This document shows positions 1 through 64,000 of a stretch of DNA of 64,000 bases, one piece after another. The position numbers were made by a program, and so were the translations under genes. Under the pieces are notes generated by a model. The model searched no databases. It was not told the origin of the DNA and worked only from the letters and a program-made list of their open reading frames with translations. Positions within the stretch are counted from its first letter, which is position 1. Each line of letters begins with the position of its first letter. Source of the DNA: Bacteroidales bacterium. GTDB taxonomy: Bacteria > Bacteroidota > Bacteroidia > Bacteroidales > UBA932. The stretch is taken from NCBI GenBank assembly GCA_024402135.1, contig JAKSJN010000006.1, forward strand, positions 1 to 64,000, given 5' to 3'.

Positions 1-46
1 CTGACTCTTAATCAGGGTGTCTAGGGTTCGAGCCCCTAAGGGACCA
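1..46 (+). tRNA. tRNA-Lys (CTT), 3' part only
   Basis: The window opens inside the anticodon stem. Bases 1-4 pair with 12-15, the seven-base loop is 5-11 and the anticodon CTT is at 7-9. The variable loop is 17-21, the T arm 22-38 has the usual TTCGAGC loop, the 3' acceptor strand is 39-45 and the discriminator A is at 46. CCA is not encoded. The 5' half lies outside the window. Confidence 0.9.
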
Positions 47-95
47 CACGAAAAAAGCGATGATCAACCCGATCATCGCTTTTTCTGTGTGGTCC
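41..95 (+). terminator. Long hairpin terminator after tRNA-Lys
   Basis: The inner stem 57-65 pairs with 71-79 around a five-base loop and is followed by a T run. The pairing reaches much further out: the last bases of the tRNA (GGGACCACAC) pair with 87-97, so the hairpin takes in the tRNA acceptor end. Read as the tRNA-Lys terminator. Confidence 0.75.
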
Positions 96-111
96 CAGGA
101 CCATCATTCCT

Positions 112-197
112 AGGGGCTCTGCCCCTATAATACCCCGCGGCCTTTGGCCTTCCGTCTGCTGTGCAGACACGGCGTCGGCCGGCGCACTGATGTGCGC
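112..197 (+). repeat. Structured intergenic repeat, copy A
   Basis: This is a chain of small hairpins. Hairpin 1 is AGGGGC/GCCCCT (112-126), GGCC/GGCC is at 139-149, hairpin 2 is GTCTGC/GCAGAC (154-168), and hairpin 3 is GCGCAC/GTGCGC around a TGAT loop (182-197). Bases 119-197 are identical to 272-350 (copy B). The order of parts matches the more distant copies near 23934-24043 and 46891-47003: a G-rich/C-rich hairpin, then GTAA or ATAATA, a C run, CGGCC, a variable hairpin, and a TGAT-loop hairpin. Confidence 0.85.
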
Positions 198-264
198 TTA
201 GTCGAAGAAGTACTATCACAATTGCGGTGGCTTTTTTCGTGTGGTCCCCAGGACGTCTATACCT

Positions 265-350
265 AGAGGCGCTGCCCCTATAATACCCCGCGGCCTTTGG
301 CCTTCCGTCTGCTGTGCAGACACGGCGTCGGCCGGCGCACTGATGTGCGC
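265..350 (+). repeat. Structured intergenic repeat, copy B
   Basis: Second tandem copy, identical to copy A over 79 bases (272-350). Hairpin 1 here is imperfect, AGAGGC/GCCCCT with one A-C mismatch. The TGAT-loop hairpin (335-350) ends one base before the stop codon of the converging flavoprotein gene. The spacer between the copies (198-264) holds at 230-247 a perfect inverted copy of the tRNA-Lys end plus its downstream bases (41-58). Confidence 0.85.
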
Positions 351-351
351 G

Positions 352-1719
352 TTATAGCGATTTGGCGGCGCTGCGGCCGGCGAGGGAGCCTGTGCTGAAG
401 GCGAGCTGGAGGTTGTAGCCACCTGTGTCAGCGTCGACGTCGGTGACTTCGCCGCAGAAGTAGAGGCCTGGGACGACACGTGACTCCATAGTCTTGGCAA
501 TCATGTCGTCGTTGGATACACCGCCGGCAGTGACGACACAGCGTTCATAGCCGACGAAACCTGCAAGCTCGAACTCCCAGCATTTGAGACAACGTGCAAT
601 CTCGTTAAGGCTGACCCAGATCTTTGTGTTGGTACGGCCTCGATGCTCGATGGTTATTATTCCAGGATTGCCCTCCAGAAAGCCCGGGATGAGATCCCAA
701 GGCATGAGTTTGCCTAGAAGTATCCTGCATTTCTCCTTGTCGCTCTTTCCGCGGCTGCGGGGATCCTTCCCCACCTCGTTCCAAAGAGCCTTGACGCGCT
801 CCGTCACATCCTCTATATCAATACCATGCTTCAGGTCGAGCCGCAGTGTCACGCGTGAACCGTTCACCATCGCCTTGACACACTTGCGGCTGAGCTGGAA
901 CCCTAATGGACCCTCGATGCCGCCGTCTGTGAAGTCAACGTCTCCGAATTCCTCCTGGGCCACAGTTCCTTCAATCAGTGAGGACAGGCCGACATTCTTC
1001 AGCTGAATGCCGCACAGCAGCTTTCCATACTCGGAGAGGGGAGTGCTGCGGTCAATATGGCACTTTCCACGAGAAATGATTTCATCAACCTTGTAGCCCT
1101 TTGGTACGAGCGCTGTCAGTGAAGGAAAACACTGGCTGATCTTATGGCCTGTACTCTCAGCCCAGCGCAGTCCGTCTCCGGTAGAACCTGTGGTGGGGTA
1201 GGACAGACCTCCTGTCGCTATGATGAGTTTGCGGCATGTCCAAATGCGGCCGTCCTCGCAGCTGACAGCAAAACCGCCATTTTCAAGGGCTTCAATGCCT
1301 TCTACAGAGCACTCGGTGATGATCTTGACACCATACCGCTGCGCTGCGTTAACAAGGGCGTCAACCACGTCTGAGGCGTGATGTGACTGAGGAAAGGCAC
1401 GGTCTCCACGCTCAACGACTGTAGGCATACCCATGCCTTCGAAGAAGTCGATCACAGCGCTGCTGTTCATGTTGTAGAAAGCAGACTTGACGAAGTTGCT
1501 CTTCGAACGTACGTGTGCGGAAAAGTCGTTCCAGTCTTTGAGGTTGGTGAAGTTGCATCGTCCTTTGCCGGTAATCATGACCTTGCGTGCAGGACGAGGC
1601 ATCCTTTCAAGAACGGTGACCTGCGCTGGATTGCCGTCCTCTGCAAGTGTTCTGGCTGCCGTGTATGCAGCCATGAGACCAGATGCTCCAGCTCCTATGA
1701 TGGCTATTTCGGTTTTCAT
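352..1719 (-). CDS. HI0933/YhiN-family FAD flavoprotein
   Basis: A 455-residue flavoprotein of the HI0933 (YhiN/BaiN-like) family, predicted NAD(P)/FAD-dependent oxidoreductase. The N-terminus carries the dinucleotide-binding GxGxxG motif (IGAGASGL, residues 8-15). A family-typical stretch is PRPARKVMITGKGRCNFTN, and the C-terminal FAD-contact segment reads PGLYFCGEVTDVDADTGGYN. Length is normal for the family. The true substrate is not known for most members; some relatives reduce bile-acid intermediates or have been called aminoacetone oxidases, so no reaction is assigned. The gene stands alone, converges on the repeat region and ends one base from repeat copy B. It is divergent from tRNA-Thr. 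Confidence 0.9.
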   Translation of the reverse strand: MKTEIAIIGAGASGLMAAYTAARTLAEDGNPAQVTVLERMPRPARKVMITGKGRCNFTNLKDWNDFSAHVRSKSNFVKSAFYNMNSSAVIDFFEGMGMPTVVERGDRAFPQSHHASDVVDALVNAAQRYGVKIITECSVEGIEALENGGFAVSCEDGRIWTCRKLIIATGGLSYPTTGSTGDGLRWAESTGHKISQCFPSLTALVPKGYKVDEIISRGKCHIDRSTPLSEYGKLLCGIQLKNVGLSSLIEGTVAQEEFGDVDFTDGGIEGPLGFQLSRKCVKAMVNGSRVTLRLDLKHGIDIEDVTERVKALWNEVGKDPRSRGKSDKEKCRILLGKLMPWDLIPGFLEGNPGIITIEHRGRTNTKIWVSLNEIARCLKCWEFELAGFVGYERCVVTAGGVSNDDMIAKTMESRVVPGLYFCGEVTDVDADTGGYNLQLAFSTGSLAGRSAAKSL

Positions 1720-1744
1720 GGTGGCAAAATTACAATAAAATATC

Positions 1745-1752
1745 TATCTTTG
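1745..1752 (+). promoter_or_regulatory. -7 element of tRNA-Thr
   Basis: TATCTTTG fits the Bacteroidota -7 consensus TAnnTTTG and ends 11 bases before the mature 5' end of tRNA-Thr. No clear -33 TTTG is seen at the expected distance. Confidence 0.6.
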
Positions 1753-1763
1753 CGTCTCTCAAT

Positions 1764-1836
1764 GCCACTTTAGCTCAGTCGGTAGAGCAGCGCATTCGTA
1801 ACGCGCAGGTCGTCAGTTCGAGCCTGATAGGTGGCT
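1764..1836 (+). tRNA. tRNA-Thr (CGT)
   Basis: The cloverleaf is complete over 73 bases. The acceptor GCCACTT pairs with AGGTGGC, the D arm starts GCTC, the anticodon loop is TTCGTAA with anticodon CGT, and the T arm is GTCAG-TTCGAGC-CTGAT. The last pair of the anticodon stem (31-39) is an A-C mismatch. CCA is not encoded. Confidence 0.95.
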
Positions 1837-1842
1837 CTATTA

Positions 1843-1913
1843 TAAGGAGGAGGCGACTCCCCCTGTAACAAATACAAAAGGAGGAGGATGATTTCCCCCT
1901 CCTTTTCTTTTTA
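1843..1913 (+). terminator. Terminator after tRNA-Thr, with a partial repeat hairpin
   Basis: The main hairpin pairs AAAAGGAGG (from 1876) with CCTCCTTTT (to about 1905) and is followed by a T-rich run. Just before it, 1843-1870 looks like the first hairpin of the repeat family (GGAGGCGACTCC followed by CCCTGTAAC), without the rest of the element. The hairpin probably also serves the converging M3 peptidase gene. Confidence 0.65.
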
Positions 1914-1926
1914 TCGTATCCCCGGA

Positions 1927-4020
1927 CTAGAGACCGCGGTTCTCAAGGAGACCCTTGATTTCAGGCTGACGGCCGCGGAAGTTCTGGTACATCTTGCTTC
2001 CTGAATCGATGCCGCCGGGAGTGAGTACATACTTGCGGAATCTTTCTGCAACTTCCTGGTTGAAGATGTCGCCTGTCTCTACGAATGCCTGGAATGCATC
2101 ACAGTCGAGAACCTCTGACCAGATGTAGCTGTAATAACCGGCAGCATAGCCTCCGCCGATAGAGTGGCTGAAGTTGGTCACACTGTAACGTGGAAGGATC
2201 TGTGCAGGAATTCCTCTCTGGTTCATTACCTCGGTCTGGAACTTCATCACGTCAAGGTCTTCAGGAACGTTTGCAAGGGTATGGAGATCCATGTCGACGA
2301 GAGCAGCCGCTACAAGCTCTGTGGTAGCGAAGCCCTGACCGTACTTGCTGCTGGCCTGGATCTTCTCGATGAGCTCATCAGGAATGGTCTCGCCGGTCTT
2401 GTAGTGCTTGGCGTATACCTTGAGTACCTCTGGCTCGAATGCCCAGTGCTCGTTGATCTGTGATGGAAGCTCTACGAAGTCACGCTCGGTTCCGCTGGTA
2501 CCGCTGTACTTTACGTTGCGGAAGAATGAATGGAGTGCATGGCCGAACTCATGGAACATTGTCTCTACGTTGTCGAGGGTCTGAAGAGCAGGCTTGTCGG
2601 CAGAAGGGAGGGTCATGTTGCATACGTTGGTCACGATCGGCTGTACGCGCTGTGCACCGTCATAGGTCTGGCCGCGGAAGCCGCCGCACCATGCACCTGC
2701 GCCCTTGCCGTCACGAGGGAAGTAATCACTGTAGAAGATGGCGATGACGTTGCCGTCCTTGTCGATAACATCCCATGACTTGGCTGTAGCCTCGTACTGT
2801 GGATAGTCCTCGGTTCTCTCGTTGAAAGAGAGACCGTAGAGCTTGTTTGCAACGTAGAAGATTCCCTGCTGGACAGCATTGATCTCGAGGTACTCGGAAA
2901 TCTCAGCCTCATCAACGTTGAACTTTGCCTTCTTTGCCTTGTCGAGGTAGTACATGTAGTCCCATCTCTGTGGCTGTCCCTTGACCTTGTCTGCCTTCAT
3001 CATGGCCTTGATGTCGGCAATTTCCTCCTGTGCCTTTGCAACGGCAGGAGTCCATACCTGGTCGAGGAGGTTGTATACGTTTGCTGCGTTCTCGGCCATC
3101 TTGGTACCGAGCTGTGAAGCTGCATAGTCGGTGTAGCCCATGATCTGTGCCTTGCGTGCGCGGAGGCGGATGATCTCTGCTGCGATGGCCTTGTTGTCAT
3201 ACTGGTCACCATGGTTGCAGCGGTCGTTGTACATGAGATATACCTTCTTGCGGAGCTCGCGGTTCTTGCAGTACTGGAGCACAGGATTGCAGCTCGGACG
3301 CTGCATGTTGAACGCATACTTGCCCTTCTGGCCAATCTTCTCGGCGAGTTCGGCTGCCTGGTCGATATTTGCCTGTGGAAGGCCTTCGAGCTCCTTCAGA
3401 GACTCTGCGATGACATAGGTGTTGTTGGTGTCATGGAGCAGGTTCTGGCTGAACTGGAGCTGGAGGTTGGAAAGCTCGAGATTGATCTTTGCGACCTCGT
3501 CCTTCTGGGCCTGGCTGAGGAGTGCACCTCCGTTGACATATCTGTCATAGGTCTTCTTGAGGAGTGACTTCTGCTCGGCGTTGAGGTTGTACTTCGCCTG
3601 GTTGTCATACACGTACTTGATCTTTGCGAAAAGATCGGAGTTCATGCTGATGAAGTTGCTCAGCTCTGACGACAGAGGAGACATCTCCTGGGCGAGTGCC
3701 TGGAATTCAGGGGTGGAATTGGAACTGTTGAGAGTGCTCCATACGCTTCTTGTGCGGCTGAGTGTCTCGCCAGCCTTGTCGAGAGCGACGATCACGTTCT
3801 CGAAAGTCGGCTCATCCGTGTTGTTGATGATGGCAAGGATCTCCTTGCGCTCCTCGTCCATTCCCACGAGCATGCCTTCACGGTAGTTGTCCATGGTGAA
3901 CTTCTCGAAAGGAGGAATCTCATAAGGTGTTCCGTACCTTTTCTGGAGGAAAGGATTCTGTGCAAGGGCTGAAATTGACGCAGTCGCAAGTACTGCGCAT
4001 AGGAGCATTCTTCTGTTCAT
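1927..4020 (-). CDS. M3-family peptidyl-dipeptidase (Dcp-like)
   Basis: A 697-residue zinc metallopeptidase of family M3, most like peptidyl-dipeptidase Dcp, which removes dipeptides from peptide C-termini. A signal peptide (residues 1-20, ending ALA|Q) points to periplasmic export. The zinc site HEFGH is at residues 490-494, inside the family-typical ETMFHEFGHALHSFF. The third zinc ligand is expected in the downstream segment PSQINEHW. Length matches bacterial Dcp. It lies 15 bases behind the diaminopimelate dehydrogenase gene and is probably cotranscribed with it. A role in recycling peptides is inferred from the family only. Confidence 0.93.
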   Translation of the reverse strand: MNRRMLLCAVLATASISALAQNPFLQKRYGTPYEIPPFEKFTMDNYREGMLVGMDEERKEILAIINNTDEPTFENVIVALDKAGETLSRTRSVWSTLNSSNSTPEFQALAQEMSPLSSELSNFISMNSDLFAKIKYVYDNQAKYNLNAEQKSLLKKTYDRYVNGGALLSQAQKDEVAKINLELSNLQLQFSQNLLHDTNNTYVIAESLKELEGLPQANIDQAAELAEKIGQKGKYAFNMQRPSCNPVLQYCKNRELRKKVYLMYNDRCNHGDQYDNKAIAAEIIRLRARKAQIMGYTDYAASQLGTKMAENAANVYNLLDQVWTPAVAKAQEEIADIKAMMKADKVKGQPQRWDYMYYLDKAKKAKFNVDEAEISEYLEINAVQQGIFYVANKLYGLSFNERTEDYPQYEATAKSWDVIDKDGNVIAIFYSDYFPRDGKGAGAWCGGFRGQTYDGAQRVQPIVTNVCNMTLPSADKPALQTLDNVETMFHEFGHALHSFFRNVKYSGTSGTERDFVELPSQINEHWAFEPEVLKVYAKHYKTGETIPDELIEKIQASSKYGQGFATTELVAAALVDMDLHTLANVPEDLDVMKFQTEVMNQRGIPAQILPRYSVTNFSHSIGGGYAAGYYSYIWSEVLDCDAFQAFVETGDIFNQEVAERFRKYVLTPGGIDSGSKMYQNFRGRQPEIKGLLENRGL

Positions 4021-4035
4021 ATTGTCTTTGTTAAA

Positions 4036-4935
4036 TTATACGAGGTGTGCGATGAGTTCCTCACGGTCGCCGCAGAGCATATCGATCACAGGAATCTCGA
4101 TCATGGTGTATGCACCAGGCTGCTGCTTCATGGAAGCACGCGCTACGTTTACGAGAACCTGAGCGGTGAGCGCAGGGTTGTTGATCTTCATGTTGAACTC
4201 GAACATCTGGTTGTGGGTCTTGCCTGACACACCCTTGCGCACGAGGTTCACACCGTGCCCTACATCGTTGAGGTCATCTACGCATGCAACCTGCTGTACG
4301 TGGGTCTCGTCATTCACAAAGTATGGGTCTGCCTTGATGGCAGCTTCTACGGTCTTGAAATCAGCACCTTCCTCAAGCTCTACGTATACCATGCGGCGAT
4401 GGATTCCGGTGCCTACAGGAATGGTCATTGAAAGAGCGTCACGAACGCCTTCGATAGCGCGGACTGCAACGCTGTGACCCATTGAACGGCCAGGGCCGAA
4501 ATTGGTATATGAAACACCCTTTGGTGCGAGGCTCTGCATAAGAGAGCGTACGATAGAGTCTGATCCTGGATCCCAGCCTGCAGAGATCACGCTGACAGCG
4601 TTGTTAGCCTTGGCAACAGAGTCGAGGCTGCGGCGGAGATCTACGATCTGGGTGTGGATGTCGAAGCTGTCAACGGTATTGATACCGAGTGCGAGGCACT
4701 TCTTTGCGTACTCTTCAACCTTGCGGGTAGGGGTTGCGAGGATGGCCACGTCAACGTCCTCAAGTTCTGTGATGTCCTTCACTACCTTGTATGAAGCGAG
4801 CTCAGCTGGCTTGTTATCAGCGCCTGCGCGGCGCACGATACCTGCTACTTCGAAATCTGGAGCTGCCTCGAGTGCATCGAGGGAATATTTGCCGATGTTG
4901 CCGTAACCGACAATGGCTGCACGGATCTTTTTCAT
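4036..4935 (-). CDS. ddh: meso-Diaminopimelate D-dehydrogenase
   Basis: This 299-residue NADPH enzyme makes meso-2,6-diaminopimelate from L-2-amino-6-oxopimelate (tetrahydrodipicolinate) in one step, feeding lysine and peptidoglycan synthesis. The Rossmann motif VGYGNIGKYSLDAL (residues 9-22) is followed by the family-typical DSFDIHTQI, SAGWDPGSDS and GPGRSMGHSVA stretches. Length and these motifs agree with the Ddh family. It is the first gene of a pair with the M3 peptidase. A -7-like TAAATTTG is on the minus strand at 5006-4999. In Bacteroidales this route commonly replaces the longer acylated routes. Confidence 0.95.
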   Translation of the reverse strand: MKKIRAAIVGYGNIGKYSLDALEAAPDFEVAGIVRRAGADNKPAELASYKVVKDITELEDVDVAILATPTRKVEEYAKKCLALGINTVDSFDIHTQIVDLRRSLDSVAKANNAVSVISAGWDPGSDSIVRSLMQSLAPKGVSYTNFGPGRSMGHSVAVRAIEGVRDALSMTIPVGTGIHRRMVYVELEEGADFKTVEAAIKADPYFVNDETHVQQVACVDDLNDVGHGVNLVRKGVSGKTHNQMFEFNMKINNPALTAQVLVNVARASMKQQPGAYTMIEIPVIDMLCGDREELIAHLV

Positions 4936-4998
4936 GTGTGTCTAGAAAGTTAATTGGTTGTTAAGTCTCATTTTGATGTGCGGAGATTTCCACGGACG

Positions 4999-5006
4999 CA
5001 AATTTA
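4999..5006 (-). promoter_or_regulatory. -7 element before ddh
   Basis: TAAATTTG on the minus strand fits TAnnTTTG and lies 63 bases before the ddh start codon. No convincing -33 box was seen. Confidence 0.45.
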
Positions 5007-5021
5007 CGATTTTTTGCGTAA

Positions 5022-7256
5022 TTACAGATATTGTCCGGTGATTGAGCTTTGCGATGCGGCGAGTTGACCGGCGCTTCCTTCGAAGGTGATTTCTCCTCCC
5101 TGTTCTCCGGCACCTGGACCGAGCTCGATGACATAGTCGGACTGCTTTATGACGTCTGTGTTATGCTCGATGACGTAAACAGTGTTGCCGGCGTCCACCA
5201 TGCTGTTGAACAGACCGAGGATCCGCTCGACATCGCTGAGATGAAGGCCGTCGGTCGGCTCGTCAATCACGAATATCTTTCCCTTCTCGCCAAGGTGTGA
5301 TGCCAACTTCATACGCTGGAGTTCACCGCCCGAAAGTGTTGACAGTGCCTGGTTCAGGTGTATGTACGACAGGCCTGTGAGCATCAGCGGCTTCAGCTTC
5401 TCCGCTATCACTGTCCCTGCGAAGAACTCGCTGGCCTTTTCTATTGAAAGATCCATCACCTCGGCGATATTGAGCCCGTTATACCTGTATTCAAGAGCCT
5501 CGGGAGCGTATCTGAGTCCTCCGCAGGCTTCGCAGACAGTCTCGATGTCATCCATGAATGCCATCTCGGAGACTATTACGCCCTTTCCGCCGCAGACAGG
5601 ACATGCGCCCTTGCCGTTGAATGTGAAATAGTCGGCCTTGACCTTGCCGGCCTTCGCGAACAGTTTGCGTATGTCTCCCGCAACATCGATGTATGTGGCC
5701 GGTGTCGACCTCATTGAAACACCTATGCTCTTCTGGGATATGTATACAATGTCTTTCTCTTGCCTCATGAAACAATCCATAAGGCTGCTCTTGCCGGAAC
5801 CTGCCACGCCGCATACCGTGACGAGAACCCCGAGGGGGAGTCTTGCAGATACGTTCTTGAGGTTGTGGAAAGAGGCATTCTCAATCTGGCACCAACCGCT
5901 GGGAGTGCGTGGATCGCTTTTGATGCCGCAGGCTGCGCTCATCATCCTGCCTGTCGCAGTTCCGCTTCCAAGCAGTTTTTCGTAAGGCCCCTCATACAGA
6001 ACCTCACCGCCGGCAGCTCCCGGCCCGGGGCCCATGTCCACGATGTGGTCTGCGATACGTATCATCTCCTTGTGGTGCTCTACAAGAATGACAGTGTTGC
6101 CATGATCCCTGAGACGGCGCACAGAGTCGGTCATGAGACGTATGTCGTGATTGTGCAGCCCGACGCTCGGCTCATCCAGTATATACAGTACGTCAGTCAG
6201 GGATGAGTTGATGTACTTGGCAATCTTGCATCGCTGGGCTTCGCCGCCGGAAAGAGTTCCGATAGGGCGGTCCAGGCTCAGGTATCCCAGGCCGATCTGT
6301 TCCAGCGCATCCAGGCGCTGGCAGATGGATTCTTTCATGTCGACGGCCAGAGGGTCGCTTATGCTGCGCATCCATCGGTTGAGGGCGCTGATCGACATCG
6401 CACAGACCTCGGCGATGTTCTTGCCCTCGATGTGGCAGGCAAGCACGCGCTGCGCCAATCGTGTTCCACCACAGTCGGGACATACTCCCATGGTCAGCAT
6501 AGGGTTGAGCACGCTGCTGTGCAGCAGGCCTTCCTCGCTGTTGATGATGCTTCGGTACATACGCGGTATGAGTCCTTCGTACTTCGCGGTGCGAGGCCAG
6601 TTCGAAGGTGGGTTCTTCAGTTTGATCTGCGGTGAGTTCAGGAACAGATCCAGCTCTTCGGGGGAGTAGTCCCTGATTTTCTTGTCCAGGTCGAACAGAC
6701 CGCTGTGGGCATAGCGTATCCATCGCCATCCTCCCTTGTGAAAGGCTATGTAGTGGATGGTGTCTTCGTCATTCAGACTCTTGTCGAAATCCACGAGCTT
6801 GTGTATGTCGAGCTCGCGTATCTCGCCAAGTCCTGAGCATCTTGGGCAGCTGCCCTGCGGGTGGTTGAATGAGAACGAGTCGCTGTAGCCTACGAAAGGC
6901 TTGCCTACGCGCGAGAAAAGGAGACGCACCAGCGAATAGATGTCTGTGTAGGTGCCGAGGGTGGACCGGCTGTTCTGTGCCGGCTTCTTCTGGTCTATCA
7001 CGATGGCGATAGGCAGACCTTCTATGCTGCCTACATGCGGACGGCCGTATTTTGGCAGATACTGCTGTACGAAAGCCGGAAAGGTGTCGTTGAGTTCGCG
7101 CCTTGACTTTGCGGCTATGGTGTCCAGGACGAGGGAACTCTTGCCTGAACCGGATACTCCTGTGAAGACGGTGATTTTTCCTTTTGGTATCTCTATGTCG
7201 ATGTGCTTGAGATTGTTCTCGTACGCATCACGTATGATTATCTTGTCCTGTGACAT
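5022..7256 (-). CDS. Short UvrA paralogue (UvrA2/DrrC-type ABC ATPase)
   Basis: A 744-residue soluble twin ABC ATPase of the UvrA family. Walker A motifs are GVSGSGKSS (residues 33-41) and GVAGSGKSS in the second half. Signature motifs are LSGGEAQR and LSGGELQR, and zinc-finger cysteine pairs are CPRC, CPDC, CPVC and CEAC. At 744 residues it is about 200 shorter than housekeeping UvrA (about 940), which suggests that the UvrB-contact region is reduced or missing. Such paralogues have been linked to DNA-damage tolerance or to resistance against DNA-binding drugs; which applies here cannot be read from the sequence. It is monocistronic, with TAATTTTG upstream. Confidence 0.88.
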   Translation of the reverse strand: MSQDKIIIRDAYENNLKHIDIEIPKGKITVFTGVSGSGKSSLVLDTIAAKSRRELNDTFPAFVQQYLPKYGRPHVGSIEGLPIAIVIDQKKPAQNSRSTLGTYTDIYSLVRLLFSRVGKPFVGYSDSFSFNHPQGSCPRCSGLGEIRELDIHKLVDFDKSLNDEDTIHYIAFHKGGWRWIRYAHSGLFDLDKKIRDYSPEELDLFLNSPQIKLKNPPSNWPRTAKYEGLIPRMYRSIINSEEGLLHSSVLNPMLTMGVCPDCGGTRLAQRVLACHIEGKNIAEVCAMSISALNRWMRSISDPLAVDMKESICQRLDALEQIGLGYLSLDRPIGTLSGGEAQRCKIAKYINSSLTDVLYILDEPSVGLHNHDIRLMTDSVRRLRDHGNTVILVEHHKEMIRIADHIVDMGPGPGAAGGEVLYEGPYEKLLGSGTATGRMMSAACGIKSDPRTPSGWCQIENASFHNLKNVSARLPLGVLVTVCGVAGSGKSSLMDCFMRQEKDIVYISQKSIGVSMRSTPATYIDVAGDIRKLFAKAGKVKADYFTFNGKGACPVCGGKGVIVSEMAFMDDIETVCEACGGLRYAPEALEYRYNGLNIAEVMDLSIEKASEFFAGTVIAEKLKPLMLTGLSYIHLNQALSTLSGGELQRMKLASHLGEKGKIFVIDEPTDGLHLSDVERILGLFNSMVDAGNTVYVIEHNTDVIKQSDYVIELGPGAGEQGGEITFEGSAGQLAASQSSITGQYL

Positions 7257-7275
7257 CGGATTTCAGTTTGCCGTC

Positions 7276-7283
7276 CAAAATTA
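7276..7283 (-). promoter_or_regulatory. -7 element before the UvrA paralogue
   Basis: TAATTTTG on the minus strand, 19 bases before the start codon, fits TAnnTTTG. Confidence 0.5.
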
Positions 7284-7303
7284 CTCCAAAAACTCAAAAG
7301 AGA

Positions 7304-7326
7304 AAAGCGGCCCATATGGACCGCTT
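7304..7326 (-). terminator. Terminator of the GH9 gene
   Basis: AAGCGG pairs with CCGCTT around CCCATATGGA. On the minus strand the hairpin is followed by TTTTCTCTTTT. It lies between the end of the GH9 gene and the promoter of the UvrA paralogue. Confidence 0.75.
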
Positions 7327-7356
7327 CCCAAATATATGTCTATATCAGAATACCTG

Positions 7357-9909
7357 TTATCGTACGAGGTTCTTGAATACAGAGCTGAAGTTGATGTAAG
7401 AGCAGTTACCTGCGATGGTACCCTCGTTCTGTCCCCAGAGGAATGGCCACTCGTCATAGTTCTCGAAATGGTCAGGGTGACGGAAGAGGAGACCAGGAGC
7501 GACATTGCCAGGGATTGCGGCGAAGTCTGCTCGGTTGTTTCCGTAGAATACGTTCTTTGGACGGGTTGCACCTACTGTAGCCACGAGAGAGTAGTTGTGG
7601 TACATGTGACAGCCGTAGAGGTATGCAGCAGCCTTGAAAGCGTAGCTCTTGTCGATGATGTCAGGGAAGTAGAGGCTTGCGAAGCTGGTGGTAGAACCGA
7701 AGCTTACAACGTTGCCGCTGCCGGCCCAGTTGCCGAGGCCGATAGGAACTCCGTAAGGGTTGTCCTCGTCGAGGCTGTCAAGATACTCCTTGTATTTCTC
7801 GATATATGGACGGAGTTTCTCCTTGTACTCTGGTCCGAGGTAAGGAACTGCGTCGAGTGCGGTAGAGATGCCGAAGTTGACGCCACGCTCGTTGCTGAGA
7901 GTAGCCCAGATGCCCTCCTCTGCCTTGTCGAGGTAGCTCTTGTCGCCGGTAGCCACATAGAGCTGGAGGTTGGTAGCTGCGTCATTGCCGGCCATGCGGT
8001 TGTTGCCGTTGCCGCCCTGAGGACGCTGAGGCCTGTTGGCGAGAAGCTCGTTAGCCTCCTTCTGAAGTCTCTTGGACTCCTTGAGTGCGCGTGCAGCGAG
8101 TTCGTCGTTATAGCCCTTGAGAGCGTGGCTTGCAGCTGCGAGTACGGTAGCTGCACGGAGGTCGAGGCTAGGGTTGCGGGTAGTGAATGCCCACATGTCG
8201 TCAGGAGTACCGCTTGACTTGCCGTCTGCTGAAACCTGGTATGGCTTGAGCCTAGGGTCATAGTGACGTCCGTCGGTAAGTGAAGCTGCATCGCCGAGGT
8301 GGTGATAGTTGTCGAGTACCGAGTTGGAGAGGGTCTGGCTCATGTGTCCGATCTTCTCTGCCTGTGCGACGATGTTGAGGGTACCATGCTCGATGTACTG
8401 GAGCATGTCTGGCTTTCCGTCTGGACGGTGGAGGTCTACGTAGCGCTGCTCTTCGTCGACGAAGGTCATGTCACGCATTGGCTTGAACTGCTCCCAGATG
8501 GTGCAGAGGCTCTGGATAACGCCGATGTTCGAACCGGTCTCGATGTCGAAGTCACCTGCGTCGAAGTATCCGCCGACGTTGAGGCCAGGGATGAGCTCGA
8601 GTGGCTTGTACTTGGTATCGATGCTTGGACCGGTGCTGTGGAGGTCGAAGTGATCCTGGTTTGCAGGAGCCTGGAGGTATCCCTCTCTGAATGGCTCACC
8701 GTGCCAGATACGGTATCCCTCGTTCACGGTCATATGGTTCATGTGGATAGGAACCCATACGTCGGTGGTAGCGTCAGAGATCTTGTCGTATACGCTGTTG
8801 TCGATGATGAAGTTGTTGGTCTTGGTGTCGCCGTACTTGATGTAGTATACGCCGCTCTCGGAAACCTGAGAGAAATCGAACTTGGCGTAATTGTACTTGT
8901 AGTAACGTCCCCATTCCTTTACAGGACCGCTGTATGCAACCTTTTCGGAACCGTCGTTGTTTACCTTGATGACCTCAGCCTTTGCAAGAACCTTGTCAAC
9001 CTTGTCAAGCTCGATGACAGCGGTCTTCGGCTGGGTTGGGAGGTAACCTACCTGTGAGAAACCGATGTTCGGCTCACGTACCCATCCGTCGATAGCCTTA
9101 GGCTCGACAGTCCAGGTGAGGACCTTGCCGGTCTGGCCTGCAGGAAGGAGGCTGCGGAGAACGAACCAGCCGTTCTGGGCGATGATACGTCCATCGTAGA
9201 GCATGAGCTCGCTGTCTGAAGAAACCTTGATGGTCTCGACAGGATCTTCCGGTGCCATGAGGATCTCGTGACCGGTAGCCATTGGAAGCGGATCCACGAA
9301 TTCGCCGGTACCGCGGTCGTCGTATGTGCGGAAGCCCTTGTACTGCTTCATCTTCTCCTCGTTAGGACGGGCTACGGTCTCGCTTACAGCATAACGAGGG
9401 AAGCGCTCAGGCTTGCCGTCCACGATGTATGACTTGTTCCAGTAGTGAGCAGGGAGGAACTCGAGGTTGAAACCTGCATCGCCGATAAGCTCCTCAGGGA
9501 GCGGCTTGTCCAGATAAACAGAGATCTCGACTGCCTTGCCCTTTCCTGTTACGACTACGCGTGAATCGAAATCATAGTCCTCGTAGCGGAGTGATACCTC
9601 GATAGAGTTGTCCTCCTTGCTGACGGTACGGGTTGGGGTTGCAGGAACGAGGTCCCACTGCTCTGGGGTGTTGCTGAGACGTACTGCACCACCCTGTACG
9701 GTACGGACACCGTGGTGGATGATCTCGATACCGGAGTTCTTTTCATCATTGAAACCTCCGGTGAAGAGGTTGCTGTACACGAGGACGTTCACGCCCTGAT
9801 TCTCGAAGTACTCGAGATCGTTGACCTTGAGGTCTCCGGCTGGTTTTCCGGAAGGCGCACATGATGCAACGAGTGCCGCGATAAGCGGAAGGAATGCTAT
9901 CCTTTTCAT
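7357..9909 (-). CDS. GH9 lipoprotein, endoglucanase-type
   Basis: An 850-residue family 9 glycoside hydrolase. The signal peptide ends in a lipobox (LVAS|C, Cys16), so it is likely a surface or outer-membrane lipoprotein. An extra beta-rich N-terminal region of about 270 residues comes first. A cellulase Ig-like domain (CelD_N type) follows at about residues 285-375, starting IGFSQVGYLP. The (alpha/alpha)6 catalytic domain carries DAGD at residues 450-453 (base and nucleophile-water aspartates) and the acid glutamate E829 in NEGTIAGN. GH9 enzymes act by inversion on beta-1,4-glucans, xyloglucan or mixed-linkage glucan; the exact substrate is not readable. It is divergent from the GH127/146-type gene, across a 190-base region with an operator-like site. 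Confidence 0.88.
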   Translation of the reverse strand: MKRIAFLPLIAALVASCAPSGKPAGDLKVNDLEYFENQGVNVLVYSNLFTGGFNDEKNSGIEIIHHGVRTVQGGAVRLSNTPEQWDLVPATPTRTVSKEDNSIEVSLRYEDYDFDSRVVVTGKGKAVEISVYLDKPLPEELIGDAGFNLEFLPAHYWNKSYIVDGKPERFPRYAVSETVARPNEEKMKQYKGFRTYDDRGTGEFVDPLPMATGHEILMAPEDPVETIKVSSDSELMLYDGRIIAQNGWFVLRSLLPAGQTGKVLTWTVEPKAIDGWVREPNIGFSQVGYLPTQPKTAVIELDKVDKVLAKAEVIKVNNDGSEKVAYSGPVKEWGRYYKYNYAKFDFSQVSESGVYYIKYGDTKTNNFIIDNSVYDKISDATTDVWVPIHMNHMTVNEGYRIWHGEPFREGYLQAPANQDHFDLHSTGPSIDTKYKPLELIPGLNVGGYFDAGDFDIETGSNIGVIQSLCTIWEQFKPMRDMTFVDEEQRYVDLHRPDGKPDMLQYIEHGTLNIVAQAEKIGHMSQTLSNSVLDNYHHLGDAASLTDGRHYDPRLKPYQVSADGKSSGTPDDMWAFTTRNPSLDLRAATVLAAASHALKGYNDELAARALKESKRLQKEANELLANRPQRPQGGNGNNRMAGNDAATNLQLYVATGDKSYLDKAEEGIWATLSNERGVNFGISTALDAVPYLGPEYKEKLRPYIEKYKEYLDSLDEDNPYGVPIGLGNWAGSGNVVSFGSTTSFASLYFPDIIDKSYAFKAAAYLYGCHMYHNYSLVATVGATRPKNVFYGNNRADFAAIPGNVAPGLLFRHPDHFENYDEWPFLWGQNEGTIAGNCSYINFSSVFKNLVR

Positions 9910-9998
9910 TTGGGTTGATGGTTAGAAATTATTATTGATAAAACGTTTTCTCCAATCTGCGAATATAGATATTTATATTGTATGCTGAAATATTTTCC

Positions 9999-10028
9999 TT
10001 GTACTATAGTGCAATACTATTGTACTAT
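9999..10028 (+). promoter_or_regulatory. Operator-like palindrome and repeated half-site
   Basis: A 16-base near-perfect palindrome, TTGTACTATAGTGCAA (9999-10014), has one mismatched pair. Its half-site TTGTACTAT recurs at 10020-10028, exactly 21 bases on, about two helical turns. The site ends just upstream of the -33 box of the GH127/146-type gene and also lies in front of the divergent GH9 gene. An activator or repressor site is inferred. Confidence 0.55.
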
Positions 10029-10032
10029 CCTG

Positions 10033-10064
10033 TTTGCCGATATGGCCAAGTTGGACTAATTTTG
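10033..10064 (+). promoter_or_regulatory. Promoter of the GH127/146-type gene
   Basis: TTTG (10033-10036) and TAATTTTG (10057-10064) are 20 bases apart, matching the Bacteroidota -33/-7 consensus. The start codon follows at 10100. Confidence 0.75.
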
Positions 10065-10099
10065 CACTTTGGAAAGTAATTTAAAACACAATAGCATTT

Positions 10100-13000
10100 A
10101 TGAAGAATCTTCTTGTTTCGGCATCGATGGTCGTTGCAGCGCTTCTTGCGGGTTCCGCAACCGCTTCGGCAATGGAATCACCGGCTGCCGCTGCAAAGGC
10201 TGAGAAAGCCGCAAAAGTGAATGGAAGAGAGATCGTGGCAGTCGCTCCGATCGTCGTCGAGAGCCCGGAAGGAACTGCTCCACGTCTTCCATACCGCATC
10301 TGGACAAGCTACAGTGATGGCAAGTCCGAGTTCCGCCAGGTCCGCTGGACCAATGACGCCCGCAGTGAGGAAGAGGCCGAGGCCGCAAAGAAGGCAGGCT
10401 CCGAGTACACCGTAAAGGGTTACATCATCGGTGACAACACCACGGCTGACGGTTATCCTGTCGAGGCCAAGGTGAAGGTTGTCAAGGGAGGTTACAATAC
10501 TCCTTCTGCAAAGCCTGTAGCCAATACAATTCCTCTCGACCAGGTGCATATCGAGGGAAATAACAGACTTACCTCGAACCGTGACATGGCAATCGAGCAT
10601 CTTCTTGAACTCGATGTGACCCAGCAGCTTTACAACTATCGCGATACATATGGTCTCCCTACCGAGGGCTATACCGTAAGCGACGGCTGGGATTCACCTA
10701 CCACCAAGCTCAAGGGTCATGGTACAGGTCATTATCTCTCCGCTCTCGCTTTCGCTTATGCAAGCGCAACCAATCCAGCCCAGAAGGCTGCTCTTTACAA
10801 GAACATCAAGAGAATGATCGACGAGATGCGCGAGTGCCAGGAGCGTACCTTCGTATTCGACGAGAAACTCGGCCGCTACCGCGAGGCACGCGATTATGCG
10901 CCAGAGGAGGAACTCCGCGAGATGAAGGGTACCTGGGAGGCATTCGATGAGCACAAGAAGCATTATGAGGAGTACGGCTACGGATACATGAATGCAATTC
11001 CTGCGGCACATCCTGCTCTCATCGAGATGTACCGCGCATACAACAACTCCGATTGGGTATGGGCTCCTTACTATACCATCCACAAGCAGCTCGCGGGTCT
11101 TATCGACATCGCAACCTACATGGATGACAAGGCTCTTGCCGACAAGGCATTCCTCATCGCGAAGGACATGGGTCTGTGGGTATGGAACCGTATGCATTAC
11201 CGCACCCACGTCAACGCCGAGGGTGACCAGGAGGCACGCCGTGCAAAGCCTGGCAACCGTCTTGAGATGTGGAATATGTATATCGCCGGCGAGGTCGGCG
11301 GTATGGAGGAGTCTCTCGCACGTCTTGCCGAGATGGCTACTGACCGTGAGGAGAAGGAGAAACTTCTCGAAGCTGCGAACTGTTTCGATGCTCCAATCAT
11401 GTTCAACGCCCTTTCGAACAATATCGACGACATCCGCACCCGTCATGCAAACCAGCATATCCCTATGATCGTCGGTGCTCTCCGCAGCTACATCGGCAAC
11501 GAGAATCCATACTATTACAATCTGGCGCTCAACTTCTGGAACATGATCCAGGGTCGTTACCGCTATTCCGAGGGTGGTGTCGGCAACGGTGAGATGTTCC
11601 GCGAGCCATACACCCAGATCCTTTCTATGGTGACCAACGGTGTGAGCGGCAACGGCGGCGAGGCAAATCCTACCCTCAATGAGACCTGCTGCGCATACAA
11701 CCTTGCAAAGCTCACCAAGGATCTCGCCTGCTTCGATCCTGACAATGCCGAGTATATGGATTATTACGAGCGCGTGCTCTACAACCAGCTCGTCGGCTCT
11801 ATCGACCATAACCACTTCGCAGTTACCTATCACTATGCAATGGGTCTGAACGCTTCCAAGCCATTCGGCAGCGAGACTCCTGGCTCGACCTGCTGCGGTG
11901 GTACCGGTTCAGAGAATCATGTGAAGTACCAGGAGGCTGCATATTTCGCAAACGACAATACCCTCTGGGTGGGTCTCTACATGCCGAACACCCTCGACTG
12001 GAAGGCTAAGGGCATAAAGGTCAAGGAGGATTGCACATGGCCGGCCGAGAGTGCGAAGTTCACTTTCGAGGGCAACGCCAAGTTCACTCTCAAGCTCCGC
12101 GTTCCATACTGGGCAACCGAGGGCTTCCAGGTGCTTCTCAACGGCAAGCCTGTGGCTGACAGCTATCAGCCAAGCAGCTATGTCGTGATTCCTGAGCGTA
12201 CATGGTCGTCATCCGACGTGATCGAGGTCACCATGCCTTTCGACGTTCATTTCGATTTCGGTCCTGACAAGCTTGAAAATGCTCTCGCAGCAGATGGTTC
12301 AAAGCTTGACGCAAAGTGGGTAGGAACCCTTATGTACGGTCCTCTCGCAATGACCGCAACAGGTGTACATAACTGGGAGGAGGCTACTCTCAATGTTGAC
12401 AGCCAGCTCGCTACCGTTGTCGCTAACGGTCATGGTGCGGTCACCGAGGGAACCACCGGAAACCTTTACACCCTTACCCAGGGCGCATTCACCTTCCAGC
12501 CAGACTACTACCGCAACGAGAACACCACCCACTATTTCCGTATCAACTGGGTTGCTGATCCAAGCGAGGAGTTCAAGGCTATGGCAGCTGCCAAGATTGC
12601 AAGCCTCGAGGTTTATAATCCAAAGAACTATACCAAGAAGAGTTACAAGGCGCTCATGAAGGCCTGCAAGCCTGCTGTCAAGCTTCTTTCTGCAGCAGAG
12701 GTCAGCCAGGCTGAGGTTGCAGCCGCAATCGACGCAATCAGCGCAGCAGAGAATGCACTCAAGGCAATCAAGCTAGACAAGAGCGTCCTCGAAGATGCTG
12801 TGAAGGCAGCAAAGAACCTTTCAGGCAAGGATTATACATGGGACAGCTGGAATGCATTCAATACAGAGCTTGAGGCAGCAAGCCACGTCCTCAGCCACAG
12901 TGAGAGCCAGCCTGAGATCGACCGTCAGGTAAAGGCATTCGCAGATGCTTCTGCAATGCTCGTTCCTGTCAGCTCTATCGACCGCAGCAAGCTCAAGGCT

Positions 13001-13426
13001 GTTCTGGATATCGCTCAGCAGAGAATCGACGCACAGCGCAAGTGGAACGCACTCGAGGTCAAGGTTCCAGAGTTCGCGCCATGGGCTAACGGTGGTTTCC
13101 GCCGTCTCTCTTACAACATACGCTACGCCGAGGAAATCATGAACAATGTGGAGAAGAACTACAACCAGTCCGAGGTTGACGAGATGACCGCAGACCTTAA
13201 CTCGGTCATCAGCAGCATGCGTCCTGGTAATCTCGCTGAGATCGAGGATCTTACATACCTACGTGCTCTTATCCGCGGAGCTGAGGGTGTGGCACAGACC
13301 GACGAGGTCAAGGAGGCCATTGCATACGCCCGCATGGTCTACAGCTATGTTGAGGATGGCTCTGGTACCCACGACATGATCCGCAATGCCGAAAACCGCC
13401 TTAAGGAGGTCGTTGGCGAAAACTAG
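10100..13426 (+). CDS. Secreted GH127/GH146-type beta-L-arabinofuranosidase
   Basis: A large (1108-residue) DUF1680-type enzyme expected to release beta-L-arabinofuranose from arabinan side chains or extensin glycans. A signal peptide (about 1-24, ending ASA) is followed by an Ala/Lys-rich stretch and a small beta domain with RQVRWTNDA, resembling bacterial Ig-like domains. The catalytic (alpha/alpha)6 part spans about residues 155-800. It shows the metal/nucleophile set known from HypBA1: E528 and C530 in NETC, and C598-C599 in STCCGG. About 250 C-terminal residues form helical, lysine-rich repeats resembling FIVAR modules. The choice between GH127 and GH146 needs a tree. Monocistronic, with its own promoter and terminator. 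Confidence 0.87.
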   Translation: MKNLLVSASMVVAALLAGSATASAMESPAAAAKAEKAAKVNGREIVAVAPIVVESPEGTAPRLPYRIWTSYSDGKSEFRQVRWTNDARSEEEAEAAKKAGSEYTVKGYIIGDNTTADGYPVEAKVKVVKGGYNTPSAKPVANTIPLDQVHIEGNNRLTSNRDMAIEHLLELDVTQQLYNYRDTYGLPTEGYTVSDGWDSPTTKLKGHGTGHYLSALAFAYASATNPAQKAALYKNIKRMIDEMRECQERTFVFDEKLGRYREARDYAPEEELREMKGTWEAFDEHKKHYEEYGYGYMNAIPAAHPALIEMYRAYNNSDWVWAPYYTIHKQLAGLIDIATYMDDKALADKAFLIAKDMGLWVWNRMHYRTHVNAEGDQEARRAKPGNRLEMWNMYIAGEVGGMEESLARLAEMATDREEKEKLLEAANCFDAPIMFNALSNNIDDIRTRHANQHIPMIVGALRSYIGNENPYYYNLALNFWNMIQGRYRYSEGGVGNGEMFREPYTQILSMVTNGVSGNGGEANPTLNETCCAYNLAKLTKDLACFDPDNAEYMDYYERVLYNQLVGSIDHNHFAVTYHYAMGLNASKPFGSETPGSTCCGGTGSENHVKYQEAAYFANDNTLWVGLYMPNTLDWKAKGIKVKEDCTWPAESAKFTFEGNAKFTLKLRVPYWATEGFQVLLNGKPVADSYQPSSYVVIPERTWSSSDVIEVTMPFDVHFDFGPDKLENALAADGSKLDAKWVGTLMYGPLAMTATGVHNWEEATLNVDSQLATVVANGHGAVTEGTTGNLYTLTQGAFTFQPDYYRNENTTHYFRINWVADPSEEFKAMAAAKIASLEVYNPKNYTKKSYKALMKACKPAVKLLSAAEVSQAEVAAAIDAISAAENALKAIKLDKSVLEDAVKAAKNLSGKDYTWDSWNAFNTELEAASHVLSHSESQPEIDRQVKAFADASAMLVPVSSIDRSKLKAVLDIAQQRIDAQRKWNALEVKVPEFAPWANGGFRRLSYNIRYAEEIMNNVEKNYNQSEVDEMTADLNSVISSMRPGNLAEIEDLTYLRALIRGAEGVAQTDEVKEAIAYARMVYSYVEDGSGTHDMIRNAENRLKEVVGEN

Positions 13427-13449
13427 CCGTTTTCGGCTCATAATAAGAG

Positions 13450-13478
13450 GCCGGGGGTGTAAACCCTCGGCTTTTTTC
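13450..13478 (+). terminator. Terminator after the GH127/146-type gene
   Basis: GCCGGGGGT pairs with ACCCTCGGC (one mismatch) and is followed by TTTTTTC. Confidence 0.85.
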
Positions 13479-13528
13479 GTATATTGCGCAGACATGGCAC
13501 AGACACTTTGACTTACGACCAACCAAAT

Positions 13529-14896
13529 ATGAATAAGAAACAACTAGTATCCAGCGCGGTTCTGGCGGCTGTATCAGCTTGCGCATTTGCCCAGAACCCG
13601 ATCATCAGCACGATGTACACCCCAGATCCTGCACCTTATGTCCATGGAGACAAGGTGTGGCTTTTTGTCGACCATGACGAAGACGATGCCACCTACTTCC
13701 TAATGAAGGATTGGCTGGTCTATTCAACTGAGGATATGGTCAACTGGACCTATCACGGAGCACAGGTGACCACCGCGACCTTCGCATGGGCGCGTCAGGG
13801 TGACAAGGCATGGGCTTCACAGGCTGTTGAAAGGAACGGCAAGTGGTACTGGTACCTCTGCTGCAGCAAGGCTGACGGTGGAGATGCACTTGCGGTTGCA
13901 GTTGCAGACTCTCCAGAGGGACCATGGAAAGATGCTCTGGGTGCCCCGCTCGCCGAGGGCTTCAGCTTCATCGACCCTACTGTATTCATCGACGATGACG
14001 GCCAGGCATTCCTTTTCTGGGGCAACAAGGGCCTCTGGTACGGCAAGCTGAATGACAATATGATCTCTTTTGTCGACGGCTACCGTCAGGTTCCCGGCTA
14101 TACCGATCCGAAATCGTTCGGAGAACTTCAGTCGAAGATGGACTGGAGCATCGGCAAGGAACGCATGATGACCCAGTACGAGGAAGGACCTTGGGTCAGC
14201 AAGCACAATGGAACATATTATCTTTCATATCCTGCCGGCGGTGTCCCAGAGTACATGGCATATTCAACAGCTCCGACCATTCACGGACCTTGGACTTTCC
14301 ACGGACGCATCATGGACGAGGCAGAGAACAGCTTCACCATCCATGGCGGTACAATCAGCTTCAAGGGACATGAATATATGTTCTACCACAACGGAGCCCT
14401 CCCTAATGGTGGCGGCTTCCATAGATCGACATGTGTGGAGGAGTTCAAGTACAATGAGGATGGCTCGATTCCGTTCATCCCGTTCACCAAAGAGGGTGTG
14501 GATCCTGTCGGTACTCTCAATCCATACAATAGGGTGGAGGCCGAGACCATAGCCCAGAGCTGGGGTGTCAAGGTAGACCGTCAAGCTGGATCCGAGCATT
14601 TCGTGACTTCAGTCCACAATGGCGACTGGGTAAAGGTACGCAACGTCGATTTCGGTGAGAAGGGTGCTGCCAAGTTCACTTTCGCGGCCGGAAAGTTCTT
14701 CAATCCTGGCCGTGTGGAAGTATGCCTCGACGCGCTTGGAGACAGAGCTGCCGCTACTGTAAGCGTGGACGCTTCAGGTACAGTAAAGACAGTCGAGCTT
14801 CGCCGCAAGATCACCGGCATCCACGACGTCTATCTTCATGTTCGTGGCGTGGACGGAGAACTTTTCGACCTCGACTGGTGGAAGTTTGATGAATAG
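13529..14896 (+). CDS. Secreted GH43 with C-terminal CBM6-like domain
   Basis: A 455-residue family 43 enzyme, likely an arabinofuranosidase or beta-xylosidase active on xylan or arabinan oligosaccharides. ATG 13529 is chosen because it opens a good signal peptide (MNKKQLV...CAFAQ); the in-frame ATG at 13484 would add 15 unlikely residues next to the upstream terminator. The five-bladed propeller shows the usual acid triad: D33 (TPDPAP), D149 (FIDPTVF) and E219 (EEGPW). A beta-sandwich of about 120 residues at the C-terminus, ending LDWWKFDE, resembles CBM6, a xylan-binding module. It meets the convergent thioesterase gene with only two bases between the stop codons. Confidence 0.88.
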   Translation: MNKKQLVSSAVLAAVSACAFAQNPIISTMYTPDPAPYVHGDKVWLFVDHDEDDATYFLMKDWLVYSTEDMVNWTYHGAQVTTATFAWARQGDKAWASQAVERNGKWYWYLCCSKADGGDALAVAVADSPEGPWKDALGAPLAEGFSFIDPTVFIDDDGQAFLFWGNKGLWYGKLNDNMISFVDGYRQVPGYTDPKSFGELQSKMDWSIGKERMMTQYEEGPWVSKHNGTYYLSYPAGGVPEYMAYSTAPTIHGPWTFHGRIMDEAENSFTIHGGTISFKGHEYMFYHNGALPNGGGFHRSTCVEEFKYNEDGSIPFIPFTKEGVDPVGTLNPYNRVEAETIAQSWGVKVDRQAGSEHFVTSVHNGDWVKVRNVDFGEKGAAKFTFAAGKFFNPGRVEVCLDALGDRAAATVSVDASGTVKTVELRRKITGIHDVYLHVRGVDGELFDLDWWKFDE

Positions 14897-14898
14897 GT

Positions 14899-15663
14899 CT
14901 AGAACCTGAATTCAGTGATGAAACTGCTACGGCCGTTGCAACGGCCTTCGACTATGAAGCGGCGTCCTTCCTGGGCGCTGCTTTCTATTTCAGCGGAAGG
15001 AAGCTCTGCGCGATAGAGCTGTACGGTTTCGCCGCGATGAACCTCGGCGTTGTAGTTGACGACCAGTTCCTTGAGCGGCTGGCTGTAGAGAAGTTCCTCG
15101 GGGAGGCAGTCCATTGCCCACTCAATGTAGCGGGTGTTGTTGGCGTGGCCGATGAAATCAACGTCCGAATAGTGGACGCTGTGTTCGCGGATCAGCTCAG
15201 GTTCCACATCTTTTGGAAGCACGATCTTTGGTGCTGGCTCCTTGATGGCATCGCCAGGGCACTGAGGCTCGGTAGGAATCAGTCCGGTAAATCTGTCGGG
15301 ACGGCAGAGGCGGCGCTCGGCTACATCCATGATAAGCCATGAACTGGTGGCGCTCACGAGAACGTTGCGTTCGGCGTCAAGCATCTCGAAGTCACGGAGG
15401 AACAGAAGTCCGTTTAGGGCTTTATGCCAGGTCTCGAAACGTACGTCATCCTTCCATTTAGGCATTTTCTCAAAGATGATGTGCATGCGTGAGAGTACCC
15501 ATGTCGCACCATGCTCTGCCATAGGGTCGTGGCCGAAACCGAGGCAGTCTGCACCATGCTGGGCAATCTCCTGGGCAAGTTCCATGAAAGACACCGGTTT
15601 GAGCCTTTCAGCCCAGTCGGTCATATAGCTTGGAATGTGGATATCCTGGGGAATTCTGTTCAT
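14899..15663 (-). CDS. Acyl-ACP thioesterase
   Basis: A 254-residue double hot-dog thioesterase of the acyl-ACP thioesterase family (PF01643, FatA/FatB-like), which releases free fatty acids from acyl carrier protein in the cytoplasm. Visible family stretches are WVLSRMHIIFEKMPKW with the following WHKALNGLLFLRDF in the first hot-dog, and YSDVDFIGHANNTRYIEW in the second. The D/N/H-containing segment there is typical of the active-site region. Length is normal. It is divergent from the pyrimidine operon, with TATATTTG on the minus strand at 15694-15687. Confidence 0.9.
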   Translation of the reverse strand: MNRIPQDIHIPSYMTDWAERLKPVSFMELAQEIAQHGADCLGFGHDPMAEHGATWVLSRMHIIFEKMPKWKDDVRFETWHKALNGLLFLRDFEMLDAERNVLVSATSSWLIMDVAERRLCRPDRFTGLIPTEPQCPGDAIKEPAPKIVLPKDVEPELIREHSVHYSDVDFIGHANNTRYIEWAMDCLPEELLYSQPLKELVVNYNAEVHRGETVQLYRAELPSAEIESSAQEGRRFIVEGRCNGRSSFITEFRF

Positions 15664-15686
15664 AATTAGTTCGACATTTGGTGGGG

Positions 15687-15713
15687 CAAATATAAATATA
15701 ATTCTTATTTTTG
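15687..15713. promoter_or_regulatory. Facing -7 elements of the thioesterase gene and pyrC
   Basis: TATATTTG on the minus strand (15694-15687) serves the thioesterase gene. TATTTTTG on the plus strand (15706-15713) may serve the pyr operon. The plus motif ends only one base before ATG 15715, so the operon mRNA would have almost no leader, or pyrC would start at the next ATG (15736). Confidence 0.45.
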
Positions 15714-15714
15714 T

Positions 15715-16977
15715 ATGGATATAGCTCTTATTGCCATGGCGAATAAAACATTGCTCAAGAGCCGTGATTCCGAGGTCCTCATCGGCGACGGAATCATACT
15801 CGATCTGGGCCGGAATCTGCCGGTTCCTGCCGACACGGATGTCATCGATGTCGGCAACTGTTTGATTTCCTCTTCATTCGTTGACGTACACGTTCATTTC
15901 CGTGAACCAGGATACAGCTACAAGGAGACAATTGCAAGCGGTTCACGTGCCGCTGCCCGTGGAGGATACGGCGCAGTCTGCACAATGCCGAACCTGGATC
16001 CTGTACCTGATACACCGGAACATATCGCGGTTCAGCAGGAAATAATTGACCGTGACGCGGTTATCGACGTTTTTCCTTATGCATCCATCACAATTGGCCG
16101 CAAGGGCTCCGAACTGGTCGATATGGATGCTCTCAAGGATGCCTGCATCGCGTTCTCTGACGACGGCAGCGGTGTCCAGGATGATGAGATGATGCGTGCC
16201 GCAATGAAGAAAGCCGCGGAAATTGACGCCATCATCGCGGCTCACTGCGAGGACAATTCACTTCTCCGTGGCGGATACATCCATGACGGACGCTGGTGTG
16301 CTGCCCACGGACACAAAGGTATCTGCAGCGAGAGCGAGTGGGGGCAGATTGCACGCGACCTCAAGATTGCTGAAGAGACAGGCTGCCGCTATCATGTATG
16401 TCATATCTCGACAAAGGAGAGCGTCCAGCTCATAAGAGAGGCAAAGACAAGGGGAGTGAAGGTTACCTGTGAGACAGGTCCTCATTACCTTGTGCTATGT
16501 GAAGATGACATGCAGGAGGAAGGACGCTTCAAGATGAATCCGCCTCTGCGCAGCGCCGAGGACCGCGATGCGCTCGTCGAGGGCCTTCTGGATGGAACCA
16601 TCGACGTGGTTGCAACCGACCATGCGCCTCATTCGGCGGAGGAGAAGTCCCGCGGTCTGGCCGGCAGCGCGATGGGTGTGGTAGGCATTGAGACTGCTTT
16701 CCCTGTGCTTTATACCGGCCTTGTAAAGACCGGACGTATGACTATGGAACGACTTCTTGAGGTGATGAGCGCTGCTCCAAGACGTCTTTTCGGCATCGGT
16801 GGTGGACTGGAAAAGTTCATGCCTGCCGATCTGGTTGTAGTTGATCTGGAAGATAAATACACTATTGACACTGCCGATTTCCTGTCCATGGGCAAGGCTA
16901 CGCCTTTCGAGGGTGCCGAGGTCTATGGTCGTGTCAAGATGACCTTCAAGGACGGCAACATCGTATACAAAGCATGA
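15715..16977 (+). CDS. pyrC: Dihydroorotase
   Basis: Class I dihydroorotase (420 residues), a zinc amidohydrolase closing carbamoyl-aspartate to dihydroorotate, third step of UMP synthesis. The metal motif HVHF is in SSFVDVHVHFREPG, and later family motifs are SDDGSGVQ, AHCEDNSLL, HVCHISTKES, CETGPHYL and ATDHAPH (metal Asp). ATG 15715 keeps the expected first beta strand (IALIAMANK); starting at ATG 15736 would trim it but would leave room after the -7 motif. First gene of the operon pyrC-K-D-F-E-B-I; its stop overlaps the pyrK start (ATGA). Confidence 0.95.
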   Translation: MDIALIAMANKTLLKSRDSEVLIGDGIILDLGRNLPVPADTDVIDVGNCLISSSFVDVHVHFREPGYSYKETIASGSRAAARGGYGAVCTMPNLDPVPDTPEHIAVQQEIIDRDAVIDVFPYASITIGRKGSELVDMDALKDACIAFSDDGSGVQDDEMMRAAMKKAAEIDAIIAAHCEDNSLLRGGYIHDGRWCAAHGHKGICSESEWGQIARDLKIAEETGCRYHVCHISTKESVQLIREAKTRGVKVTCETGPHYLVLCEDDMQEEGRFKMNPPLRSAEDRDALVEGLLDGTIDVVATDHAPHSAEEKSRGLAGSAMGVVGIETAFPVLYTGLVKTGRMTMERLLEVMSAAPRRLFGIGGGLEKFMPADLVVVDLEDKYTIDTADFLSMGKATPFEGAEVYGRVKMTFKDGNIVYKA

Positions 16978-17714
16978 TAAGAAAAGATTTCTATACCGTT
17001 GTTTCGAACGTCCAGGAGGCTGCGGATACGTTCCGCATGGTCCTGGAATGCCCGGAAATGCCTGAGCTGCATGCGGGACAGTTCGTCGATATCATGATTG
17101 ACGGCAAGTACCTGCGCCGCCCTATTTCGGTATGCCATGCCGCAGAGGGCAGACTGACACTCATGTACAAGGTTGTCGGAGAAGGTACTGCTGTAATGTC
17201 AGGAATGGAACCTGGCACAAAGCTCGATATCATGGCGCCTCTTGGGAACGGTTTCAATGTTTCTGCCTGTGAAGAAAGTGCCCTTCTTGTAGGCGGAGGC
17301 CTTGGAGCGGCACCTATGTACTTCCTGGCAAAGGAACTCCTCGCCCAGGGTAAGAAGGTTAACGTCGTTCTTGGTTTCAACCGTGCCCCTGAGCTTGTCC
17401 TTATCGAGGATTTCCGTGGCCTTGGCATCGAGCCTATGGTTGCTACAATGGACGGCTCTGTCGGTACAAAGGGATTTGTGACTGACGCGATTGCGCAGAA
17501 CAAGCCTGAATACGACATTTTCTACACCTGCGGTCCTCTGCCTATGATGAAGGCTCTGTGCGCTTTCACAGGGATTCACGGTCAGTGCAGCCTTGAGGAA
17601 CGCATGGGCTGCGGCGCCGGTTTCTGCTATGGCTGTGCATGCCATACAAAGTCGGGTGGCAAGCGAGTATGTAAGGATGGACCTGTTTTCGACAAGGAGG
17701 AGATCATATGGTAA
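16974..17714 (+). CDS. pyrK: Dihydroorotate dehydrogenase electron-transfer subunit
   Basis: PyrK (246 residues) carries FAD and a [2Fe-2S] cluster and passes electrons from dihydroorotate oxidation in PyrD to NAD. The FAD-contact motif is RRPISVCHA and the NAD-binding glycine motif is LLVGGGLGAAP. The cluster cysteines lie in the C-terminal CSLEERMGCGAGFCYGCAC segment plus a later RVC. Start and stop overlaps (4 bases with pyrC, 7 with pyrD) suggest translational coupling. Confidence 0.95.
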   Translation: MIRKDFYTVVSNVQEAADTFRMVLECPEMPELHAGQFVDIMIDGKYLRRPISVCHAAEGRLTLMYKVVGEGTAVMSGMEPGTKLDIMAPLGNGFNVSACEESALLVGGGLGAAPMYFLAKELLAQGKKVNVVLGFNRAPELVLIEDFRGLGIEPMVATMDGSVGTKGFVTDAIAQNKPEYDIFYTCGPLPMMKALCAFTGIHGQCSLEERMGCGAGFCYGCACHTKSGGKRVCKDGPVFDKEEIIW

Positions 17715-18622
17715 AGGATCTTTCAGTTAATCTCTGCGGTATCGACATGGTGAACCCTGTCGTTCCTGCAAGCGGCACCTTCGGTTTCGGTCTGGAGCTT
17801 GCCGACAGCATGGATCTCAACAAGATCGGCGGAATAAGTCTCAAGGGTACGACCAGAGAGGCAAGATATGGAAACGAGAGCCCGCGCATCGCGGAGTGCC
17901 CTTCGGGAATGATCAACTCCGTAGGTCTCCAGAATCCAGGCATCGACGTGCTGGTAGAGGAGAAGGCTCCGTCACTCCGCAGAATATATGACAACTGCAT
18001 CATTGCAAATATCAGCGGCTTCTCCATCGAGGAGTATGCCTACAATGTAGCCAAGGCGGACAAATGTTCTGAGATCGACATCATCGAGGTGAACATTTCC
18101 TGTCCTAACGTACATAATGGCGGAATGGCCTTCGGTACAAGCGCAGAGTCTGCTGCCCAGGTCACTGCCGCCGTACGCAAGGAAACGACCAAGCCTCTGT
18201 TCATCAAGCTCAGTCCTAACGTGACAGACATCGTCAGCATTGCAAAGGCTTGCGAGGCTGCCGGAGCAGATGGCATTACCCTCGTGAACACATTCCTTGG
18301 CATGCGTATCGACATCAAGAAGCGCAAGCCTGTAATAGCCAACAAGATGGGCGGTTTCTCAGGCAATGCGATTTTCCCGATAGCAGTACGTATGGTTTAT
18401 CAGGTGTCACATGCCTGCAAGATTCCTGTGATGGGCTGCGGTGGCGTGTCATCGGCCGAGGATGTCATCGAGATGATGATGGCAGGCGCGACCGCTGTAC
18501 AGGTCGGAGCCGAGAACCTTCGCAATCCATGGGCATGCCCTGAGATTGTCGACGCCCTTCCTGGTGTAATGGAAAAACTTGGAATAGATTCACTTAAAGA
18601 TATAATCGGAATAATAGAATAA
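17708..18622 (+). CDS. pyrD: Dihydroorotate dehydrogenase, class 1B catalytic subunit
   Basis: PyrD1B (304 residues) oxidises dihydroorotate to orotate on FMN and works as a complex with PyrK. Typical stretches are [24 protein letters not shown]-like [19 protein letters not shown] (with the Cys of class 1 enzymes), [11 protein letters not shown] and [11 protein letters not shown]. Unusually for this window, an AAGGAGGAG purine run sits five to thirteen bases before the start codon; it lies inside the end of pyrK and may help reinitiation. Confidence 0.96.
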
Positions 18623-18623
18623 T

Positions 18624-19331
18624 ATGGCAAAGGACGTAATCATAGCATGCGATTTCGCAAGCAGCGAGGCTACCATGGCCTTCCTCGACAAGTTCAATGA
18701 CTGTGCTCGCAAACCATTCCTGAAGATTGGTATGGAGCTTTACTATGCTGCGGGTCCACAGATAGTACGCGACATCAAGGCTCGTGGTCACAAGATCTTC
18801 CTCGATCTCAAGCTTCATGACATTCCAAACACTGTACGCAAGGCAATGACAGTGCTTTCTTCGCTTGACGTTGATATGACCAATGTACATGCTGCCGGTA
18901 CTGTAGATATGATGAAGGCGGCGCTTGAAGGACTTACCCGTCCTGACGGCACCCGTCCTCTGCTCATTGCCGTAACCCAGCTTACTTCAACAAGCGAGGA
19001 TCGTATGCGTAACGAGCTCCTTATCGATGCCAGCATCAACGACTGTATCGTTAAGTATGCCCAGAACGCCAAGGAGGCAGGTCTGGACGGTGTCGTTTGC
19101 TCACCGCTTGAGGCCGGCATGGTAAAGGAAGCATGCGGTTCTTCATTCTCGACCATCACTCCGGGTATCCGCTTCGCTGATGCAGCCAAGGATGACCAGG
19201 TACGTATCACCACTCCGGAGAAAGCTCGCGAGATCGGTTCTGACTATATCGTGGTCGGCCGTCCTGTGACCGCTGCGGAAGACCCTGTTGCAGCTTATCT
19301 CCGCTGCTGCAAGGAGTTTCTCGGAGAGTAG
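18624..19331 (+). CDS. pyrF: Orotidine 5'-phosphate decarboxylase
   Basis: PyrF (235 residues) decarboxylates OMP to UMP, last step of the pathway. The catalytic KDxKxxD-like array appears as [11 protein letters not shown] (residues 54-64), with the earlier [10 protein letters not shown] and the phosphate-binding TPGIRF and VVGRPVT segments. It starts two bases after pyrD and is followed by 37 bases before pyrE. Confidence 0.95.
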
Positions 19332-19368
19332 TCCAGCATCCATTTATAGAACAATATAGATACATAAT

Positions 19369-20010
19369 ATGATCACTGAACAGATTATCGCTGCCGACCT
19401 TCTTTCTATCGGCGCTGTATTCCTCAGACCGGAGGAGCCGTTCACATGGGCAAGCGGCATCAAGAGCCCTATCTACTGCGACAACCGCCTCACACTCTCT
19501 GCTCCGGCAGTCCGTGCACACGTAGAGGAAGGTCTCGCTGAGCTGGTCAAGAAGTACTATCCACAGGCTGAGATGCTCATGGGTACTTCTACTGCAGGTA
19601 TCGCTCATGCTGCCATCACCGCTACCATCCTTGACATGCCTATGGGCTATGTTCGTGGCGAGGCAAAAACCCATGGCCGCAACAACAAGATCGAGGGCAA
19701 GATGGAACCTGGTACCAAGGTCGTTGTCATCGAGGACCTCATCTCAACCGGCGGAAGCTCGATCGAGGTGGTTGAGGCTCTCCGTGAGGCTGGCGCTGAT
19801 GTCCTCGGCATCGTAAGCATTTTCACTTATGGAATGCAGAAGGGCCTTGACAGAATCTCTGCAGCAAATACCGAGAATCATTCTCTCTGCAATCTCGACG
19901 CCCTCGTAGAGGTGGCTGCCGAGAAGGAGTACATCCGTCCGGAGGACAAGGCACGCATCCTTAAGTTCAGGAACAATCCAAGCGACGAGTCATGGATAAA
20001 AGAAGCTTAG
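19369..20010 (+). CDS. pyrE: Orotate phosphoribosyltransferase
   Basis: PyrE (213 residues) joins orotate to PRPP to give OMP. The PRPP motif is [14 protein letters not shown] (residues 117-130). The flexible-loop lysines are in [13 protein letters not shown], and the start has the family stretch [16 protein letters not shown]. The last 19 bases overlap pyrB in another frame. Confidence 0.95.
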
Positions 20011-20939
20011 TAACCATCGCTGAGCATTCTCGTGAGAAACTTATGTATCTCATAGAGATGGCAAGCGAATTTGAGAAGCATCCGAACAGAAGGTTGCTTC
20101 AGGGCAAGATCGCTGCGACTCTTTTCTTTGAGCCAAGTACACGTACACGTCTCAGCTTCGAGACTGCCGCAAACCGTCTGGGAGCGCGTGTCATCGGTTT
20201 CGCAGACCCTAAGGTGACAAGCGGCACCAAGGGCGAGATCCTCAAGGATACCATCATGATGGTTTCGAACTATGCCGACATCATAATCATGCGTCACTAC
20301 CTCGAGGGTGCAGCCAAGTATGCAAGCGAGGTTACTGATGTTCCTATCCTCAATGCAGGAGATGGAGCGAATCAGCATCCTAGCCAGACCATGCTTGACC
20401 TCTATACCATCTATCAGACCCAGGGAACCCTTGAGAACCTGAACATATACCTGGTCGGAGACCTGAAGTATGGCCGTACTGTCCATAGCCTGCTCATGGC
20501 TATGCGTCATTTCAATCCTACATTCCATTTCATCGCTCCTGATGAACTGGCGATGCCACAGATCTACAAGGATTACTGTGACGAGCATGGCATCAAGTAT
20601 TTCGAGCACCAGGATTTCAATGCCGATACCATCGCTGACGCCGATATCCTCTACATGACCCGTGTCCAGAAGGAAAGATTCTCGGACCTCATGGAGTATG
20701 AACGCGTGAAGGATGCATATCTTCTCAAGAGGGATATGCTCGTGAAGGCTCGCGACAACATGAAGATCCTCCATCCGCTCCCACGCGTGAACGAGATCGA
20801 GTACAGCATCGACGATACCAAGTATGCATATTACTTCCAGCAGGCCAAGAACGGTGTATATGCCCGCCAGGCACTCATCTGTGACGCTCTTGGAATCACT
20901 TTGGAAGATGTTAGGAACGACAAGACAATTATCGACTGA
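19992..20939 (+). CDS. pyrB: Aspartate carbamoyltransferase, catalytic chain
   Basis: PyrB (315 residues) makes carbamoyl-aspartate from carbamoyl phosphate and aspartate. The carbamoyl-phosphate loop is [12 protein letters not shown] (residues 40-51). HHxxxP-like ALYT context appears as [12 protein letters not shown], and the aspartate-binding loop as HPLPRVNEI. It is paired with the regulatory chain PyrI, so an allosteric ATCase of the E. coli type is expected. Confidence 0.96.
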
Positions 20940-21382
20940 TGGAAAGAAAAGAACTCCAGGTCGCCGCGCTGAAGAACGGCACCGTAATCGACCATATCCC
21001 TTCTTCGAAACTGTTTCAGGTTGTTTCGCTGCTTCATCTTGACAGGATGGAAGCTCCGGTGACCATCGGTTACAATCTCAAGAGCGGCAAGATGGGCAAT
21101 AAGGCCATCGTCAAGGTTGCAGACAAGTTCTTTACTGATGAAGAACTGAACAAGCTTGCAGTCATCACTCCACAGGCTACTCTCTGTGTCATCCGCGACT
21201 ACGAAGTTGTAGAAAAGAAGGACGTGCTTCTTCCTGACCATCTTGTAGGCATCGTTAAGTGCAACAATCCGAAGTGTATCTGCAACAACGAGCCTATGGC
21301 AACCAAGTTCGACGTTGTCGACAAGCTCAACCGCGTCGTGAAGTGCCACTACTGCAATCACGAGCAGAAGCTTGACAAGTAG
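20939..21382 (+). CDS. pyrI: Aspartate carbamoyltransferase, regulatory chain
   Basis: PyrI (147 residues) binds nucleotides and tunes PyrB. The N-terminal effector domain has GTVIDHIPS. The C-terminal zinc domain has the four cysteines in the normal C-x4-C-x(22)-C-x2-C arrangement (CNNPKC ... CHYC). Start and pyrB stop share one base (TGATG). It is the last gene of the operon, followed by a clear terminator. No carA/carB is in the window. Confidence 0.96.
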
Positions 21383-21403
21383 CGGCAATACTTGATAAGC
21401 AAT

Positions 21404-21438
21404 AAGCCCGGAAGTCGATTGACCTCCGGGCTTTTCTT
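21404..21438. terminator. Bidirectional terminator between pyrI and the DPP-IV gene
   Basis: AAGCCCGGA pairs with TCCGGGCTT (21404-21433) and is followed by TTTCTT on the plus strand. It lies between two convergent genes. Confidence 0.85.
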
Positions 21439-21455
21439 ATGTGTCAAGTACATCT

Positions 21456-23804
21456 CTAGCGGGCTCCTGCAGGGAGGTGCTCGAGCCAGTACTTAAGCAT
21501 GGTCTGGTAGAGGTGGTGTGAGGTGTTCTCACGCTCCGAGATGCCGTGGGTTCGCATAGGGTAGGTCATGAGGGAGAACATCTTATCCTGCTTCACGAGC
21601 TCGTTGACGAGCATCTCGCAGCTCTGGTAGTGGACGTTGTCGTCACCTGTTCCGTGGATGAGGAAGAGGTTGCCCTTGAGACCTGCGGCGTAGTTGATAG
21701 GGGAGCCCTCGTAGTAGCCCTTAGGGTTGGTCTGAGGCAGACCCTGGTATCTCTCTTGGTATATGGTGTCGTAGAGGTACTGTGAGTATACACCTGCTAC
21801 GGCGATACCTGTGTTGTAGATGTCAGGGTACTTGAACATGAGGTGCGCGGTAGATGAACCGCCGCCGCTCCATCCCCATACGCCGATACGCTCTGGGTCC
21901 ACGAAGTCGAACATCTCTTCGATCTTCTTCACTGCCTTTGCATGGTCGTCGATCGCGAGGGCTCCTACCTTGCCGTAGATGCTCTTTCTCCATTCACGTC
22001 CGCGATAGTTGTGGGTTCCGCGAGGGTCTACGCTCATGACTATGTAGCCGTTCTCGTTGAGGACGCGGTTGTAGATGTCGGTGCTCCAGCTGTTCTGGAC
22101 AGTTGAGGATGCCGGCTCGCCATAGACATTGAAGATAACTGGATACTTCTTGCCAGGGTCGAAGTTCCTAGGCTTGAGCATCCATGCGTCGAGCTCGATC
22201 TCGCCTATGTTGACCTTGAAATACTCGCGGTAGTTGAATCCCCATGAGTCGAAATCGGCCTTGACCTCTGCGCCGTCGGTATAGGTTACGACAGTCTTGT
22301 GGTTCGGAAGGGTGATGAGCTCGCTCTGGGTAGGGGTCCATGCATTCGAGAAGCTGTGTACGGCGTACTTGCAGTCCTCGGAAATCGAGTATGTATGTGA
22401 ACCGACAAGTCCTTCGGGGGTGAGGCGCTCGTCCTTGCCCTTGCCGTCCAGGCGGCTGCGGTAGAGATACTTCTCGGTTGCGTTGAACTCTGATGCCATG
22501 TAGTATACATAGCCGCCCTTGGTGTCGATGCGGAGGATGCCCATCACGTCGAATGCGCCCTTGGTGATAGGAGTCTCGCTCTTGCCGTCACGTGACATGC
22601 GGTAGAGGTGGAGCCATCCGTCCTTCTCGCTTGTCCATGTGAAGTATTTGCTTCCTTCCATCCATACGATGTTGTCGTGGATGTCAAGGAATGCATCGTC
22701 CTTGTCGGTCAGGAAGTTGTCAAGCTCCATGGTTACAGCGTCTCCGTACCATACGGTATTGGTGTTCTGGAGTCGGTTGAGCTGCTGGATCATGAGAACG
22801 CCGGTTCCGCTGTCCGGAACGAAATCCATACGGGCGATATAGTTGTTGCGTGGGTCGCCTGGGATGTTGAACCAGCGGGTAGTGCCATCCTCTACTTCAA
22901 CGACACCGACCTTGACCGCGCTGTTTGTGGTACCTGCCTTAGGATAAGGGAAAGGCACTACGAACGAGTACACTGAGTCGATGTTGTTTATGATGTTGAA
23001 TACTCCGGTACCTTCAGTGTCGGAGTTCCAGAAAGCGATACGCTTGCTGTCAGGACTCCAGCGGAATCCGTCTCGGCAGCTGAGCTCCTCTTCGTATACC
23101 CAGTCGAATGTTCCGTTGATGATCACGTCGTCACCGTCGGTGGTCAGAGCTTTCCTTGCGCCGGTAGCGAGATCTTCTACGTAGATGTTGTTGTAGTATA
23201 CGTATGCGGCCTTGGTTCCGTCAGGGGAGATTTTCGCAAACATGAGACGGCTCTCGTCAAGACCTTTGCCGAGCTGGGTAAGCTTGTCTGTCTTGAGGTC
23301 GAGTACCCAGTAGTCTCCGCGCGTATTGTAACGCCATACGCGGGCGGTGTTGGTGAAGATAAGAAGCTTGCTGCGGTCGGTTGACCAGGTGTAGCTGCTT
23401 ACGTTGAGCGGCTTGCTCGCGCCTTCCGGTATGAGCTGCTCTGCACGTACCAGGACCGTCTTCTTTCCGGTCTTGATATCGTTGGATACGATGTCCATGC
23501 CGGCATCTATTCCTGATGCGCTCCTGTTTCCTGCCACGGCAGAAGGCTGGTTGTCATCCTGTGCCGCATTGGTTTTCTTTGCGGCATCTGTCACACGCTG
23601 GCTCGGCTCGAATGTGTCATATGACGAGCCGGTTGTCCAGCTTATCCTTGGTGCGGACTTGCCTGGAGTGAAAGGGCTGCGGCCGAACATCGCGTCAAGG
23701 GTAAGGACTTTGTCCTTGTTTGACTGCTGAGCTGGCTGAGCGGTGAGAGAGGCTGCTCCTATGAGGATTGCAGCTGCACTGATGATCAGTTTTCTTGTAT
23801 TCAT
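21456..23804 (-). CDS. Dipeptidyl peptidase IV, S9B family
   Basis: A 782-residue exported serine peptidase of the DPP-IV type, which cuts X-Pro or X-Ala dipeptides from peptide N-termini. Start 23804 is preferred because it opens a signal peptide (MNTRKLIISAAAIL...LTAQ); the open frame continues upstream to 23954 but runs through a terminator hairpin. The beta-propeller half contains the family's EE region (DWVYEEELSCRDGFRWSPD). The alpha/beta hydrolase half has the nucleophile in GWSGGG, and Asp and His in GDDNVHYQ and RTHGI. Family members usually read GWSYGG; here Tyr is Gly. Confidence 0.93.
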   Translation of the reverse strand: MNTRKLIISAAAILIGAASLTAQPAQQSNKDKVLTLDAMFGRSPFTPGKSAPRISWTTGSSYDTFEPSQRVTDAAKKTNAAQDDNQPSAVAGNRSASGIDAGMDIVSNDIKTGKKTVLVRAEQLIPEGASKPLNVSSYTWSTDRSKLLIFTNTARVWRYNTRGDYWVLDLKTDKLTQLGKGLDESRLMFAKISPDGTKAAYVYYNNIYVEDLATGARKALTTDGDDVIINGTFDWVYEEELSCRDGFRWSPDSKRIAFWNSDTEGTGVFNIINNIDSVYSFVVPFPYPKAGTTNSAVKVGVVEVEDGTTRWFNIPGDPRNNYIARMDFVPDSGTGVLMIQQLNRLQNTNTVWYGDAVTMELDNFLTDKDDAFLDIHDNIVWMEGSKYFTWTSEKDGWLHLYRMSRDGKSETPITKGAFDVMGILRIDTKGGYVYYMASEFNATEKYLYRSRLDGKGKDERLTPEGLVGSHTYSISEDCKYAVHSFSNAWTPTQSELITLPNHKTVVTYTDGAEVKADFDSWGFNYREYFKVNIGEIELDAWMLKPRNFDPGKKYPVIFNVYGEPASSTVQNSWSTDIYNRVLNENGYIVMSVDPRGTHNYRGREWRKSIYGKVGALAIDDHAKAVKKIEEMFDFVDPERIGVWGWSGGGSSTAHLMFKYPDIYNTGIAVAGVYSQYLYDTIYQERYQGLPQTNPKGYYEGSPINYAAGLKGNLFLIHGTGDDNVHYQSCEMLVNELVKQDKMFSLMTYPMRTHGISERENTSHHLYQTMLKYWLEHLPAGAR

Positions 23805-23849
23805 TTCGATAGGTTTTTCTTCCGTTTCGCGGCCTTTTGCTGACTTTTG

Positions 23850-23882
23850 GGCAACAAAAAAGGCTGAATTGAATTCAGCCTT
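23850..23882 (-). terminator. Terminator of the SDR dehydrogenase gene
   Basis: A perfect palindrome, AAGGCTGA/TCAGCCTT with ATT/AAT inside, is followed on the minus strand by TTTTTTG. It lies downstream of repeat copy C, so that repeat sits in the 3' untranslated part of the SDR mRNA. Confidence 0.85.
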
Positions 23883-23933
23883 AAAATTAGCATATATTTC
23901 CCAATAATCCTCACAATGCCTTGTGGCATGGTC

Positions 23934-24043
23934 TCTCGCGAAGCGAATTCGCATCAGCGAATCGGCCGTGCCGTGACTTTTGCGATAGCAAAAGTTGGAA
24001 AGGTGGAAAGGCCGTGGGGGTTACAGGGGGAGTATCTCCCCCT
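23934..24043 (-). repeat. Structured intergenic repeat, copy C
   Basis: Read on the minus strand it starts on the last base of the SDR gene's TAA stop codon. Hairpin 1 is AGGGGGAG/CTCCCCCT (24025-24043), then CTGTAAC, a C run and ACGGCC. Hairpin 2 is ACTTTTGC/GCAAAAGT (23976-23995). The TGAT-loop hairpin is ATTCGC/GCGAAT (23947-23962). The tail is CGCTTCGCGAG. A 30-base stretch after hairpin 1 is identical to copy D, while the stems of hairpins 2 and 3 differ but stay paired. Confidence 0.85.
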
Positions 24044-24816
24044 TACATACAGGTATATCCGCCATCAACTGGGAGGATGACGCCGTTTACGTAAGATGAT
24101 GCAGGTGAAGAGAGGAAGATTGCAGCGGTGTCAAGCTCGCCTTCCTTACCGTAACGTGACATAGGGATCACGGTCTTTGCATACTGTACGAAGAAATCAG
24201 AGTTGAGGGTCTCCTCGGTGAGTGGGGTATAGAAGTAACCTGGGCAGATTGCGTTGACAGTGATGCCTTTCTCTGACCACTCTGATGCAAGGGCACGGGT
24301 AAGGTTTACAACGCCACCCTTTGCAGCATGGTATGCTGATGATGGAGCGATCTTGTTACCTACCATACCGTACATTGATGCGATATTGATGATACGGCCA
24401 TAGCCGGCAGGAATCATGGCCTTCTTTGCGATTGAGCGAGCCATCTTGAAAGTTCCAAAGAGGTCGATGTTCATCTCGTTTGCGAATACAGCGTCTGGCA
24501 TGTCCTCTGCTGGAGTCACACCACCGGTGCCGGCGTTGTTGATGAGGATGTCGATGCGGCCGAACTTTGCGAGAATTGTGTCTACAGCAGCTTCTACGCG
24601 ATCGGTATCGGTGATGTCGCAAGGAACGCCGATGGCTTCAACGCCGAACTCGGCGGTGATGCTTGCAGCTACTTCCTCGATGAGGTTCTGTCTGCGTGCG
24701 AGTGCAACGATCTTTGCTCCCTGTGAAGCGAGAGCCTTTGCCATCTGTACACCAAGACCGGTTGAACATCCGGTTACTACGGCTACCTGGCCACTAAGGT
24801 CAAAATAATTCTTCAT
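24043..24816 (-). CDS. SDR-family dehydrogenase (gluconate 5-dehydrogenase-like)
   Basis: A 257-residue short-chain dehydrogenase/reductase. The coenzyme motif is TGCSTGLG (residues 15-22), followed by NNAG and the catalytic Ser and YHAAK (Tyr-x3-Lys). The C-terminus ends with the common VNGVILPVDGGYTCM. The best family guess is gluconate 5-dehydrogenase or 2-deoxy-gluconate 3-dehydrogenase (sugar-acid metabolism), based on general resemblance, so the substrate is uncertain. It is monocistronic, with repeat copy C and a terminator right behind it. Confidence 0.85.
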   Translation of the reverse strand: MKNYFDLSGQVAVVTGCSTGLGVQMAKALASQGAKIVALARRQNLIEEVAASITAEFGVEAIGVPCDITDTDRVEAAVDTILAKFGRIDILINNAGTGGVTPAEDMPDAVFANEMNIDLFGTFKMARSIAKKAMIPAGYGRIINIASMYGMVGNKIAPSSAYHAAKGGVVNLTRALASEWSEKGITVNAICPGYFYTPLTEETLNSDFFVQYAKTVIPMSRYGKEGELDTAAIFLSSPASSYVNGVILPVDGGYTCM

Positions 24817-24942
24817 TGTAAAGTGGTTTGATTATTTTAAGTTCGTTTTTGGGGCTAACCTACCTTTTACAAATGTATTGAATAAAAATGTAAAAAGCAA
24901 ATCGGTCATTATCGGCACGATGCTAAGTCATTCTTAAAAAGA

Positions 24943-24968
24943 AAGGCGACCGCCGAAGCGATCGCCTT
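24943..24968 (-). terminator. Terminator of the GAPDH gene
   Basis: AAGGCGA pairs with TCGCCTT and is followed on the minus strand by TTCTTTTTAAG. Confidence 0.8.
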
Positions 24969-24988
24969 ATAAGATTCCGAAGGGGAAA

Positions 24989-26002
<1,014 letters not shown>

Positions 26003-26084
26003 TTATAATTGTTAAACAAAAATTCGCTTTATTTGATTTCAATTGAAATCCGCGCAAATTTACGAAATAAAGTCCATAATTCAA

Positions 26085-26092
26085 TATATTTG
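26085..26092 (+). promoter_or_regulatory. -7 element before surE
   Basis: TATATTTG matches TAnnTTTG and lies 17 bases before the surE start codon. Confidence 0.55.
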
Positions 26093-26109
26093 TACAAAAA
26101 TAATACAGC

Positions 26110-26949
26110 ATGAGGATACTGCTTACCAATGACGACGGCTACAAGGCGCAGGGCCTTGCCACTCTGGTCAGGATGATGAAAAAGTACGGAGAAGTCACCG
26201 TTGTCGCCCCTAAATATCCACAGTCGGGAATGTCGTGTTCAGTCCCTCTGGGTCTTAAGCCTATCGCGGCTAAGGACCTGGGTGTCAGGGATGGAGTACG
26301 CTGGGCATATCTCGATGCCACTCCTTCGAGCTGTGTCAAGTATGCCTTGGACGTGCTGATGCTCGGCAACGAGCCGGACATAGTCATAAGCGGTATCAAC
26401 CATGGGTCCAATGCGGCTACCGCTTCGAGCTACTCGGGCACTTTGGGAGCGTGTATGGAGGCTGCGATCGATTTTATTCCTGCAGTCGGCGTCTCGCTCG
26501 ATTTCATGCATCATACAGTGGATCTTTCGGCTGTCGAGAAGTTCTTTCCGGAGATCCTTGAGCAGATCATGGCTCTCATGGATGGAAGCTATGGCGTTTA
26601 TTACAATGTCAATTTCCCTAATCTCCCGGCAGACCGGATCAAGGGCGTGAAACTTTGCAGTCAGGGCAGAGGCCATTGGGTGCGTGAGTTCGATCCATGG
26701 GATGAAGGCTACGCGGAAAGGCACGGATATGATTTGAAAAAGCACGGATACGAGCATCCGGAAGTTCATGCCGAGGAAGGTGAGAAGCTCTACGTTATGG
26801 CAGGCGTATTCGAGGATGCGCCGGTCAACCCTGCCGATGCCGACCATCATGCAATGGCGGACGGATGGATTACCGTCAGCATACACAATGTCGACAGTAC
26901 AGACCGTGCCCAGCTCGCGCGGAGCCAGGCGCTTAACCGTACATTCTAG
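26110..26949 (+). CDS. surE: 5'-nucleotidase SurE
   Basis: A 279-residue metal-dependent nucleoside monophosphate phosphatase. The N-terminal LLTNDDGY gives the metal-binding Asp pair, followed by VVAPKYPQSGMSCSV, SGINHGSNA and YSGTLGACMEA, all family motifs. It starts a surE-lpxB pair with a three-base gap, an arrangement common in Bacteroidales. Confidence 0.94.
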   Translation: MRILLTNDDGYKAQGLATLVRMMKKYGEVTVVAPKYPQSGMSCSVPLGLKPIAAKDLGVRDGVRWAYLDATPSSCVKYALDVLMLGNEPDIVISGINHGSNAATASSYSGTLGACMEAAIDFIPAVGVSLDFMHHTVDLSAVEKFFPEILEQIMALMDGSYGVYYNVNFPNLPADRIKGVKLCSQGRGHWVREFDPWDEGYAERHGYDLKKHGYEHPEVHAEEGEKLYVMAGVFEDAPVNPADADHHAMADGWITVSIHNVDSTDRAQLARSQALNRTF

Positions 26950-26952
26950 GAT

Positions 26953-28119
26953 ATGAGGTACTACATCATTGCCGGAGAAGCTTCAGGAGACCTTCATGGT
27001 TCCAACCTTATGCGTGGTCTGTATGCCGAGGACGCCCAGGCGAGCATCCGCTTCTGGGGAGGCGATGCCATGTCCGAGGTGTGGGCTGAAAATGAGAATT
27101 CCGGCGATGGGGGACTGGTGCGCCATTATCGCGGTACGGCTGTGATGGGCTTCACAGATGTCCTCAGAAAGTTGGGAAGCATAAACCGCAACCTCAAGGC
27201 ATGCCGTGCGGATATTCTCGCCTGGAAACCTGATGTGGTGATACTCATCGACTATCCCGGGTTTAATCTCAAGATGGCGGAGTTCGCTCATTCCAAAGGA
27301 ATCAAGGTTTTCTATTACATCGCTCCCAAGGTGTGGGCGTCGCGCGAAAGCAGGATAAGGAAGATCAGAAAGTCTGTAGACAAGCTGTTCATCATATTTC
27401 CGTTCGAGATACCGTATTTCGAGGCGAAAGGTCTGGACTTCGTATACAAGGGCAATCCTCTTGTCGATGCAGTGGACCGTTCTCTGGCGGGCAGTCCGTC
27501 CAGGGGGGGCTTTCTGGCGGCCAACGATCTGCCTGATGCGGATTATATCGCCCTTCTGGCCGGTTCCCGAAAGGGCGAGATAGATTCCATGATGCCGAAG
27601 TATATGGAGTTCGCAAAGATGCTTCACGGAATGGATCGCTATCGTGACATGCATTTCATAGTTGCCGGAGCTCCTGGACGGGATTCTGATGATTATGCTC
27701 GCTGGACCGCAGGAGCGGAGGATTATGTCCACGTTGTGTTCGGCAGGACCCATGAGGTTCTCAGCCATGCAAGGGTGGCGGTAATCAACTCCGGAACAGC
27801 CTCGCTCGAGGCTGTGCTCACGGGTACTCCTCAGGTCGTGGCTTATGCGATGTCTCCGGTTACATATGCGATTGCTAAACACATCATAAAGACCCGGTAT
27901 ATTTCATTGGGTAATCTTGTTGTTGATAAGTTGGCGTTCAAGGAGTTGATCCAGAATGACTTCACTGTCGAGTCCCTGTCCGGCGAAGTCCTTGAACTGC
28001 TTGAGAACGAACAGTATCGTGACCGTATGCTCGGTGACTACGCAGAGATACGCGCAAGGCTTGGTGGAGGCGGAGCTTCCCGTGCCGTGGCTTCGGCTAT
28101 GCTTGCTCTTCTGCGTTAG
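26953..28119 (+). CDS. lpxB: Lipid-A-disaccharide synthase
   Basis: LpxB (388 residues), a GT19 glycosyltransferase, joins UDP-2,3-diacylglucosamine and lipid X at the inner-membrane surface during lipid A synthesis. Family motifs are IAGEASGDLHGSNL (residues 5-18), IDYPGFNLKMA, YYIAPKVWA, FIIFPFEIPYF, LLAGSRKGEI and NSGTASLEAVL. It indicates a Gram-negative outer membrane. Confidence 0.95.
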   Translation: MRYYIIAGEASGDLHGSNLMRGLYAEDAQASIRFWGGDAMSEVWAENENSGDGGLVRHYRGTAVMGFTDVLRKLGSINRNLKACRADILAWKPDVVILIDYPGFNLKMAEFAHSKGIKVFYYIAPKVWASRESRIRKIRKSVDKLFIIFPFEIPYFEAKGLDFVYKGNPLVDAVDRSLAGSPSRGGFLAANDLPDADYIALLAGSRKGEIDSMMPKYMEFAKMLHGMDRYRDMHFIVAGAPGRDSDDYARWTAGAEDYVHVVFGRTHEVLSHARVAVINSGTASLEAVLTGTPQVVAYAMSPVTYAIAKHIIKTRYISLGNLVVDKLAFKELIQNDFTVESLSGEVLELLENEQYRDRMLGDYAEIRARLGGGGASRAVASAMLALLR

Positions 28120-28131
28120 AGGATTTTTTCC

Positions 28132-28139
28132 TATCTTTG
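28132..28139 (+). promoter_or_regulatory. -7 element before the exonuclease gene
   Basis: TATCTTTG, 19 bases before the start codon, matches TAnnTTTG. Confidence 0.55.
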
Positions 28140-28158
28140 CACCCCAATCCGCATATAG

Positions 28159-28857
28159 ATGTACAAGATAAAGATAACGCCTGAAGAGTTGGAAAAGCTT
28201 GAACTGGTCTCTTTCCCGGGACAGATTCAGGTCATAGACGAGATAGGAAAGGACTATTACAGGGCCATTTCGTATCTCAAGAGACAGAAGGTGATAGGCT
28301 TTGATACCGAAACCCGTCCGTCGTTCGGACCGGACCAGCCGCATTACGGAACTTCGCTGCTCCAGCTGTCCGGCTCGACCAAGGCTTTTCTTTTCCGCAT
28401 CAAGAAGATCGGCATTCCGAAGGAACTCAGGTCTATTCTTGCAAGTTCCAGAATCGAGAAGATCGGGGCAGCGGTCAATGACGACATCCGTGGCCTCAAG
28501 AAGAACGTGGGATTCACTCCAAAGGGTTTCGTCGACCTCCAGCAGATCGTATGGGAGTATGGCATAAAGGACAAGAGTGTCAAGAAGATGAGTGCCATCA
28601 TTCTCGGCATACGTATCTCCAAGACCCAGCAGCTTTCAAACTGGGAAGCTGAGGAACTCTCGGAGGCGCAGCAGCGCTATGCCGCTACCGACGCCTGGGT
28701 TTGCCGCGAGATGTATCTCAAGCTTATGAAATCCGAGAAGCACCCTCTTACCCCGGAGCAGATGCTTCCTAATCCTCCTAAAAGTGCAGAGCCAAAGATC
28801 CTCGAGATTCCGGATCCGTCAATCCTTCCAGAAAACTTCATCCTGAACAAAGTATGA
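28159..28857 (+). CDS. DEDD-type 3'-5' exonuclease domain protein
   Basis: A 232-residue protein with one RNase D-like 3'-5' exonuclease domain. The metal-binding DxE is in VIGFDTETRP (residues 44-53), a second acidic position is in AAVNDDIRGL, and the third motif (YAATDAW) has the Tyr and Asp of the DEDDy class. There is no HRDC domain. RNA or DNA substrate is not known. The stop codon overlaps the next gene (ATGA), so coupling with the RNA methyltransferase is likely. Confidence 0.88.
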   Translation: MYKIKITPEELEKLELVSFPGQIQVIDEIGKDYYRAISYLKRQKVIGFDTETRPSFGPDQPHYGTSLLQLSGSTKAFLFRIKKIGIPKELRSILASSRIEKIGAAVNDDIRGLKKNVGFTPKGFVDLQQIVWEYGIKDKSVKKMSAIILGIRISKTQQLSNWEAEELSEAQQRYAATDAWVCREMYLKLMKSEKHPLTPEQMLPNPPKSAEPKILEIPDPSILPENFILNKV

Positions 28858-30056
28858 CAAAGATATATCTTCGCAAGGGCAGGGAAGAGTCTCTGCTGCG
28901 CTTTCATCCATGGGTGTTCTCAGGTGCGATAGGCAACATCGTCGGCAATCCTGCCGAGGGTGAACTTGTCGAGGTATATGCCGCAGACGGCAGCTTCATG
29001 GCAGTCGGCCATTACCAGATCGGCTCGATTGCAGTCCGCGTCCTCAGCTTCGACGATTCGGCTCTCAAGCCTGATTTCTATGAAAATGCTCTGGCCAAGG
29101 CCCTCGAGGTGCGCAAGGCCGTGTGTCTTACAGATCCTGCCAAGGGAACCAACTGCTACCGCCTCGTTCATGGTGAAGGCGACAACCTCCCTGGTCTCAT
29201 CATCGACTGGTACGACGGTGTCTGTGTTCTTCAGGCCCATTCCGTCGGCATGTTCCGCGCGAAGCACCAGATCTGTGAGGCACTCAGGAAGATATACGGA
29301 GAACAGCTCAAGGCCGTATATGACAAGAGCTCGGGAACTGCTCCGTTCAAGGCCGGCCTGGATCTTATCGATGGATATATCTACAAGGCGGAAGGTTTCT
29401 GCGATGACGAGCAGACCGTCCTCGAAAATGGACACAAGTTCATTGTCAACTGGACAGAAGGCCAGAAGACCGGCTTTTTCCTGGATCAGCGTGAGAACCG
29501 TGCCCTCGTAGGCCGCTATGCCAAGGGACGCAGGGTGCTGAACCTATTCTGCTATACCGGAGGCTTCTCCATTTACGCGCTCGCAAACGGCGCGCTTTCG
29601 GTCGAGTCTGTCGACAGTTCGGCCAAGGCAATGATGATGGTGGACCGCAATGTCAAGCTCAACTTCGACGAGGAGACGGCTGCCCGACATACAAGTCTGT
29701 GCTGCGATGCAATCGACTATGTCAAGGCTGCGCCGGAAGGGAAGTGGGATCTTATGATCGTTGATCCCCCGGCATTCGCAAAGCATCGTGGCGTGTTGAA
29801 AAATGCTCTCCGTGCATATCAGAGGCTCAATGCCGCGGCTATCTCCAAGGTTGCTCCGGGTGGTCTTGTCTTTACCTACAGCTGCTCTCAGGTTGTTGAT
29901 AAGGAGGCTTTTGCTCTTGCAGTGTTCTCTGCTGCCGCATCAGTTGGCCGCAGGGTGCGCATTCTGGACCGTCTGAACCAGCCTGCCGACCATTCTGTCA
30001 ACATCTATCATCCCGAGGGAGAGTATCTCAAGGGTCTTCTCCTGTACGTCGAGTAG
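28854..30056 (+). CDS. RlmI-like 23S rRNA cytosine-C5 methyltransferase
   Basis: A 400-residue SAM-dependent methyltransferase of the RlmI/RlmL-C family. An N-terminal PUA domain (RKGREESLLRFHPWVFSGAI, residues 6-25) is followed by an EEHE-like linker, the FFLDQRENR motif, the SAM loop LFCYTGGFS, and the catalytic region VDPPAF plus YSCS. E. coli RlmI methylates C1962 of 23S rRNA; the same target is inferred. Confidence 0.9.
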   Translation: MTKIYLRKGREESLLRFHPWVFSGAIGNIVGNPAEGELVEVYAADGSFMAVGHYQIGSIAVRVLSFDDSALKPDFYENALAKALEVRKAVCLTDPAKGTNCYRLVHGEGDNLPGLIIDWYDGVCVLQAHSVGMFRAKHQICEALRKIYGEQLKAVYDKSSGTAPFKAGLDLIDGYIYKAEGFCDDEQTVLENGHKFIVNWTEGQKTGFFLDQRENRALVGRYAKGRRVLNLFCYTGGFSIYALANGALSVESVDSSAKAMMMVDRNVKLNFDEETAARHTSLCCDAIDYVKAAPEGKWDLMIVDPPAFAKHRGVLKNALRAYQRLNAAAISKVAPGGLVFTYSCSQVVDKEAFALAVFSAAASVGRRVRILDRLNQPADHSVNIYHPEGEYLKGLLLYVE

Positions 30057-30059
30057 GTC

Positions 30060-30782
30060 ATGTTTCAGGTCGCAGTAATTGTCTTTGCTTTTGCGACTCT
30101 TGCCAGTTTCATCCAGCGGGTGTCGGGGTTCGGCTTCGGCATCGCCATAATGACGGTATTGCCGTTCCTTCTGCCGTCCTTCGGTGAGGCTACGGCGCTG
30201 TCGGGCATGCTGGCTATCGTCACGGCTTTGCTGACGGCTTTGCGTATGTTCCGCTACGTGCCATGGCGCAAACTGTTGCCTATCCTTGCCGCTTTCCTTG
30301 TCGTGTCGTTCATTGCGGTTGGCATGCTCGGCCGTGTGGATAACGCTGCATTGAAGAAGGTTCTTGGAGTTACACTGATACTGGTCAGTCTGTGGTTCTT
30401 TTTCTTCAGTTCCAGAGTCCATCTGCCTGCGTCCATGCCTGTGCAGCTGAGCATGGGAACTCTGTCGGGGCTTATGGGTGGGCTGTTTGCCATGCAGGGC
30501 CCTCCAGCCGTCATTTATTTCATCTCTGCATCCAGGACGAAAGAGGAATATATCGCGTTGACACAGTGGTATTTCCTTGTGGGTAATATAATGATGACCT
30601 TTTTCCGCGCCGGCAATGGTTTCGTCACTCCGGTCGTGTTGAAGCTATGGGCTGTGGCTGTCCCCGGAGTTCTGGCCGGTCTGTGGATTGGCGGGAAAGT
30701 GTACAGCCGCATCGATATCGCCCTGCTCCGCAAGATCGTCTATGCCTTTCTGGCTGTGGCAGGCGTGGTTGCGTTGTTCTAG
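30060..30782 (+). CDS. TauE/SafE-family membrane permease
   Basis: A 240-residue integral membrane protein with seven to eight hydrophobic segments and the family-typical RVSGFGFGIA near the N-terminus and LSGLMGGLFAMQGPP in the middle repeat. TauE/SafE proteins export sulfite, sulfoacetate or other small organic anions. It lies three bases after the methyltransferase gene and no sulfur genes are nearby, so the substrate is open. Confidence 0.88.
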   Translation: MFQVAVIVFAFATLASFIQRVSGFGFGIAIMTVLPFLLPSFGEATALSGMLAIVTALLTALRMFRYVPWRKLLPILAAFLVVSFIAVGMLGRVDNAALKKVLGVTLILVSLWFFFFSSRVHLPASMPVQLSMGTLSGLMGGLFAMQGPPAVIYFISASRTKEEYIALTQWYFLVGNIMMTFFRAGNGFVTPVVLKLWAVAVPGVLAGLWIGGKVYSRIDIALLRKIVYAFLAVAGVVALF

Positions 30783-30807
30783 AATTTCATTTTTGCCATA
30801 ATATAGG

Positions 30808-30815
30808 TATATTTG
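30808..30815 (+). promoter_or_regulatory. -7 element of the SGNH/MBOAT operon
   Basis: TATATTTG, 19 bases before the first start codon, fits TAnnTTTG. Only the -7 part is clear. Confidence 0.55.
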
Positions 30816-30834
30816 CAAGTTACACAGACTGAAA

Positions 30835-32289
30835 ATGAAAAGTTCAAGTATACTTGCATTCGTTGTTTCGACCCTCGTCCTGATCGTCGGCCTATGGTTT
30901 GTCATGCCGGCCGAGGGACTTGCAATAGGCCCGGCAACCATCCGTTTCGCTTCGCTGGAACAGGATCTTGCCGAGGCTGGGGAGACCAAGGTGGACGTGG
31001 ACGCCGTCCTGGCTGAGGCTCAGCAGCGCCTTGAAATCATCTCTTCATCGCGAAGAGATTCCGTGAAGTACTTCAAGTCATTCATCAACGAGAGTCCGGA
31101 ACGCTTCTATTTCCCTGGTGACGACTATCATTTCTTCGACGATATATTCCGCAGCTTCGAGAGTGCCCGCAGAATTGGGAAGACCTACAGAATAATGCAT
31201 TACGGTGACTCCCAGATCGAGATGGACCGTATCAGCCTTGTTCTCCGTGACAGTCTCCAGGCCCATTTCGGTGGAACCGGAGTCGGTCTCATTCCTGCCG
31301 TGCAGCGTGTCCCTACCTATTCGACCAACCAGAGCTGGTCGGGAAGCATGACACGCTATATCGTCTTCGGCGATTCGACAACGGTCCGTGCACCGCACAA
31401 GGGATATGGCCTTATGGCCCAGTTCTCCCGCGTTACAGGCTCCGCCACCGTGTCGGTCCGTCCTACCCGCAACAAGTCGGCAAGCGAACGCGTCAAAACC
31501 TTTTCGCGCATCAGCATGCTGGTCGGCAATTCCTCGGGAGACTTCAAGGTCAGCATAAAATGCGATACCCTCAAGCCTATTGTCCGAAATACAGAGGTCG
31601 CAGCAGGTTCGGTCGATCTTCTGACCTGGGACCTCCCGCATAATGTCAGCAACGCTACGATAACCATGACCGGTTCTGCCGACGTGTATGGTATCATGCT
31701 TGACGGCAAGGGAGGAGTCGCAGTCGACAATGACGCACTCCGTGGCTGTTCTGGAACCATCTTCACCCGCGTAAGCAAGGAATCTATGGCTGGAGCATAT
31801 GCCAAGAATGATACGAAGCTGATCATAATGCAGTTTGGCGGCAACATGGTTCCATCCATCAGTTCGGCCAAGAACATCAGTTCTTATCTGGAAAACCTGA
31901 ACAAGCAGTTCGCTTATTTCCGCGAAGTCGCTCCAAAGGCAAAGATACTGTTCATTGGACCTTCGGACATGAGTTCGATGCAAGGCGGCAGGATGAAGAC
32001 CCGTCCTCATCTTGTGGCGCTGAATGATTCGCTCAAGGTTAATGCTGTCCGTAATGGTGTTGCGTACTGGGATATGTTTGCGGCTATGGGCGGCGAGAAT
32101 TCCATGGCTCAGTGGGTTTCCCATAAACCAGCATACGCCGGTCCTGACTACATCCATTTCACTCCGCTCGGTGCCGAGTACATGGGAGGCATTCTCAGCA
32201 AGGCGTTCTTGAACTGCTACGATTTCTACAGGCTCCGCAAGAAGGTCGGTGACGACCAGGTAAAGAAGATATGGCGCGAATCAAATTGA
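30835..32289 (+). CDS. SGNH/GDSL hydrolase-like protein, MBOAT-associated (first)
   Basis: A 484-residue exported or membrane-anchored protein with one N-terminal hydrophobic segment (about residues 5-25). Block I is IMHYGDSQIE (GDS, residues 124-126). Block V is DYIHFT with D438 and H441, giving a Ser-Asp-His set. A beta-rich insert separates the blocks. Together with the MBOAT protein it is likely to place or remove O-acetyl (acyl) groups on an exported glycan, by analogy with alginate (AlgI/J/X) and peptidoglycan (PatA/B) systems. The last 19 bases overlap the next gene. Target glycan unknown. Confidence 0.78.
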   Translation: MKSSSILAFVVSTLVLIVGLWFVMPAEGLAIGPATIRFASLEQDLAEAGETKVDVDAVLAEAQQRLEIISSSRRDSVKYFKSFINESPERFYFPGDDYHFFDDIFRSFESARRIGKTYRIMHYGDSQIEMDRISLVLRDSLQAHFGGTGVGLIPAVQRVPTYSTNQSWSGSMTRYIVFGDSTTVRAPHKGYGLMAQFSRVTGSATVSVRPTRNKSASERVKTFSRISMLVGNSSGDFKVSIKCDTLKPIVRNTEVAAGSVDLLTWDLPHNVSNATITMTGSADVYGIMLDGKGGVAVDNDALRGCSGTIFTRVSKESMAGAYAKNDTKLIIMQFGGNMVPSISSAKNISSYLENLNKQFAYFREVAPKAKILFIGPSDMSSMQGGRMKTRPHLVALNDSLKVNAVRNGVAYWDMFAAMGGENSMAQWVSHKPAYAGPDYIHFTPLGAEYMGGILSKAFLNCYDFYRLRKKVGDDQVKKIWRESN

Positions 32290-33569
32290 TATTGATTGCA
32301 TTGCTGGCCATGTCTTTCGGTCAGGCCCGGCTGTCTGCCGGAAGCCCCGTCGTCCACGGGGATTCGCTGTACCGTGCCGTGCCTGATCTGAGTTTCGCCC
32401 GTCTGGACAGGAATACAATTGTCCTGCCTGCGGACAGTACAGCTCTTGAGCCGTTCTTCCTCAAGCTTGACACCTTGCTTTCCGCCGGCGGCCGCAGCCT
32501 CAATATCGTGCATGTAGGTGGTTCGCATGTCCAAGCGGGAGTATTGACCAGCCGTCTGCGTGAGAATATCTCTACCATGGGAACTGATATTGCCGGCAGC
32601 CCCGGACTGGTTTTCCCTTTCACGGCAGCCAAGACGAACACCCCTGTCACATACCGCAGCCGTTACGGAGGAGAATGGTCAAATGCAAAGTGCACCCAGC
32701 GTGCTCCTGATACAAGGCTTGGAATGACAGGAATGAGCGTCACCACAAGCGATCCCGATGCCTATCTGAGACTTCTCAGCCGCGACCGCAGGACCTGTCC
32801 TGACTCTTCTTTTGACAGTGACTATCTTTTTGACAGGGTATGTCTCTTCGGTCATGGCAGCGATAGCCTCTGTGCTCCTGTGCTGGACCTGGATGGCAAA
32901 ATGGTAATGGGACTTCCAGACGGTTCCCGCAGTGTCTGGTCGTTCATCCTTCCGTACCGTACGGACAGTGTGGACGTGAAATTCCGAGGTCTCAGGGATG
33001 GCCATTCCTTTACCGTGGAGGGCCTTCTTCTCGAGACGGACAAACCGGGGCTCAGCGTCCATGCCATAGGTGTGAATGGTGCCAGTCTGGTGTCTTATTC
33101 GCGATGTGACGCATTCGAGCATCAGCTTCAGTATCTGAATGCTGATCTTGTAATATTCGGTGTCGGCATCAACGATGCTTCCGGCAGCCGTTTCGATCCC
33201 GAGGTATTCAAGACCAGATACGACAGTTTCATCTCGGCATTCCGCCGGGCAAATCCGGACTGTGCATTGCTTTTCATAACCAACAATGACAGCTACCGCC
33301 GTGTACGCCGCAGTTACGTGAACAATCCGAACGGAGCTGTCGCTGAAAAGGCTTTCCTCGAGATTGCGGACAAGTGGGGTGCCGGAGTCTGGAATCTGTT
33401 TGACATCATGGGCGGACTCAAGTCCATGGCGGCATGGGAAAAGGCCGGACTGGCAAAACGGGACAAGATACATTTCACGAATGAAGGCTATGAACTGCTC
33501 GGAGATCTTCTGTTCAACGCCATCATGGAAAAATATGAAGAACATTTGAGACGATGCTCCAGCTTGTAA
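32271..33569 (+). CDS. SGNH hydrolase-like protein, MBOAT-associated (second)
   Basis: A 432-residue exported protein with a signal peptide (about 1-23). It resembles the preceding gene: IVHVGGSHVQAG takes the place of HYGDSQ, so the nucleophile-position Ser85 is kept but the preceding Asp is Gly. Block V is KIHFTNEGY with D398 and H401. A GINDAS segment (about residue 300) corresponds to the Asn-containing block III. It probably derives from duplication of, or old kinship with, the first hydrolase. Overlaps of 19 and 16 bases with its neighbours indicate tight coupling. Role in O-acylation is inferred from context. Confidence 0.75.
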   Translation: MARIKLILIALLAMSFGQARLSAGSPVVHGDSLYRAVPDLSFARLDRNTIVLPADSTALEPFFLKLDTLLSAGGRSLNIVHVGGSHVQAGVLTSRLRENISTMGTDIAGSPGLVFPFTAAKTNTPVTYRSRYGGEWSNAKCTQRAPDTRLGMTGMSVTTSDPDAYLRLLSRDRRTCPDSSFDSDYLFDRVCLFGHGSDSLCAPVLDLDGKMVMGLPDGSRSVWSFILPYRTDSVDVKFRGLRDGHSFTVEGLLLETDKPGLSVHAIGVNGASLVSYSRCDAFEHQLQYLNADLVIFGVGINDASGSRFDPEVFKTRYDSFISAFRRANPDCALLFITNNDSYRRVRRSYVNNPNGAVAEKAFLEIADKWGAGVWNLFDIMGGLKSMAAWEKAGLAKRDKIHFTNEGYELLGDLLFNAIMEKYEEHLRRCSSL

Positions 33570-35410
33570 AGGAATTCATACAGCAGCTCTTTTCGTTCAG
33601 CCAGGACAATCCGCTGCTTTTCACCCAGTTCCATTTCTGGGTGTTCTTCGCGTTGGTGCTTGCTCTGTTCGCGCCTCTTGGCAGACGCTGTCTCCAGCGT
33701 AACGCCTGGCTGTTCTTCGTCAGCGTGTTCTTCTACTGGAAGACCAGTGGTCTCTTCACCCTGATCCTCCTTTTCCTGACCTTCTACAACTTTTTTGCAG
33801 GCAAGGCAATCTCGGGCAGAAAGACCGATAGAGGACGCACGGCTGTGCTGATAATCAGTATCATAGTCAATCTGTCAATCCTGTGCTACTTCAAGTACGC
33901 ATATTTCATCACCGATCTTGTCAACAGGCTTCTGGGAACCTCGTTTGCCGTGTTCGACGTGTTCTCCTGGGTCGGAAATGCCGTTACGGGATCGACCAGG
34001 TTCAGCGTTGACAGCATATTGCTGCCTGTCGGAATATCGTTCTATACATTCCAGGCGATAAGCTACATCATGGATATCTACCGACGCAGGATTGCTCCTG
34101 TGCATAATATCCTGGATTTCGGCTTCTATGTCAGTTTCTTCCCTCAACTTGTCGCAGGACCTATCGTCCGTGCCAGTGAGTTCATCCCGCAGCTCTACAA
34201 GCCGTTCTTCCTTGGACGTCGACAGTTCGGCATCGCGGTTTTCTGGATCCTGAACGGTCTTGCAAAGAAGATTATACTCAGTGACTACATCGCAGTCAAC
34301 TTTATTGACCGTGTGTTTGACAATCCTACTCTCTATACCGGTTTTGAGAACCTCATGGCCCTGTTCGGTTATTCGCTCCAGGTCTATGCCGATTTCTCGG
34401 GCTATACCGACATAGCCACAGGTGTCGCCATGCTGATGGGATTCTATCTGCCTAAGAATTTCAATTCACCATACAAGGCTCCCAACCCTGGCAATTTCTG
34501 GAAGAGGTGGCATATATCGCTTTCAAAATGGCTCCAGGATTACCTTTACATCCCTCTTGGAGGTAACCGCAACGGCACATTCGCTACCTATGCCGTGATC
34601 ATCGCCATCGCTCTGATAGGAACGTTCCTCAGCGGCAGCTGGATCGTAGCGGCAGTGGTTGCTGTGCTCGCCGCAGCCATCGGTGCGGTTGCCTGGCTCC
34701 ATCCTGAGAAGCGCCGCAAGATAGTTACCAACCTGAATTCCATGGATACGATGCTTCTCGGCGGTCTGTGGCATGGTGCGAGCTGGAACTTCATGATCTG
34801 GGGTGGCCTGAACGGCCTTGGAATGGTCGTATACAAGTTCTGGAAGGACTGGAATGTCTATACAAGAACGGCTGTCCTGATGATTGTGTGCGGTGCTCTT
34901 GCAGCCTTGACTATGGTCTATCCTCAGCCTGTGTTCAACATGTTCCTGGTCTGGGCAGGTATCATACTTGCAGGTACTCTTGTCCGGCTGTTCTACAGAC
35001 TGTCCGGAGGTACAGGGGAGTGGAAGAAACTTGAGAACTGCTGGGCTGTGTTCCAGACATTCGTTTTCATCACATTCACACGTCTGTTCTTCCGTTCAGG
35101 CTCCAACCTGGATCCTGCTCTTGCGAATGAGACGGCATGGGCTACGGCCCGCAATATGGTCGGACAGATAGGCGGCCCTTGGGCCGTTTCACAGATTCCT
35201 GTAATATGCTGGGAGTACAGAAATGTCTTCCTTCTCATCATATTCGGCATGCTCATCCACTGGCTGCCGGAGAACTTCAAGCGCAGGTACCGCATCTGGT
35301 TCGCCAAAATGCCGCTTCCTCTTATGGCCGTGTCTGTCGTTGCTGTGGTAGTGATTATCTACCAGTTCATGACAGCAGACTTCCAGAAGTTCATCTATTT
35401 CCAATTCTAA
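33554..35410 (+). CDS. MBOAT O-acyltransferase (AlgI/DltB-like)
   Basis: A 618-residue polytopic membrane protein of the MBOAT family. Hallmarks are LPVGISFYTFQAISYIMDIYR, FFPQLVAGPI, the aromatic FWKRWHISLSKWLQDYLYIPLGG region and the catalytic His in GGLWHGASWNF. Such proteins carry acetyl or other acyl groups across the inner membrane for transfer to an exported polymer. It is longer than AlgI (about 500 residues), with an extra membrane/loop region near residues 345-400. It is translationally overlapped with two SGNH proteins, the usual partners. The polymer could be a capsule, exopolysaccharide or peptidoglycan. Confidence 0.93.
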   Translation: MLQLVKEFIQQLFSFSQDNPLLFTQFHFWVFFALVLALFAPLGRRCLQRNAWLFFVSVFFYWKTSGLFTLILLFLTFYNFFAGKAISGRKTDRGRTAVLIISIIVNLSILCYFKYAYFITDLVNRLLGTSFAVFDVFSWVGNAVTGSTRFSVDSILLPVGISFYTFQAISYIMDIYRRRIAPVHNILDFGFYVSFFPQLVAGPIVRASEFIPQLYKPFFLGRRQFGIAVFWILNGLAKKIILSDYIAVNFIDRVFDNPTLYTGFENLMALFGYSLQVYADFSGYTDIATGVAMLMGFYLPKNFNSPYKAPNPGNFWKRWHISLSKWLQDYLYIPLGGNRNGTFATYAVIIAIALIGTFLSGSWIVAAVVAVLAAAIGAVAWLHPEKRRKIVTNLNSMDTMLLGGLWHGASWNFMIWGGLNGLGMVVYKFWKDWNVYTRTAVLMIVCGALAALTMVYPQPVFNMFLVWAGIILAGTLVRLFYRLSGGTGEWKKLENCWAVFQTFVFITFTRLFFRSGSNLDPALANETAWATARNMVGQIGGPWAVSQIPVICWEYRNVFLLIIFGMLIHWLPENFKRRYRIWFAKMPLPLMAVSVVAVVVIIYQFMTADFQKFIYFQF

Positions 35411-35431
35411 AAAACTAAAAAACCACAAGAT

Positions 35432-37975
35432 ATGAAAGCACTGAAATCAATCTTTCTTTCGTTTGCATTGCTGGCAGGTCTTACTGCCAATGCAGCAAAG
35501 GACCAGGGTGTAGTAAAACTTGTTGCCGGAGGTAACAACATTACCCTGACTCCTGTGAATGACAACGCTATCCGCGTCCAGAAGGTTCCTGTCGATGCTC
35601 CTGAGGTGCGTCAGCTGCCTGAGTGGGTCTATGTCGACGGCGTCAAAACTCCTGATTCTTATGTCAAGGACTACGGCGAGTATGTCATGCTGAGTGTGAA
35701 GGGTGTACGCGCGGAGGTCAACAAGCGTTCAGGAAGAATCACCTTCTTCTCGAACAAGACCACTCCGCTTCTCGAAGAGAAGGAACTCTCTATCGATAAC
35801 GTGAAGGTTCAGGGCGAACCGGCACTTTCTGTACGTCAGACTTTCGTATCACCGGAGGATGAGTATCTCTATGGTCTCGGCCAGTTCCAGGACGGTTATC
35901 TCAATGTCCGCGGCCTTACCCGCCGTCTGACCCAGGTGAACACCCAGATTTCCCTCCCATTCCTCCTTTCGTCAAAGGGCTATGGTGTCCTCTGGAACAA
36001 CTATGGCATGACTGACTTCAATCCATGCACTTCATCGGTAAAGCTCGACAAGGCCGAGGCTGTCGGCGACGAGCATGTGGTTGACGTTACCTCTACTACC
36101 GGCGGACAGCGTGAGATGCGCAGAAACAACCGCTTCGAGGGCAAGTTCCGTGTCCCTGAATCGGGAGAATACGCAATTCTGCTCGATGTCGGCCAGGCAA
36201 TGGCACGCCGTCATCATCTCGTAATCGATGGAAACACCATCTTTGAGGTGAATAATACCTGGCTGCCGCCAACCAGTTCGGCTATTGTACACCTTGAGGC
36301 AGGTGAACATGCAATCGTATCGGAACTTACAATGAATGATAATCCTACTGTAAGCTTCCGCAAGATTGACAATACTACTACATTCTCGTCTCCAGTGGCT
36401 TCTGCTCTTGATTACACCATCATGGCGGGTTCAGCCGACCAGGTAGTATCAAGCTACCGTACACTTACCGGAAACATACCTATGCTGCCTTCATGGGCTC
36501 TCGGTTATATCCATTGCCGTGAACGCTATCACTCTTCTGCCGAGATACTTGAGAACGCATCTATCCATCGCGAGAAGAATCTCCCTATGGACGTCATCGT
36601 CCAGGATTGGCAGTGGTGGGGCAAGTATGGATGGAATGCCATGCAGTTTGACGAGGAGTACTATCCGGATCCTAAGGCACTCACTGACGGCCTTCACGAG
36701 ATGGGCGCAAGACTCATGCTTTCCGTATGGTCGAAGATCGACCATAACTGTGAGGTTGGCAAGCAGGCAGAAGCTGCAGGATATTACATTCCTGATACCG
36801 ACTGGATTGATTTCTTCAATCCGAAGGCGGCTGGTTTCTACTGGAAGAACTTCAGCGAGAAGCTTGTCCCTACAGGAATCGATGCATGGTGGCAAGACGC
36901 TACAGAGCCTGAGAACGATGATCTCAATGGCCGCAGAGTCATGAACGGTGAGCTCCCTGGCGAGATGGTCCGCAATATCTATCCTCTGTTCGTCAGCAAG
37001 ACTGTCAACGAGGGTCTCCGCGAGGCCAAGCCACAGGAGCGCAGCATGATTCTTACCCGTTGCGCCTTCCCAGGCATGCAGCGTTATGCGACAGCAACCT
37101 GGAGTGGCGATGTCGGCAATGATTGGGAGACCCTGCGCCGACAGATTGTAGGTGGTCTTGGCATGATGGCAAGCGGCCAGCCTTGGTGGACCTACGATGC
37201 AGGTGGATTCTTCCGCCCTCGCAATCAGTATGATGACGCTGAATACCAGGAGCGCATGCTCCGCTGGCTCCAGGCTTCGGTATTCCTCCCTCTTATGCGA
37301 GTTCATGGTTACATGTCGAACACCGAGCTCTGGCGCTATGGCGCTGATGTCGAGAACATCTCCCGCAAGGCACTCGAGCTCCGCTACAGACTCATGCCTT
37401 ATATCTATTCTCTCAGCGCATTCGTCAACCAGGATGGTGGTACTCTCATGCGTCCTCTGGTCATGGATTTCGCTGGCGATTCCGAGGCACTTGACCAGGA
37501 CGATGAGTTCATGTTCGGCCCATCGCTTCTTGTAGCTCCTGTGCTCCAGGATATGGCGACCATCAACGCAAACGGCGGCAAGATGAGCGTATATCTTCCT
37601 GAACACGCTGGTGGATGGTATGATTTCCGTGACGGTACACATTACGATGGCGGAGAATATGTCAAGGTTCCGGTTACAATCAATGACATCCCTGTATTCG
37701 TCAAGGCCGGTTCTATCATTCCTATGGCATCTAAAGTCGGCAAGAATGTCGAGGAGACTCTTGCTTCCGAGGTTGAACTTCATGTATATCGTGGCGCCGA
37801 CGCGCGTTTCAGCTACTATGAGGATTCCGGCGTTGATTTCGGCTACGAGAACGGCGAGTATGCACTTACAGATATCACTTGGGAGAACTCACGCTCAAGA
37901 ATCCGCATAGGCAAGCGTCACGGCTCATATCCAGGTATGCAGAAAAAACAGAATTTCAAGGTAATAGAGCATTAG
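35432..37975 (+). CDS. Secreted GH31 alpha-xylosidase/alpha-glucosidase
   Basis: An 847-residue family 31 hydrolase with a signal peptide (1-21, ending ANA). The N-terminal beta-sandwich (about 25-190) has LYGLGQFQDGYLNVRG. Residues about 225-310 look like an inserted PA14-type module (EGKFRVPESGEYAILLD), as in known xyloglucan alpha-xylosidases. The (beta/alpha)8 domain carries nucleophile D489 (WWQDATEPE) and acid/base D560 (WSGD). A retaining alpha-xylosidase for xyloglucan side chains is likely, with alpha-glucosidase as alternative. It starts 21 bases after the MBOAT gene. Confidence 0.88.
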   Translation: MKALKSIFLSFALLAGLTANAAKDQGVVKLVAGGNNITLTPVNDNAIRVQKVPVDAPEVRQLPEWVYVDGVKTPDSYVKDYGEYVMLSVKGVRAEVNKRSGRITFFSNKTTPLLEEKELSIDNVKVQGEPALSVRQTFVSPEDEYLYGLGQFQDGYLNVRGLTRRLTQVNTQISLPFLLSSKGYGVLWNNYGMTDFNPCTSSVKLDKAEAVGDEHVVDVTSTTGGQREMRRNNRFEGKFRVPESGEYAILLDVGQAMARRHHLVIDGNTIFEVNNTWLPPTSSAIVHLEAGEHAIVSELTMNDNPTVSFRKIDNTTTFSSPVASALDYTIMAGSADQVVSSYRTLTGNIPMLPSWALGYIHCRERYHSSAEILENASIHREKNLPMDVIVQDWQWWGKYGWNAMQFDEEYYPDPKALTDGLHEMGARLMLSVWSKIDHNCEVGKQAEAAGYYIPDTDWIDFFNPKAAGFYWKNFSEKLVPTGIDAWWQDATEPENDDLNGRRVMNGELPGEMVRNIYPLFVSKTVNEGLREAKPQERSMILTRCAFPGMQRYATATWSGDVGNDWETLRRQIVGGLGMMASGQPWWTYDAGGFFRPRNQYDDAEYQERMLRWLQASVFLPLMRVHGYMSNTELWRYGADVENISRKALELRYRLMPYIYSLSAFVNQDGGTLMRPLVMDFAGDSEALDQDDEFMFGPSLLVAPVLQDMATINANGGKMSVYLPEHAGGWYDFRDGTHYDGGEYVKVPVTINDIPVFVKAGSIIPMASKVGKNVEETLASEVELHVYRGADARFSYYEDSGVDFGYENGEYALTDITWENSRSRIRIGKRHGSYPGMQKKQNFKVIEH

Positions 37976-37979
37976 AAAC

Positions 37980-39539
37980 ATGAAAAGAATTGCAGTACTC
38001 GTTGCCGCGATGGCAATGGCGCTCTCATGCGCAAAGGCACCCGAGGGTCAGGTAAAAGTAACCGGAGGTCTTGTCCAGGGAACGGTTCTCGAGGATATGA
38101 CTATCTATAAGGGTATTCCATTCGCTGCACCACCTGTCGGAGACCTTAGATGGAAAGCTCCGCAGCCTGTCGAGGCGTGGGATGGTGTCAAGGACGCTAC
38201 ACAGTTTGGCCCAGGCCCGCTTCAGGGCGGCAGAGGCAACCATAGCGAAGATTGCCTTTACCTCAACGTATGGACTCCGGCAAAGTCTCCAAAGGAGAAA
38301 CTTCCGGTGCTTGTTTGGATCTATGGCGGTGGCTTTGCCGGTGGCGATACTGCGGATCCAAGCTATGACTGTGAGGCTCTCGCGCGTCAGGGTGGCATTG
38401 TGCTTGCCAGCATCAACTATCGTGTAGGCAAGTTCGGCTTCCTTGCACATCCTGAGCTCAGTGCGGAAAATGCGTCCGGAGCGTCAGGCAACTGGGGACT
38501 CATGGACCAGATTGCAGGTCTTGAGTGGATCCAGAAGAACATTGAAAAATTCGGTGGAGATCCATCAAAGGTGACTATTTTCGGCGAGTCTGCCGGAGGC
38601 ATATCTGTCAGCATGCTCTGTGCCTCACCTCTTGCCAAGGGCCTGTTCAGCGGAGCTATCTCCCAGAGTGGCGGTTCATTCGGCCCTGCCCGCCCTACCA
38701 CATATCCCGGCGAGAACATGAAGACACTTGCCGACGCCGAAGCTGATGGTGTCGAGATAATGAAAGCGGCTGGAGCATCATCGCTTGCAGAGATGCGCGC
38801 TATGGATGCTTCGAAATTCGAGAGCCGTGGTCTGACGCCTGGCGGCGGCTGGCCTATCGTTGACGGCTATGTCATTCCTGATGACCAGTTCGTGCTTTAT
38901 GAGAAAGGTCAGTACAACGATGTTCCTGTGCTGATCGGATACAATTCGGACGAGGGTGCAAGTTTCTCCGGAGGTGGTACTGTCGAAGCGCACAAGGCTT
39001 CAGTCGAGCTCCGTTACGGTCCATATGCCGAGGCACTCCTCGCTGCATATCCTGTCGATGGCGACAAGGTCGGCAAGACTGCACGCGACCTCATGCGTGA
39101 TGCCGCTTTCGGCTGGCAGACCTGGAGCTGGGCACGCCTTCAGTCAAGGACCGGCAAGTCTAAAGTCTTCCTCTACTACTTTGACCAGCACCCTGAGTAT
39201 CCTGAGGATTCTCCACGCTACGGTTACGCTTCTCCTCATGGCCAGGATGTCGCATACGTATTCCAGCACATCGGAGAGAATGCCGCACAGCCTGAGTCGG
39301 ACAAGGCACTTTCAGAGATCATGGGTCTCTACTGGACGAACTTCGCCAAGTATGGAAATCCTAACGGCCCTCAGGATCTTCCTGAATGGCCGGCCTTCAC
39401 CGAAGATGATCCTAAGTCGATGTATCTCACCGGCCCAAGACCTTTCGTAGGGGAGGTCCCTGGTCAGGCTGCCATGGAGGTTCTTGACGGCTATTTCCAG
39501 TGGCGTCGCAGTGACGAAGGCAAGGCCTGGGCAAAGTAA
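37980..39539 (+). CDS. Type B carboxylesterase lipoprotein
   Basis: A 519-residue alpha/beta hydrolase of the carboxylesterase/lipase family PF00135. A lipobox (ALSC, Cys17) predicts a lipoprotein. Family signatures are EDCLYLNVW and FGESAGG (nucleophile Ser204); the catalytic His is H420 in ASPHGQD. The oxyanion-hole segment is WIYGGGFAGGD. In fibre degraders such enzymes have been tied to removing ester groups from hemicellulose, but the substrate cannot be read. It lies four bases after the GH31 gene. Confidence 0.9.
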   Translation: MKRIAVLVAAMAMALSCAKAPEGQVKVTGGLVQGTVLEDMTIYKGIPFAAPPVGDLRWKAPQPVEAWDGVKDATQFGPGPLQGGRGNHSEDCLYLNVWTPAKSPKEKLPVLVWIYGGGFAGGDTADPSYDCEALARQGGIVLASINYRVGKFGFLAHPELSAENASGASGNWGLMDQIAGLEWIQKNIEKFGGDPSKVTIFGESAGGISVSMLCASPLAKGLFSGAISQSGGSFGPARPTTYPGENMKTLADAEADGVEIMKAAGASSLAEMRAMDASKFESRGLTPGGGWPIVDGYVIPDDQFVLYEKGQYNDVPVLIGYNSDEGASFSGGGTVEAHKASVELRYGPYAEALLAAYPVDGDKVGKTARDLMRDAAFGWQTWSWARLQSRTGKSKVFLYYFDQHPEYPEDSPRYGYASPHGQDVAYVFQHIGENAAQPESDKALSEIMGLYWTNFAKYGNPNGPQDLPEWPAFTEDDPKSMYLTGPRPFVGEVPGQAAMEVLDGYFQWRRSDEGKAWAK

Positions 39540-39562
39540 AGCATGGGTTTATAAGAAAGTAT

Positions 39563-41065
39563 ATGATGAAAAAACTTCTGGTGATTCTGTCTTTGATGCT
39601 GTCAATGGTTGCAGCTCAGGCAAAGATGCACTACAGACTCTCGTTCAATCCTGAGTCCAATAACGTTCACGTTGAACTGACCGTCGATGGAATAGGTGCA
39701 GGAGTGACAATGCTGAGGATGCCTGTATGGGCTCCGGGTTATTATCTTATTCTTGACTCTCCACAGCATCTTTCTCATTTCAAGGTCACGTCGACCAACG
39801 GGGATGCGATTCCTTGGGTCAAGGTCGGCAAGGACGGATGGCGTATACAGAACGGCTCGCGTACGGTCCTGAATGTAAGTTATGATGTGTTCGCTGACCG
39901 GCATTCAGTCGGTGAGGCGAATGTTACTGAGGAGTTCGCATTCCTTCCTGGAAACGAGGTGTACATGTATGTGGATGGCCGCAAGGATATGGCATCGGAT
40001 GTCATGGTCGAGCTTCCATCTTCATGGTCATCGTCCTGCTCATCTCTCAAGCCTCTAGGCAAGAACTGTTATGAGGCACGTGATTTCGATGAGCTTGTTG
40101 ACTGTCCGATCTTTGCCGGAAATCCGCTGATCCGTGATTTCGAGGTCGATGGCAAGCCTTACAGCCTGTGTGTGGCACGCCCCGATGGATTTGACGCAGA
40201 TATGTATGTCGAGGAACTGTCGCGTATGGTACGCGCCGCCGGCAGCCTGTTCGGAGGCAAGCGCCCTTATGACCGTTACGTTTTCATGTGGCTTGAATAT
40301 GGCAGGGGAGGTCTTGAGCACCAGTCCTGCCAGTCATGCATGGCAGGCCCTTCAATGGTCTCGAAGGACCGTGCAGAACACTTGTCATGGATGTCATTCG
40401 TCAGTCATGAGTATTATCACCTGTACAACGTGAAGTCTATCCGTCCGTTTGAGCTCGGACCTTTTGACTATTCAAAGGAGAACTATACCGGACAGTTGTG
40501 GATCAGCGAGGGTATGACCTGCTACTATGAGGACATCATTCTCGCCCATGCAGGTCTCTGCTCGTCCGAGGAACTCCGTGAAGCGCTGCTGGACTATATA
40601 CGTTCTACCGAGCAGACTGCCGGCCGCAAGGAAATGTCCATGTGGACATCAAGCTACGACATATGGCTCAATTTCTTCAATTCAGATGCAAATCACAGTG
40701 ATGTGACCATCTCCTACTATGTCAAAGGACCTGTAGTCGCATTCATGATGGACCTTGCCATACGCAATGCATCCCAAAACCGCGGTTCGTTGGACGATGT
40801 GATGCGTATACTCTATGACAGGTATTATGAGCAGGAGGGCAGGGGATTCCATCCGGAGGAATTCTGGGCTGTTGTCAAGGAAGTCGCAGAGGGTAAGGAT
40901 ATCTCTGACCTGAAGGCTCTGGAGATGACAGCGGACGAGATAGACTATGACAGGTATCTTGGCTACGCCGGCCTGTCCCTTGACCGCGAGAACTGGAAGT
41001 TCGTGGAAACAGAGAAACCTTCGGCACTCCAGCTTGCCATCCGCAAGGGTGTCTTCGTAGAATAA
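39563..41065 (+). CDS. M61-family (glycyl) aminopeptidase
   Basis: A 500-residue exported metallopeptidase with a signal peptide (1-20, ending AQA). The zinc motif is HEYYH (residues 282-286) with the third ligand E316 in WISEGMTCYYED; the N-terminal beta domain has VWAPGYYLILD, all M61 hallmarks. The C-terminal PDZ domain of many M61 proteins is not evident here, so it is a short member. ATG 39566 is an equally good start. Last gene of the run beginning at 30835, with a terminator behind it. Confidence 0.9.
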   Translation: MMKKLLVILSLMLSMVAAQAKMHYRLSFNPESNNVHVELTVDGIGAGVTMLRMPVWAPGYYLILDSPQHLSHFKVTSTNGDAIPWVKVGKDGWRIQNGSRTVLNVSYDVFADRHSVGEANVTEEFAFLPGNEVYMYVDGRKDMASDVMVELPSSWSSSCSSLKPLGKNCYEARDFDELVDCPIFAGNPLIRDFEVDGKPYSLCVARPDGFDADMYVEELSRMVRAAGSLFGGKRPYDRYVFMWLEYGRGGLEHQSCQSCMAGPSMVSKDRAEHLSWMSFVSHEYYHLYNVKSIRPFELGPFDYSKENYTGQLWISEGMTCYYEDIILAHAGLCSSEELREALLDYIRSTEQTAGRKEMSMWTSSYDIWLNFFNSDANHSDVTISYYVKGPVVAFMMDLAIRNASQNRGSLDDVMRILYDRYYEQEGRGFHPEEFWAVVKEVAEGKDISDLKALEMTADEIDYDRYLGYAGLSLDRENWKFVETEKPSALQLAIRKGVFVE

Positions 41066-41131
41066 ATATTCCATTTAATACTTATTTCAAGACCGCTTCA
41101 AAGAAGTAATCTTGTTTATATGATAAGAATC

Positions 41132-41166
41132 AGGGACTTCCGAAATGGAAGTCCCTTTCTTTTTTT
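41132..41166 (+). terminator. Terminator of the 30835-41065 run
   Basis: AGGGACTTCC pairs with GGAAGTCCCT around GAAAT, followed by a long T run. It is the only strong terminator seen in this direction since the start of the run. Confidence 0.9.
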
Positions 41167-41200
41167 CAAAATTTCTGATTATACTGAAAAGAATTTCTCT

Positions 41201-41208
41201 TAATTTTG
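41201..41208 (+). promoter_or_regulatory. -7 element of the GH10 gene
   Basis: TAATTTTG matches TAnnTTTG and lies 50 bases before the start codon, leaving a leader of ordinary length. Confidence 0.6.
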
Positions 41209-41258
41209 CAGTTTGTTACCGGTTGAAGTAATCTTAACAATATTATAACCATTGACAG

Positions 41259-42506
41259 ATGAAGAATCTTAAAGCAATCGCAATCATTGCTGCAGCAGCT
41301 GCAACAATGTGCTCATGCGGCCCTAAGGACCCAGGTCTTAAGGACGCCTACAAGAACTATTTCAAAATCGGTGTCGCTGTTACCGGACGTAACATCGCCG
41401 ATTCTCTTACCTCGGAGATGATCCTCAAGGAGTTCAACAGCATCACTGCCGAGAACTGCATGAAGCCAGGTGAGCTCCATCCAGCTCCTGGCGTATGGAA
41501 CTTCGAAGAGGCTGATAAGATCGCTGACTTCTGCCGCGCAAACGGCATCAAGATGCGCGGTCACAACCTCGTATGGCACAGCCAGTTCGCTACTTGGATG
41601 TTCCAGGCACATGACGAGAATGGTAATCCTATCGTCGAGCGTGACGAGAAGGGTGACACTGTATTCGTAGAGCAGCGTGTATTCGGACGTCGCCGTCCAC
41701 AGGGCCAGCCAGGACAGGCACCTCAGTTCCAGCCTGGTCAGATGCCTCAGTTCGAGACCGTGATGGTTCCTAAGTATGTAGCAGCTTCAAAGGAGGAGTT
41801 CTACGATTCACTCCACGCTCACATCAACACCGTTGTAAACCGCTACAAGGATGTTATCTACTGCTGGGACGTTGTTAACGAGGCTATGAGCGACGCCAAC
41901 AATCTTGAGGCTACCTACGAGGAGTCATTCCGCAAGTCACAGGCATACCAGCTCTGTGGTGATGAGTTCATCAAGAACGCATTCATCTGGGCTCACGAGG
42001 CTGATCCTAACGCAGGTCTCTTCTACAACGACTACAGCGCTTGGACTCCTTCAAAGAGAACCTACATCTACAACATGGTGAAGAAGCTCCAGAGCGAGGG
42101 TGCTCCTATCACAGGTATCGGTATGCAGGGCCACTACAACATCTATGATAACCCTACCCTCGAGGACTTCGAGACTGCTATCAAGATGTATCTTGAGCTT
42201 GTTGACGATCTCCAGATCACTGAGTTCGACATCCGTATCAACGAGGAAGCAGGTGGACAGCTTCAGTTCAGCCGTGGCGAGGGCCAGGTTTACACTGAGG
42301 AGATCCAGGCTAAGCAGCAGCAGAAGTACGCTGACCTCTTCGAGATCCTCCGCAAGTACAAGAACAACATCTCTTGCGTTACCTTCTGGAATGTCAACGA
42401 CTCAGTTTCATGGCTTGGCGCTAACAACTTCCCACTCCTTTTCGACAAGGATAACCAGCGCAAGGCAGTTTACTACACCGTACGCGACTTCAAGAATCAG
42501 AAGTAA
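41259..42506 (+). CDS. GH10 endo-1,4-beta-xylanase lipoprotein
   Basis: A 415-residue family 10 xylanase that cuts internal bonds of the xylan backbone with retention. The lipobox CSC (Cys20) suggests a surface lipoprotein. Family motifs are ITAENCMKPGELHP, GHNLVWHSQ, the acid/base E208 in DVVNEA and the nucleophile E322 in TEFDIR. Between HSQFATWMF and the next helix there is a loop of about 55 residues rich in Q, P and G, with two near-copies of QPGQxPQF. Codon use is strongly biased, suggesting high expression. Monocistronic, with its own promoter and terminator. Confidence 0.95.
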   Translation: MKNLKAIAIIAAAAATMCSCGPKDPGLKDAYKNYFKIGVAVTGRNIADSLTSEMILKEFNSITAENCMKPGELHPAPGVWNFEEADKIADFCRANGIKMRGHNLVWHSQFATWMFQAHDENGNPIVERDEKGDTVFVEQRVFGRRRPQGQPGQAPQFQPGQMPQFETVMVPKYVAASKEEFYDSLHAHINTVVNRYKDVIYCWDVVNEAMSDANNLEATYEESFRKSQAYQLCGDEFIKNAFIWAHEADPNAGLFYNDYSAWTPSKRTYIYNMVKKLQSEGAPITGIGMQGHYNIYDNPTLEDFETAIKMYLELVDDLQITEFDIRINEEAGGQLQFSRGEGQVYTEEIQAKQQQKYADLFEILRKYKNNISCVTFWNVNDSVSWLGANNFPLLFDKDNQRKAVYYTVRDFKNQK

Positions 42507-42525
42507 TTCATAGTACGTGTTCAAT

Positions 42526-42558
42526 AGAAGAGGCGACCCATCAGGGCCGCCTCTTTTC
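42526..42558 (+). terminator. Terminator of the GH10 gene
   Basis: AGAGGCG pairs with CGCCTCT (42529-42554), followed by TTTTC. A second small hairpin (TGGGGA/TCCCCA, 42572-42587) lies just behind the stop codon of the converging esterase gene. Confidence 0.8.
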
Positions 42559-42593
42559 ATTTCTGGTGCAGTGGGGAATGCTCCCCATTGACA

Positions 42594-43538
<945 letters not shown>

Positions 43539-43576
43539 TTATTGTTCCAATTCCTGGCTGACTGGTCTGGAAATGC

Positions 43577-45391
43577 TTATTTCAGCTTCCCCAGATTGGA
43601 GTCCATCCAGTTGAGCTTCGAGCTGAAGCCTTCCTTGATTCTGTTGACGGCCTGCTGGAAGGTCATGGTCTCGTCGCCATTCTCCCTGTTGCTTATAGGC
43701 CACAGTTCATGGTTGACCTCTTCCGATAGCCTTATCTTCTCCGCCATCTCATCGACGTATGCAGCAAATCCGGCGAACTTCTCCTTATCCTTTGCCCACA
43801 ACTCCATCATCCTTTCTCTGAACTTCTCGTCCTTGATCAGGGCAGGGTAGTAAACAGTCTTCGTCACTCCGGCCCACTGATGCGACAGGGTAGGGACGAA
43901 ACCATGGTAGTCAAAGTCCCAGAGAGGACCTGTCATGAGCTTGCCTCCTCTGTCCTTGTGCATGTAATAGCTGTGAGGACCAGCCTGTGGCCAGGTATTG
44001 TAGAAGTCCGTGTTGTTGGCGAGTTCCTGGACGAACATGAACTCGATTGCAGAATCCACGTCAAGGAATTCCTCATATTCATGATTAAAGAGGCGGTCAT
44101 TGTCCTTGAGGATGGCCTCGAGATTGTTTACATAGTCGATCATGTACTGCTTGGCGGCAGGTGAAAGGCTTTCCTCGTCAGGCTCCTTGAACTGGAACGG
44201 CAGCTTGAAATACTTCGAACGGAATTTGTTGACCTCGTCATAGTATGTGTCCAGCTCCATGAGGAATCCTCCGGTAATCTTCTTCGGGTCGGTTTCCATA
44301 GGATCCATCTCCTTTATGTTGACTCTGTTCTTGTTGATCTTGATCTGCTCGCAGAGATAATAGTTGCCCATGTGCCTTCCATTCAGCTCCAGTTCCACAA
44401 ACTGGCCGCGGACGGTGTAGTCAAGACCGGTCTGGCGTGAAAGGAAAAAGGCTGCGTCGTTTCTCAGGAGAGTTCTGTCCTTCCAGTTGGCGAGCAGTAC
44501 CCATCTCTTGTGTGCCGGCATGCCAAGCACTTCTGCCTTCTCGTCAAACTTGAGCGCATACGGCTTCTTCGGATATGTCCAGGTTGAGTTGCCACGGCCG
44601 CGGATGCTGGTCGGCCTGGTGTCAAGGCTGACCGTGCCGTCGGGCATTTCTATGCGTATGCTTGCTCCTTCGGTCCAGAAATCCTTGCTCTTGATATCCT
44701 TTCGTGATGGCGTCTCGATACGGACGACAGGAAGGCCGCTGTTACGTACGACAATCTTGTATTCTTCAGTGACGTTTCCGCATTTCACGGATATGGTTGC
44801 CGGTTTGTCGAAGTTGACGTCGGTCTGGCCGTCCATCTCGATGCCGTTGATGAATATCGCGTCTCCGTGAAAGTTGTAATTTACCGGGAGAGCCTTGAAG
44901 TCAGTTGTCGCAGGAAGTGTAGCGTAGAAGGTGTCCCCATCCAGAGTCGCACGCCTGTCCTTGATGTACAGCTCTTTGATGATGGCCCGCATCCTTTTGA
45001 TCATGAACGGCTCGGAAAGGACCTCCTTGTGGTCGAACTCGGCCTTGAGAATGACTTCTTTCTTGAGGTCGCTGTCCTTCTTGAATGAAATCTCGGCAAG
45101 CCAGCGGCCATTTCCCTGGTCTTTCAGTGATGCCAGGGAACAGTCGACCATGATGCTGTTGGAGTGCGACACGACCATCGCAAGGACGTGACTGTTGCTG
45201 AAAAGATCCTTCGGCACGGTCTCGACCAGAACTTCCGCGTTCTTTCCGTCCTCCATGTAGACTGTGTTTCCGGACAGAATCCTGATCTCGGCCTTTTTGG
45301 GGTTGATATTGGCTTCTTTCTCGCAAGCAGAGAAACAAAGCAGGATGGCCAGCGCCATCAATATTCTGGTAAGCGATAATTTACGGTACAT
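43577..45391 (-). CDS. CotH-kinase-family lipoprotein
   Basis: A 604-residue lipoprotein (lipobox FSAC, Cys23). The first about 230 residues are beta-sandwich-like. The CotH domain follows, with IRGRGNSTWTYPKKPYALK (about residue 265), a GGFLMELD segment and GPLWDFDYHGF, which correspond to the nucleotide- and metal-binding motifs of the atypical CotH kinase fold. Spore-coat CotH phosphorylates proteins; in Bacteroidota such lipoproteins are often found among polysaccharide genes and have no known substrate. It is divergent from a GH43 gene and next to the CE1-like esterase gene. Confidence 0.87.
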   Translation of the reverse strand: MYRKLSLTRILMALAILLCFSACEKEANINPKKAEIRILSGNTVYMEDGKNAEVLVETVPKDLFSNSHVLAMVVSHSNSIMVDCSLASLKDQGNGRWLAEISFKKDSDLKKEVILKAEFDHKEVLSEPFMIKRMRAIIKELYIKDRRATLDGDTFYATLPATTDFKALPVNYNFHGDAIFINGIEMDGQTDVNFDKPATISVKCGNVTEEYKIVVRNSGLPVVRIETPSRKDIKSKDFWTEGASIRIEMPDGTVSLDTRPTSIRGRGNSTWTYPKKPYALKFDEKAEVLGMPAHKRWVLLANWKDRTLLRNDAAFFLSRQTGLDYTVRGQFVELELNGRHMGNYYLCEQIKINKNRVNIKEMDPMETDPKKITGGFLMELDTYYDEVNKFRSKYFKLPFQFKEPDEESLSPAAKQYMIDYVNNLEAILKDNDRLFNHEYEEFLDVDSAIEFMFVQELANNTDFYNTWPQAGPHSYYMHKDRGGKLMTGPLWDFDYHGFVPTLSHQWAGVTKTVYYPALIKDEKFRERMMELWAKDKEKFAGFAAYVDEMAEKIRLSEEVNHELWPISNRENGDETMTFQQAVNRIKEGFSSKLNWMDSNLGKLK

Positions 45392-45461
45392 GAATGCAAT
45401 TTAGCCATAATCCACCAAAAACGGTCATATGATTTGATAATTGCATCACTTGAGCGATACT

Positions 45462-45495
45462 TTTTGTGTCATTTATGGGAAAAATGCTATCTTCG
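45462..45495 (+). promoter_or_regulatory. Promoter of the GH43 gene
   Basis: TTTTG (45462-45466) and TATCTTCG (45488-45495, one base off TAnnTTTG) are 21 bases apart, 23 bases before the start codon. Confidence 0.55.
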
Positions 45496-45517
45496 TCACA
45501 AACAACCACAAAACAAC

Positions 45518-46891
45518 ATGAAACTTAGATCAGTATTTGCATCTGCTGCTGTTCTCGTGGCCGCATCGTCACTGAACGCACAGAACCCTATCATCCGAGA
45601 CAATTTCTCGGCTGACCCTTCTGCCCATGTATTCAACGGAAGAGTCTATGTCTACCCATCACATGACATCCCTGCACCTGCAGACTATGCCCGCAAGGAC
45701 TGGTTCTGCATGGCTGACTACCATGTGTATTCATCAGACAACCTCGTGGACTGGGTTGACCATGGTGTCATCGTTGACCAGAAGCATGTTCCATGGGTAA
45801 ATGATACCAGCTACAGCATGTGGGCTCCTGACTGTAACTATTACAATGGAAAGTACTATTTCATATTCCCTGCTGGCCAGAAGCCTCAGCCTGGCCAGAG
45901 ATTCGCAGGCAACGGTATCGGCTACGCAATCTCGGACACTCCATACGGACCTTTCGTTCCAGAAGAGAAGCCTATCCAGGGTATCGGCGGTATCGACCCA
46001 TGTCTCTTCATCGACGACGATGGCCAGGCATATCTTGCATGGCAGGGACGTGGCCTTCAGGTACAGAAGCTCAGCGATGATCTCATGTCAGTTGTAGGCG
46101 AGCCTTACAATATTTCCAACATTCTCCCTCATCGCGGTCAGGAAGAGGGCCCATTCCTTTTCAAGGCAAACGGCAAGTACTATTATACATTCCCATGGGT
46201 TGACGACAAGCGTGAGTGCATCGCATATGCTATGTCTGACAAGCCGCTCGGACCATACAAGTTCGTAGGCAAGATCATGGAGCAGGACGGCGAGGAGTAT
46301 TCTTGCTGGACCAACCATCATTCAGTTATCAACTTCCAGGGCAAGTGGTATTTCTTCTATCATCACAACGATTACTCTCCAAAGTTCGACAAGAACCGTT
46401 CAGTATGTATCGACGAGCTCCACTTCAACCCAGACGGAACAATCCAGCTCATCACTCCTACCAAGCGCGGTGTAGGTGTCACCAAGGCTACCGATCTCAT
46501 CCAGATCGACCGTTACTCAGCACTCATGGAGTGCCGCAACGTAGAGATCGCTTACCTCAATGCTGACCGTCCATTCGACGGCTGGAAGGTAATCTTCTCC
46601 AACTCACATCAGGACAAGGGCGCATTCTGGGCAGAGTATGACAGAGTTGACTTCGGCAAGGAGAAGCTCAGCGGCATCCAGGCCAGAATCTTCTCTCTCG
46701 CAGGTGGTACCCTCGAGGTTAGAGTTGACTCACCGGAAGGAGAACTCCTCGGAACTATCAACGTTGGTGGTGCAGAAGGCTGGCAGGATGTCAAGGCTGT
46801 TCTTGATACATGCCCTACCGGCATGCACAACCTCTATGTGGCTATGACAAACGGCAGCCGCATCGACGTTGACTGGGTAACATTCAAATAA
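45518..46891 (+). CDS. Secreted GH43 with C-terminal CBM6-like domain
   Basis: A 457-residue family 43 enzyme of the xylanase-associated type (arabinoxylan arabinofuranohydrolase or beta-xylosidase). ATG 45518 is used because it gives a signal peptide (ending LNAQ); the upstream in-frame start would run through the promoter. The acidic triad is D33 (SADPSA), D160 (GGIDPCLF) and E210 (QEEGPF). The C-terminal about 120 residues form a CBM6-like sandwich ending VDWVTFK. Repeat copy D starts on the last base of its stop codon, and a terminator follows. Confidence 0.92.
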   Translation: MKLRSVFASAAVLVAASSLNAQNPIIRDNFSADPSAHVFNGRVYVYPSHDIPAPADYARKDWFCMADYHVYSSDNLVDWVDHGVIVDQKHVPWVNDTSYSMWAPDCNYYNGKYYFIFPAGQKPQPGQRFAGNGIGYAISDTPYGPFVPEEKPIQGIGGIDPCLFIDDDGQAYLAWQGRGLQVQKLSDDLMSVVGEPYNISNILPHRGQEEGPFLFKANGKYYYTFPWVDDKRECIAYAMSDKPLGPYKFVGKIMEQDGEEYSCWTNHHSVINFQGKWYFFYHHNDYSPKFDKNRSVCIDELHFNPDGTIQLITPTKRGVGVTKATDLIQIDRYSALMECRNVEIAYLNADRPFDGWKVIFSNSHQDKGAFWAEYDRVDFGKEKLSGIQARIFSLAGGTLEVRVDSPEGELLGTINVGGAEGWQDVKAVLDTCPTGMHNLYVAMTNGSRIDVDWVTFK

Positions 46892-47003
46892 GGGGGAGAA
46901 ACTCCCCCTGTAACCCCCACGGCCTTTCCACCTTTCCGTATTTGCTCGTAAACTTACAAATACAAGGCACGGCCGATCCGCTGATGCGGATTCGCTTCGC
47001 GAG
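46891..47003 (+). repeat. Structured intergenic repeat, copy D
   Basis: Hairpin 1 is AGGGGGAG/CTCCCCCT with an AAA loop (46891-46909), overlapping the last stop-codon base. A 30-base stretch identical to copy C follows (CTGTAAC, C run, ACGGCC, two CTTTCC-like units). Hairpin 2 is GTATTTG/CAAATAC (46938-46963). GGCACGGCCGA leads to the TGAT-loop hairpin ATCCGC/GCGGAT (46976-46991), and the tail is CGCTTCGCGAG. Confidence 0.87.
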
Positions 47004-47041
47004 AAATGGATGGTCAAATCTTGCCGCGGTCAGTGGAAATG

Positions 47042-47078
47042 AAAAACAGGGCTCTCGGATTCGAGGGCCCTGTTTTTT
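47042..47078 (+). terminator. Terminator downstream of repeat copy D
   Basis: CAGGGCTCTCG pairs with CGAGGGCCCTG (one mismatch), followed by TTTTTT. Repeat D therefore lies between the GH43 stop codon and the terminator. Confidence 0.85.
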
Positions 47079-47120
47079 GTGGAATAATTGCTATCTTGCA
47101 TTGATAAACGAATAACGGCA

Positions 47121-49052
47121 ATGGCAGATCTCAAATATCTGGAGCTTCTCTCAAAACAGTTTCCGACGGTACAGGCCGCATCGGCTGAGATAATCAATCT
47201 TGAGGCTATCCTCAAACTACCGAAAGGAACGGAACATTTCGTGTCCGACCTCCATGGAGAGTATCAGGGTTTCCAGCATGTTCTGAGAAATGCGTCCGGC
47301 GTCGTACAGCGCAAGATCAGCGAGGTGTTCGGCGATACGCTTGAGCATCAGGAGAAAAGAGATCTCTGTACCCTCATCTGCTATCCTGAGCAGAAATTGA
47401 AGATGACGCCCAAGGATGATGAATGGTACCGCGAGACCCTTAGCCGCCTCTGCGCCATGCTGAACGAGGCGTCATCAAAATATACCCGTTCAAAAGTCCG
47501 CAAGGCACTCCCATGTGAGTATGCTTATATCATAGAAGAGCTTCTGCACCAGTCAGAGGGCGTTGATGCACGTCGCCGTTACTATGAGACGATCTTCAAC
47601 TCCATAATCTCTACAGGAGAAGCGGATAACTTCATCTGCCAGATGGCCGAAGTGATCAAGCGTCTTCTCATTGACACTCTCCATGTCATAGGAGATATAT
47701 TTGACCGTGGCCCTGGTGCACACAAGATCCTGGACCTGCTGTGCAACTATCACAACGTAGATGTACAGTGGGGCAATCACGATCTGGTCTGGATGGGTGC
47801 TGCGGCCGGCAATGGTGCATGTATAGCCAACGTCGTGCGAAACAGTCTCTGCTACGCCAATATGGAGACCCTGGAGAATGGTTACGGCATAAACCTGATT
47901 CCTCTTATGACCTTTGCCATGGAGACCTACGGAGATGATCCATGTTCGCAGTTCCTCCCACGTGTAGAGGGAGCAGAGGACAGCCGCCAGATGCAGCTCA
48001 TGGCAAAGATGCACAAGGCGATTGCGATTATGCAGTTCAAACTTGAGGGCCAGATTATCCGCAACCATCCGGAGTTCCGTATGGAGTCCCGTGATCTTAT
48101 GTCCCGGATAGACCTTGAACGCGGAGCAGTCCGTATCGACCGGAAGTGGTACAAGCTCAATGACACCAATTTCCCGACACTTGACCCATCAAACCCTACG
48201 GCCCTGTCGGCAGGAGAGCAGGAAGTCATGGACGGTCTGAGCTTCAGCTTCCGTCACAGCAAGCTGCTTGCAAAGCATATGCGCTTCCTCTATACCAACG
48301 GAGCCTTCTACCTGGTGCGCAACGGCAATCTGATCTTCCATGGATCGATGCCTCTCAAGGAGGATGGAAGCCTCAAGGAACTGACCGTGATGGGGCATAG
48401 ATACAAGGGAAAGGCTCTCTTCGACAAGATCGATCAGGTCGTTCGTCTCGGCTACTATGGCGAGAAGGGCTCTGCAGAGAAAGCGTATGGGGTGGATTAT
48501 ATGTGGTTCCTCTGGGGCGGCTCGTATGCGCCACCTTTCGACAAGGACAAGATGACTACCTTTGAACGCCTGTTCGTGGATGACAAGGCAACCCATGTCG
48601 AGCATAAGGGTTATTACCAGGATCTCAAGAATGACAAGGCAGTCTGCGAGATGATTCTTAAGGAATTCGGCCTGGAAGGGGAGCATACCCATATCATCAA
48701 CGGCCATGTTCCGGTAAAGAAGGGAGAGTCTCCTATCCGTGCAGAAGGCAAGCTGCTGGTCATTGACGGCGGTTTCTCCAAGCCATACCAGGCTACCACT
48801 GGAATCGCCGGATATACCCTCATCTACAACTCGCACGGCATGCTCATCGCAGAGCATAAGCACTTCTATTCTGTCGACCGGGCACTCCAGGAAGGCAGCG
48901 ACATAAAGTCGTTCCAGTCCGTAGTAGAGCATCTTGAGCACAGGACAAGAGTCGCCGATATAGATGACGGCAAGGTGATTAGTGCTCAGGTCGAGGATTT
49001 AAGAAAGCTCCTCGACGCCTATCGCCAAGGAGCTATCAGAGAAAAGAAATAG
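47121..49052 (+). CDS. fbp: Fructose-1,6-bisphosphatase, class III
   Basis: A 643-residue class III FBPase that makes fructose 6-phosphate in gluconeogenesis. It is a metallophosphatase: SDLHGEY (DxH), GDIFDRGP and GNHDLVW are the metal motifs, with later HINGHVPVK and HKHFYSVD. Start ATG 47121 is preferred over the in-frame TTG at 47088. Class III is found in Firmicutes and Bacteroidales. It supports growth on pentoses or small acids. It meets the convergent tandem-GH43 gene with a gap of only four bases. Confidence 0.95.
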   Translation: MADLKYLELLSKQFPTVQAASAEIINLEAILKLPKGTEHFVSDLHGEYQGFQHVLRNASGVVQRKISEVFGDTLEHQEKRDLCTLICYPEQKLKMTPKDDEWYRETLSRLCAMLNEASSKYTRSKVRKALPCEYAYIIEELLHQSEGVDARRRYYETIFNSIISTGEADNFICQMAEVIKRLLIDTLHVIGDIFDRGPGAHKILDLLCNYHNVDVQWGNHDLVWMGAAAGNGACIANVVRNSLCYANMETLENGYGINLIPLMTFAMETYGDDPCSQFLPRVEGAEDSRQMQLMAKMHKAIAIMQFKLEGQIIRNHPEFRMESRDLMSRIDLERGAVRIDRKWYKLNDTNFPTLDPSNPTALSAGEQEVMDGLSFSFRHSKLLAKHMRFLYTNGAFYLVRNGNLIFHGSMPLKEDGSLKELTVMGHRYKGKALFDKIDQVVRLGYYGEKGSAEKAYGVDYMWFLWGGSYAPPFDKDKMTTFERLFVDDKATHVEHKGYYQDLKNDKAVCEMILKEFGLEGEHTHIINGHVPVKKGESPIRAEGKLLVIDGGFSKPYQATTGIAGYTLIYNSHGMLIAEHKHFYSVDRALQEGSDIKSFQSVVEHLEHRTRVADIDDGKVISAQVEDLRKLLDAYRQGAIREKK

Positions 49053-49056
49053 TCTT

Positions 49057-51114
49057 TTAGAGAGTAGGGACGACCGTCTTGATCGTTCCGTCCTCGTTGA
49101 ATTCCATCTTGTCGATGCAGGTCTCGCGGTTGTAGCCTCCTGACATTCCCATCTTGACACCCTCAGGACGGGTGTATCTATGATATACCATGTACCATTC
49201 GTCCGTTCCTGGGATGTTAAGTACCGAGTGGTGTCCGGTTCCGAAGATCTGGTGTTCAGGAACCTGATGGAGGACGACCTGTTCTTCAACCTTTGCAGGC
49301 TTTCCATTGCGGATGAATTCGGTAGGGGACTCGGAGATCAGGTAGCGCACCTGGTAGAAGGTAGAACGTGTCCTGTTCTCGGACCACATGAAATAGTAGA
49401 GGCCATTTCTCTCGAATACGTAAGATCCCTCGAGATAGTGATACTCGCCGATCTTGGACCTTGGGATGAGTTCCTTCATGGTGCCAGGTACGAATGAGAC
49501 CATGTCGTCGGCAAGCTCCGCCATCCACATATATGAATTGCCCCAGTAGAGATAGTACTTGCCGGTAGCAGGATCCATGAATACATCAGGATCTATGACG
49601 TCGTTAGGTGTGCCTGCCTCTTCCTTTGTTATGAGCGGCCTTCCGAGTGCATCCTTGAATGGTCCTTCGGGGCTGTCAGCGACTGCCACACCGATGGTCT
49701 TGTTGGCAACGAAGTAGAAATAGTACTTGTAGCCCTCGATCTTCTTGTGCTTCTTGTCCTTGTATATCGGTTTCTCGATGATGCACGGTGCCCATGCGTA
49801 CTCCTTGCCCCAGTCAAGGTCGCGGAGGTCCAGGATGACACCTTCATCCTTCCAGTTCTTCAGGTCGCTGGATGAGAAACAGTGGAAGTCGTAATTGTGC
49901 CAGCCGAATACGCCGTCGGTGGTAGGGTAGATGTAGTACTTGCCGGTCTTCTCGCTATACAGTGCCTCAGGGTCTGCATAGAGGCCAGGGAACACAGGAT
50001 TGTTGACATCTCTTTCGAGATACCAAGGCTCAAGACTGTCGCTCCACTTCTGAAGCATGTCATATTCTTCCTTTGTCACTCTCATGAATGAACCATGCTG
50101 AGGACCGTCGATACCCTCGATAGGCTGCGGGTTGCGGAAGTTGCGCATGTTCTTGTCTGCGGAGCATATCCTGTAGTTGCGAGGATTGCTTGAGTACTCG
50201 ATATATCCGATCTGCCAGCCTTCCTCTCCGGCTACCTTGAACGCGGAAACGCCCTCGCAGAGCTTGTTGCCCTCGAAACGGATGTAGTCGTTCTCGTCCG
50301 GCTGTGGCCATGGACCTGTCAGAGCTGGAGCGGAAGAAGTGAAGAGACCAGGCTTTCCGCCTTCCTTCTTGATCATGAGGTGGTACCTGCTGTCTGCCTC
50401 TACCCAGTTGATGTCAGCATCTATGGTTGCATAACCCCAGTCGAAGAGGATCTGTGGCTGGGTCATCTGCGTGAAGGATGCATCAGCATGGCAGTAGTAC
50501 ATCCTGTCATATTTCTCTTCTGCGCGGTTGAGCATCGAGAAATAGACCATGTAGCCGCCCTTGCGGCCGTCAGCCCATATATAGTCATCGTCCCAGATAA
50601 CCTGAGGTGCCCATACACGACATACCTTCGACCAATCCTTATAGACAGAAGCGACCTTGTCAGAGCCGTCCATGAAGATGTCAAGTCCCTTGCGGAAATC
50701 GAAAGTGGTTGACTTCCAGTTCAGGAGATCGTCGCTGCGCAGAAGATCGATTCCGTAGTTCTCCCATTCGCTCGACTTGCCGAGCTCCCTGGTCTTGCTG
50801 TTGTTCATGTCAGTGGTCACCATAAGGTAACCGCTGCCGTCATGGGCCCTGAAGATGTAGGCGTCGCGGGTTCCGCCCTCGATTCCGGCCAGCTTTGTCT
50901 GGTCGAAGACAGGCTTGCCGCTGATAAGGTCGTGGAAGTGCAGACCATCCTGGGAGAGCGCGTATGCGGTCCACTGGCCGTGGTCTGACATGTGACAGAA
51001 GAGATAACCATAGGTAAGGTCATCGCTCAGTTCAAGATTTCCTCTTGAAGACTGTGCCTGGGCAGCACAGCATGCTAGGCCCAGGCACAGAATTGCAGAT
51101 AATATTCTTTTCAT
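49057..51114 (-). CDS. Tandem GH43 two-domain enzyme
   Basis: A 685-residue exported protein with a signal peptide (1-20, ending AQA) and two five-bladed propeller domains. The C-terminal domain (about 365-685) is a clear GH43 with D381 (YADPEALY), D508 (VIDPDVF) and E562 (LEGSYVF). The N-terminal domain (about 28-340) is a more distant GH43-like unit with RDAYIF (D84), WAPQVIWD, IDADI (D232/D234) and LCEGVS (E288), so it may also be active. Arabinofuranosidase or beta-xylosidase activity is likely. It lies three bases behind the GH120 gene, probably one transcript. Confidence 0.88.
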   Translation of the reverse strand: MKRILSAILCLGLACCAAQAQSSRGNLELSDDLTYGYLFCHMSDHGQWTAYALSQDGLHFHDLISGKPVFDQTKLAGIEGGTRDAYIFRAHDGSGYLMVTTDMNNSKTRELGKSSEWENYGIDLLRSDDLLNWKSTTFDFRKGLDIFMDGSDKVASVYKDWSKVCRVWAPQVIWDDDYIWADGRKGGYMVYFSMLNRAEEKYDRMYYCHADASFTQMTQPQILFDWGYATIDADINWVEADSRYHLMIKKEGGKPGLFTSSAPALTGPWPQPDENDYIRFEGNKLCEGVSAFKVAGEEGWQIGYIEYSSNPRNYRICSADKNMRNFRNPQPIEGIDGPQHGSFMRVTKEEYDMLQKWSDSLEPWYLERDVNNPVFPGLYADPEALYSEKTGKYYIYPTTDGVFGWHNYDFHCFSSSDLKNWKDEGVILDLRDLDWGKEYAWAPCIIEKPIYKDKKHKKIEGYKYYFYFVANKTIGVAVADSPEGPFKDALGRPLITKEEAGTPNDVIDPDVFMDPATGKYYLYWGNSYMWMAELADDMVSFVPGTMKELIPRSKIGEYHYLEGSYVFERNGLYYFMWSENRTRSTFYQVRYLISESPTEFIRNGKPAKVEEQVVLHQVPEHQIFGTGHHSVLNIPGTDEWYMVYHRYTRPEGVKMGMSGGYNRETCIDKMEFNEDGTIKTVVPTL

Positions 51115-51117
51115 GTA

Positions 51118-53127
51118 TTAGAATTTCCAAACCTGGATGGTGTTCTCACCTGGCTTGAGGTTCTCGAACGGACCAACCTTAGGGCTGGATGTGTTACGGG
51201 CATTTCCGAAGAAGTCCTTGTCAAGGGTAAGAGGAGTACCGTCAGGGTTCTCATAGTAACCGTTAGAGTAGTAGGTCTTGCCAAGGAAATCGGTGGTGAT
51301 GAGAGGAGTCTTGACGTTGTTGATGGCTCCGTCTGCGGTGATCTTGATGAAGATACCCTCGGCAGTCTTCTCGAGCGCGATCTTGGCGTCAGCAGCGGTG
51401 CTTACTGCGTCTTCCTCATACTGATAATGCTTTACGCCGTTCATATATACGTTTGAACCGACGTGCATTGCAAGCGCGAAGCGTGATGACTGGCTGTTGC
51501 CCTGTGCCATCTGCTCGACGAAGCTCTTAGGGAGGGCGTCGGTCTTGCGGGTGTTCATGTCACGGTAGATTCCAGGGTAGAATGGAGGTCTCTCATCGTA
51601 TACAGAGGTACCTGCAGCCTTGTTCTCAAGCTTTGAATCAGGAGCGATGGTGAAGATGTTGTTGTAGTAACGGTCGTCACCGCCAGGGAAGTTCATCACA
51701 CCTACGATCTTGGTTGAGTGAGGAGCGTGGTATGGAGTGTAGCGGTCGAGTACAGGATGGAAGGTGATGTATCCTGATACGATGTTGTGTGCGAAGCAGG
51801 CGCCCTGGCCCCACTCGAGGAATGCGTTAGGAGAAAGCATCACGTTGTTGTCAACCATGCAAGGTCCGTGGGTAACCTCAGTCCAGAGGTCGGTGTGGTC
51901 GTTGTCGAAGAATACGTTGCTTGAAACGCGGGTTCCGATGCCCTGCCAGTCAAGCCAGAGACCATTGTAGCCGTTCTCAAGGATATTGTTGCGGATGATG
52001 CAGTCGATTGCTGCGTGGAGCTTGATACAGCCGACCTCTGCACCTGCATACTGTCTCTTTGCATTGATGTCATGGATGTAGTTGTTCTCGATGATTGAGA
52101 ATACGCATCCGAGGTGACCTACGACACCGGCCTGCTCGCAGTCGAAGATCTCGTTGTTGCGGACGATATGTGAACCGATGTTCTCCTTCTTCCAACCCAT
52201 GTCCTCTGCCTGGAAGATAACCTCGAGCTCACGGTTGAAACCTACGAGTTCGCGCTCGATGGTCCAGCGGTTCTGGCCTGACTGTCTGTCCTTGCCGAGG
52301 CTGACGCCGACGCACTTCGAGTTGCTGATCACGTTGTTCTCGATGATCCAGCCCTTAGACCAGTGCGGACCTACGAGACCCTGCTGGAATGCGGTAGGAG
52401 GAGCCCAGTTGGTAGCGGCCTGGCTCATGTGGAAGCCTCTTACGGTGATGTAGTTCACACCTGGAAGAGCAGGGAAGAATACAGCTGGACGTGCATTAAC
52501 CTCTACGAGTTCCTTGTTAGGGTTCACGCCAGGACCGAAGTTTGCCCAGATGGTGGTTGTAGCATCGGTAACTTCTACGTACCATGCAAGCTTTGCGTCC
52601 TCCGGCTTCTTGGTGTTTCTTGGAATCTCAGGATTCTGTACGCCCTCGAGTGATGTAGCCTGGAAGAGTGACTTGTTGTTGAGGTAGACCTCACCTACGA
52701 CATACTTGTCGCTGGTCTGGCTGAGCCAGTCACCTACGAGTGGTTCAGCGAATGGGTTGAAATCCTTGAAGAAAGAGTTTGGAAGGACAACCTTCCAGAT
52801 GTCTGACTTCTTCTCCTTTACCCAGCCGGTGACTACCTCGGATCCCTTGATCCAAACTTCTTCTCCTTCAGCTGCCTGATAGGTGATGCGGCTGTATACG
52901 TCTGCGCCTGAGTTGCGAGGCTGTACCCACTCACGGTATACGCCTTCGTGCACGGTTACGGTGTCGCCGGTCTTGAGGACCATTGCTGCCTTGGAGATAG
53001 TGAGGAACGGAGCCTCAGCTGTGCCAGGATTCTGGTCTGAGCCATTCTTGGCAACATGATATTCAGTTGCGAAAAGGCCCTGTGCCATCAAAAGGGAAGC
53101 GATGGCGATAGAAATTAGCTTTTTCAT
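51118..53127 (-). CDS. GH120 beta-xylosidase
   Basis: A 669-residue exported right-handed beta-helix protein matching family GH120, whose described member is XylC of Thermoanaerobacterium saccharolyticum. From memory of that protein, shared stretches include YHVAKNGSD-like, TVHEGVYREWV, the WAPPTAFQQGLVGP block and WSKGWIIE. The proposed catalytic pair is D393 (LWLDWQG) and E417 (TEVTHGP). The signal peptide is residues 1-20. It should release xylose from xylo-oligosaccharides with retention. It heads an operon with the tandem GH43. It could be misread as a pectate lyase because of its fold. Confidence 0.9.
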   Translation of the reverse strand: MKKLISIAIASLLMAQGLFATEYHVAKNGSDQNPGTAEAPFLTISKAAMVLKTGDTVTVHEGVYREWVQPRNSGADVYSRITYQAAEGEEVWIKGSEVVTGWVKEKKSDIWKVVLPNSFFKDFNPFAEPLVGDWLSQTSDKYVVGEVYLNNKSLFQATSLEGVQNPEIPRNTKKPEDAKLAWYVEVTDATTTIWANFGPGVNPNKELVEVNARPAVFFPALPGVNYITVRGFHMSQAATNWAPPTAFQQGLVGPHWSKGWIIENNVISNSKCVGVSLGKDRQSGQNRWTIERELVGFNRELEVIFQAEDMGWKKENIGSHIVRNNEIFDCEQAGVVGHLGCVFSIIENNYIHDINAKRQYAGAEVGCIKLHAAIDCIIRNNILENGYNGLWLDWQGIGTRVSSNVFFDNDHTDLWTEVTHGPCMVDNNVMLSPNAFLEWGQGACFAHNIVSGYITFHPVLDRYTPYHAPHSTKIVGVMNFPGGDDRYYNNIFTIAPDSKLENKAAGTSVYDERPPFYPGIYRDMNTRKTDALPKSFVEQMAQGNSQSSRFALAMHVGSNVYMNGVKHYQYEEDAVSTAADAKIALEKTAEGIFIKITADGAINNVKTPLITTDFLGKTYYSNGYYENPDGTPLTLDKDFFGNARNTSSPKVGPFENLKPGENTIQVWKF

Positions 53128-53189
53128 TATAGGTGTTATTTATGGTTTGATGCTCTAAGATATATATTATTCATAACATCGCATAAAAA

Positions 53190-53222
53190 AACAGGAGTGA
53201 TTGACGTTTCAATAACTCCTGT
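53190..53222 (-). terminator. Terminator of the 53-residue ORF
   Basis: ACAGGAGT pairs with ACTCCTGT, with a T run on the minus-strand side. It separates the small gene from the GH120 operon. Confidence 0.75.
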
Positions 53223-53245
53223 ATCTGTCTGTGACGATGTTTTTA

Positions 53246-53407
53246 TTAATCAGGAATCTTGTCGAAGAGAGCAAGAGTGGTGACTTCGTCCTTGGTCACC
53301 AGGATAGTGTCCTTGTAGCTGTGCTTGTTTGCTGCGATGACGATTTCCTTGTCTCCCTTTGCTGCAATTTCATCCTGCAGTTTCTTTACGAGTTCTGATG
53401 CTTTCAT
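53246..53407 (-). CDS. Small 53-residue protein of unknown function
   Basis: The ATG at 53407 gives a 53-residue acidic/basic protein starting MKASELVKKLQDEIAAKGDK and ending FDKIPD, with an amphipathic N-terminal helix and beta-prone middle (KEIVIAANK, DTILVTKDE). The frame stays open upstream to 53551, but that part overlaps the GH115 promoter and looks non-coding. A dedicated terminator follows, which supports a real gene. It resembles small proteins seen in Bacteroidales; no function is known to me. Confidence 0.65.
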   Translation of the reverse strand: MKASELVKKLQDEIAAKGDKEIVIAANKHSYKDTILVTKDEVTTLALFDKIPD

Positions 53408-53477
53408 GATTATGTGGTTTAGTTTTGTGTCGATTTTGTGTGAAGATAGTGTTTTTTCGGACAACTGCAAAGCCCGA

Positions 53478-53508
53478 TTGTGGAAACTCATAAGAAATGA
53501 TATATTTG
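53478..53508 (+). promoter_or_regulatory. Promoter of the GH115 gene
   Basis: TTG (53478-53480) and TATATTTG (53501-53508) are 20 bases apart; the start codon follows at 53542. Confidence 0.65.
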
Positions 53509-53541
53509 CAACCGGACACTGATAATTATAACCAATATTAT

Positions 53542-56220
53542 ATGAGAACATTAAGACATCTTATCGTAGCGGCGTTTTTTTTCGTGGCTACAGCCTTTTC
53601 TTCAATCGCGGCTGATCAGTTCGTCTCTTTCAGCAAGCAGGACGGGGGAGTACTCCTCATCTCCGGCGGTGAGACGGTAAAGATCCAGGTTGACGAAAGT
53701 GAGCATCAGGGAGTCCTCCGCGCGGTCGGATCCCTTTCCGAGGATATCCTTGAAGTCACAGGAAGCGCATCCATGATCGGACAGTTCAATGATGCGAGAA
53801 TCATCATCGGCTCGCTGGACAAGAGCACAACCATCCAGCAGCTTGCAAAGAAGAAGATCATAAACCTCAATGATCTCAAGGGAAAGAAGGAGAAGTATAT
53901 CATCAAGACAGTCGGCAACCAGCTCATTATCGCGGGTTCCGATCTCCGCGGTACCGAATACGGAATCTATGAGTTCTCGAAGCAGATCGGTATCTCTCCA
54001 TGGCATTGGTGGGCAGATGTACCGGCAGAAAAGCATGACAGGATATATGTTGCCAATGGAACCTTCACCGATGGAGAGCCTGTCGTGGAGTATCGTGGAA
54101 TCTTCCTCAATGACGAGGCTCCTTGCCTGTCAGGCTGGGTAAATGAGAAGTTCCCTGATGCAGAGTGCGCATCTGCCGACCCTAACCTCGCTCATGGTTT
54201 CAACCATCATTTCTACGAGACGCTGTTCGAGCTCCTCCTCCGTCTCAAGGCAAACTACCTTTGGCCTGCGATGTGGGGCAATGCATTCTATGCTGATGAT
54301 CCTATGAACAGTGCAACAGCAAAGGAGATGGGTATCATCATGGGAACATCCCATCACGAGCCTATGGCACGCAATCACCAGGAGTGGGCGCGCAACAGAG
54401 GTGCAAACGGCCCATGGGACTATGACGCGAATCCTGAAGTCCTTGACGAGTTCTTCCGTCAGGGCATCCGTCGTGCGAAGGATACCGAAGACCTCATCAC
54501 CATCGGTATGCGTGGTGACGGCGACGCGGCTATGGGCGGCAAGGTCGGTCACGACGACGAGTTCCAGACCCAGGACGAATACTATATCAAGCTTTACGAA
54601 AGAATCTTCGACGCTCAGCGCCGCATCATCCAGGAGGAGACCGGCAGACCTGCATCGGAGCGTCCGCAGATGTGGGCAATCTACAAGGAGATGCAGCGTT
54701 ACTACGACCTCGGTCTCCGCGTTCCTGATGACGTCCTCATCATGCTCTGTGACGACAACTGGGGAAACATCCGCTGTGTCCCTGGCTCATCGCCGGAAGG
54801 AACTCTCGAGTATGACAAGACCAGGCTGGCAGCGCGCAAGGGTGGCTATGGCATGTACTACCACGTTGACTATGTCGGTGCTCCACGTAACACAAAGTGG
54901 GCGAACGTGACCCCTATCGCACACCTCTGGGAGCAGATGAACCTCTGCCACCAGTATGGCATCGACCGTCTGTGGATCCTCAATGTCGGCGACCTCAAGC
55001 CAATGGAATATCATATCGATCTCTTCCTCGAGATGGCGTGGAATCCTGACAAGTATTCCGAGGCTGGCTCATATCTGGGACATACCAGGGAGTTCTGCGA
55101 AGTCGCATTCGGAAAGGAGAACGCAGACGTGACCACCCGTCTCATGGAACAGTATCTTATCTATAACGGTCGCGTCACTCCAGAGATGCTGTCTTCAAGA
55201 ACCTATAACCTGGCATCAGGCGAGTTCCTCCAGGTTGTGAACGAATACAAGGCTCTCGAGGCAGAGGCTCAACGTGCATACTATACCCAGATCGGACCTG
55301 AATTCCGTGACGCATTCTATCAGTTGCTTCTCTATCCTATCCAGTCGATGTCCAACCTCTACGAGATGTACTATGCCCAGGCAATGAACCACTGGTGCTA
55401 CGAGAGGGGAATCGCAGAGGCAAATGACTGGGCAACGGTGGTTGAGAAGTGCTTTGCGCGCGATTCATACCTTACCGACCAGTATCACTCGCTCAACGGT
55501 GGCAAGTGGAACCATCTCATGGACCAGAAGCATATTGGCTACACCTCATGGCAGGAGCCTCGCGAGCAGGTCGTTCCTGCGGTATATCGTCTCACCGACG
55601 AACAGCTCCGTGACGGCGGCTTTATCTTCTCTTCGAAGAACGGCTACATCGCAATCGAGGCTGAGCATTACTATTCCAAGGCAGAGGCCGCAAAGGCTTC
55701 GTGGGCTGTCATGCCAAAGTATGGCCGTACAAAGTCGGCTATCGCTCTCATGCCTTATACTGCGGCATGCGAGGGTGCATCGGTGTCTTACAGGGTCGAG
55801 CTCCCTGCTGACGTAAAGGACATCAAGCTCCATGTGATTACCAACTCGACTTTGCCATACCTCCGTACAAAGGGACATCGCTATGCCGTATCGGTCGATG
55901 GCGGTGCGCCGGTAGAGGTCAACTATAATGGCGATTATACCGAGGAGAACGTAAACCTTACTTTCAGTGTGGTTGCTACGCGTGTGATCGAGACTGTGAC
56001 TGACTTGAAACTTGGCAAGGGCGATGCAGCTGAGGAATCGAAGGTTGCTCACACTGTTACCGTCACTCCGATTGATGGCGGTATGGTTCTCGAGAAACTT
56101 GTGGTGGATTACGGCGGCTATGAGCGTCAGCACCTCTTCGGAACCGAGAGCAGTTTCCGCAATGAGAATCCGAATGAGATTCCACAACCTGCCAGAAGGT
56201 TTCCTCCTAGACAGCAGTAA
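53542..56220 (+). CDS. GH115 xylan alpha-glucuronidase
   Basis: An 892-residue exported enzyme that removes (4-O-methyl)glucuronic acid from internal and terminal xylose residues of xylan. ATG 53542 opens a signal peptide (MRTLRHLIVAAFFF...SIAA); the frame runs up to 53497 but through the promoter. Family-typical stretches: EYGIYEFSKQIGISPWHWWADV, VEYRGIFLNDEAP, LLRLKANYLWPAMWGNAF, GTSHHEPMARN and CDDNWGN. It carries the C-terminal helical and beta-sandwich regions usual for GH115. Monocistronic, with promoter and terminator. Confidence 0.95.
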   Translation: MRTLRHLIVAAFFFVATAFSSIAADQFVSFSKQDGGVLLISGGETVKIQVDESEHQGVLRAVGSLSEDILEVTGSASMIGQFNDARIIIGSLDKSTTIQQLAKKKIINLNDLKGKKEKYIIKTVGNQLIIAGSDLRGTEYGIYEFSKQIGISPWHWWADVPAEKHDRIYVANGTFTDGEPVVEYRGIFLNDEAPCLSGWVNEKFPDAECASADPNLAHGFNHHFYETLFELLLRLKANYLWPAMWGNAFYADDPMNSATAKEMGIIMGTSHHEPMARNHQEWARNRGANGPWDYDANPEVLDEFFRQGIRRAKDTEDLITIGMRGDGDAAMGGKVGHDDEFQTQDEYYIKLYERIFDAQRRIIQEETGRPASERPQMWAIYKEMQRYYDLGLRVPDDVLIMLCDDNWGNIRCVPGSSPEGTLEYDKTRLAARKGGYGMYYHVDYVGAPRNTKWANVTPIAHLWEQMNLCHQYGIDRLWILNVGDLKPMEYHIDLFLEMAWNPDKYSEAGSYLGHTREFCEVAFGKENADVTTRLMEQYLIYNGRVTPEMLSSRTYNLASGEFLQVVNEYKALEAEAQRAYYTQIGPEFRDAFYQLLLYPIQSMSNLYEMYYAQAMNHWCYERGIAEANDWATVVEKCFARDSYLTDQYHSLNGGKWNHLMDQKHIGYTSWQEPREQVVPAVYRLTDEQLRDGGFIFSSKNGYIAIEAEHYYSKAEAAKASWAVMPKYGRTKSAIALMPYTAACEGASVSYRVELPADVKDIKLHVITNSTLPYLRTKGHRYAVSVDGGAPVEVNYNGDYTEENVNLTFSVVATRVIETVTDLKLGKGDAAEESKVAHTVTVTPIDGGMVLEKLVVDYGGYERQHLFGTESSFRNENPNEIPQPARRFPPRQQ

Positions 56221-56243
56221 TACAATCTCAGGAATCAATGTAT

Positions 56244-56285
56244 CAAGCCCCGAAGGACGTATGTCTTCCGGGGCTTGTTGATCTT
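56244..56285 (+). terminator. Terminator of the GH115 gene
   Basis: CAAGCCCCG pairs with CGGGGCTTG, and the stem continues inward past one mismatch. A T-rich stretch follows. Confidence 0.8.
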
Positions 56286-56350
56286 TTGCGTAGGTTCAGT
56301 AAAGAAAAATGCCCTTCCAGATAGTGGAAAGGCACGTTATTTGTTTTTAG

Positions 56351-56425
56351 TGGGAGCTGAGGGAGTCGAACCCCCGACCCTCTGCTTGTAAGGCAGATGC
56401 TCTAAACCAACTGAGCTAAGCTCCC
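56351..56425 (-). tRNA. tRNA-Val (TAC)
   Basis: On the minus strand the acceptor GGGAGCT pairs with AGCTCCC, the D arm is GCTC with an enlarged loop, the anticodon stem TCTGC/GCAGA holds the loop CTTACAA with anticodon TAC, and the T arm is GGGGG-TTCGACT-CCCTC. CCA is not encoded. Length is 75 bases. Confidence 0.95.
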
Positions 56426-56511
56426 AAATCGTTTCGGATTGCAAATGTAGAGATAAATTTTGATTCCGCAAATTTTTGGAAAAGAAATTTTCAATTTTGT
56501 GTGATTGTTTT

Positions 56512-56519
56512 TAGATTTG
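56512..56519 (+). promoter_or_regulatory. -7 element of the duplicated-domain lipoprotein gene
   Basis: TAGATTTG fits TAnnTTTG and lies 16 bases before the start codon. The rest of 56426-56511 is AT-rich with nothing else recognised. Confidence 0.5.
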
Positions 56520-56535
56520 TAAAAAAGAGAGTACT

Positions 56536-57783
56536 ATGAAAAGACACTTCAACTTCATTCTCAGCATGGTTGCTGCCATTCTTCTTGGCACTTCGTGCGT
56601 ATACCGTATCGGTAATGATAACGGCACACATGGCTCAGGCCACACAAGATATCCAAACGAGTTTTATTTGAGCGAGTCTTCTGCTCAGTACTGGGGCAGC
56701 TATTATAACGGTCATGTCTCTTACGATAATATCGATAACTATACATTGAAGCTTTCAAGCGGTCGATACAGTGCCAACGGAGACTTCGTCGGAGAAGGAG
56801 TCGAGCTCGTGCTTGACCTGCTTGCAAAACCTTCAAACAACATGATGATCACTGCGGGTACTTACGTGATTTCTGGCTACGGTGCTACTATACCTATGAC
56901 ATTCCTGAATGGCTATGAGGAAGACGGCATGGTTTATCCTTCTTATTTCTATGTTAAGTACCGCAACGGAAACTACCTGCTTGAAACTATCAGCAATGGT
57001 TCTGTGAATATAAGTTATCGTGGTGGTGAGATGATCGTGGATGCAAGAGTCTATACCCGCGACCGCAAGCTCTACAAGTTTACCTATCAGGGCGTTGTAA
57101 AGGTAGAGAACCACTCAGGTGAGGTCAATCCTGGAACAGGCGGTGGCTCTGGCTCGGGTTCTGGCACAGGCACTGTCAAGGGCAACTACAAGATGGACTT
57201 CGTTGCAGGAGCCTCATTCAAGGGCACAGAGTTCAGCAATGATACTCACAACTATTCTCTTACCCTTGCCAGCGGTCAGTATGCCGATAATGGAGATTTT
57301 GTCGATAAGGGTGTCGAGCTCGCAATAGATTTCCTGTGTAAGACTTCGTCGACCATGGCGCTCCAGGCAGGTACCTATACCTGCACGTACGATGACTACA
57401 AGCCAATGCGTTTCCTTGAGGGATTCTATTCTGAGCAGGATCAGACAACCTATCCTACTTATGTCTATATCCAGTACGACAACAAGGGCAGCTACGATTT
57501 GCTGAACGTCATTGACGGAACCATCAAGGTGTCATCTTCCAACGGCGACTACACCATCGCGGCAGACCTTGTCGTAGATGACGGCAAGAACAGCAGATAC
57601 ACATTCGATTACCAGGGCCGTATCAACTTCAGCAATGATGCATCCCGCGTTTCCACAAAGGCAGGAGGTGTCCGTCGAGAGGATATCCAGAAGGGAAGAA
57701 AGGACATCAAAATCCGCACAAAGTCTTCTGCAAAGGTTGAAACCGATGCGAAAAAGGCTTATATTTGCCGCGAGATCCATTAG
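56536..57783 (+). CDS. Lipoprotein with two tandem repeats, function unknown
   Basis: A 415-residue predicted lipoprotein (lipobox LGTSC, Cys21), not assigned to a known family. It has two homologous beta-rich units of about 145 residues. Unit 1 is about 40-185 and unit 2 about 215-360, joined by a Gly/Ser/Thr-rich linker (about 197-213). Matching segments are YTLKLSSGRYSANGDFVGEGVEL and YSLTLASGQYADNGDFVDKGVEL-type motifs (shortened here: LSSGRYSANGDF / LASGQYADNGDF), then ITAGTY / LQAGTY, PMTFLNGY / PMRFLEGF and YPSYFYVKY / YPTYVYIQY. The C-terminal about 50 residues are Lys/Arg-rich. A surface-binding or structural role is a guess. Confidence 0.75.
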   Translation: MKRHFNFILSMVAAILLGTSCVYRIGNDNGTHGSGHTRYPNEFYLSESSAQYWGSYYNGHVSYDNIDNYTLKLSSGRYSANGDFVGEGVELVLDLLAKPSNNMMITAGTYVISGYGATIPMTFLNGYEEDGMVYPSYFYVKYRNGNYLLETISNGSVNISYRGGEMIVDARVYTRDRKLYKFTYQGVVKVENHSGEVNPGTGGGSGSGSGTGTVKGNYKMDFVAGASFKGTEFSNDTHNYSLTLASGQYADNGDFVDKGVELAIDFLCKTSSTMALQAGTYTCTYDDYKPMRFLEGFYSEQDQTTYPTYVYIQYDNKGSYDLLNVIDGTIKVSSSNGDYTIAADLVVDDGKNSRYTFDYQGRINFSNDASRVSTKAGGVRREDIQKGRKDIKIRTKSSAKVETDAKKAYICREIH

Positions 57784-57807
57784 GTCTCATTTCTGATCGA
57801 TAATAAT

Positions 57808-57828
57808 GAGCCGCTTTCGGGCGGCTCT
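57808..57828 (+). terminator. Possible weak terminator before tmRNA
   Basis: GAGCCGC pairs with GCGGCTC around TTTCGG, but there is no T run after it. It ends a few bases before the tmRNA 5' end. Confidence 0.35.
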
Positions 57829-57834
57829 CGATAT

Positions 57835-58230
57835 GGGGATGTTTTGGTTTTGACAGCATCGATGTCGGTCAGTAAGCACGTCGGGAGCCAGTGCCCCTCC
57901 CGTTAATCCCGGACGCAAAAAATTAGTTGGCAACAACTCTTATGCACTCGCTGCGTAATTGACCAAGTCGATTACCTTAATCCGGTCCGCCAAGGCTGCG
58001 GGCCCGACGAGTATCCCTCCGAACTTTAGGCCGGTTATGGTCGGATCCAGGGGTATCATCTAAACCGGATGCTCGGGCCAGACGCCTCTAAGACCCGCTA
58101 AGACTTTCGAGGATAAGCTTTGGGTAGCCTGTCTTTCGGCAGCCCATCGTCGAAAACCAAAGGAAGAATAAGCGTGTAGAAAGCTGATTGGTGCGTTGTT
58201 TGGACGGCGGTTCGAGTCCGCCCATCTCCA
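57835..58230 (+). ncRNA. ssrA: tmRNA (SsrA)
   Basis: Transfer-messenger RNA of 396 bases that frees stalled ribosomes. The 5' end GGGGATG pairs with CATCTCC at the 3' end (58223-58229), the T arm is GGCGGTTCGAGTCCGCC, and the discriminator A is at 58230. The tag reading frame at 57929-57958 encodes GNNSYALAA followed by TAA, close to known Bacteroidota tags such as GETNYALAA. A pseudoknot-rich middle follows the tag. CCA is not encoded. Confidence 0.96.
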
Positions 58231-58231
58231 C

Positions 58232-58269
58232 AAAAATCGGTCTCTCAGATATCTGGGAGGCCGATTTTG
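58232..58269. terminator. Terminator of tmRNA, probably shared with marR
   Basis: AAAATCGG pairs with CCGATTTT and the stem continues with TCTC/GGGA-like pairs. T runs occur on both strands, and the converging MarR gene ends at 58318. Confidence 0.75.
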
Positions 58270-58317
58270 CGTTTGGTTACCACATTTTTAAAGGCGAATG
58301 CTCGTTTGAAATCATAT

Positions 58318-58755
58318 CTATTTGAGGGCCTCAATCAACTTGTCGAGGGTGGATACAAGACCAAGGAATTCCTCTGCGGTCATTCCGGTTCCGACTATTT
58401 CCCTGACAATGCAGTTTGGAACATCCTTTATTTCCTCTTCGAGATTCTTCCCTTTATGGGTGAGAGATATAATGCGCTGACGGCTGTCGGCCATGCTCTT
58501 CTGCCTTACAATAAGACCCTGCTTCTCCATTCTCTGGAGGAGCGGGGTTATTGTATTGGTCTCAAGATGCAGCCGTTCCGTTATCTCGCTGATGATCCTG
58601 TTATCCCTCTCCCACAGCATCATAAGAACCAGATACTGGGGATAGGTAATTCCGAACTTCTTGAAGTAGGGAGTATAGGTGGACGTTATCAGACGCGCAG
58701 CAGTATAAAGACGGAAGCAGAGCTGATTATCCAGTTTTAACTGTTCGTAGGCCAT
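58318..58755 (-). CDS. MarR-family regulator (OhrR-like)
   Basis: A 145-residue winged-helix repressor. The wHTH region has ITYPQYLVLMMLWE, ITERLHLETNTITPLLQRME and the wing DSRQRIISLT (D and R typical of MarR). A cysteine in the first helix (NQLCFRLYTAAR, Cys13) sits where OhrR proteins have their peroxide-sensing Cys. It lies six bases behind the shortened glutathione peroxidase gene. The two facing TATCG...CGATA sites upstream of that gene are its probable operators. Peroxide control is inferred from Cys13 and the neighbour. Confidence 0.88.
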   Translation of the reverse strand: MAYEQLKLDNQLCFRLYTAARLITSTYTPYFKKFGITYPQYLVLMMLWERDNRIISEITERLHLETNTITPLLQRMEKQGLIVRQKSMADSRQRIISLTHKGKNLEEEIKDVPNCIVREIVGTGMTAEEFLGLVSTLDKLIEALK

Positions 58756-58761
58756 TGTGGA

Positions 58762-59112
58762 TTACTTGAGGTATTTCATGATTTCCGGTACCATCTGCTC
58801 TTCTGTCGCAGTTGGCTCGAAGCGGGCAACAACATTGCCCTTCTTATCGACGAGAAATTTAGTGAAATTCCATTTGATATCTGCGTTTTCGCGCCAACCT
58901 GGCTGGTTTTTGTCGAAATTTGTCTCAAGAATCTCGAACCCTTTCCTGTTCAGTTCCCTGTACATGGCCTCGAGTTCCTTGTACTGCGGGGTGAATCTGC
59001 AACGGCTTGCGGTGTTGACAATAAGAAGAACCTTGCCTTCGTATTCCTTGAGAGAAACCTCTTTGTCCGCGAAGTTCTCGCGACTGACAACTGTAAAATC
59101 GTAGATGTTCAT
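58762..59112 (-). CDS. Glutathione peroxidase-like protein with internal deletion
   Basis: A 116-residue protein clearly derived from a glutathione/thioredoxin peroxidase, normally about 160-180 residues. The N-terminal part is intact (YDFTVVSRENF, GKVLLIVNTASRCRFTPQY with Cys38). After FEILE it jumps to DIKWNFTKFLVDKKGNVVARFEP (W81, N82), leaving out the segment with PCNQFGGQEPG and the following helix. The Gln of the catalytic tetrad and the usual resolving Cys are therefore absent. The reading frame is otherwise clean and coupled to marR. It may be a modified peroxidase, a sensor, or a decaying gene. Confidence 0.82.
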   Translation of the reverse strand: MNIYDFTVVSRENFADKEVSLKEYEGKVLLIVNTASRCRFTPQYKELEAMYRELNRKGFEILETNFDKNQPGWRENADIKWNFTKFLVDKKGNVVARFEPTATEEQMVPEIMKYLK

Positions 59113-59115
59113 AAT

Positions 59116-59131
59116 TATATCGTTTGCGATT
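59116..59131. promoter_or_regulatory. Candidate MarR operator, proximal site
   Basis: TATCG-TTTG-CGATT at 59118-59131 is an inverted repeat with one mismatch, lying three bases before the peroxidase start codon (read on the minus strand). Confidence 0.55.
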
Positions 59132-59192
59132 GTTTTATTATTACCGCGTGGAATTATTGCATTTCACACTGCTAAAATAAAACAAGCAACAA

Positions 59193-59210
59193 TATATCGC
59201 AAACGATATA
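59193..59210. promoter_or_regulatory. Candidate MarR operator, distal site
   Basis: TATATCG-CAAA-CGATATA is a perfect inverted repeat of 18 bases, the reverse of the proximal site. The two sites frame the presumed promoter of the peroxidase-marR pair. The rest of 59211-59381 holds nothing I recognise. Confidence 0.6.
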
Positions 59211-59381
59211 CCTTGTAATTGCAAATTTTCCCATTGTGTACAGCCGTAGATGGAAAACCTATGCAAATTGAACCACTTGGAAGACTGGCTCACTTTTATT
59301 TAAGAAAACTGGCTCCCTTACGAGAGGGAAGGCGGCTAGGCTTTATGTCTTCGACTTCTCTGCCGGATTTTATGATAGACA

Positions 59382-59849
59382 TTATACCGCTGAAGTGATA
59401 TGAAAGTGTACTGCTGACGATTCGTCAGAGAAATCCTCCGGATGTTTAACGCAAAGTGCAGCGATGCCACAGGCGACAGGCCACATCTGCCGGAAAAGCA
59501 GGTCGGCCTGATCGTCAGTCAGCCCATATCCCTGGCCTGCGTGCGTCAGACACTCCCTTGCAATCTTTTCGGCGATCTCCGGACGGGCCCGTTTCCCAAG
59601 AAACAGCATCTGGAAGATGTTTGATTCATGCTTGGCGAAAGATACAAGTCTCATTCCGAACTCCTTGAATGCAAGGAAATAGTCGGTCACGCCTTCCATG
59701 TGGTCAATAAAAGATTGTTCGGCGGCGTTCCATATAGCATCCATGACCTCGTTCATGTCCTTGAACATGGTGAACATCGGACTTGACGATGTGCCGAGTT
59801 CCTTACCCAGCGATCTTGCGCTGACCGCCTCATATCCGCTTGCTTTCAC
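59382..59849 (-). CDS. TetR-family regulator, start codon unclear
   Basis: A TetR/AcrR-type regulator. From GTG 59849 the product would be 155 residues and would lack the first helix of the DNA-binding domain. The same frame stays open upstream to about 59950 and there encodes RNIPRQPRFSKEDIVAAGLR, the normal N-terminus of such a protein, but it contains no ATG, GTG or TTG. An ATG exists at 59931 in the neighbouring frame, so one extra base near 59905-59930, or a non-standard start, would explain the data. The HTH then reads SARSLGKELGTSSSPMFTMFKDM. Divergent from the GyrI-like/BAHD/GNAT cassette. Confidence 0.75.
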   Translation of the reverse strand: MKASGYEAVSARSLGKELGTSSSPMFTMFKDMNEVMDAIWNAAEQSFIDHMEGVTDYFLAFKEFGMRLVSFAKHESNIFQMLFLGKRARPEIAEKIARECLTHAGQGYGLTDDQADLLFRQMWPVACGIAALCVKHPEDFSDESSAVHFHITSAV

Positions 59850-59918
59850 GATCCTGAGTCCTGCAGCAACTATGTCTTCTTTTGAAAAGCGTGGTTGTCT
59901 AGGTATATTCCTGACAGG

Positions 59919-59943
59919 TGTTATATAACATGGTGCAAATATA
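59919..59943 (-). promoter_or_regulatory. -7 element and operator-like palindrome before the TetR gene
   Basis: TATATTTG on the minus strand (59943-59936) fits TAnnTTTG. Just downstream, TGTTATATAACA (59919-59930) is a perfect 12-base palindrome at the expected transcription start, a plausible autoregulatory site. Confidence 0.5.
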
Positions 59944-60006
59944 TGTTTATTTTACGGAATATAAAATAACGTTTGTTGGATAACAGGTGTTGTGGGAAAT
60001 AATGTC

Positions 60007-60014
60007 TATATTTG
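60007..60014 (+). promoter_or_regulatory. -7 element of the GyrI-like/BAHD/GNAT cassette
   Basis: TATATTTG fits TAnnTTTG. The leader to the first ATG is about 100 bases and includes a small inverted repeat around CATGCATATG. Confidence 0.55.
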
Positions 60015-60114
60015 CATCGGATTCCAATATACAGTGAACATGCATATGATTCATGTTTTTTTTATAACGATGGCAGTGGTAATTACTGCCTGCATGATAT
60101 AATTTTGATGTACT

Positions 60115-60663
60115 ATGAAATACGAGCTGATAAACCTGCAGGATGTGCAGGTAATAGGAATGTCAAAGGAAATTGCTTTCAATAATCCGTCCGAATGCTC
60201 CAGGTTCTGGGGTGAGTATGTAGAGCGCATAGTGAAGCCGGTGTATATCGAAGGAAAGGAGCCTGACGAGTTCCAGAAAGCGGCAGTGGAGAACAATGTC
60301 GGAGAGTTAGGCCTTTGTACCTGCACAATCCCGAATCACAACTGCGGTACATGTGGAGCCGTGAATTTCACCGCATGCAATACAAAGACATTTACATATG
60401 TGATAGGCGGATTTTACAAAGGTGGAGATGTCCCGGAAGGAATGTCGCTGTTTCCAATCAGGAGCGGACGCTGGCTCAAGGTACATTTCGAGGGAGGAAT
60501 GGCCGCATTCCAGCAGCAGTTCGCAAAGTTCCATGATGAATGGCTCCCGGCTCATCCGGAATTCAGATGGGCGGACAATGCCTGCAGCCTGGAGTGGTAC
60601 TGCGGCACCGACATCAATTCCACCGACTATCAGTGCGGAATTATGATGCCTCTTTCTGATTAA
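60115..60663 (+). CDS. GyrI-like effector-binding domain protein
   Basis: A 182-residue stand-alone protein of the GyrI-like/AraC effector-binding (SOUL-like) fold, with no DNA-binding part. Visible: VQVIGMSKEIAF in the first strand, GELGLCTC, FTYVIGGFYKGGDVPEGM in the middle and SLEWYCGTDI near the end, a family-typical position for the conserved Glu-Trp-Tyr. Such domains bind small amphipathic or cationic compounds; some hydrolyse or sequester them. It heads a cassette with a BAHD-like acyltransferase 21 bases downstream. Confidence 0.82.
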   Translation: MKYELINLQDVQVIGMSKEIAFNNPSECSRFWGEYVERIVKPVYIEGKEPDEFQKAAVENNVGELGLCTCTIPNHNCGTCGAVNFTACNTKTFTYVIGGFYKGGDVPEGMSLFPIRSGRWLKVHFEGGMAAFQQQFAKFHDEWLPAHPEFRWADNACSLEWYCGTDINSTDYQCGIMMPLSD

Positions 60664-60684
60664 TTACAAATCAAACTGCATTAA

Positions 60685-61860
60685 ATGTCTATGAAAACTT
60701 GGAAACTGTCATCTTTTGATCTGTTCAGCCTCAGCATGACCATAAAAGGGGCATGGACTTACAAGGAACTTCCTGAAGCATCCGTGCTGCAGGTGTCACT
60801 GAATGCTGTTCTGATGCCTTATCCGCAGCTCTTGGGTAGATATGATGAGAAACAGAAGTCTGTGATATGGGATGGCCGTGAAGAGAAGATAAATCTGGTG
60901 GAGCTTGACCGCACGGGACATTCTACCGCCGAGGATATGTACGCTCTTGTACCGAAGTTCAATGTCAATGGTTTCAAGAGTGGAAAAACACGGGCATTGG
61001 AAGCATACAGGATCGTGCTTGATGATGGTGTAGCCATTGTGCTTCAGGGAGCTCATGCCATGATGGATGGTGCGACATTCTACAGAATAGCCAGTGACTG
61101 GGGAAAACAGACTGCAGGAATCCCTGTGGAAGCGATGACAGTTGACCAGAACCTTATACCTGATGCAGACGCGCTTTCGGAAGAACAGACTTTGGCCCGG
61201 ATTCAGGAACTTGGCTGGAACAAGATTGAATTCAGATCCATGTTCGGCATGATGTTCAATCTCATGTCTATGAAGTTCATCAAGAAGCCTTATGTAATAG
61301 AGCTGAGCCAGGATGAGATTTCGCGCATGCGTGATGAGACCGGAGCCGGAACGAATGCAGTCCTGTGCCGATATGCTGTGAGCAAAATGCTGGAGAAACT
61401 GCCATCAAAGGAGAGATTTACACTTCTTGAAGTGGCCGATCTTCGCGGCAGGGCCTGCAATGTGCCGGAAGGCTTCTGCGGCAATTTCTCGCAACCTGTC
61501 ATTCTCGGAGAGTTCGGCCGGGATGTAGCTGCCTCCGAAATTCAGAAGGCTGCATCTGCCATTCTTAACGATGGAAAGAGCCTCAGCGAGAACGTTCAAC
61601 TGTCAGTTTGTTCTACGCGATACAGCCTGCCATATTTCATGTTCGATGCAAGCGACATGAACAGCCGCGACCCAAGACTGTTCTATGTCAACAACCAGCT
61701 CAAGCTGAAGGCATGCGAAGTCGATTTCGGTACAGGAAAACCTTTGCGTGCGCAGCAGGCGATGCTGCCTGACATGATAAAGTTCTGGCAATCCGAGCCC
61801 GACGGACCGGTGCAGATTATCTACGGAGGATTTGCAGCAAAGATAATGAGAAGGAAGTGA
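60685..61860 (+). CDS. BAHD-like acyltransferase
   Basis: A 391-residue protein with the two diagnostic BAHD motifs: HxxxD as HAMMD (H124, D128) in the middle and DFGWG as DFGTG (D347-G351, followed by KPLR) near the C-terminus, spaced as in the family. The two halves resemble the CAT-like folds of condensation-domain enzymes. BAHD enzymes move acyl groups from acyl-CoA to alcohols or amines and are best known in plants and fungi; bacterial members are few. It is shorter than plant enzymes (about 430-460). Neighbours are a GyrI-like protein and a GNAT acetyltransferase. Alternative: alcohol acetyltransferase-like condensation protein. Confidence 0.78.
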   Translation: MSMKTWKLSSFDLFSLSMTIKGAWTYKELPEASVLQVSLNAVLMPYPQLLGRYDEKQKSVIWDGREEKINLVELDRTGHSTAEDMYALVPKFNVNGFKSGKTRALEAYRIVLDDGVAIVLQGAHAMMDGATFYRIASDWGKQTAGIPVEAMTVDQNLIPDADALSEEQTLARIQELGWNKIEFRSMFGMMFNLMSMKFIKKPYVIELSQDEISRMRDETGAGTNAVLCRYAVSKMLEKLPSKERFTLLEVADLRGRACNVPEGFCGNFSQPVILGEFGRDVAASEIQKAASAILNDGKSLSENVQLSVCSTRYSLPYFMFDASDMNSRDPRLFYVNNQLKLKACEVDFGTGKPLRAQQAMLPDMIKFWQSEPDGPVQIIYGGFAAKIMRRK

Positions 61861-61862
61861 GT

Positions 61863-62399
61863 ATGCGGATATTGGAAACAGCAAGGCTGATTCTCAGGCC
61901 TTGGCGCGAATCGGATGCCGATATGCTGTTCAGATATGCATCAGATCCGGATGTAGGGCCGCGCGCAGGATGGCCGCCACATAAATCGGTGGCTGAAAGT
62001 CTCGAAATCATCAAGACCGTCTTCTGCGGCGAAGGTATGTGGGCAGTAGAACTGAGGGACACCTCCGAGGCTATAGGATGCGTGGGGTATCTTCCTGCAT
62101 CAGACTCGAACCTCGAGATAGATAGTGACCATGCCGAGGTAGGGTACTGGATCGCGAGGCCATACTGGGGCAAGGGCCTCTGTACCGAGGCCCTGAGAGC
62201 TGTGGTAGACTACTGCTTCAACGTCAAAGGCTTTACGGTTCTATGGGGAGATTATTTCCCCGAAAATCCAGCATCCGGCCGTGTGATGGAAAAATGCGGG
62301 TTTGTCGAAACAGGATTGGAAGTGCTCTGCCCTGGCCTGGAAATCGGTGGTGACAAACCGGTCAAAGTAATGAGGCTTGACTACGCTCTGAGCGAATGA
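61863..62399 (+). CDS. GNAT acetyltransferase (RimJ/RimL type)
   Basis: A 178-residue N-acetyltransferase with LETARLILRPWRESDAD at the start, AEVGYWIARPYWGKGLCTEAL as the acetyl-CoA loop (Q/RxxGxG/A-like) and NPASGRVMEKCGFVETG near the end. These are typical of the RimJ/RimL branch that acetylates protein N-termini or small amines. ATG 61863 is preferred; a GTG at 61857 overlaps the stop codon of the BAHD gene. Third gene of the cassette, cotranscribed by position. Confidence 0.9.
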   Translation: MRILETARLILRPWRESDADMLFRYASDPDVGPRAGWPPHKSVAESLEIIKTVFCGEGMWAVELRDTSEAIGCVGYLPASDSNLEIDSDHAEVGYWIARPYWGKGLCTEALRAVVDYCFNVKGFTVLWGDYFPENPASGRVMEKCGFVETGLEVLCPGLEIGGDKPVKVMRLDYALSE

Positions 62400-62464
62400 G
62401 TCCTGTCCCCATAGTAAAGAAAGCAGATGTGGGTTGCCCATGGTAAAATAGTGAGAATATTGAC

Positions 62465-62472
62465 TATCTTTG
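62465..62472 (+). promoter_or_regulatory. -7 element of the beta-propeller gene
   Basis: TATCTTTG fits TAnnTTTG but ends only six bases before ATG 62479, so the mRNA would be almost leaderless. Confidence 0.5.
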
Positions 62473-62478
62473 CCGGGT

Positions 62479-63825
62479 ATGCGTTTTTTTAGATCAATAG
62501 TGGAGGCAATGGTGATTGCCTGCCTTGCAATGTCTTGCGGGCAGGTGACCTTTACGGAGACCGATGCTTTTCCGGATATCTTCCCGGACTATATCGGTGT
62601 GACCATTCCTGAGACAATGGCGGCTCCTGTCTTCCAGATGATTGACGGAAGAGAGTGCAAGGTGTCACAGACCGTAGAAGGTGATGTCATCTGGGTCAGT
62701 GTTTCCGCGTGGCGCAAAGGAGAAAAAAGCGGAACGTCATACAAGCCATTCCCTATCTACATTTCCCACGATCCTATCGATCCTTATATCGCGTATAGAC
62801 TCATCGAACCGTGCTACGAGAGCTGGCATGACATGGGTATATACCAGAGGGAACTTGCCTCATATAAGGAAAAGCCTATCGTGACCAACAGGGCGAATAA
62901 TAATGGCTGCATGAACTGCCACACCTTCGCTTCCGGAGATCCTGAAAAGATGGTGTTCCACGCCAGAGGACAGGGGGGAGGCACGGTTTTCATCAATGCA
63001 AAGCCTTCGGGGACACAGGAATCGGTCAGGCTGATCAACCTCGCTCAGACAGGACCTGGAAAGCAGGGCGCATATACTGCGTGGAATCCTGATGGCCGCC
63101 ATCTGGTCTTCTCGTCAAATACAACACATCAGAGTTTCTACACATCGTCGCTCCAGCAGATCGAGGTATATGACAATGCCTCCGATATCATCATGATGGA
63201 TCTTGAGACCGATGAGATTACGGTGCCGATCGAGACTGAAGACGAACTCGAGACGTTCCCGGCATGGTCTCCGGATGGAAAGACACTATATTACTGTTCT
63301 GCCCACGATCCGGGCAATCATCCTTTCAACCGCTCCGAGGTAAGGTATCGTCTGATGTCCATGGCGTTTGAAGACGGACATTTTGCTGAGCCACAGACAG
63401 TCATTGACATAGACAGCCTTTCAGTATCCTTCCCTCGTGTATGTGGCAACAGGATTCTGTTCACGGCGTCATCGTTCGGTACATTCCCGATCTGGCATGA
63501 TGAGGCAGACATCTGGATGCTTGACCTCAGCGACGGCAGTGTCCGACCGGTAGAAGAGATCAACAGTGAGGATACGGACAGCTACCACTCGTGGTCAAGC
63601 AATGGTAAATGGGTTATTTTCTCCAGCCGAAGGATTGACGGCCGGTATACCCGACTCTTCATATCCCATTTTGAAGACGACGGAACATTTACAAAGCCTT
63701 TTCTCCTCCCGCAGAAGGATCCTAAGGAGAATCAGCTGCGACTCAAATCGTATAACATTCCAGAGTTCGTCAAGGGAGAAGTCCCGGACAGACAGGACGC
63801 TGTGGCTAAACTGTTCAGCAAATGA
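62479..63825 (+). CDS. TolB-like beta-propeller protein with CxxCH motif
   Basis: A 448-residue exported protein, probably a lipoprotein (SCG, Cys15). ATG 62479 is chosen; the in-frame TTG at 62470 lies inside the promoter motif. Residues 144-148 are CMNCH, a c-type haem-attachment motif, in an N-terminal domain of about 190 residues. After it come PD40/TolB-like propeller blades (YTAWNPDGRHLVFSS, FPAWSPDGKTLYYC, YHSWSSNGKWVIFSS). An extracytoplasmic electron-transfer or sensing role is a guess. Its stop overlaps the next gene (ATGA). Confidence 0.82.
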   Translation: MRFFRSIVEAMVIACLAMSCGQVTFTETDAFPDIFPDYIGVTIPETMAAPVFQMIDGRECKVSQTVEGDVIWVSVSAWRKGEKSGTSYKPFPIYISHDPIDPYIAYRLIEPCYESWHDMGIYQRELASYKEKPIVTNRANNNGCMNCHTFASGDPEKMVFHARGQGGGTVFINAKPSGTQESVRLINLAQTGPGKQGAYTAWNPDGRHLVFSSNTTHQSFYTSSLQQIEVYDNASDIIMMDLETDEITVPIETEDELETFPAWSPDGKTLYYCSAHDPGNHPFNRSEVRYRLMSMAFEDGHFAEPQTVIDIDSLSVSFPRVCGNRILFTASSFGTFPIWHDEADIWMLDLSDGSVRPVEEINSEDTDSYHSWSSNGKWVIFSSRRIDGRYTRLFISHFEDDGTFTKPFLLPQKDPKENQLRLKSYNIPEFVKGEVPDRQDAVAKLFSK

Positions 63826-64000
63826 AGCTTAGAAAGGACAAGATAGTCTCAATGCTGGAATCGCTTGTTTCGCCAGTCGCCATACTGTTGACAGTATGGT
63901 ATGTCACATCACGTATTCTGCGCTACACGCTTCTCATGCAGGAGCAGAAGGGCATTTTCCTCTGGACTCCGGATTATCTGAGGCAGACGTTCTCGGATCC
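63822..64000 (+). CDS. Membrane protein, 5' part (cut by window end)
   Basis: The frame opens at ATG 63822, overlapping the previous stop codon by four bases, and runs to the window end (59 codons). The visible part starts MKLRKDKIVSML and has a hydrophobic segment SPVAILLTVWYVTSRIL, followed by LWTPDYLRQTF. A polytopic membrane protein is likely; in Bacteroidota, propeller/CxxCH genes can be paired with large DUF6057-type membrane proteins, but this short piece does not prove it. Confidence 0.6.
   Translation, partial: MKLRKDKIVSMLESLVSPVAILLTVWYVTSRILRYTLLMQEQKGIFLWTPDYLRQTFSD

Follow-up and report, generated by a model that had tools for sequence, protein, structure and literature searches.

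MITEs such as ERIC and RU are non-autonomous intergenic repeats of about 100-130 bp. The REP and BIME sequences associated with RAYT transposases are, according to PMC3733652 and PMC6006769, short and dispersed palindromic DNA repeats that lie mostly in intergenic regions or near 3' ends, with some copies inside ORFs. GTAG REPs frequently carry G·T pairs in their stems, and CGTC-tagged REPs, reported also from Bacteroidetes, are described as palindromes with stems of 8-9 bp, loops of 4-5 bases and a CGTC end, without a known dedicated transposase (PMC3733652). Quentin et al. reported atypical structures beside Bacteroidetes RAYT genes of subclass 2.6, with further copies in the genome (PMC6006769). 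Finally, Rickettsia palindromic elements (RPE) are presented in PMC10969869 as sequences of about 100-150 bp that are found in frame inside unrelated protein genes.

Here we analyse a multi-hairpin repeat of ~110 bp, four copies of which (A to D) lie in the window, i.e. the whole stretch of 64,000 nucleotides under study. We propose, with a probability of about 0.72, that it is a non-autonomous mobile DNA element of Cryptobacteroides, built of hairpins and inserting as DNA at a short AT-rich target.

Copies in the window

The copies and their parts are positioned as follows.

23934..24043, minus strand: copy C, whole element, found by blastn and by covariance model
24025..24043, minus strand: hairpin P1 of copy C (A GGGGGAG / CTCCCCC T), beginning on the final base of the TAA that ends the SDR gene
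24043-24816: SDR gene ahead of copy C
24021..24025, minus strand: linker of copy C, TGTAA, between P1 and the CCCCC run
24010..24014 (5' arm, CGGCC) and 23963-23967 (3' arm), minus strand: outer stem P2 of copy C
23976..23995, minus strand: hairpin P4 of copy C, ACTTTTGC/GCAAAAGT
23947..23962, minus strand: hairpin P5 of copy C, ATTCGC-TGAT-GCGAAT
23934..23947, minus strand: 3' tail of copy C, TTCGCTTCGCGAGA
about 23855..23882, minus strand: terminator-like hairpin beyond copy C, owned by the host and outside the element (by eye)
46891..47004, plus strand: copy D, whole element, behind the stop of gene 45518-46891
46891..46909, plus strand: hairpin P1 of copy D
46938..46963, plus strand: hairpin P4 of copy D, GTATTTG/CAAATAC
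46976..46991, plus strand: hairpin P5 of copy D, ATCCGC-TGAT-GCGGAT
about 47047-47078: T-run hairpin beyond copy D (by eye)
112..197, plus strand: copy A, divergent subfamily (model match 106-208, E 1.2e-14)
265..350, plus strand: copy B, divergent subfamily, oriented like A and about 150 bases behind it (model match 259-361, E 6.8e-14)

The C/D repeat reported in a preliminary description of this DNA is confirmed as real. Copy C runs from 24043 to 23934 on the minus strand exactly as described there; copy D does start at 46891 on the plus strand, and its end at 47004 lies one base beyond the 47003 given. The first hairpin of both copies opens, as had been observed, on the last A of a TAA stop (A-GGGGGAG...CTCCCCC-T), and both copies indeed end ahead of a terminator-like hairpin with a T-run, as judged by eye. 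The hairpin beyond copy C is also found in a close relative, G225, in which this site is empty. An identical block is common to C and D, the longest being 37 nt rather than 30 nt. All the stems listed earlier are present, namely ATTCGC/GCGAAT, ATCCGC/GCGGAT and GCGCAC/GTGCGC for P5, and the ACTTTTGC/GCAAAAGT, GTATTTG/CAAATAC and GTCTGC/GCAGAC pairs for what was called hairpin 2. A 17-nt core motif has two matches in the window, compared with a mean of 0.16 in 100 shuffles, one of which reached two. Copy A sits behind a tRNA (1-46) that is cut by the window edge and scores below the Rfam cut-off. The window also contains a tmRNA gene at 57835-58233 (Rfam RF00023).

Family size and distribution

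The host genome comprises 2.6 Mb in 34 contigs, with the window on contig C31. Using copy C as query, blastn found 24 places in this genome at E<=10, including 17 at E<1e-12. A covariance model (R1), built from 21 copies, found 25 places at E<=0.01, including 22 at E<1e-12; its training set includes own copies and other matches, which match by construction, and the independent count is that of blastn. The 22 strong model matches consist of 17 of the C/D type, among them a three-unit and a two-unit tandem, and five of the A/B type. Relatives were found by blastn in 12 of 150 other genomes of the genus and by the model in 66 of them, or 67 of 151 with the own genome; the copy numbers per genome obtained across the genus are lower bounds, as 25 candidates were scored per genome. 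The repeat family claimed from four copies is thus real and larger, the search of the genome and its relatives that had been suggested having returned many more.

We infer that the host genus is Cryptobacteroides. Among other named records, the model finds matches in Candidatus Cryptobacteroides choladohippi, Candidatus Cryptobacteroides onthequi and many Bacteroidales gut MAGs. A MAG labelled Prevotella sp. carries the element too (L222). In 394 other genomes of the phylum, for each of which nine candidates were scored, no match reached E<=1e-4. A pattern scan of contigs returned at least 109 stretches, and the model search took in 75 of the 80 loci listed, leaving aside L227-L255 (29 loci). 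Six of these 75 loci, from Burkholderia (two), Streptomyces, Sphingomonas, Chloroflexi and Verrucomicrobiales gave no model match, and the core pattern had no match in viral contigs. Rfam holds no family for the element, either in the window at gathering scores or in seven loci at E<=1, in agreement with the earlier statement that no named family fits, and no paper naming the repeat was found in the open-licence literature.

Structure and covariation

Each element consists, in order, of P1 (a hairpin with a G-run), a linker, a C-run, the outer stem P2 (CGGCC/GGCCG) enclosing P3 and P4, and P5. Conserved CCTTTCC and CACGG blocks are located in the P2/P3/P4 region. The P5 loop is CTGATG-like, and many copies then end in a tail of the TTCGCTTCGC type. 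In L042, L063 and L132, partial tandem copies of the first arm (AAGGGGGAGACA followed by a short AT-rich spacer) are found just upstream of the full element and differ in their spacer.

The preliminary description had pointed to pairing that is kept through compensatory change, which the larger sample bears out. Over 75 distinct sequences, 98.6% of 1407 cells are paired, and 11 of 19 pairs have changed on both sides; the alignments used for pair counts here and below (A3, A4) are fitted to the model structure. Across the genus, double changes affect every one of the six pairs of P5 and four of the six of P4, and P2 and P3 hardly vary. The covariation score is 0.348; shuffles give 0.068 and slid controls do not exceed 0.047, and none of the 500 shuffles or six slid versions reaches the observed score. 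For the weakest of five covariation measures, which counts further pair types, 22 of 500 shuffles reached the observed value. When folded as DNA, both strands of C and D have z values of -5.1 to -6.3, and none of 200 shuffles folds equally well.

For the contexts of the element, duplicates were removed to leave 145 unique copies, of which 23 are from the own genome, 11 from G225 and 111 from other genomes. Fifteen of the 145 were dropped from the flank analysis owing to pattern mismatch, and 110 distinct combinations were left. In these 110 copies, P1 is preceded by A, C or T, and in 104 of them this base can pair with the first base of the linker, compared with 49 expected from re-pairing. 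P1 thus closes on the base before the G-run. No complementarity between flank and linker was seen beyond this closing base in the 110 copies. Linker-end letters are slightly more flank-like than permutations, which ignore relatedness (z 2.6 to 3.4), and relatedness may explain this likeness. The 5' flanks are specific to subfamilies and include ATAA, TTAATACA, TTCATAC, TCTAACGA, TATGAA and TTCCTA, as well as TTATGCCA and CCTA. In some subfamilies the linker repeats flank letters (ATACA).

Of 142 copies, 138 have an open frame on the antisense strand and 133 on the sense strand, versus 86% of shuffles, the share expected at the length and composition of the element. With such a small excess, coding potential as a selected trait was not built on.

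DNA versus RNA

RNA stems usually change via G·U. The stems of the element switch between Watson-Crick pairs, and G·U intermediates are nearly absent. The 134 unique rows hold 2506 cells, of which 2454 are Watson-Crick pairs, 13 are G·T and 7 are A·C. For comparison, 106 of 1522 pairs are G·T in 70 distinct tRNAs, taken with ARAGORN from the fetched loci and the window (Fisher p 4e-32). As ARAGORN draws standard pairs only, the comparison rests on the G·T share, and the zero A·C count of the tRNAs carries no meaning. The near absence of G·T pairs therefore favours a DNA palindrome over RNA, and what had been called a selected RNA or DNA structure stands as regards compensatory pairing and is narrowed towards DNA. 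Either the structure is read as DNA or its arms are kept matched by hairpin-templated repair, both of which act at the DNA level; the scarcity of G·T could also come from hairpin-templated mutation instead of selection.

These counts bear on a different reading, namely a cis-acting RNA element of the 3'-UTR (mRNA stabiliser, attenuator or termination aid) that would be kept for its benefit to the preceding gene. Copy C also folds strongly as RNA (z -5.3), and unpaired blocks such as CCTTTCC and CACGG are conserved, as would suit an RNA. The G·T count speaks the other way, as do the seven loci, in which no Rfam family matches the element at E<=1, and the distribution data presented below. We regard an RNA element as clearly unlikely.

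Presence and absence in a close relative

Copy C and ten further sites of the own genome were set against G225. The SDR gene of G225 is 97% identical to that ahead of copy C. After the stop, G225 reads TGTAATCTAAGAAATATATG, whereas the own genome reads TGTAA, 142 bases and then GAAATATATG; the 3' junction is not clean, with 33 extra bases. Of the SDR matches in 88 other genus genomes, 19 loci besides the own one were searched, and synteny was checked in G225. No model match was found in G225 or in the 18 further SDR-like loci, so that parsimony makes copy C a gain.

Sites C, D, L046 and L042 are empty in G225, and conversely the site of the G225 copy L136 is empty in the own genome. Remnants are found in G225 at L048, L049, L050 and L051, and L052 is altered there, with no recognisable element. 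The A-type sites L058, L061 and L062 have no model match in G225 and no clean junction. L043, L047, L053, L057 and L063 are common to both genomes, as is an array on contig C23 that has three units in the own genome and two in G225. Own L064 is a relic of a copy whose element is intact in G225. Copies therefore decay, and the remnants in G225 indicate that they are often lost, so that part of the absences may be due to loss. The presence/absence differences show that the element moved recently between these two close species. The lack of the element in G225 at several of the same genes, and in the 18 SDR-like loci, also argues against a 3'-UTR element maintained for the preceding gene.

A segment of ~4 kb between two inverted copies is flipped between the genomes (own C9:37947-42169, G225 C3:27920-32253), which is what homologous recombination between copies would give. 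Such an inversion, together with the placement behind stops, the structured palindrome and the tandem arrays, could also suggest attC-like attachment sites recombined by a tyrosine recombinase. The inversion, however, needs only homologous recombination, the attC core pair RYYYAAC/GTTRRRY is found in none of the 145 copies, and the copies are dispersed over many contigs instead of forming a single cassette array. We consider attC-like sites very improbable.

At L132 (G225 C1:186316-187809), a stretch of ~370 bp that includes the element is duplicated around an insert of 1.38 kb that is absent from the own site and holds a gene that by eye resembles acetyltransferases, with a short ORF upstream of it. 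This insert was rejected as a unit of the element, being a segmental duplication around the acetyltransferase-like gene.

Target site and stop codons

The empty sites give the sequence into which the mobile element was inserted. With a slash at the break, they read CAAATAAG/AAAC (D), ACAATAAG/AAACG (L136), CTATAAG/ATAC (L046), AAATAA/AGAGAC (L042) and TGTAA/TCTAAG (C). The element begins with G, which leaves one base of uncertainty in the position of the break, and the target duplication at these five sites amounts to at most one ambiguous base. TAA, mostly as TAAG, is already present at the sites without insertion, which suggests that the stop codon is a sequence target.

Among 16 independent C/D-type sites of the own genome, 13 lie within 5 nt of a stop, including eight that abut it exactly (for two of these, the distance is taken to a duplicated first P1). 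In two further sites the gene reads 22 nt into the element and stops at the linker TAA, and one site follows a tRNA-Gln. By comparison, the window has 234 TAA that are intergenic or stops, of which 26 are within 5 nt of a co-oriented stop (binomial p 1.6e-10 for 13 of 16). These gene-context counts come from a purpose-made gene caller, which made a wrong assignment in at least L050, a site with 4 nt between the end of the ORF and the element.

Two own sites have a TAA that is not in the reading frame of the gene. At one of these, L046, the gene of G225 lacks the element and has its end two codons past this TAA, and the own gene ends six codons past it, inside the element. The stop thus appears to matter as a sequence target and not as a functional partner. 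The strand-consistent place between stop and terminator in the own genome is what a 3'-UTR element would also occupy; sequence targeting with removal of harmful insertions can nevertheless explain the link to stops, so that a benefit to the host gene, though possible, need not be invoked. With respect to replication, 10 copies are on the lagging and 4 on the leading strand (p 0.18; hand tally that includes weak skews and leaves out the C9 pair).

Copies in other species

The 111 copies from outside the own genome (G000) and G225 are best-scoring and pattern-matched copies and not a random sample. A co-oriented stop is found within -15 to +25 nt of 11 of them and a co-oriented tRNA end at 9; an antisense gene start was found at none, and an antisense tRNA at 5. 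The link to stops and strand that had been described is therefore strong in the own genome (13 of 16 sites within 5 nt) and not general (11 of 111 in other species). The preliminary description had named beforehand what would speak against it, i.e. no copies beyond the four with no excess of compensatory changes, or copies without a link to gene ends and strand, and the outcome is mixed: there are many copies with strong covariation, yet many copies of the relatives are unlinked to gene ends.

Of the 111 copies, 16 are located within predicted genes, 14 in antisense orientation, and add in-frame stretches of 33-41 residues. Five are as follows.

L153, 1362-4928: copy inside a predicted gene
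L100, 1700-2653: copy inside a predicted gene
L110, 975-2339: copy inside a predicted gene
L166, 3368-4738: copy inside a predicted gene
L084, 324-1598: copy inside a predicted gene

The in-gene copies L073, L076, L098, L091, L210, L196, L067, L070, L075, L108 and L187 are less certain. Ten of the 16 genes were scanned with NCBIfam. The matches to ileS, mtaB, miaA, dapF, pbp1C and trmB exceed the curated cut-off, and those to hutI, hemW, an MFS family and a glycosyltransferase fall below it. Matches flank the insert on both sides in five of the ten (ileS, miaA, mtaB, the MFS transporter and the hemW-like gene). The IleRS match stops at residue 764 and resumes at 802, and the MiaA match stops at 58 and resumes at 105, its N-terminal piece being weak on its own. 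The mtaB and MFS genes have one spanning match each, and the hemW-like gene has a match on either side. The DapF match ends at the insert, except for a non-significant last piece. In trmB the insert is behind the matched part and may thus be a C-terminal extension, and hutI and the glycosyltransferase match mainly on one side of the insert. We conclude from these protein matches that the element is probably inserted in frame in at least the predicted ileS, miaA and mtaB genes. The 16 in-gene copies, with their 14 antisense cases, are a further argument against a 3'-UTR RNA.

Search for a mobilising enzyme

The presence of a RAYT-type transposase had been proposed as a check. None was found in the own genome at E<=0.001. 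With RAYT profile A5, both G000 and G225 gave no hit at this threshold, and none was detected in the element-rich genome G106. A search of the own genome with PF01797 identified one Y1 transposase, an IS200-like TnpA, whose ends look unlike the element by eye and whose 3.4-kb locus has no model match.

The element could be of the REP type and moved by a RAYT (TnpA-REP) transposase of the genus that has since been lost from the own lineage. RAYT-like proteins occur in 50 of 56 genus genomes, chosen by hand as 37 with and 19 without the element, and their best NCBIfam match is REP_Tyr_transpos, below the cut-off in the four tested. The atypical structures that PMC6006769 places beside subclass 2.6 genes are also in line with such a mobiliser. 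RAYT presence, however, does not track the element (34 of 37 genomes with it versus 16 of 19 without; Fisher p 0.40). A looser PF01797 set gave a borderline association (p 0.05), with 39 genomes having both, 35 the transposase only, 28 the element only and 49 neither. Five element/RAYT-like pairs within 5 kb, picked by eye, are found among the matches listed, with gaps of 1.5-4.6 kb, versus 3.1 expected (p 0.21).

No model match at E<0.1 was found in 60 Y1/RAYT-like loci (29 and 31), taken with ~1.5 kb on each side where the contig allowed; four of these loci are IS200-like and some were fetched twice. A single weak match (E 0.16 and 0.21) is the same gene fetched twice. The element thus does not flank RAYT genes as in a REPtron within ~1.5 kb in the loci searched. 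At least four of 14 RAYT-like genes with folded flanks have their own, different hairpins on both sides, and the REP foot G[TG][AG]G is directly before P1 in none of the 145 copies. The tests of presence, association and adjacency do not support a RAYT as the mobiliser, and a REP-type origin with a lost transposase seems rather unlikely to us, if less so than an RNA function.

The RAYT-like proteins of Cryptobacteroides (L288-L343) form a large and diverse set of about 300 residues each, and the hairpins that flank at least four of their genes on both sides have roughly 30 nt. An autonomous partner located between copies was also considered and rejected, as the inward pairs L154, L173, L095 and L096 and the same-strand pair L222 enclose no transposase-like gene, judging ORF translations by eye.

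Proposed mechanism and significance

For the mobile DNA element, we suggest the following route. Hairpins P1, P2/P3/P4 and P5 would form in DNA and, judging from their anatomy, would be read as single-stranded DNA by an IS200/REP-like strand-transfer enzyme acting in trans. The insertion target in the own lineage would be (A/T)TAA, usually followed by G, so that most tolerated insertions would be found right behind TAA stops, between stop and terminator. Any effect on the 3' ends of host mRNAs would be a by-product. The base before P1 belongs to the host at the empty sites of the own lineage. A bolder and quite doubtful extension is a RAYT-independent single-stranded DNA mobility system in Bacteroidales, in which a guide encoded by the element itself (the linker versus the host 5' base) would pick the target.

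The element appears to be an undescribed family of mobile palindromes in a large, uncultured gut genus. By changing gene ends and adding 33-41 residues inside predicted housekeeping genes, it shapes genes directly. Two genomes that differ by recent presence and absence, neither with a detected RAYT, make the mobilising enzyme a concrete question. In addition, the scarcity of G·T pairs is suggested as a simple test to tell DNA palindromes from RNA elements.

Comparison with known systems

The element resembles several described classes and lacks marks of each, be it the GTAG foot, a RAYT, inverted ends or the attC core. Like REP and BIME sequences, it is a multi-copy and mostly extragenic palindrome with compensatory stem changes; REPs are 20-40 bp long, whereas the element has ~110 nt and several hairpins, with no RAYT detected in its host. 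GTAG REPs are rich in G·T stem pairs, in contrast to the nearly complete lack of such pairs in the element. It shares with CGTC REPs the palindromic nature and the absence of a known dedicated transposase, but has several stems, and no CGTC tag was seen in an unscripted reading. The subclass 2.6 structures, compared by description only, are likewise atypical Bacteroidetes palindromes in multiple copies; they are adjacent to RAYT genes, whereas the element is not within ~1.5 kb of the fetched RAYT-like genes. In-frame insertion in protein genes is common to RPE, also compared by description only, and to the element (16 of 111 copies inside predicted genes); RPE belong to another phylum, and most copies of the element are outside predicted genes. 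MITEs are similar in size, non-autonomous and intergenic, but the element has no clear target duplication at empty sites and lacks terminal inverted repeats, as 8 of 10 end bases match in none of the 145 copies. Failing the defining features of REPs, MITEs and attC sites yet working like REPs, RPE and MITEs, the element is filed broadly as short mobile palindromic DNA, outside any named family.
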